From positions 1-21,774 of IMG/VR virus record IMGVR_UViG_3300046009_005266: a DNA stretch of 21,774 bases; one strand, written 5' to 3'. The notes beneath the pieces are model-generated. The model saw only the letters and a list, made by a program, of their open reading frames with translations, searched no databases and was not told the DNA's origin. Below are positions 1 through 21,774 of the stretch, piece by piece. The stretch's first letter is position 1. Each line of letters opens with the position of its first letter. Origin of the DNA: a virus. Both the position numbers and the translations under genes were made by a program.

Positions 1-34
1 TATAAAGTAATATTGTGTCAAGTTGATTCTCCAT
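1..34 (-). CDS. Possible first codons of the next gene (partial)
   Basis: An ATG at 34-32 opens a frame reading MENQLDTILLY to the left edge. No ribosome binding site precedes it. Alternatives are a TTG start at 22-20 behind GGAG, or that this is an untranslated leader holding TTGACA, a perfect -35-like hexamer. The fragment is too short to decide or to assign a product. Confidence 0.2.
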   Translation of the reverse strand, partial: MENQLDTILLY

Positions 35-35
35 G

Positions 36-49
36 ATATAATATTATAT
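36..49. repeat. 14-base AT-only palindrome
   Basis: ATATAATATTATAT is its own reverse complement and sits between the stop of propeller C and the next ATG on the same strand. It is too AT-rich to be a strong terminator stem and has no loop. It includes TATAAT on both strands, so it could be a promoter element, or merely AT-rich spacer. Confidence 0.4.
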
Positions 50-54
50 ATTTA

Positions 55-1251
55 TTACCAGCAGTCTTCTCGGATTGCCGTTGGATTCTGGCCCATACTC
101 ACACTTCTCCAGTTTGTTCCACCAGATATTGTTTGAACGGGACTGGATTGGCCTGTTGTTGCGTTATTACCAAGAGCACCTTGCCCGTTTTCGCCCCAGA
201 CCCAGAGTGTACCGTCAGTTTTGATTGCGCCACGATTTCCGTAAAAAGAAAAAGATGCAAACGTGCTTACACTTCTCCAATTAGTACCACCGGAGACTGT
301 TTGGACTGGGCTGGATCGGCTTATTGTTGAGTTGGTGCCTAACTGGCCCGCACAGCCAGTGCCCCAAACCCAGAGTGTTCCATCCGTCTTGATTGCTGCA
401 ACACTATCCCCGGCGCTTACACTTCTCCAGTTTGTTCCACCAGAAATTGTTTGAACTGGACTGGATTGGCCTGTTGTTGCGTTATTACCAAGAGCACCCT
501 GCCCACCGCCACCCCAAGTCCAGAGAGTTCCGTCAGTTTTGATAGCTGCAGCGATGCCATATCCCATGGATGCGCTCTTCCAATTAGTTCCACCAGATAT
601 TGTTTGAACAGGGCTGGATCGGATTATTGTTGTGCCGTCACCGTTAGCGGCGGTTGCCCCACCCCATGTCCACAGAGTACCATCTGTTTTTATTGCAACG
701 GCATGCTTCGCGCCAAAGATGCCGTGGAAAATACTCAAGCTTTTCCAATTGGTTCCACCTGAAATTGTTTGAACTGGACTGGATTGTCGTATTGTTGAGT
801 TGTTACCTAGCGCACCTAGGCAGCCATAGCCCCACGTCCAAAGTGTTCCATCGGTTTTAATAGCTGCCGATCCATTAAAAGAAAAACTTGCGCATTTCCA
901 ATTCGTTCCACCAGAAATTGTCTGCACCGGACTTGATCTATTTATAGTTGAGTTATTGCCGGCTGTTCCGCCAAGCGCTGTACCACCCCATATCCAGAGT
1001 GTCCCATCAGTTTTAACTCCTCCGCTTTGACATCCACCACTACTAGAATTTTTCCAATTGGTCCCACCTGAAATTGTTTGAACGGGACTGGAATGTGGTA
1101 TTGTTGAGTTGTTGCCGGGACCAACACCACCCAGCGACCACAATCCGCCTTCTAAGAAGCAATCCTTACGGACGAATACATCTTCAAAATCTGCACCACT
1201 CCACCCCGCAGCGGTATCGGTGATCTTGAACCCCGTTGGATTACTTCCCAT
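55..1251 (-). CDS. RCC1-repeat beta-propeller tail protein C
   Basis: This 398-residue protein is the third RCC1 paralogue in the row. The leader (about 1-33, MGSNPTGFKITDTAAGWSG, DVFVRKDCFL) precedes EGGLWSLGG. Six KTDGTLW strands follow and the chain ends in SVSMGQNPTAIREDCW, which can complete the first half-blade to give seven blades. Loops preceding AIKTDG are unusually variable in length: AGDSVA in one blade against TFASFSFYGNRG and IFHGIFGAKHAV in others. The framework is the same as in proteins A and B. The start is set by the TAATG overlap with protein B. It ends with TAA, followed by an AT-rich 20-base stretch. A receptor-binding role is inferred from repeats and position. Confidence 0.82.
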   Translation of the reverse strand: MGSNPTGFKITDTAAGWSGADFEDVFVRKDCFLEGGLWSLGGVGPGNNSTIPHSSPVQTISGGTNWKNSSSGGCQSGGVKTDGTLWIWGGTALGGTAGNNSTINRSSPVQTISGGTNWKCASFSFNGSAAIKTDGTLWTWGYGCLGALGNNSTIRQSSPVQTISGGTNWKSLSIFHGIFGAKHAVAIKTDGTLWTWGGATAANGDGTTIIRSSPVQTISGGTNWKSASMGYGIAAAIKTDGTLWTWGGGGQGALGNNATTGQSSPVQTISGGTNWRSVSAGDSVAAIKTDGTLWVWGTGCAGQLGTNSTISRSSPVQTVSGGTNWRSVSTFASFSFYGNRGAIKTDGTLWVWGENGQGALGNNATTGQSSPVQTISGGTNWRSVSMGQNPTAIREDCW

Positions 1252-2477
1252 TAGTAGTCTCCTTCGTCACGGATTGCTACTGTCCTGGCATTGGAAGCAC
1301 TGCTACCTATTTCTGCACTCCGCCAATTATTACCGTCAGAAACTGTTTGTACAGGACTGGACCGAGATGTCTGCGAGTTGGTACCAAGCCGCCCGTCAGC
1401 CCCACAACCCCATACCCAAAGAGTACCATCGGTTTTGATAGCTACTCCCACTGCAGACGCTAAACTAACACTTCTCCAGTTCGTTCCGCCAGAGATTGTT
1501 TGTACTGGGCTAGAATAAACATTAGTTGTATTATTACCAAGCCCGCCGCCACGGCCGTCGCCCCACAGCCAGAGTGTTCCATCGGTTTTGATTGCTGCGG
1601 ATGCATATCTTGATGAACTACCGGGGCTTCTCCAATTCGTTCCACCAGAAACTGTTTGAACTGGACTGGATTTTGCTGTAGTTGAGTTGTCGCCCAACTT
1701 ACCGTACGCACCGCCACCCCACAGCCAGAGTGTTCCATCTTTTTTGACTGCAGTAATTGAATTATAACCTGCACTCACACTTCTCCAATTAGTACCACCA
1801 GAGACTGTTTGAACGGGAGAAGATTGATACGCAGTACCGTTACAACCAAGCCACCCACAAAATCCTTGGGCCCACGTCCAGAGTGTTCCATCTGTCTTAA
1901 TTGCGACAAATGCCGGATTGTTGCCCGTTTTAACACCAATGCTTCTCCAGTTGGTCCCGCCAGAAAATGTCTGGACAGGTGATGATCGTTCTCCGAAGGC
2001 AAGACTGGAGAAGCCACCCCACACCCAGAGAGTTCCATCTGTTTTGATTGCTGCTGATGTACCACCCCCGGCGCTTACACTCTTCCAATTAGTACCGCCA
2101 GAGACTGTTTGAACAGGGCTGGATTGATTTATAGTTGAGTTGTTACCGAGTTTGCCACCGGAAAAGCCGGGATCATTATTACAACCCCAACTCCAAAGTG
2201 TACCGTCAGTCTTTATTGCTATTGTGTGGTGTTCTCCGGTACTTACACTTCTCCAGTTAGTTCCACCGGAGACAGTTTGAACCGGACTGGATCGTCTTAT
2301 AGTTGAGTTGTCACCAAGACTGCCGGCGGCACCCTGCCCCCATATCCACAACGCAGGTGCTTGCATCCAAGGCACTAGACTAGGATATGCTTCAAGCAAA
2401 TATTCTTGAGTTACCAAATGGCAACCTAAATCCAGCCCATCGGTATCCTTAAATCTAGTACAAACTCGATCTGCCAT
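1251..2477 (-). CDS. RCC1-repeat beta-propeller tail protein B
   Basis: This 408-residue paralogue of the neighbouring RCC1 proteins has a longer non-propeller leader (about 1-42: MADRVCTRFKDTDG, then HLVTQEYLLEAYPSLV). Six K(T/K)DGTLW strands follow. PALWIWGQG at the start and ARTVAIRDEGDY at the end pair up to close a predicted seventh blade. The framework SSPVQTVSGGTNWRSV is nearly constant. Loops differ; the third blade lacks the LGNNST element and reads SSLAFGERSSPVQ, and others carry cysteines (WGCNNDPGFSGG, GFCGWLGCNG). It is probably an exposed adhesin at the fibre tip. Both junctions are TAATG overlaps, so its translation is probably coupled to the DUF4376 gene and propeller C. Confidence 0.82.
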   Translation of the reverse strand: MADRVCTRFKDTDGLDLGCHLVTQEYLLEAYPSLVPWMQAPALWIWGQGAAGSLGDNSTIRRSSPVQTVSGGTNWRSVSTGEHHTIAIKTDGTLWSWGCNNDPGFSGGKLGNNSTINQSSPVQTVSGGTNWKSVSAGGGTSAAIKTDGTLWVWGGFSSLAFGERSSPVQTFSGGTNWRSIGVKTGNNPAFVAIKTDGTLWTWAQGFCGWLGCNGTAYQSSPVQTVSGGTNWRSVSAGYNSITAVKKDGTLWLWGGGAYGKLGDNSTTAKSSPVQTVSGGTNWRSPGSSSRYASAAIKTDGTLWLWGDGRGGGLGNNTTNVYSSPVQTISGGTNWRSVSLASAVGVAIKTDGTLWVWGCGADGRLGTNSQTSRSSPVQTVSDGNNWRSAEIGSSASNARTVAIRDEGDY

Positions 2478-3151
2478 TATACGTTACCTGGTGTATTTTC
2501 TTCTACGATTACGATTGCATCTAGTTCTGCTAGAGTCTCGGCAGCATCAATTTGACCACTTAGAGTCGACTCCCAGTCAAAGCATTCCTGAATGTACTTT
2601 CCACCTTCTGAAACGATATACCCAAGGTCTGTTTTGGTTAAGTCCAACCATACTGTAGGAAACTTCCAACGAATTACTTCGTCGTCAGCCATCGTGACAA
2701 ACTTTTGAATGAAGATGTCACGATTACCTCTGCTTGTATCGCACCAGACATCGTGTCCCTGAATAGTACGAGTGATGCCCGCGTTTTCTTTATTCCAACG
2801 CTCAGCTGATACGATTGACTTAAGTTCTCCTCTGACTAGATCGATCGGCTTATCCTGTACCACCCAAGTTGCAGTTGCCTGAGCCTCTTCATTTTCGTCA
2901 TCATATGTCCAGATTGGGCCCTGGTGAAAATGAATCTTTGGATTGGTCAGGTCTTCATATACAGATATGCACTTGCGGATCTTGACACCTGGATATGGTT
3001 CGAATGGCACTCTTGATTCATCAGCTTGAGTGACGGTTACCTCTTCATCAAGTTCGTCATAAAGAACATCAGATATGTATCTTGGTCTCCAAGCGATTGG
3101 ACCAAGTATTACGAAATTAGCATCGTTATTATGATCTGTTATTACATACAT
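2477..3151 (-). CDS. DUF4376-containing fibre assembly-type protein
   Basis: This 224-residue protein has an N-terminal domain beginning MYVITDHNNDANFVILGPIA with WRPRY, then GVKIRKC and PKIHFHQGPIWTY around residues 55-83. The C-terminal part, about 108-212, fits the DUF4376 family: ERWNKENAGI, CDTSRGNRDIFIQKFV, VIRWKFPTVW, then IQECFDWESTLSGQIDAA. That family is frequently found in or beside tail-fibre and fibre-assembly proteins, so a chaperone or connector role for the neighbouring propellers is likely but not proven. The gene splits the propeller A and B genes. It is preceded by AAAGGAT about 10 bases before the ATG and a 17-base gap, the only real gap within the four-gene tip cluster. 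Its TAA overlaps the propeller B start (TAATG). Confidence 0.72.
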   Translation of the reverse strand: MYVITDHNNDANFVILGPIAWRPRYISDVLYDELDEEVTVTQADESRVPFEPYPGVKIRKCISVYEDLTNPKIHFHQGPIWTYDDENEEAQATATWVVQDKPIDLVRGELKSIVSAERWNKENAGITRTIQGHDVWCDTSRGNRDIFIQKFVTMADDEVIRWKFPTVWLDLTKTDLGYIVSEGGKYIQECFDWESTLSGQIDAAETLAELDAIVIVEENTPGNV

Positions 3152-3168
3152 TTATATGATCCTTTAGT

Positions 3169-4344
3169 TTAGAATTCTGTTACGCAGAGTGCCGCTGTCA
3201 CGGAAGCCGCAGCAGCAACACGTCTCCAATTTGTTCCCCCAGAGATTGTCTGAACGGGGCTGGATGAGCCTGCGGTTGAGCCTTGATTTATGTTGTTTCC
3301 AAGTGCGCCACGATATCCACTGCCCCAACCCCATAACGTCCCGTCAGTCTTAATTGCTACACCGCCGAAGAGCTTTGCATCAACCGCTCTCCAATTAGTA
3401 CCACCAGAAATTGTTTGAACGGGGCTGGATCTATTCGTAGTTGAGTTGTTACCTAATCGCCCGAGGTCCCCCAGACCCCATGTCCATAAAGAGCCGTCTG
3501 TTTTGATTGCAGCTGTCATACATTCGGCTAAAGCAACACTTCTCCAATTCGCCCCACCAGAAACGGTTTGAACTGGGCTGGATTGATTTGCAGTTGAGTT
3601 GTTACCAAGAGCTCCGCAGTATCCTCCTCCCCACAACCAAAGTGTTCCGTCAGTTTTTGTTGCTGCGGAATTATACCGACCTATACTAGCACTCTTCCAG
3701 TTTGTTCCACCGGATATCGTTTGAACTGGGCTGGATCGATCGGTTGTGGCGTTGTTTCCAAGACGTCCAACTTGCCCGCGACCCCACAGCCAAAGTGTTC
3801 CGTCAGTCTTGATTGCTGCGCTATGCTGGCATCCACCCCTCGCCACCCGTAGCCAGTTAGTTCCACCAGCGATTGTCTGAACTGGGCTAAGTGTCTCGTT
3901 CACGCTATCTTGAAGGTTATTTCCTAACTTTCCTTGGCCATTAGATCCCCAACTCCATAACGTCCCGTCAGTCTTAATCGCGTGAACCCAATTCGCGCCA
4001 CCGCCTATACTCCTCCAATTAGTTCCGCCGGAAATGGTTTGAACTGGGCTGGATCGTCTTATAGTTGAGTTGTTGCCGAGAACATCATGACCCCACAACC
4101 AGAGCGTTCCGTCAGTTTTAATGGCGGCGATGTGTTCCGACCCTGCTTTTATATCTTTCCAATTAGTTCCTCCGGAAATGGTCTGAACTGGGCTGGATCT
4201 CACAATCGTTGTGTTGTCACCTACACCGCAAGCAATGCCCATTCGGCCCCATGCCCACAACTGATGCCCAACGAAGCGGTCTATGAGTTCCTCTTCGGTG
4301 ACAAGAATATCTTTAATGCATCCACACTGTGATAAAAATGGCAT
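3169..4344 (-). CDS. RCC1-repeat beta-propeller tail protein A
   Basis: This 391-residue protein is almost entirely RCC1-type repeats of about 50 residues with a framework of SSPVQTISGGTNWRSV, a variable loop, AIKTDGTLWxWG, and a second variable loop ending LGNNST. Six full KTDGTLW/KTDGSLW strands are present. The N terminus supplies HQLWAWG and the C terminus VTAALCVTEF, which together can make a seventh blade. The leader (about 1-29, with KDILVTEEELIDRFVG) is not propeller and may dock to the fibre. RCC1 repeats form beta-propellers; in phages they are presumed adhesins, not chromatin regulators. Loop lengths vary, and one blade has a short WGHDVLGNN loop. Its ATG overlaps the collagen fibre stop by one base (TAATG). 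Receptor binding is inferred. Confidence 0.82.
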   Translation of the reverse strand: MPFLSQCGCIKDILVTEEELIDRFVGHQLWAWGRMGIACGVGDNTTIVRSSPVQTISGGTNWKDIKAGSEHIAAIKTDGTLWLWGHDVLGNNSTIRRSSPVQTISGGTNWRSIGGGANWVHAIKTDGTLWSWGSNGQGKLGNNLQDSVNETLSPVQTIAGGTNWLRVARGGCQHSAAIKTDGTLWLWGRGQVGRLGNNATTDRSSPVQTISGGTNWKSASIGRYNSAATKTDGTLWLWGGGYCGALGNNSTANQSSPVQTVSGGANWRSVALAECMTAAIKTDGSLWTWGLGDLGRLGNNSTTNRSSPVQTISGGTNWRAVDAKLFGGVAIKTDGTLWGWGSGYRGALGNNINQGSTAGSSSPVQTISGGTNWRRVAAAASVTAALCVTEF

Positions 4345-7300
4345 TATGAGTCTCTCATAGTATTGATTTCTGTTCTCAGTTGTTTTACTTCATCAATTAG
4401 AATAGCAATTAACGGTGTATAATTTACATATTTATTACCGTTTGTGTTATTTATTAACTCCGGTAATATTTCTTCTAATTCCTGCGCAATTACACCATAA
4501 CTCTTAGTTCCAGTTGATTTCCATTTAAACTGATAAGTTTTAATTCTATTAAGTATGTTGGTAGCATTTTCTATAGTTTCAATCTCTTCTTTGTAAGCAG
4601 CATCAGAAAGTGAATTATATTCTGTAGCATTCAATGTTCCAGTGGCCGCATCAAAATAGAGTTTTGTAGTAGTTACTTTTGGCGTTTGGTTAGATCCGGC
4701 AGCACCTACCATAACTGGATATAATAATGTAGTTGCTGTATCATTAGTAGCATTTATTATATTAGACGGTCCTGTTAGACCTTGGAGACCCTGGGCACCT
4801 CTTAAACCTTGAATACCCTGTGAACCATCAGATCCAATGCCTTGAATACCTTGAGCACCTGTAATACCCTGGGCACCTCTTAAACCTTGAATACCTTGAA
4901 TACCTTGAGCACCGTTAGATCCAATGCCAGCAAGACCTTGTTGACCGGTAATACCTTGGACACCCTGGATACCTTGAATACCTTGGCCTGTTAAGCCTTG
5001 AATACCTTGTTGACCTGTAATGCCTTGGACACCCTGGATACCCTGTATGCCTTGTCCAGTTAAACCTTGGAGTCCTTGAACACCCTGTCTGCCTTGTACA
5101 CCCTGTTGTCCTATAAGACCCTGTATGCCTTGCAAACCTTGGATACCTTGGCCTGCGAATGCACCAGTAATACCCTGTAGACCCTGAATACCTTGACCTG
5201 CAAAGGCACCAGAAATACCCTGTAGTCCTTGGATACCTTGACCTGCAAAGGCACCAGTAATACCTTGTAGACCTTGTAGACCCTGACCAGCAAATGCACC
5301 GGAAATACCCTGTAAGCCCTGCAAACCCTGAATACCTTGACCTGCAAATGCACCGGTAGTACCTTGTAGACCTTGAATACCTTGTCCAGCGAATGCACCA
5401 GATATACCTTGGATACCTTGGAAACCCTGTCGACCTTGGATACCCTGGAGACCCTGACCGGTAAGACCTTGGATACCCTGTAGACCTTGGATACCCTGTC
5501 CAGCAAATGCACCGGTTATACCTTGCAGACCCTGTAGACCTTGTCCTGCGAAGGCACCAGATATACCTTGGATACCTTGGAAACCCTGTCGACCTTGGAT
5601 ACCCTGGAGACCCTGACCAACAAGTCCTTGGATACCTTGTAGGCCTTGAACACCCTGGATACCTTGTAGACCCTGGATACCCTGACCCACAAATGCACCA
5701 GATATACCTTGTAGACCCTGGATGCCCTGGCCTGCAAATGAACCTGTAGTACCTTGAATACCTTGAACACCCTGGATACCTTGAACACCTTGTCTACCTT
5801 GAGCGCCAGTAAGTCCTTGAAGTCCCTGTAAACCCTGTGAACCTGAGATACCTTGTCTTCCTTGAATACCCTGATTACCAGTAATACCTTGAGATCCAGA
5901 AAGACCTTGAACACCCTGTCGACCTTGAATACCTTGCGATCCCACAAATTGCCCAACACTAGTCCAGTTGGTGCCATCATAAACCCATAAATCTCCCGTA
6001 AGTGTCTCAATAACAGCGTTACCGGCCACTGCACTACCAAACGAGGATTTTAACAAAGCATCACTAGCTACTTCAATACTTCCGATAATTGTGATACCGG
6101 GTCCGTATGTTCCCTGAACACCTTGTAAACCCTGGATACCCTGCCCAGTTAAACCTTGAACACCCTGAATACCTTGCTGACCTACTAGACCTTGAACACC
6201 CTGGTTACCGCGCAAGCCTTGCGGGCCGATCGGGCCTTGAATGCCCTGGTGACCTTGAAGACCCTGTTGACCGAGCACACCTTGACGACCTTGAATACCT
6301 TGGACGCCTTGAAGACCTTGGTTTCCAGAACCACTAATACCTTGGATACCTTGGCCACCAAATATACCCTGTACGCCTTGAGATCCTGTAATACCTTGTA
6401 TTCCCTGCTCGCCTTGGATACCCTGTTGTCCAGATAATCCTTGTATTCCCTGCTCGCCTTGAATACCTTGGGTACCCTGTATACCTTGTTCGCCTGTAAT
6501 ACCCTGAATACCTTGACCAGTAATACCTTGTCTGCCCTGAATACCCTGAGTACCTTGTTGGCCTGTAATACCCTGAATACCTTGACCAGTAATACCTTGT
6601 CTGCCCTGAATACCCTGAGTTCCTTGGGATCCCGTAATACCCTGAGATCCTGTAATACCCTGAATACCTTGGGATCCTGTAAGACCTTGGACACCTTGCT
6701 GGCCCTGAATACCTTGCTGTCCCTGAATACCCTGTTGACCTATAAGCCCCTGAACACCTTGTTGACCTTGAATACCCTGAGTACCTTGGGATCCCGTAAT
6801 ACCCTGTGTACCGCCCGCACCCTGAATACCTTGCTGGCCCTGAATACCCTGTTGACCTTGAATGCCCTGAATACCCTCTTGCCCTTGAATGCCTTGCTGT
6901 CCCTGAATACCCTGTTGACCTATAAGCCCTTGAAGCCCTTGGACGCCCTGTCTACCTTGAGCTCCAGTAAGTCCTTGAATACCTTGAATCCCTTGGACGC
7001 CCTGTCTACCTTGAGCTCCAGTAAGTCCTTGAATACCTTGAATACCTTGGGATCCCGTAAGACCTTGGACGCCTTGAGTGCCTTGAACACCTTGAGTACC
7101 TTGGGATCCTGTAAGACCTTGAGTTCCTTGTGGTCCTATAATACCCTGAATGCCCTGACCAGTTAAACCTTGAGTACCTTGTATACCTTGAGGCCCTTTA
7201 ATTTGGCCAACATTTTCCCATGTTGTTCCATCATAAACCCACAAATTACCTGATGCTTGATCAATTACGCCGTTTCCTGTAACTGCTGTGGGAAACGCGT

Positions 7301-8387
7301 TGTTTAAAACATCTTGTTCATCATCTGGTGGAACGAAGTTCGACACGTCTATTACAGTTCCTATAATAGTAAGAGACGGGCCATAAGTTCCCTGGATCCC
7401 TTGTATCCCTTGTCTGCCTTGAATTCCTTGAATTCCCTGCTCACCCTGTAGACCTTGGGTTCCTTGAATGCCTTGTTGACCCTGAACACCTTGCGCGCCT
7501 TGAATTCCTTGTGGCCCTTGGATCCCTTGTACACCCTGAGTACCTTGCTCACCTTGAATACCTTGCTGGCCTTGGACGCCCTCATTACCCTGGATACCTT
7601 GCTGACCTTGGATACCTTCATTGCCCTGGATACCTTGAGTACCTTGAATACCCAATTCACCTTGGACACCTTGTTGACCCTGAACGCCTTGCGCGCCTTG
7701 AATTCCCTGTTGGCCAGTAAGACCCTGAATACCTTGCTCGCCCTGGATACCTTGCTGACCTTGAATACCTTGAGTACCTTGGGTGCCTTCTTGTCCTTGA
7801 ATACCTTGCTGGCCTTGAATACCCTGTTGACCCTGAATACCTTGTGTACCCTGTTGACCTTGAATACCCTGTGGACCTTGTATTCCTTGTGATCCTTGAA
7901 TACCCTGTTCACCCTGGATACCTTGCTGACCTTGAATACCCTGTTCGCCCTGAATACCCTGTTCGCCCTGAATACCCTGTTGACCTTGAATACCTTGATC
8001 ACCTTGAATACCTTGAGTACCCTGAATACCTTGCGGCCCTTCAGACCCTTGAATACCCTGAATACCTTGACCTACTAAGCCTTGAAGCCCCTGTTGACCT
8101 TGGATACCTTGGCGGCCTTGGATACCTTGTATTCCTTGTCCAGTTAAACCCTGGATACCCTGGATACCCTGTCTACCTTGGATACCTTGGATACCTTGCA
8201 GGCCTTGGAGACCTTGCACACCTTCGTTAAGTATTATCCAAGTTGCGCCATCGGAATAATAAACATTACTATCAACACCGTAAACTATAGCGCCTTCAAA
8301 ATAGCCGGGATCTAGATTAATAGGAACTTCTAATTTAGTTCCTTGTCCTATAACGGATGTGGATCCACGTACAGTTCTTAAAACCAT
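4344..8387 (-). CDS. Collagen-like tail fibre with C-terminal S74 chaperone domain
   Basis: This 1347-residue protein has a short N-terminal cap (1-55) and three collagen-like Gly-X-Y rods at about 56-333, 398-759 and 816-1208. Two related collar modules (334-397 and 760-815) interrupt them, and a beta linker leads to an S74-type intramolecular chaperone (about 1255-1347). Triplets are dominated by GIQ, GLQ, GVQ, GTQ and GRQ. Proline is rare and, where seen, sits in position X (GPQ), never in Y. The chaperone has SLSDAAYKEEIETIENATN, then YGVIAQELEEILPELI; S1261 and K1266 match the five-residue Ser-Lys spacing of self-cleaving endosialidase-type chaperones. The domain would trimerise the fibre and then be cut off. 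Both ends are TAATG junctions. Plus-strand open frames across the rods are artefacts of the repeat. Confidence 0.85.
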   Translation of the reverse strand: MVLRTVRGSTSVIGQGTKLEVPINLDPGYFEGAIVYGVDSNVYYSDGATWIILNEGVQGLQGLQGIQGIQGRQGIQGIQGLTGQGIQGIQGRQGIQGQQGLQGLVGQGIQGIQGSEGPQGIQGTQGIQGDQGIQGQQGIQGEQGIQGEQGIQGQQGIQGEQGIQGSQGIQGPQGIQGQQGTQGIQGQQGIQGQQGIQGQEGTQGTQGIQGQQGIQGEQGIQGLTGQQGIQGAQGVQGQQGVQGELGIQGTQGIQGNEGIQGQQGIQGNEGVQGQQGIQGEQGTQGVQGIQGPQGIQGAQGVQGQQGIQGTQGLQGEQGIQGIQGRQGIQGIQGTYGPSLTIIGTVIDVSNFVPPDDEQDVLNNAFPTAVTGNGVIDQASGNLWVYDGTTWENVGQIKGPQGIQGTQGLTGQGIQGIIGPQGTQGLTGSQGTQGVQGTQGVQGLTGSQGIQGIQGLTGAQGRQGVQGIQGIQGLTGAQGRQGVQGLQGLIGQQGIQGQQGIQGQEGIQGIQGQQGIQGQQGIQGAGGTQGITGSQGTQGIQGQQGVQGLIGQQGIQGQQGIQGQQGVQGLTGSQGIQGITGSQGITGSQGTQGIQGRQGITGQGIQGITGQQGTQGIQGRQGITGQGIQGITGEQGIQGTQGIQGEQGIQGLSGQQGIQGEQGIQGITGSQGVQGIFGGQGIQGISGSGNQGLQGVQGIQGRQGVLGQQGLQGHQGIQGPIGPQGLRGNQGVQGLVGQQGIQGVQGLTGQGIQGLQGVQGTYGPGITIIGSIEVASDALLKSSFGSAVAGNAVIETLTGDLWVYDGTNWTSVGQFVGSQGIQGRQGVQGLSGSQGITGNQGIQGRQGISGSQGLQGLQGLTGAQGRQGVQGIQGVQGIQGTTGSFAGQGIQGLQGISGAFVGQGIQGLQGIQGVQGLQGIQGLVGQGLQGIQGRQGFQGIQGISGAFAGQGLQGLQGITGAFAGQGIQGLQGIQGLTGQGLQGIQGRQGFQGIQGISGAFAGQGIQGLQGTTGAFAGQGIQGLQGLQGISGAFAGQGLQGLQGITGAFAGQGIQGLQGISGAFAGQGIQGLQGITGAFAGQGIQGLQGIQGLIGQQGVQGRQGVQGLQGLTGQGIQGIQGVQGITGQQGIQGLTGQGIQGIQGVQGITGQQGLAGIGSNGAQGIQGIQGLRGAQGITGAQGIQGIGSDGSQGIQGLRGAQGLQGLTGPSNIINATNDTATTLLYPVMVGAAGSNQTPKVTTTKLYFDAATGTLNATEYNSLSDAAYKEEIETIENATNILNRIKTYQFKWKSTGTKSYGVIAQELEEILPELINNTNGNKYVNYTPLIAILIDEVKQLRTEINTMRDS
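4764..5942 (-). repeat. Collagen-like rod 3 with regular GAFAGQG breaks
   Basis: About 393 residues. It differs from rods 1 and 2 in having ten copies of G-(A/S)-F-(A/V)-G-Q-G, in which an alanine (once valine) stands where a triplet glycine is expected. The breaks recur at short, fairly regular intervals in the central part. Confidence 0.88.
5395..5618 (-). repeat. 65-base direct repeat, 159-base offset
   Basis: Bases 5395-5459 and 5554-5618 are identical by eye. The 159-base offset is 53 codons. Each copy covers a FQGIQGISGA segment of rod 3. Confidence 0.85.
6492..6620 (-). repeat. 60-base direct repeat, 69-base offset
   Basis: Bases 6492-6551 and 6561-6620 are identical by eye. The 69-base offset is 23 codons, so the reading frame is kept. 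It encodes part of rod 2 with GITGQG units. Confidence 0.85.
6936..7043 (-). repeat. Perfect 54-base tandem duplication
   Basis: Bases 6936-6989 and 6990-7043 are identical by eye, 54 of 54. The unit encodes 18 in-frame residues of rod 2. Exact identity contrasts with the synonymous drift among other triplets and suggests a recent duplication. Confidence 0.88.
7389..8222 (-). repeat. Collagen-like rod 1
   Basis: About 278 residues of Gly-X-Gln triplets, giving a 9-base DNA periodicity (GGN ATH/YTN CAR). The tract contains a few one-residue slips such as LTGQGIQG and LVGQGIQG, where two glycines are separated by one residue. Glycine codons vary (GGT, GGG, GGC). Confidence 0.9.
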
Positions 8388-8833
8388 TATCCGATCTCCA
8401 CTGTTCCGTCTACGTCATCCTGTTCAGCTTGTCCAACAGTATAAGATATGGTTACATTAATTCCGCTTGCCGTAGAACTAGTTATTTCAAGTGTATCACC
8501 GCTAGCAATAAATTGCCCATTTAATGGCATCGGTAAAATATCATAAGCAGGAATTGGTAATTGGGATGCTATTATATAGTTAGTAGTATCAGAATTTCTA
8601 TAAATTCGTATGTCTACCGTAGCACTTGATGATGTTGTATTTGTAATGAGAAGAGGACTGATTATTTCAGCAACACCAGGAACTGTTATAGTACCCCCGC
8701 CGAATGATTCTTCGGGAATTTCATATTCTGGAACTTCTATTAGTATAGTGTAACCAGCATTTGAAATGGATTTACTAACACCTATTGGTTTCGCGTCGGG
8801 TGCTTGACTGGTTATAATTTTTGTTATCGTCAT
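8387..8833 (-). CDS. Small beta-sandwich virion protein
   Basis: This 148-residue protein has an alternating beta pattern like an immunoglobulin-like or fibronectin-like sandwich. Recognisable pieces are SPLLITNTTSSSATVDIRIY around residues 59-78, then PMPLNGQFIASGDTLEITSS, then NVTISYTVGQAEQDD near the end. Proteins with this order of motifs occur beside fibre genes in cyanophage-like phages, and I would expect a virion decoration or fibre-connector role. No enzyme motif, signal peptide or membrane segment is visible. The start overlaps the upstream stop (ATGA) and its TAA overlaps the next ATG (TAATG), so it is probably translated in a coupled way with both neighbours. The function is not experimentally known to me. 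Confidence 0.7.
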   Translation of the reverse strand: MTITKIITSQAPDAKPIGVSKSISNAGYTILIEVPEYEIPEESFGGGTITVPGVAEIISPLLITNTTSSSATVDIRIYRNSDTTNYIIASQLPIPAYDILPMPLNGQFIASGDTLEITSSTASGINVTISYTVGQAEQDDVDGTVEIG

Positions 8834-10980
8834 GACATTATCCTACTGTTTGCTGCTCTTCTTGCTAGTCTTCTAACTGATGATGTAAACGGTCTTCCTT
8901 CTAAACGACCAGTTCTACCGTTAATTTTTAGGCCACCCGCGAAATATTGATTATTCAATTCGTCTGCACCAGACCATCTAACTCTACCATTATCTTCTAT
9001 TAATACCGATCCACTGGCTGGTAGTGGTTTACCCACTCGCCTAAAGTTTAATGGCAGTGCATTTTTATTTACACCGGCACCTGCAAGGTTAAATTGGTGT
9101 GCTAGACTTTCAATTAAACTACCGAACAATAATTTTTGCGGATTTAATATTGTTCTAATTACAAGGTTTATTATGGTATTAAGCATATCTTGTTCAGCTG
9201 GATCTGCAGTAAATGTTAACATATAATTTTTCATTCTATTGAACGAGAATATAAATGCATCCAATACCGTAGTATCATTAGGGCCTATATTAGTCCACGC
9301 GGAAATTCCATCTGAAACATAAACATCCCCTTCATATATGTTTTCGGGATTTGATGAAGGATCATATACTATATAAGCTGAATTTTCTGCTACTGTATTT
9401 GCATCTGGAAGATCTAAAACATCATCAATACTGCCAATATATACTGTATTTGCATCGGGTGGGTTAAACACTTGAAATACGTGATCACCCTTATAATCAA
9501 AAAAGCTGGCTGCAAAGTTTCTAGAACCTGTTTGTCCGGCAGATAATAAATCGTAATAAATTGATTGGATAAAGTTATTAGCATCTCGTCTGGTTAAAGT
9601 TTCATCTATGTTGGCCCCCAAAGTGACAACATATGTGCCGTATACCTGATCCCACATATCTTGTATAATATCAAGTCTGTTGTCACTTATTGCTTCAGCA
9701 AGTGTATTTGCAGTAATCAATACATCTTTTTCTACACCAGTCAATTCATACGGATTTACGACAAAGGTGAATCCTTTGGCGCGCATAGAGATATCACCAA
9801 ACTGTGTACCAGAATTGTTAAGCGTCACTTGACCGCCGTTTAGAGCATAGAAAGCGCATCTTTGGAAAATAGTAATAGAACCGATACCGTTAATACCAGC
9901 TCCATTCTTTGCCACATAACCCATACCGTTTGGCGATCTTGGTGTTGCACCAAATGCTAGCATATATGGGAAAATTGTATCTGGATCAAGTACTGCTCTA
10001 TCTGCAAGTAATACACCGCCGCCCCGGCCCACCAATGGATTTGCATTGATTGGATCTAATGGAGCAGCAATATTTTTTCGTGCATAGTTACTAATTTGGC
10101 TACAATCTTTGATATATGGAGATCTTAAGATAGTAGCACCTGGTCGGAATGCAACAGCGAAACCCTTTGTAGGATCATCGAAACTGTCGACTCTCATATT
10201 TTTGAAACCTAGGCCTTGTATGTAGCACCCAGAACCAACGAGGAAGCAATTTTCTTCAATCGGTTCATATTGAGCCCAATTTTCTGCTGACCCGTTATTT
10301 GGATCATAAAGGTGTATATTAGTTGCATACTGCCCATTTGTTGATACTACTGAACAATCATCTCTGAGCGATAAATTGCCTTCAGTAAAATAATCGCCAG
10401 GCATAACTGATATTGATAAAGGATAATTGACGGAATTCATAAATGCAACTGCTTCTTCAAGTGTCTGGTAAGGCTTCATATAACTTCCATTACCACCAGG
10501 TTCGGCGTCGGCTGCAACGTAAACTTTATTTGTCTTTTTAAGTTGTTCGGCGATTTCAAAATTAAAGTCAGCAAAACTTATCTTGACAGTTTGACCAGAT
10601 GAAACGTCTTTAAGTATAAATTCATCTGCGTCTGCAATAGGTGATGTATAATTATTCAAACCACTCATAGTAAAATTAGTAAGATCAGTACCAGAAAGTG
10701 AACCGTTATTTATTGTTGGTGCATTTAATGCGCTGTTATTAATGTTAGAAGTATTAATTGTGCTAGAGTTGATAGTAACTCCAGTACTTACAGCGTTTGT
10801 GATAGTCCCGCCAGTAATAATAATGTTATTAAAGGGTTCTTTTTGAATTACTTTTACTAATTCTGATCTAGTGACATTTTTAGTACCATCATCGCCTTGT
10901 GCGATGTTTACCATGACAAAAAGGTCTTGAGATGCAGTTTCATCTGCTAGTATTGGACCTAATTGAGAGATTTTTGACAT
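8830..10980 (-). CDS. Beta-helix tail adhesin / virion structural protein
   Basis: This 716-residue protein begins with a fibre-type N-terminal segment (MSKISQLGPILADETASQDL, then NVTRSELVKVIQ). A beta-solenoid-like stretch rich in Thr/Asn/Ile follows at about residues 51-100 (ITGGTITNAVSTGVTINSST). At about 152 the segment KVYVAADAEPGGNGSYMKPY followed by TLEEAVAFMN marks the entry of a right-handed beta-helix, the pectin-lyase-like fold used by many phage adhesins; it runs to roughly 430. No lyase catalytic site is evident. The end (IEDNGRVRWSGADELNNQYF, then NGRTGRLEGRPFTSSVRRLA) is a C-terminal signature I recall from cyanophage structural proteins. AAGG lies about 8 bases before the ATG, with a late promoter just upstream. 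The protein is likely a receptor-binding or fibre-base protein. Confidence 0.78.
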   Translation of the reverse strand: MSKISQLGPILADETASQDLFVMVNIAQGDDGTKNVTRSELVKVIQKEPFNNIIITGGTITNAVSTGVTINSSTINTSNINNSALNAPTINNGSLSGTDLTNFTMSGLNNYTSPIADADEFILKDVSSGQTVKISFADFNFEIAEQLKKTNKVYVAADAEPGGNGSYMKPYQTLEEAVAFMNSVNYPLSISVMPGDYFTEGNLSLRDDCSVVSTNGQYATNIHLYDPNNGSAENWAQYEPIEENCFLVGSGCYIQGLGFKNMRVDSFDDPTKGFAVAFRPGATILRSPYIKDCSQISNYARKNIAAPLDPINANPLVGRGGGVLLADRAVLDPDTIFPYMLAFGATPRSPNGMGYVAKNGAGINGIGSITIFQRCAFYALNGGQVTLNNSGTQFGDISMRAKGFTFVVNPYELTGVEKDVLITANTLAEAISDNRLDIIQDMWDQVYGTYVVTLGANIDETLTRRDANNFIQSIYYDLLSAGQTGSRNFAASFFDYKGDHVFQVFNPPDANTVYIGSIDDVLDLPDANTVAENSAYIVYDPSSNPENIYEGDVYVSDGISAWTNIGPNDTTVLDAFIFSFNRMKNYMLTFTADPAEQDMLNTIINLVIRTILNPQKLLFGSLIESLAHQFNLAGAGVNKNALPLNFRRVGKPLPASGSVLIEDNGRVRWSGADELNNQYFAGGLKINGRTGRLEGRPFTSSVRRLARRAANSRIMS

Positions 10981-10999
10981 CTAAATACCTTTTTATCTT

Positions 11000-11007
11000 T
11001 ATTTATA
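11000..11007 (-). promoter_or_regulatory. T4-type late promoter (TATAAATA)
   Basis: The minus strand reads TATAAATA, an exact match to the T4 late promoter element recognised through the gp55-type sigma factor. It lies in the 22-base gap before the beta-helix adhesin and overlaps the TAA stop of the ParB-like gene. The element ends 20 bases before the ATG, leaving room for a transcription start and the AAGG site. It is the only such element in the window located at a gene junction. Confidence 0.6.
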
Positions 11008-11362
11008 AAGCTAGAACGAATTTCAGTATTTCATCACGATCTAATATATATGCTTTTATCACATTTTCGCCATTATTAATTATTTTCTTTAATCTATGTC
11101 TTCCGTCTATCATTCTGTATTTTTTCATATCTGGATTTTCCATATTCTTTGCAAGTATAACGGGTTTGGTAATATCGGCTCTTAAGTATCTAATATTATC
11201 ATTACATATACTTTCTAATTCCTTATATCCAATCAAACTAATATGAACATTACTAAATTGAATATCTTTAAATTTAATATAAGAGTAAACACTCTTACAA
11301 TTTATAACGAGATTTCTATTACAATCATTTAATTTCCAACTGTCATTTAATATGTGTATCAT
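11003..11362 (-). CDS. ParB/sulfiredoxin-fold domain small protein
   Basis: This 119-residue protein carries a compact motif set typical of the ParB N-terminal/sulfiredoxin-like fold: KPVIL at residues 66-70, then KKYRMIDGRHRLKKI (80-94), with the DGRHR core at 86-90, then VIKAYILDRDEI. In ParB-like proteins this region binds or hydrolyses nucleotide, and in related stand-alone phage proteins the role is unknown. There is no helix-turn-helix DNA-binding domain, so it is not a full partition protein. Residues 1-60 may form a phage-specific beta domain. The gene is AT-rich (about 22-25% G+C in counted lines). Its start overlaps the oxygenase stop, and its TAA stop is embedded in a late-promoter-like TATAAATA. 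Functional linkage to fibre assembly is unproven. Confidence 0.6.
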   Translation of the reverse strand: MIHILNDSWKLNDCNRNLVINCKSVYSYIKFKDIQFSNVHISLIGYKELESICNDNIRYLRADITKPVILAKNMENPDMKKYRMIDGRHRLKKIINNGENVIKAYILDRDEILKFVLAL

Positions 11363-11901
11363 ATTATTCTAAATCCGAAACTGAGCCTATCTGTTTCACT
11401 TCCGACACAGTGCCAAAGGTACGGCGGTTTATCCGTGATATTAAACATTCTAACTGTTATACCTTTATCATCATAATCTGTAATTACTTTACCATTTTCA
11501 AAGTATCTAAAAAAAGATTTTCCACCTTCTTTAGACCAAGTGATATATAGTCTTTTACATGGTATATCACTATTTGTATGCCAAGACATAAATCCAGTAT
11601 CGGGATAATGAAAATAACCACTCACTTGAATTATAGAATCAGTAAAAACTTTTTGTAATACCGGTATAAATTTATTTGTTATCCTTAAACCAGAAAAATT
11701 AATTAGATTAGAAGTTTCTGATATTATGATATCTGATTTGCGTGTTTCAATCAGCGATTTTTCCGAGACATAATCTTCCCAAGCTTTACATACTTTTAAT
11801 CCAACCAGCTTACTGTTTATTAGAATTTTATCGACGTTTTTAGCAATAATTTGTTCTATTTCATTTTGTATTTCAGCATCAAACGTTATACGTAAACTCA
11901 T
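11359..11901 (-). CDS. 2OG-Fe(II) oxygenase-like protein
   Basis: This 180-residue protein has the layout of a small 2-oxoglutarate/iron(II) oxygenase. The C-terminal half reads SGYFHYPDTGFMSWHTNSD (residues 94-112), then KRLYITWSKEGGKSFFRYF, and finally PYLWHCVGSETDRLSFGFRI (160-179). The likely iron-binding histidines are H108 and H164, 56 residues apart. R172 is placed to bind 2-oxoglutarate. The usual HxD carboxylate position is N110 (H-T-N), so the facial triad may be incomplete or use D112. Oxygenases of this size are common in cyanophage-like genomes, where substrates are mostly unknown. Residues 1-85 are helical and unassigned. It overlaps both neighbours by 4 bases (ATGA) and shares their low G+C. 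Modification of a virion protein or a host target are both possible. Confidence 0.65.
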   Translation of the reverse strand: MSLRITFDAEIQNEIEQIIAKNVDKILINSKLVGLKVCKAWEDYVSEKSLIETRKSDIIISETSNLINFSGLRITNKFIPVLQKVFTDSIIQVSGYFHYPDTGFMSWHTNSDIPCKRLYITWSKEGGKSFFRYFENGKVITDYDDKGITVRMFNITDKPPYLWHCVGSETDRLSFGFRII

Positions 11902-12398
11902 TTTAATAAGTACTCATACTTTTCTTTGTAGTCTACTAATAATTCTCTCGGCACAACCTTGTTAACTTTAAAGAAACAATCTAAATCTTTAAGTTTATAT
12001 TGTACTTCCGCTGGAAGATTTCTTAAAATCTGCTTGTCATTTTCGATCTGCTTTACTACATCTTGTTTCCCAGATAACATTGCTCTCATTTGCAATATAT
12101 CCAGTATAGAAAATATTTCTGATCTTGCTGATCTATAAAGATCTAAAAAGAACATTTTAATTAGATCCATATCAAAAATTACATCTGTTGGTTTACTATA
12201 ATTATCAAATTCTGTTTTATTAATGTGTATCAAGATAGCTTTTTCGCTATCACTCATATCTTTATTATAAGGTTTTATCAATGTCACAGAATCCATAGGT
12301 ATTACAGTTTCTTTTTTTAGTAATTGAACGGATTTGTTTGAAATTACAAAATTCAACTTTTTTGTACCCACTGGATTATTAAAAAATATAATATTCAT
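11898..12398 (-). CDS. Tail-fibre assembly chaperone-like protein (weak)
   Basis: I do not firmly recognise this 166-residue protein. The region from residue 92 to 132 has the pattern R..(I/L)F..LD.LQ.RA...G, then a spacer, then DKQILRNLPAEV. This resembles the C-terminal pattern of phage tail-fibre assembly chaperones, in which an Arg-Asp/aromatic helix precedes LRDLP. Residues 1-80 look like a small alpha/beta domain with MNIIFFNNPVG at the start. A chaperone for the preceding fibre would suit its position. The gene is strongly AT-rich (about 23% G+C in one hand-counted line), unlike the fibre gene before it. AGAGG lies upstream of the ATG and its TGA overlaps the next ATG by 4 bases. Alternatives are a host-takeover or unknown small structural protein. 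Confidence 0.6.
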   Translation of the reverse strand: MNIIFFNNPVGTKKLNFVISNKSVQLLKKETVIPMDSVTLIKPYNKDMSDSEKAILIHINKTEFDNYSKPTDVIFDMDLIKMFFLDLYRSARSEIFSILDILQMRAMLSGKQDVVKQIENDKQILRNLPAEVQYKLKDLDCFFKVNKVVPRELLVDYKEKYEYLLK

Positions 12399-12407
12399 AT
12401 CTGCCTC

Positions 12408-13853
12408 TTAAAAAACTACTAATGCGATTCGAGTAGGGTCAACTGCTTCTATACCAAATGCATTTCCGCCACCGTTGTCATTACCAACTAAAAATGAATA
12501 CCACTGACTATACGTTCTTTTAGCTCTTACTGTAAACCCAGTTGTAGTAAATGAAGTTGCAAATGCATTCCACAAGTCTGCTTGAAAATTATTTATATGG
12601 TTTACTGGCAGCGGGCTGCCCGCCGGATCATCAATTTCAAGCCCTCCAGGGATGGCGTTAGGATTCTGAGATAGATCCCCATCATCAACATTCGTTATAA
12701 CTACACCCCAATTGCTGGATCCATCTCGAATTGAAGCATCGCAAGTAAATGAATAATTACCTTCAGCAACCCTCGTTAGTGTCAAGTTTCTCGATTTAAT
12801 AACAGCACCAGTGGCACCATTAAATACAATGAAAGCCTTTACACCAGCCGCGTTTATCGAATCTAGAGTTCTAGCTGGGTTCATAACCTTTGTTGCGCTT
12901 GTTAATGTTGTAGCATCAGATAAACTAGCAAAATCTACTGATAAAGTTCTATCTGCTGCTAAAGTTCCTCCACCCAATAAACCGGTTCCTGGAGATATAG
13001 TTCTAGAGGTATATACGCCGTTAGTTACGGTGCCTGCATTGCCATTAATACTTCCTGTAATAGTATTTGTCACGGTCAAATTAGTTAATGTACCTACTGT
13101 AGTTAGACTGCTTGTAACCACATTACTCGCTAGTGTAGTGCCTGTTATATTTGCAGCTGCGACTGAACCTGCGGTACCAGATGTATTTCCTGTGACATTA
13201 CCGGTAACATTTCCAGTAAGATTACCCGCAAACGCAGTAGAAGTTAAGATACCTGTGCTTGGATTATATGTGAAGCCAGTATCAGTTCTAACATTTTCAT
13301 TTCCGGTTGCTGCATCTACAAATACTGGAAAATGAGTAGCGTTTGTCGTGTTTGTTGCAACAAGTGCGACTGTAGTTGCAATAGATGCAGTCCCTGAAAG
13401 TATACCAGTTATTTCGATATTGCCAGATGAAGTTAATTTTAAATTTGCGGCACCGTTAGTAATAATAAAATTTTTGGTAGTATTGTTTTCAAAACCAATT
13501 TGCCAATCTGTATCAGTGGTGTTAAAGAGTGATACTCTAGGACCTGAAGTACTAGATAATCTACTTAAAACAGTTTGGTTAGTTGTAATAAAAACAGGAG
13601 CAGAAAATTCTACTTCTGTCGATCCAACTTTAGGACTAATATCATCAACTCTTAAAAGTGTACTTGCAATTATATTATTAGCGGTAAAATTACCCTGCAG
13701 AGTAGCATTACCTACTGTAACATCTCCACCTGCAGTAGCAAGAGAAGTTGTCACTATATCAGTTTTTACTAAGTCTACTAATTCGTTAGTTTTATCCAAC
13801 CAAACTTGAAATGTGTTATTAGCAGATACTTCAGTTATTGATGACTTTGCCAT
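12408..13853 (-). CDS. Tail fibre-like structural protein with GNLTGNV repeats
   Basis: This 481-residue protein starts with MAKSSITEVSANNTFQVWLD and continues with a helical stretch (KTNELVDLVKTDIVTTS), a typical N-terminal attachment segment of cyanophage-like fibres. Thr/Asn/Gly-rich beta repeats follow. Near residues 185-200 there is FTYNPSTGILTSTAFAG, then a GNLTGNVTGNVTGN run around 205-220, a motif common in trimeric beta-structured fibre shafts. The C-terminal part (about 340-481), with TRVAEGNYSFTC and ending FGIEAVDPTRIALVVF, may be a globular tip. It is acyl-carrier-free and enzyme-free as far as I can see. The start overlaps the small coiled-coil gene by 23 bases, with a GAGAAG sequence before the ATG. 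A fibre or short adhesin role is well supported by repeat style and context; the receptor is unknown. Confidence 0.75.
   Translation of the reverse strand: MAKSSITEVSANNTFQVWLDKTNELVDLVKTDIVTTSLATAGGDVTVGNATLQGNFTANNIIASTLLRVDDISPKVGSTEVEFSAPVFITTNQTVLSRLSSTSGPRVSLFNTTDTDWQIGFENNTTKNFIITNGAANLKLTSSGNIEITGILSGTASIATTVALVATNTTNATHFPVFVDAATGNENVRTDTGFTYNPSTGILTSTAFAGNLTGNVTGNVTGNTSGTAGSVAAANITGTTLASNVVTSSLTTVGTLTNLTVTNTITGSINGNAGTVTNGVYTSRTISPGTGLLGGGTLAADRTLSVDFASLSDATTLTSATKVMNPARTLDSINAAGVKAFIVFNGATGAVIKSRNLTLTRVAEGNYSFTCDASIRDGSSNWGVVITNVDDGDLSQNPNAIPGGLEIDDPAGSPLPVNHINNFQADLWNAFATSFTTTGFTVRAKRTYSQWYSFLVGNDNGGGNAFGIEAVDPTRIALVVF
12590..12597 (-). promoter_or_regulatory. Possible internal late promoter (TATAAATA)
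   Basis: Exact TATAAATA within the 3' part of the GNLTGNV fibre gene, 192 bases before the AT-rich cassette begins at the chaperone-like gene. Coding constraint (HINNF) could explain it. Confidence 0.25.
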
Positions 13854-14031
13854 TATTCTTCTCTATTCTATCTTCTAAAAGTTTATATAAAGTGTCCACT
13901 CTTACTCTAAGATAATCTATATCTTTTTGCATAGAAATCATCTTTCGATTCTTATCTCTTTCCTGCTTGTATTTATAAAGGGCATCTGTATCGGTATTGA
14001 TCAGTGCTTTTGTTCTTTCGTCTCTGATCAT
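13831..14031 (-). CDS. Small coiled-coil phage protein
   Basis: This 66-residue, highly charged protein begins MIRDERTKALINTDTDALYK and is predicted mostly helical. Around residues 23-60 it has a heptad-like run (DIDYLRVRVDTLYKLLED) that looks like a short coiled coil. Small proteins of this style occur after the DUF4815-type gene in related phages, so I treat it as real despite its size. Its ATG overlaps the upstream stop (ATGA) and its 3' end overlaps the start of the following fibre gene by 23 bases, which fits a coupled late operon. A role as fibre trimerisation or assembly helper is only a guess. A TATAAATA sequence lies inside the gene and may serve the next gene. Confidence 0.7.
   Translation of the reverse strand: MIRDERTKALINTDTDALYKYKQERDKNRKMISMQKDIDYLRVRVDTLYKLLEDRIEKNNGKVINN
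13970..13977 (-). promoter_or_regulatory. Possible internal late promoter (TATAAATA)
   Basis: Exact TATAAATA on the coding strand inside the small coiled-coil gene, 117 bases before the fibre gene start. It also encodes part of LYKYK, so chance is possible. Confidence 0.3.
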
Positions 14032-17000
14032 GTAAGTGCGATTCCTCTATAATCTAGAAGTCTTGGAACAGAACCTATCGGTAATCTTCCATTTACTTCA
14101 TCTACAATAAATTCAATCTTTACGGCAAATTTTCTATATCCAGAATATTCACCAGATGTGTTTGAATAAGTCAATACATCACCAACTTTTTCAGTGTCTG
14201 GCAATTTATAAACAAACTCTTTAAAATCATTAGTATTACTTGTTGATGAATAAACTTCAGCACCTTCAACTAATTCAAGTTGTATCCAATCATTGACTTC
14301 AATTGACAATGGATCTGACGCGTGTTGAACTTTAATATACACATTAATATCTGTATTGATTGGTCTGTAAGCAGTCGTATAAAGTGTAAAATCTTCTGCA
14401 TCTAGATTTTCTGCCAACTCGATAGTTCTAGAAACATATGATGAAGTATTTTCTGTGTTTGCCCCAACTTTATATTGATATGCTAATATCGAAGCAGTTT
14501 CAACATCTATAAACGGCGTCGCAGTAGGATTGGATCCATTTGTTAAAGTAAGAGTAAGATCAAATGGTTTTACTCCGTTGGATTTACTGAAAATTACACA
14601 ACCTTTTTCATTAAATAGTGTTTTATCATTAAACAGTATATTTCTAGTATATGTTGAATCTGTATCAGATGGATCTGTGAATGTACCAGTTATGACAGTA
14701 TCAGTGACACTGTTATTTGTTTTCAATATGATCGGCTGTATATAACTAAGTTCTATGTTATCTACGGAACTAATTGTAGCAGTAGCTGCGCTTGTAAAGC
14801 CAGTTATTGAGTTTCCTGTCGCAAAAAGTTTGCTTAAGCTTGCCGACGAGCGTTCAAGCACCATAAATTCTGGATTTCTTCCCGTGTAATAAACTATATT
14901 TCCTACAACTGCTGGGTTATGTGTAAATGAACCCGTAAATTTGGAAGGTTTATCTAATATCATTGATGTTGTTGAAACTTGAAGAATTTTAAATAGATCT
15001 TTATTTCCACCACTAACAACGTAGATATAATCGTCCACTGCATAAGTATCAGATAGTGCGGTACCAGTTATTTCAGTATTTCCTGCTGAAAGCGAAACTG
15101 TACTGGTAGTAGATCCTGTTCTAGCCTTAGTGGTATACACAACTTCACCACTTTGGAAGTCACCAGTAATGGCAGAAATTGTGAAGAATTCATTGTCTTC
15201 ATTTGTAAGAGTTACAGTACCACTTGATTGATTAAATTCTTTTCTATACAACGTAAACTTAAGATCTTCATCCTGATATGATTGCCATGATCTATTGTTT
15301 GTAGATGTAAATAGAACACCATCACCCCAGTCCATAACAACTGGTGTACCTGTGCTAAAATCTTCTAGTCCAACTTTAGAAGTATAAACCAAATAATCAG
15401 GATCTCCTGCGTCTGGCATAATTACAATTGCATATTCTTTTTCAACATCTAATCTAATAGGAGCTTTAAAGAATACAGATGTTGCGGTTGTGCCAGTTTC
15501 AGAAGTATTAATGTTTGTTGATTTAAAGTGTACCATAGAGAACGGAATAATTTCTGCTGTAGGATAACCGTTCATTACTTCTCTTAACATAACAGTCACA
15601 CCGTTTGTCAAACTTTTTCTCTTGAAGAAAAGATCAATTCTAGAAGCAAAAATACAATCAGCGCCTTGGGCCATTGCAGATTTAATAAAGAATGTTTGTG
15701 CAAGTGGATCATTATTAGGTGTAGGTGTCTGAACTGTTACTGGTCTATTTACTACTGTTCTTGAAGTAATAGTTTCTGTTACTCGTATATCTGGTTCTCT
15801 AGTACTAAGTGTAAGGCTTTGTTTATTTACAGAAAAATTGTAAGCTCTGTATGTTATAATCCCGCCTGAAGTTCCTGCTGATTCTATCGAATCTATATCA
15901 TCAACGTCGGAGATTTTAAGTACTCTATCACCTACATAGAATGTTTCTGGTGGTATTGTAAATATAGCTGCTAGGCTGCCATTGATATCTGTTATAACAC
16001 TGGTAACAGTTGTGCCTGCGGCCACAACATCTCGTACAGAATCCGATTCTGGTACTATACCAGGCAGTACACTGGAGTTTACATCAACATCATCAAAGAA
16101 GAAATAATGACGTGTATTTGGTCTTAGACCATGCATTAAAATTCTGACTTGTCTCGATCTCATGAATGGATTGAAATTAAAGTTTGTGACAAATTCACCT
16201 AGATTTTGTTCATTGACTCTGCCTTCAGAAACCTGAAGAGAACGAGTGATATCTTGAATAATATCCGTCTGCTGCGTTGTAATAGAAGTTGTTCTTGCTT
16301 TTCTTCCTTTACCTGCGGTTGTTCTACCAATTTCTTCAACTCTTGACTCTAAGAGTGTAGATTGAGTTGATGTTAATGGAACAAATTCTTGTAAAGCTTC
16401 AGTAAACTCTATAAATGGAGTCGCCATATCAATCTCAATATTTGGCGCTGGTGCTGTAACAGTATCAAACGCGCCATCATATTCTGGGAATAAGAACCCA
16501 GTACCTCTGTAATCATAGAAGTTACTGACACAATTTCTAAAGCTATTAGCATAAGGTTGTGTAATTATTGGTGTATTTACAGAGGATTCAAGAGTTGCAA
16601 CATCTATTTCTAAACTGCTAGGGTGCAGTGATATATTTGATGATGTTTTATACTTTAGATTAATAGGTATTGTTTTTACTGCAGGCATGAGAGACTTTTC
16701 AGTAAAATCAACTGCTGCACTAAATTCATTATTTTTTACATCGGCTATTGATAGGTCGTTAAATGGATCTACCAAAATACCATTTTTAAATCTGGTTATA
16801 CCATTTTCATCTGTAATATTTAAGTTTTCAGTTGAAGCTTCTAGCATGGAAACTGACATGTAATAAAGTAATTTACTGATCTTTTGATCTAAATCACCTA
16901 TTTCTTTCATAGTGTAATTTTTATTTCCAAGTGATTTAGTTTTAACCGCTAATTCGGCTTTATTTTCTAGTGATGCTCTGTCAGAAGAAATTGCAGGATA

Positions 17001-19394
17001 ACCTGGTACATAAATTTCACTAATAACTAGACGATCATCTCCGATAGTTGGTGCTTTTGATTTCTTCGAAGGAGAACCTTTTACTGTTGAAAATCTACCA
17101 TATGAATCTATAGTAATCACATCTGTTCTATTTAGATAATACTCATAATCTACAGTTGCAGCTGAATTTAATGCTGGGATTATAAATGTTCCAGAGAATG
17201 TAGGTGTGGCACCTACTGCAGTACTAACTGTTGGTGCTGTTCCTAGCACCTCTGCATTCGCATATGTTACTGTATTTGTCGCGTATGGTCTAAAATCAAG
17301 ACAATTGCGAAGATTTAAATTTACACCTGACGATGTTGTGTATGTAGGTATTAAACTTAGATCAAAATCATTTGGATAACTATCAACATTAAAGAAATAA
17401 GATCCAGTAGCAGTATCAAGCTTAAAAGCTTTAAACGTAATAGTCATTAAACCCGAAGCTGGTACTGGTCTGCCAGGTATGTATTCGATATATGAAAGAT
17501 CGTAATAATGATCTTGCTGATTTGTTTTGAGTCTAAAGCTATTGGTTACGTCATTGCTACTTGAATCTAAAATACTAACTAGTTTATACGCGTCAGGGAA
17601 TCCTAAACTATAAGATGTTGTTGCAGATGAATATGTAGCTTTAACATAAAGTGTTCTATCTAATTTGTTGTATGGTTCCGCAACTTGATCTCTTGAGTTA
17701 TAGTATATAGTCCCTGTCGATGCAGGCGTTTGGCCTGGAACTAAATTGATTGTTATTTGTGTTGCGCTGTCTCTTACAATACTCGATATTTGAAGATTGT
17801 CTTGAGTAGTGTCAACAATTAAAGTATCATCTAGTTGTACATTAAAATCTTCACCAGTAAGAGCAGTTAATGTGAATGAATCTGTTATTGTAGTGAGTGA
17901 TCTTGCTTTTCGCACAGGTATGCTGATATCTGTAACAGTTCTAAGGAATGTTTCACCGACATTAAAAATTAGTGTATCATTGCTTTTCTGTTTTATCGTG
18001 GGTATTATTTTTACAGATCCCGCAGCGCCATCAATAGATGCTACATCTGCAAAATTATTTGCACCCATTCTTATATCAGAAAGATAAACACGGCTTGGTG
18101 TGAAATTTCGTACTTTTGCGGTACCTATAGTAGTTCCACCGACATTTTTCAATGCTGCTGTAGCATAAGTTCCTACGGGTAATGTTCCCATTATTGTTGT
18201 ATTAGCAATATCAACATATGATCCATAATTAAATGAGACAGGCTGATTTGCTTGTGTTTCAGTATCTGCAATTTCCAATTGATCTATAGGTACAAAAAGC
18301 TCGGCCTTATTTTCTATTCTAAAACCTTTTATATACGCAAGGCCAGGTTCAATTGCTGCTTGTATGGCTCCATTAGCAGAACCTGTAACTTTTGTCTTAA
18401 AGCCTCTTACTTTATAGTTACCAGACTCTTCAAATGTTCTTCGCGCCATTTCTTCGCCGATTACATTATATTGAGAAACGTCTCTTATCTGAACGGCGTT
18501 TCCATTTACATATCTAGCAAGAGTAAAGAATGTTGAATCTGCATCTGCTTCGTTTGTTGGAATAGCTACTAGAATAGGTTCTAATTTAAGTCTATTAGCA
18601 CCTGGAGCATTCTGATTTGGTGTTCCAATGGAATTATCGTATAAACTATTATCCGTGAGAGATGAAATTAATCTTTCACTTACTCTATAACCAACAGAAA
18701 TATTATTTGGAACATTTGTATATTTGGATAAGATTACTATCTGTGGTTTGGCATATAGAAAATGCCCTTTTTGGTACGTAATACCAACAGCAGATTCGAC
18801 ACCAAATGAATTACCGACATGATTTGCTCTACTTGTAACTGAAAATTCTGCAACTTTTATTCCGACACTCGTAACATCATTTTCGATTGTGTATCTGTAA
18901 ATTTCTAAAGTTTCACCTTGGTCAAAAACTTTTTCTTGTGCATTGTTGGAATTCAAATAATTAATGTAAAATGTACTTAAATCTGGGTCATTTGTTTCAA
19001 ACCCGAATGACGCGGCTATAATTAATGCTCTTAGACTGGTAGTAGCACCTAAGATTTCATAAAATGTTTCAATTCCTGTTTCTTCATCTATCCCACCAAC
19101 AAATTCGTTTACTGATGCTGTAACATCTGGGTTTAAAATATTGACTGGAGTTTCATTTACTTTTACATATTTAAGTGCCGACAATTCGGTGAAGTTACAA
19201 CCTTTAATAATTGTACCTTCTTTGAAAATATTATCACCAAACTGTTCTACTTGATTTTGTAGAATAGTTTGAAGTTGAGTCAATTCTCTTGCTTGAACAG
19301 CATAACCCGGTCTAAAAAGTATTCTATGATACTGTTTAGTAATATCATAATCATCATAGTAAGGGGACTCATTGAGATTGGTACGAATTGGCAT
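14028..19394 (-). CDS. Giant DUF4815-type virion structural protein (baseplate/fibre attachment)
   Basis: This 1788-residue protein is the largest in the window. Its N terminus (MPIRTNLNESPYYDDYD, then FRPGYAVQARELTQLQTIL) is the hallmark of the DUF4815 family, large structural proteins usually encoded beside gp8 in cyanophage-like myoviruses. The family function is not established; a baseplate-peripheral or fibre-attachment role is inferred from position. Around residues 1020-1105 a basic stretch (GKGRKARTTS) is followed by an Asn/Phe-rich part and RHYFFFDDVDVNS. The rest looks like serial beta-sandwich material rich in Thr, Ser, Asn and Val, ending near TAYRPINTDINVYIKVQH. No signal peptide or membrane segment is visible. 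AAGGA about 7 bases before the ATG supports the start. Its TGA stop overlaps the next ATG by 4 bases, suggesting translational coupling. Confidence 0.8.
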   Translation of the reverse strand: MPIRTNLNESPYYDDYDITKQYHRILFRPGYAVQARELTQLQTILQNQVEQFGDNIFKEGTIIKGCNFTELSALKYVKVNETPVNILNPDVTASVNEFVGGIDEETGIETFYEILGATTSLRALIIAASFGFETNDPDLSTFYINYLNSNNAQEKVFDQGETLEIYRYTIENDVTSVGIKVAEFSVTSRANHVGNSFGVESAVGITYQKGHFLYAKPQIVILSKYTNVPNNISVGYRVSERLISSLTDNSLYDNSIGTPNQNAPGANRLKLEPILVAIPTNEADADSTFFTLARYVNGNAVQIRDVSQYNVIGEEMARRTFEESGNYKVRGFKTKVTGSANGAIQAAIEPGLAYIKGFRIENKAELFVPIDQLEIADTETQANQPVSFNYGSYVDIANTTIMGTLPVGTYATAALKNVGGTTIGTAKVRNFTPSRVYLSDIRMGANNFADVASIDGAAGSVKIIPTIKQKSNDTLIFNVGETFLRTVTDISIPVRKARSLTTITDSFTLTALTGEDFNVQLDDTLIVDTTQDNLQISSIVRDSATQITINLVPGQTPASTGTIYYNSRDQVAEPYNKLDRTLYVKATYSSATTSYSLGFPDAYKLVSILDSSSNDVTNSFRLKTNQQDHYYDLSYIEYIPGRPVPASGLMTITFKAFKLDTATGSYFFNVDSYPNDFDLSLIPTYTTSSGVNLNLRNCLDFRPYATNTVTYANAEVLGTAPTVSTAVGATPTFSGTFIIPALNSAATVDYEYYLNRTDVITIDSYGRFSTVKGSPSKKSKAPTIGDDRLVISEIYVPGYPAISSDRASLENKAELAVKTKSLGNKNYTMKEIGDLDQKISKLLYYMSVSMLEASTENLNITDENGITRFKNGILVDPFNDLSIADVKNNEFSAAVDFTEKSLMPAVKTIPINLKYKTSSNISLHPSSLEIDVATLESSVNTPIITQPYANSFRNCVSNFYDYRGTGFLFPEYDGAFDTVTAPAPNIEIDMATPFIEFTEALQEFVPLTSTQSTLLESRVEEIGRTTAGKGRKARTTSITTQQTDIIQDITRSLQVSEGRVNEQNLGEFVTNFNFNPFMRSRQVRILMHGLRPNTRHYFFFDDVDVNSSVLPGIVPESDSVRDVVAAGTTVTSVITDINGSLAAIFTIPPETFYVGDRVLKISDVDDIDSIESAGTSGGIITYRAYNFSVNKQSLTLSTREPDIRVTETITSRTVVNRPVTVQTPTPNNDPLAQTFFIKSAMAQGADCIFASRIDLFFKRKSLTNGVTVMLREVMNGYPTAEIIPFSMVHFKSTNINTSETGTTATSVFFKAPIRLDVEKEYAIVIMPDAGDPDYLVYTSKVGLEDFSTGTPVVMDWGDGVLFTSTNNRSWQSYQDEDLKFTLYRKEFNQSSGTVTLTNEDNEFFTISAITGDFQSGEVVYTTKARTGSTTSTVSLSAGNTEITGTALSDTYAVDDYIYVVSGGNKDLFKILQVSTTSMILDKPSKFTGSFTHNPAVVGNIVYYTGRNPEFMVLERSSASLSKLFATGNSITGFTSAATATISSVDNIELSYIQPIILKTNNSVTDTVITGTFTDPSDTDSTYTRNILFNDKTLFNEKGCVIFSKSNGVKPFDLTLTLTNGSNPTATPFIDVETASILAYQYKVGANTENTSSYVSRTIELAENLDAEDFTLYTTAYRPINTDINVYIKVQHASDPLSIEVNDWIQLELVEGAEVYSSTSNTNDFKEFVYKLPDTEKVGDVLTYSNTSGEYSGYRKFAVKIEFIVDEVNGRLPIGSVPRLLDYRGIALT

Positions 19395-19403
19395 TTACGA
19401 TCC

Positions 19404-21191
19404 TTAAAATTCTAATATAATTTTATATTCTTCGTTTGAAGTAGATGTTCTAGTTATTGGAGCAAAGTTAGTCATGTAATAAACATCACCTGTCTTTTGC
19501 ACATACTGAGGTCTTGTAATATTATTTATATCTAAGAGCTGGTTTTGTGATGAGATGATTTTTCTTGATGTATTAATTGGTATATCATCATATATATAGC
19601 CCGCAGCATCAAGCCCTACACCAGATGTTTTATATGGCCCGTGATAATTACATAGATAAACTGTATTTGCACTTGAAGTTTCATGTACCTCGGCAGAGAA
19701 TGTAATCTCACCATTTAAAGTTTGTGTAACAATTTCACCAACTGTTAGAATGTTTGAGCTTAAAGTTAATTCGATTCTATTATCAAACAAATCAGTATTA
19801 GAAATAAATTCTGGATCCTTTACTAATCCTATTTTTGTATATTGATTAGTAGATGGGATAGATAAATTATCAGTATTTGTCAATTGCGCGTATACAATTA
19901 CTCTTCTAGATAATAACTCTTTTTCAAAATCATAACCATGTCCGTTTTCAGGGGAAAGAACTGGTCTTAATGTTGCTTCTACGTCTGCTGCAAATTCACT
20001 AGATGTATCAAATCCATATAAAGGAGTTACTATTCGAGCTGTAGCTCTCGTATATCCGCTTCCCTTATTTAATATAATAGTACTTTCTATTGTTCCTAAA
20101 CTATTGATTTTAGGTATTGCTACGGCTCCAGATCCATCACCCTTTATTTCTATTCTAGGAAAGATTTCAAAATTAAAATCTTCTTCTATGAAATTATCTT
20201 TGTCTAATAGTGTGATTATTCCTTTATTCGGTGACACGTATCTATAAGTATCTATAGTATAGATTCTTGCTTCGTTATTGGGATCTATGACATAAAAATT
20301 TTGGCCGGCGTAATAATTTCCTAATTCTGACAAGTTGCCATTTGTTGAAGTAATAGAGATCTGATTTGTTTCCACTATGCCGATTTCACCTTCGCGAAAT
20401 TCATAACCTTTATTTACATCATAATTTTCTACTTCAATGTGATCTATAGATTTTCCATTAACTGGACTATTTTTTATGTAGCACACGCCGCTAGATGCTA
20501 TATATGTGCCAGTTTCATTTCCGCCAACGGTAAACGTGGATGAATTTGCTGTAACTATCGTTCTATCTGTAATATTATATTGAATTGGTTCTACATCGCG
20601 GACAGATGCTACCATACCCGCCGCAAAATCATTTGTAGCAAAGAATGTGACAAAATTTCCTGTTCCAATTACATTAGTAATAATAGAAGATTTATACATT
20701 ATTGGAGCATATCTTAGTGCTGCGTATTTTCTAAAATCGAGTTCGGATATTGCGTACATGTGTTTCCACACGTAACCATCACCCATTCTATAAATTTGAT
20801 CATCTGTATCAACATTAAAATTAGGTGCGTTGACAGATTTTGCGCCGTGATTGTTATACAAACACTTATAAACTCTATAATCTCCGGTGCCATTATCCGA
20901 AGGATATACTATAGCATAAAACTTTTTATCTACTAAATCCACTTTATCGTCGTATTGATCATACACTGTATCGTATTGCCATCTAGTATTATCAATCATA
21001 AAGAACACTTCGTTAGGATCAACTTTTTTACCGAATAGAGAATTTTCTAAAAATTCATTTTTAGAAAATTCTGAATTTATTGTCGTTGATGGATTGACAG
21101 AGGAAACAAAAACGTAATAATTAGAAAGATCAAAATCTTCTTTAAAATTATTTGTATTATTTGTTCTAAATTTATGTGTTATGATTGACAT
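19404..21191 (-). CDS. gp8: Baseplate wedge subunit gp8-like protein
   Basis: This 595-residue protein resembles the long gp8 family of T4-like marine phages; T4 gp8 itself is about 334 residues. Near the N terminus it has NYYVFVSSVNP, an asparagine-rich segment, and then RMGDGYVWKHMYAIS, which is typical of baseplate wedge proteins of this family. A glycine-rich strand motif (NKGSGYTRATA) appears around the middle, as in neighbouring structural proteins. In the virion, gp8 forms part of the wedge around the baseplate hub and helps connect wedge to fibres. The ATG is preceded by a clear GAGG ribosome binding site a few bases upstream, which supports the chosen start. It lies between the gp7-like partial gene and the giant DUF4815-type gene with gaps of 7 and 9 bases. 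The extra length over T4 gp8 may hold additional beta domains. Confidence 0.82.
   Translation of the reverse strand: MSIITHKFRTNNTNNFKEDFDLSNYYVFVSSVNPSTTINSEFSKNEFLENSLFGKKVDPNEVFFMIDNTRWQYDTVYDQYDDKVDLVDKKFYAIVYPSDNGTGDYRVYKCLYNNHGAKSVNAPNFNVDTDDQIYRMGDGYVWKHMYAISELDFRKYAALRYAPIMYKSSIITNVIGTGNFVTFFATNDFAAGMVASVRDVEPIQYNITDRTIVTANSSTFTVGGNETGTYIASSGVCYIKNSPVNGKSIDHIEVENYDVNKGYEFREGEIGIVETNQISITSTNGNLSELGNYYAGQNFYVIDPNNEARIYTIDTYRYVSPNKGIITLLDKDNFIEEDFNFEIFPRIEIKGDGSGAVAIPKINSLGTIESTIILNKGSGYTRATARIVTPLYGFDTSSEFAADVEATLRPVLSPENGHGYDFEKELLSRRVIVYAQLTNTDNLSIPSTNQYTKIGLVKDPEFISNTDLFDNRIELTLSSNILTVGEIVTQTLNGEITFSAEVHETSSANTVYLCNYHGPYKTSGVGLDAAGYIYDDIPINTSRKIISSQNQLLDINNITRPQYVQKTGDVYYMTNFAPITRTSTSNEEYKIILEF
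19523..19530 (-). promoter_or_regulatory. Possible internal late promoter (TATAAATA)
   Basis: Exact TATAAATA near the 3' end of gp8, 129 bases before the DUF4815-type gene start. It falls in codons for DINN. Confidence 0.28.
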
Positions 21192-21198
21192 TTTTTCC

Positions 21199-21774
21199 TC
21201 AAGCGTTTCTTATTATAGAAATTCTAGCACTAGAATTTACTTTGACTTCATCTTTAAGAACAAATTGGCCAAACATCTTAGTTCCAGCCAGATGCGATAT
21301 TTCAGTGAGTGTATTTTTATAGGTATTTATATCCGTTTTAGAAGATATCCTATAAGAATATTCTTGATAGTAATCACTATCCTGCAGCACTTTTCCATCT
21401 TGATAATTTAGATGAGATTCTTTAGACGACCATCTGCCTTCAATTATTCCTTGACCTCTTGCATCTGTAATACCAACAGCTAATATGTTTCCAAAATTAT
21501 CTGTTATAGTTACTTCACGATTATCTGAATATCCATAACCAGAATTTGTAACATCAACTTTTAAGATTTTTCCTACCGCAAATTGAGTCACTGCATTAAT
21601 ATCTGCATTAAACCCTAGTTTTTTAGAACTATAATCTCTGCTTATACTAATTGGATTATAACTAACGCCGTTGAATGTGATAGGTCCATTTGCAAACCCG
21701 TAATAAGAATAAGGCAGAACAAACAATGTATTTCCCGTAATTCTTAAAATTTTACCGGATATGCCATTTTGCGT
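21199..21774 (-). CDS. Baseplate/virion structural protein, gp7-like C-terminal part (partial)
   Basis: This is the C-terminal ~191 residues of a longer protein. The frame stays open to the right edge of the window, so the true start lies outside. The visible part has a Gly/Tyr beta motif (NSGYGYS) of the kind repeated in T4-like structural proteins. Near the end, YYQEYSYRI followed by HLAGTKMFGQF matches a C-terminal signature I recall from baseplate wedge proteins encoded just before gp8 in cyanophage-like myoviruses. Its place directly upstream of gp8 fits gp7, a baseplate wedge component. The stop codon (TGA) lies 7 bases before the gp8 start, and the gp8 ribosome binding site sits in that gap. 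The structural role is fairly sure. The gp7 assignment rests on position and a remembered motif; a gp6-like or unnamed wedge protein is possible. Confidence 0.6.
   Translation of the reverse strand, partial: TQNGISGKILRITGNTLFVLPYSYYGFANGPITFNGVSYNPISISRDYSSKKLGFNADINAVTQFAVGKILKVDVTNSGYGYSDNREVTITDNFGNILAVGITDARGQGIIEGRWSSKESHLNYQDGKVLQDSDYYQEYSYRISSKTDINTYKNTLTEISHLAGTKMFGQFVLKDEVKVNSSARISIIRNA
21324..21331 (-). promoter_or_regulatory. Possible internal late promoter (TATAAATA)
   Basis: Exact TATAAATA in the 3' end of the gp7-like gene, 133 bases before the gp8 start. It falls in codons for DINT. Confidence 0.28.

Follow-up and report, generated by a model that had tools for sequence, protein, structure and literature searches.

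A 2-oxoglutarate-oxygenase-fold protein with a conserved His-x-Asn site in a phage tail-fibre cassette: a candidate fibre hydroxylase and its ParB/sulfiredoxin-fold partner

The window, that is, the whole stretch of DNA analysed, comprises positions 1-21,774 of the IMG/VR virus record IMGVR_UViG_3300046009_005266 (21,774 nucleotides). It contains a same-strand tail operon with a baseplate wedge gene, fibres, a collagen-repeat protein with Peptidase_S74 and three RCC1 propellers, and the gene considered here lies in that operon together with the following features.

8830-10980, minus strand: downstream gene for a 716-aa protein of unknown function (phrog_29288), a probable virion component to judge by its position in the tail operon.
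11003-11362, minus strand: ParB/sulfiredoxin-fold partner, 119 aa, with a DGRHR loop (pLDDT 96.0; Foldseek); 4-nt overlap with the oxygenase gene.
11359-11901, minus strand: 2-oxoglutarate (2OG)-oxygenase-fold protein, 180 aa, ATG start (model pLDDT 94.9; PDB matches PHD2, P4H and PiuC).
11386-11388, minus strand: codon of R172, putative 2-oxoglutarate-binding arginine, a role suggested by its position; 199 of 199 profile hits.
11410-11412, minus strand: codon of H164, presumed to be the second histidine ligand of the metal; kept in 199 of 199 profile hits.
11449-11451, minus strand: codon of R151, nearly invariant (198 of 199 profile hits).
11572-11580, minus strand: codons of H108-T109-N110 (H108, 11578-11580; N110, 11572-11574), forming HxN instead of HxD; His and Asn in 199 of 199 profile hits.
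11898-12398, minus strand: tail-fibre-assembly-like gene, 166 aa, directly upstream of the oxygenase gene with a 4-nt overlap (phrog_20196, unknown function, E 0.00039).
12408-12500, minus strand: end of the fibre tip, GNDN...GIEAVDPTRIALVVF, with invariant residues in 13 of 13 aligned rows; used in the linkage scans.
12408-13853, minus strand: tail fibre, 481 aa, with the linked C-terminal tip (phrog_30742 tail fiber, E 0.0013; alignment).

The initial annotation had described a 2OG-oxygenase-like gene at 11359-11901 on the minus strand, with H108, N110, H164 and R172 as the residues of interest, and inspection of the codons by eye showed this numbering to be exact. The gene had also been placed inside a tail-fibre cluster, in agreement with the fibre two genes upstream and the 716-aa protein, collagen fibre and RCC1 propellers downstream. 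The nearly invariant R151 and the ParB-like downstream gene are additions of the present analysis. In many loci PHROG labels the gene one or two positions upstream of the oxygenase as tail fibre or fibre assembly; phrog_863 (tail fiber assembly) matches 9 of the 45 genes directly upstream, the window's own copy not being among them. The collagen-repeat fibre (4344-8387, 1347 aa; PF01391, E 3.9e-129) ends in the Peptidase_S74 chaperone domain, and by eye the third position of its collagen triplets is mostly Gln. The three RCC1 propeller genes (Pfam; 55-4344) have common SSPVQTxSGGTNW repeats, and a DUF4376/tail-fibre gene is situated at 2477-3151, between the second and the third of them.

Relatives of the oxygenase were found by tblastn in 505 stretches of IMG/VR, the best 80 of which were retained for analysis, and the GTDB genome collection gave eight with the patterns used; among 50,697 phage records only two contained matches, both distant. 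The resulting set of 199 profile hits (198 locus entries) includes the bacterial relatives, and contigs recur among the entries, L013 and L188 for example being recurrences between retrievals; counts of loci are therefore redundant, and clustering at 90% identity into 106 clusters was used to correct for this. Y99, W107, H108, N110, W163, H164 and R172 are invariant in this set, although the count for N110 is partly ascertained, because in three of the searches one pattern spells Asn. The Asn is nevertheless kept in all 80 loci retrieved with patterns that end before its position. Purifying selection was indicated in eight of eight pairs of oxygenase relatives (dN/dS 0.08-0.40), and values of 0.13-0.37 were obtained for four pairs of the partner gene. 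The relatives, the dN/dS values and the 4-nt overlaps with both neighbours establish the open reading frame as a real gene. The HxN motif, which the initial annotation had pointed out as a variant of the iron site, is, on the alignments, a trait of the family and not a quirk of the window copy. Two further architectures were seen: in the bacterial relative L088:7092-8294 a GNAT acetyltransferase domain is fused ahead of the HxN oxygenase, and the HxN oxygenases of L127:5989-6714 and L128:5989-6702 end in a long Glu-Gln repeat.

No Pfam model, including any 2OG model, matched the window oxygenase at E values up to 10, PHROG gave no usable match for it, and for the relatives L001, L011 and L012 no usable Pfam match was obtained. 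The only PDB sequence-profile matches (E 0.074 and 1.6) were dismissed as chance. The AlphaFold model, built with 39 sequences (pLDDT 94.9, pTM 0.89), displays the double-stranded beta-helix of the Fe(II)/2OG oxygenase superfamily, in accord with the class first suggested for the gene. A structural comparison with prolyl hydroxylases had been proposed in the initial annotation, and these enzymes are indeed among the best matches: PHD2 headed the Foldseek search of the PDB (E 4.6e-5), and VIA returned PHD2 (Z 11.2, rmsd 3.3, 144 residues aligned), PiuC (Z 11.0), P4H of P. putida (Z 10.8) and the viral collagen prolyl hydroxylase vCPH (Z 10.6).

In the model H108 ends a strand, and H164 and R172 begin the last two strands. 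Motif spacing, compared with that of PHD2, and strand order thus suggest that N110 occupies the place of the metal-binding Asp and R172 that of the residue contacting the 2OG carboxylate. A basic residue after the distal His, as expected in the superfamily, is present as R172 in every profile hit, its contact with 2OG being read from position, whereas the HxD/E...H iron triad is replaced by HxN throughout, and the HxD iron motif of prolyl 4-hydroxylases is absent. Asn acting as a neutral ligand, or a water molecule at the site, may by analogy allow such a motif to function.

The literature offers precedents in both directions. AspH is active with two His and water and without a metal carboxylate, according to the portion of PMC13168262 available to us, and in human prolyl 4-hydroxylase Glu was reported as the sole replacement of Asp that retains activity, as stated in the accessible part of PMC2767507. 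The likeness to aspartyl/asparaginyl hydroxylases put forward in the initial annotation therefore holds as a precedent for an active enzyme lacking the carboxylate, but as regards kinship the AspH family (Pfam Asp_Arg_Hydrox) gave no sequence-profile match at E values up to 10, and the analogy is a possibility rather than membership. Neither AspH nor halogenases occurred among the 50 matches listed by Foldseek or by VIA, from which their exclusion does not follow.

The intolerance of prolyl 4-hydroxylase to such a loss would also suit a dead oxygenase fold, without reactive iron, which serves as a chaperone or scaffold of fibre assembly and whose conservation would reflect contact with the fibre or with 2OG alone. 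A scaffold would, however, be expected to lose the His, Asn, His and 2OG-type Arg that are invariant in all 199 hits, bacterial relatives included. From the invariant HxN and the low dN/dS values it follows that selection acts on the site, a point against decay of the enzyme; the natural conservation of HxN favours activity, and the scaffold is regarded by us as unlikely.

Alternatively, Asn could leave room at the metal for chloride or another anion to bind, giving a halogenase-like or ligand-assisted site and a halogenated or otherwise substituted residue. Seawater is rich in chloride, a point in favour of this; known halogenases, however, carry Ala or Gly, not Asn, at the carboxylate position. 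2OG halogenases devoid of the carboxylate ligand are described in the available part of PMC2767507, but AspH, which also lacks it, apparently does not halogenate its substrate (PMC13168262, in the portion available), and such a chemistry is considered very improbable here.

The connection with the fibre was followed through the fibre tip and the chaperone. In the clade of the window the tip carries the motif GGNDNN...VDPxYI, with G, D, N, G, D and P invariant in 13 of 13 rows. Scanning with this tip gave 34 loci, 33 of them with the oxygenase 407-515 bases downstream, and scanning with a second set of tips gave 15 loci, 13 with the oxygenase. The three loci lacking it all lie at contig ends, the sequence past the tip extending for 208 bases in L282 and 94 bases in L309 and stopping at the end of the match in L315. 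Over all retrieved loci, most of which had been obtained via the oxygenase or the tip, 142 of 145 tip matches are near an oxygenase and three are at a contig end. The tip is absent from all 19 partner loci without the oxygenase, and two tip sequences compared, as a check on cultured phages, with the 50,697 phage records gave no match. As a control, one clade's chaperone was used for a scan, which led to the same contigs, with the oxygenase (by contig name) in 10 of 11 and the eleventh ending early. The chaperone is thus linked as tightly as the tip, so that the linkage is a mark of the cassette and gives the tip no special standing as substrate; tip and chaperone were accordingly dropped as independent tests of the substrate.

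The initial annotation had proposed Asn/Asp-rich loops of the RCC1 propellers (GNNST, GDNST) as the residues modified. This did not hold up: propellers were found near one of the 106 clusters, that of the window itself, most loci being short, and are poor candidates. Collagen repeats were also rejected as a general substrate, being present in 13 of the 106 clusters, a count obtained on short loci; a first collagen filter, applied before this count, had missed some.

The oxygenase is fused to a Phage_tail_APC domain in L007-type proteins (PF16778, E 8e-13), and a tail-assembly-chaperone domain was found in 11 of the 106 clusters, fused in seven and adjacent in four. Together with the position of the gene after the fibre, this fusion would suit the scaffold described above. 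Fusion and tip linkage alike show that the homologues do not always lie far from fibre genes, the finding that the initial annotation had named as contrary to its proposal. Any counted feature is wanting in 51 of the 106 clusters, some of which are still near fibres; others, for instance L124-L126, L133-L137, L144, L146, L011 and L012, are not. With distant members thus found apart from fibres, the superfamily as a whole does not serve the fibre, and a fibre role is claimed only for the clade of the window and its near relatives. The loci are for the most part pieces of metagenomic contigs.

The featureless clusters are also what would be expected of an active oxygenase directed at a host molecule or metabolite, such as a receptor sugar, a lipid, a free amino acid or a nucleotide, and located among the fibre genes as one half of an accessory pair, the ParB-fold protein being the other. 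The 4-nt overlaps within the tail operon, the fusion to a chaperone domain and a tip linkage without exception wherever the contig extends far enough speak against such a target, which we consider unlikely.

The partner is, according to its model, a single ParB/sulfiredoxin-fold domain, and the helix-turn-helix and C-terminal dimerisation domains of partition ParB proteins are absent from its 119 residues. The top 50 Foldseek rows listed consist of ParB, SbnI, SerK, sulfiredoxin and their relatives (best E 1.8e-3), and VIA gave moderate Z values, up to 7.1, with rows assigned to the ParB/Srx superfamily by name or by our judgement; SbnI is also the best PDB profile match, although a weak one (E 0.44). 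The DGRHR loop and K93 are invariant in 21 of 21 aligned rows. SerK and SbnI use a catalytic Glu, and no conserved Glu was evident in the partner alignment at the offset derived from the VIA comparison. Both act on free serine, according to the available part of a 2025 survey (PMC12704722), as would accord with a small-molecule target of the pair. The same survey mentions phage ParB-fold proteins that have a single domain and a length of about 100 aa, and considers that they may function as independent units; the word oxygenase is absent from its main text.

The partner occurs in 57 of the 198 locus entries, as a separate gene within 300 bases in 54 and fused in one (L090), the remaining two representing one contig with the partner 5.3 kb away. 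After clustering it is adjacent or fused in 30 of 106 clusters: downstream on the same strand in 24, upstream on the opposite strand in five and fused in one. Its state changes at least seven times on a quick tree, whose open forks and long branches prevent gain from being separated from loss. In the reverse direction the oxygenase was found in 61 of 80 partner loci. That the pairing recurs in several layouts, and once as a fusion, suggests that the two proteins share a function.

The HxN oxygenase is missing from 19 partner loci; in three of these (L260, L261 and L268) the partner lies beside or near 2OG-FeII_Oxy_5, 2OG-FeII_Oxy_3 or JmjC_2 genes, and the neighbours of L264 are, by eye, those of L261. 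The partner may thus go with 2OG oxygenases more widely, and the presence of genuine oxygenases next to the same partner is a further point against the inactive scaffold. The other loci either show small genes, genes of T4-like type or a gene for a tail or fibre protein next to the partner, or are too short to be informative. The ParB-like gene of L262, L263, L265 and L272-L275 lies amid T4-like genes without an oxygenase, and a 487-aa neighbour in this group is, in our assumption, helicase-like.

A NodU-like carbamoyltransferase adjoins the oxygenase in eight of the 106 clusters, downstream in seven and upstream in one (PF16861, E 3.5e-56 in L101), and this adjacency changed at least three times on the quick tree. 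Enzymes of this type act mostly on small molecules, as would again agree with a target other than the fibre. A collagen/Gly-rich fibre, an opposite-strand ParB-like gene, the HxN oxygenase and a NodU-like carbamoyltransferase are found together in L193:4100-8968, where two further oxygenase-like genes were noted by eye; the 210-kb contig has no near match among the 50,697 phage records.

A virion adhesin as the target is the best-supported reading. We favour, with moderate confidence, a catalytically active 2OG hydroxylase with the neighbouring fibre as its substrate, within a cassette of fibre, chaperone, oxygenase and partner, the partner elaborating or regulating the modification. The fold, the invariant residues, the gene overlaps, the recurrent pairing, the fusion and the linkage to the tip are results of computation; for catalysis, substrate, product, order of steps and partner chemistry we infer the following. 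The protein, with its prolyl-hydroxylase fold, would be a hydroxylase that uses non-haem iron and 2-oxoglutarate, with His-x-Asn...His as its metal site, and would act in a host-recognition cassette composed of a fibre with a defined tip, the fibre chaperone, the oxygenase and the ParB/sulfiredoxin-fold partner. It would hydroxylate one or more residues of the neighbouring fibre, for which the conserved Asn/Asp-rich tip is the best candidate. The partner might next perform a phosphoryl-type transfer onto the new hydroxyl or control the step by nucleotide binding, and in other phages the carbamoyltransferase would occupy the neighbouring position; hydroxylation followed by transfer of a group onto the hydroxyl seems the simplest chemistry uniting these parts. 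Against this reading stand the tolerance of prolyl 4-hydroxylase for Glu alone (PMC2767507, in the part available), the 51 featureless clusters, a tip linkage that is a cassette linkage, and the partner's lack of an evident Glu. A search of the open-access literature found no report of such an oxygenase-fibre system.

It is tempting to extend this reading, tentatively and with less confidence, to an oxygen-dependent tailoring of fibres in marine phages, by the HxN oxygenase together with a ParB-fold enzyme or a carbamoyltransferase, such that receptor binding needs chemistry that is not templated. If this were true, the receptor specificity of these phages would be partly written by enzymes, beyond the sequence of the fibre alone; host-range prediction from sequence would be affected, and a recombinant fibre produced without its oxygenase might fail. 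The naturally conserved His-x-Asn site would also serve to probe the need of Fe/2OG hydroxylases for a carboxylate ligand, and a role would be offered for the single-domain ParB-fold phage proteins (as noted in the available part of PMC12704722).

Compared with known systems, PHD2, P4H of P. putida and vCPH of PBCV-1 are the best fold matches and show the same order of His, His and Arg along the strands. The window family differs from them in its low identity (about 8-14%), in the exchange of Asp for Asn in all members found, in having no Pfam 2OG match and in its location in a phage fibre cassette. AspH has the motif HxG, with water at the site, and the window protein does not match its family in Pfam. 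Nevertheless both are of the 2OG oxygenase type and have two His but lack a carboxylate at the metal (for AspH, PMC13168262), and AspH acts on Asn/Asp of proteins. Cyanophage 2OG oxygenases (2OG-FeII_Oxy_5 and similar) are of the Pfam types that adjoin the same partner in L260, L261 and L268. They differ in being matched by Pfam and in carrying HxD. According to the available text of PMC3037559, which proposes no fibre role for them, such enzymes occur frequently among marine T4-like phages. The Phage_tail_APC/tail-fibre assembly chaperones are related to the present system through their fusion to the oxygenase in the seven clusters given above. The known families of this kind comprise the chaperone alone and are not known to carry an oxygenase. 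Finally, SbnI, SerK and Srx, also single-domain proteins, have the same ParB/sulfiredoxin fold as the partner, which is distinguished from them by its coupling to an oxygenase and by its DGRHR loop.
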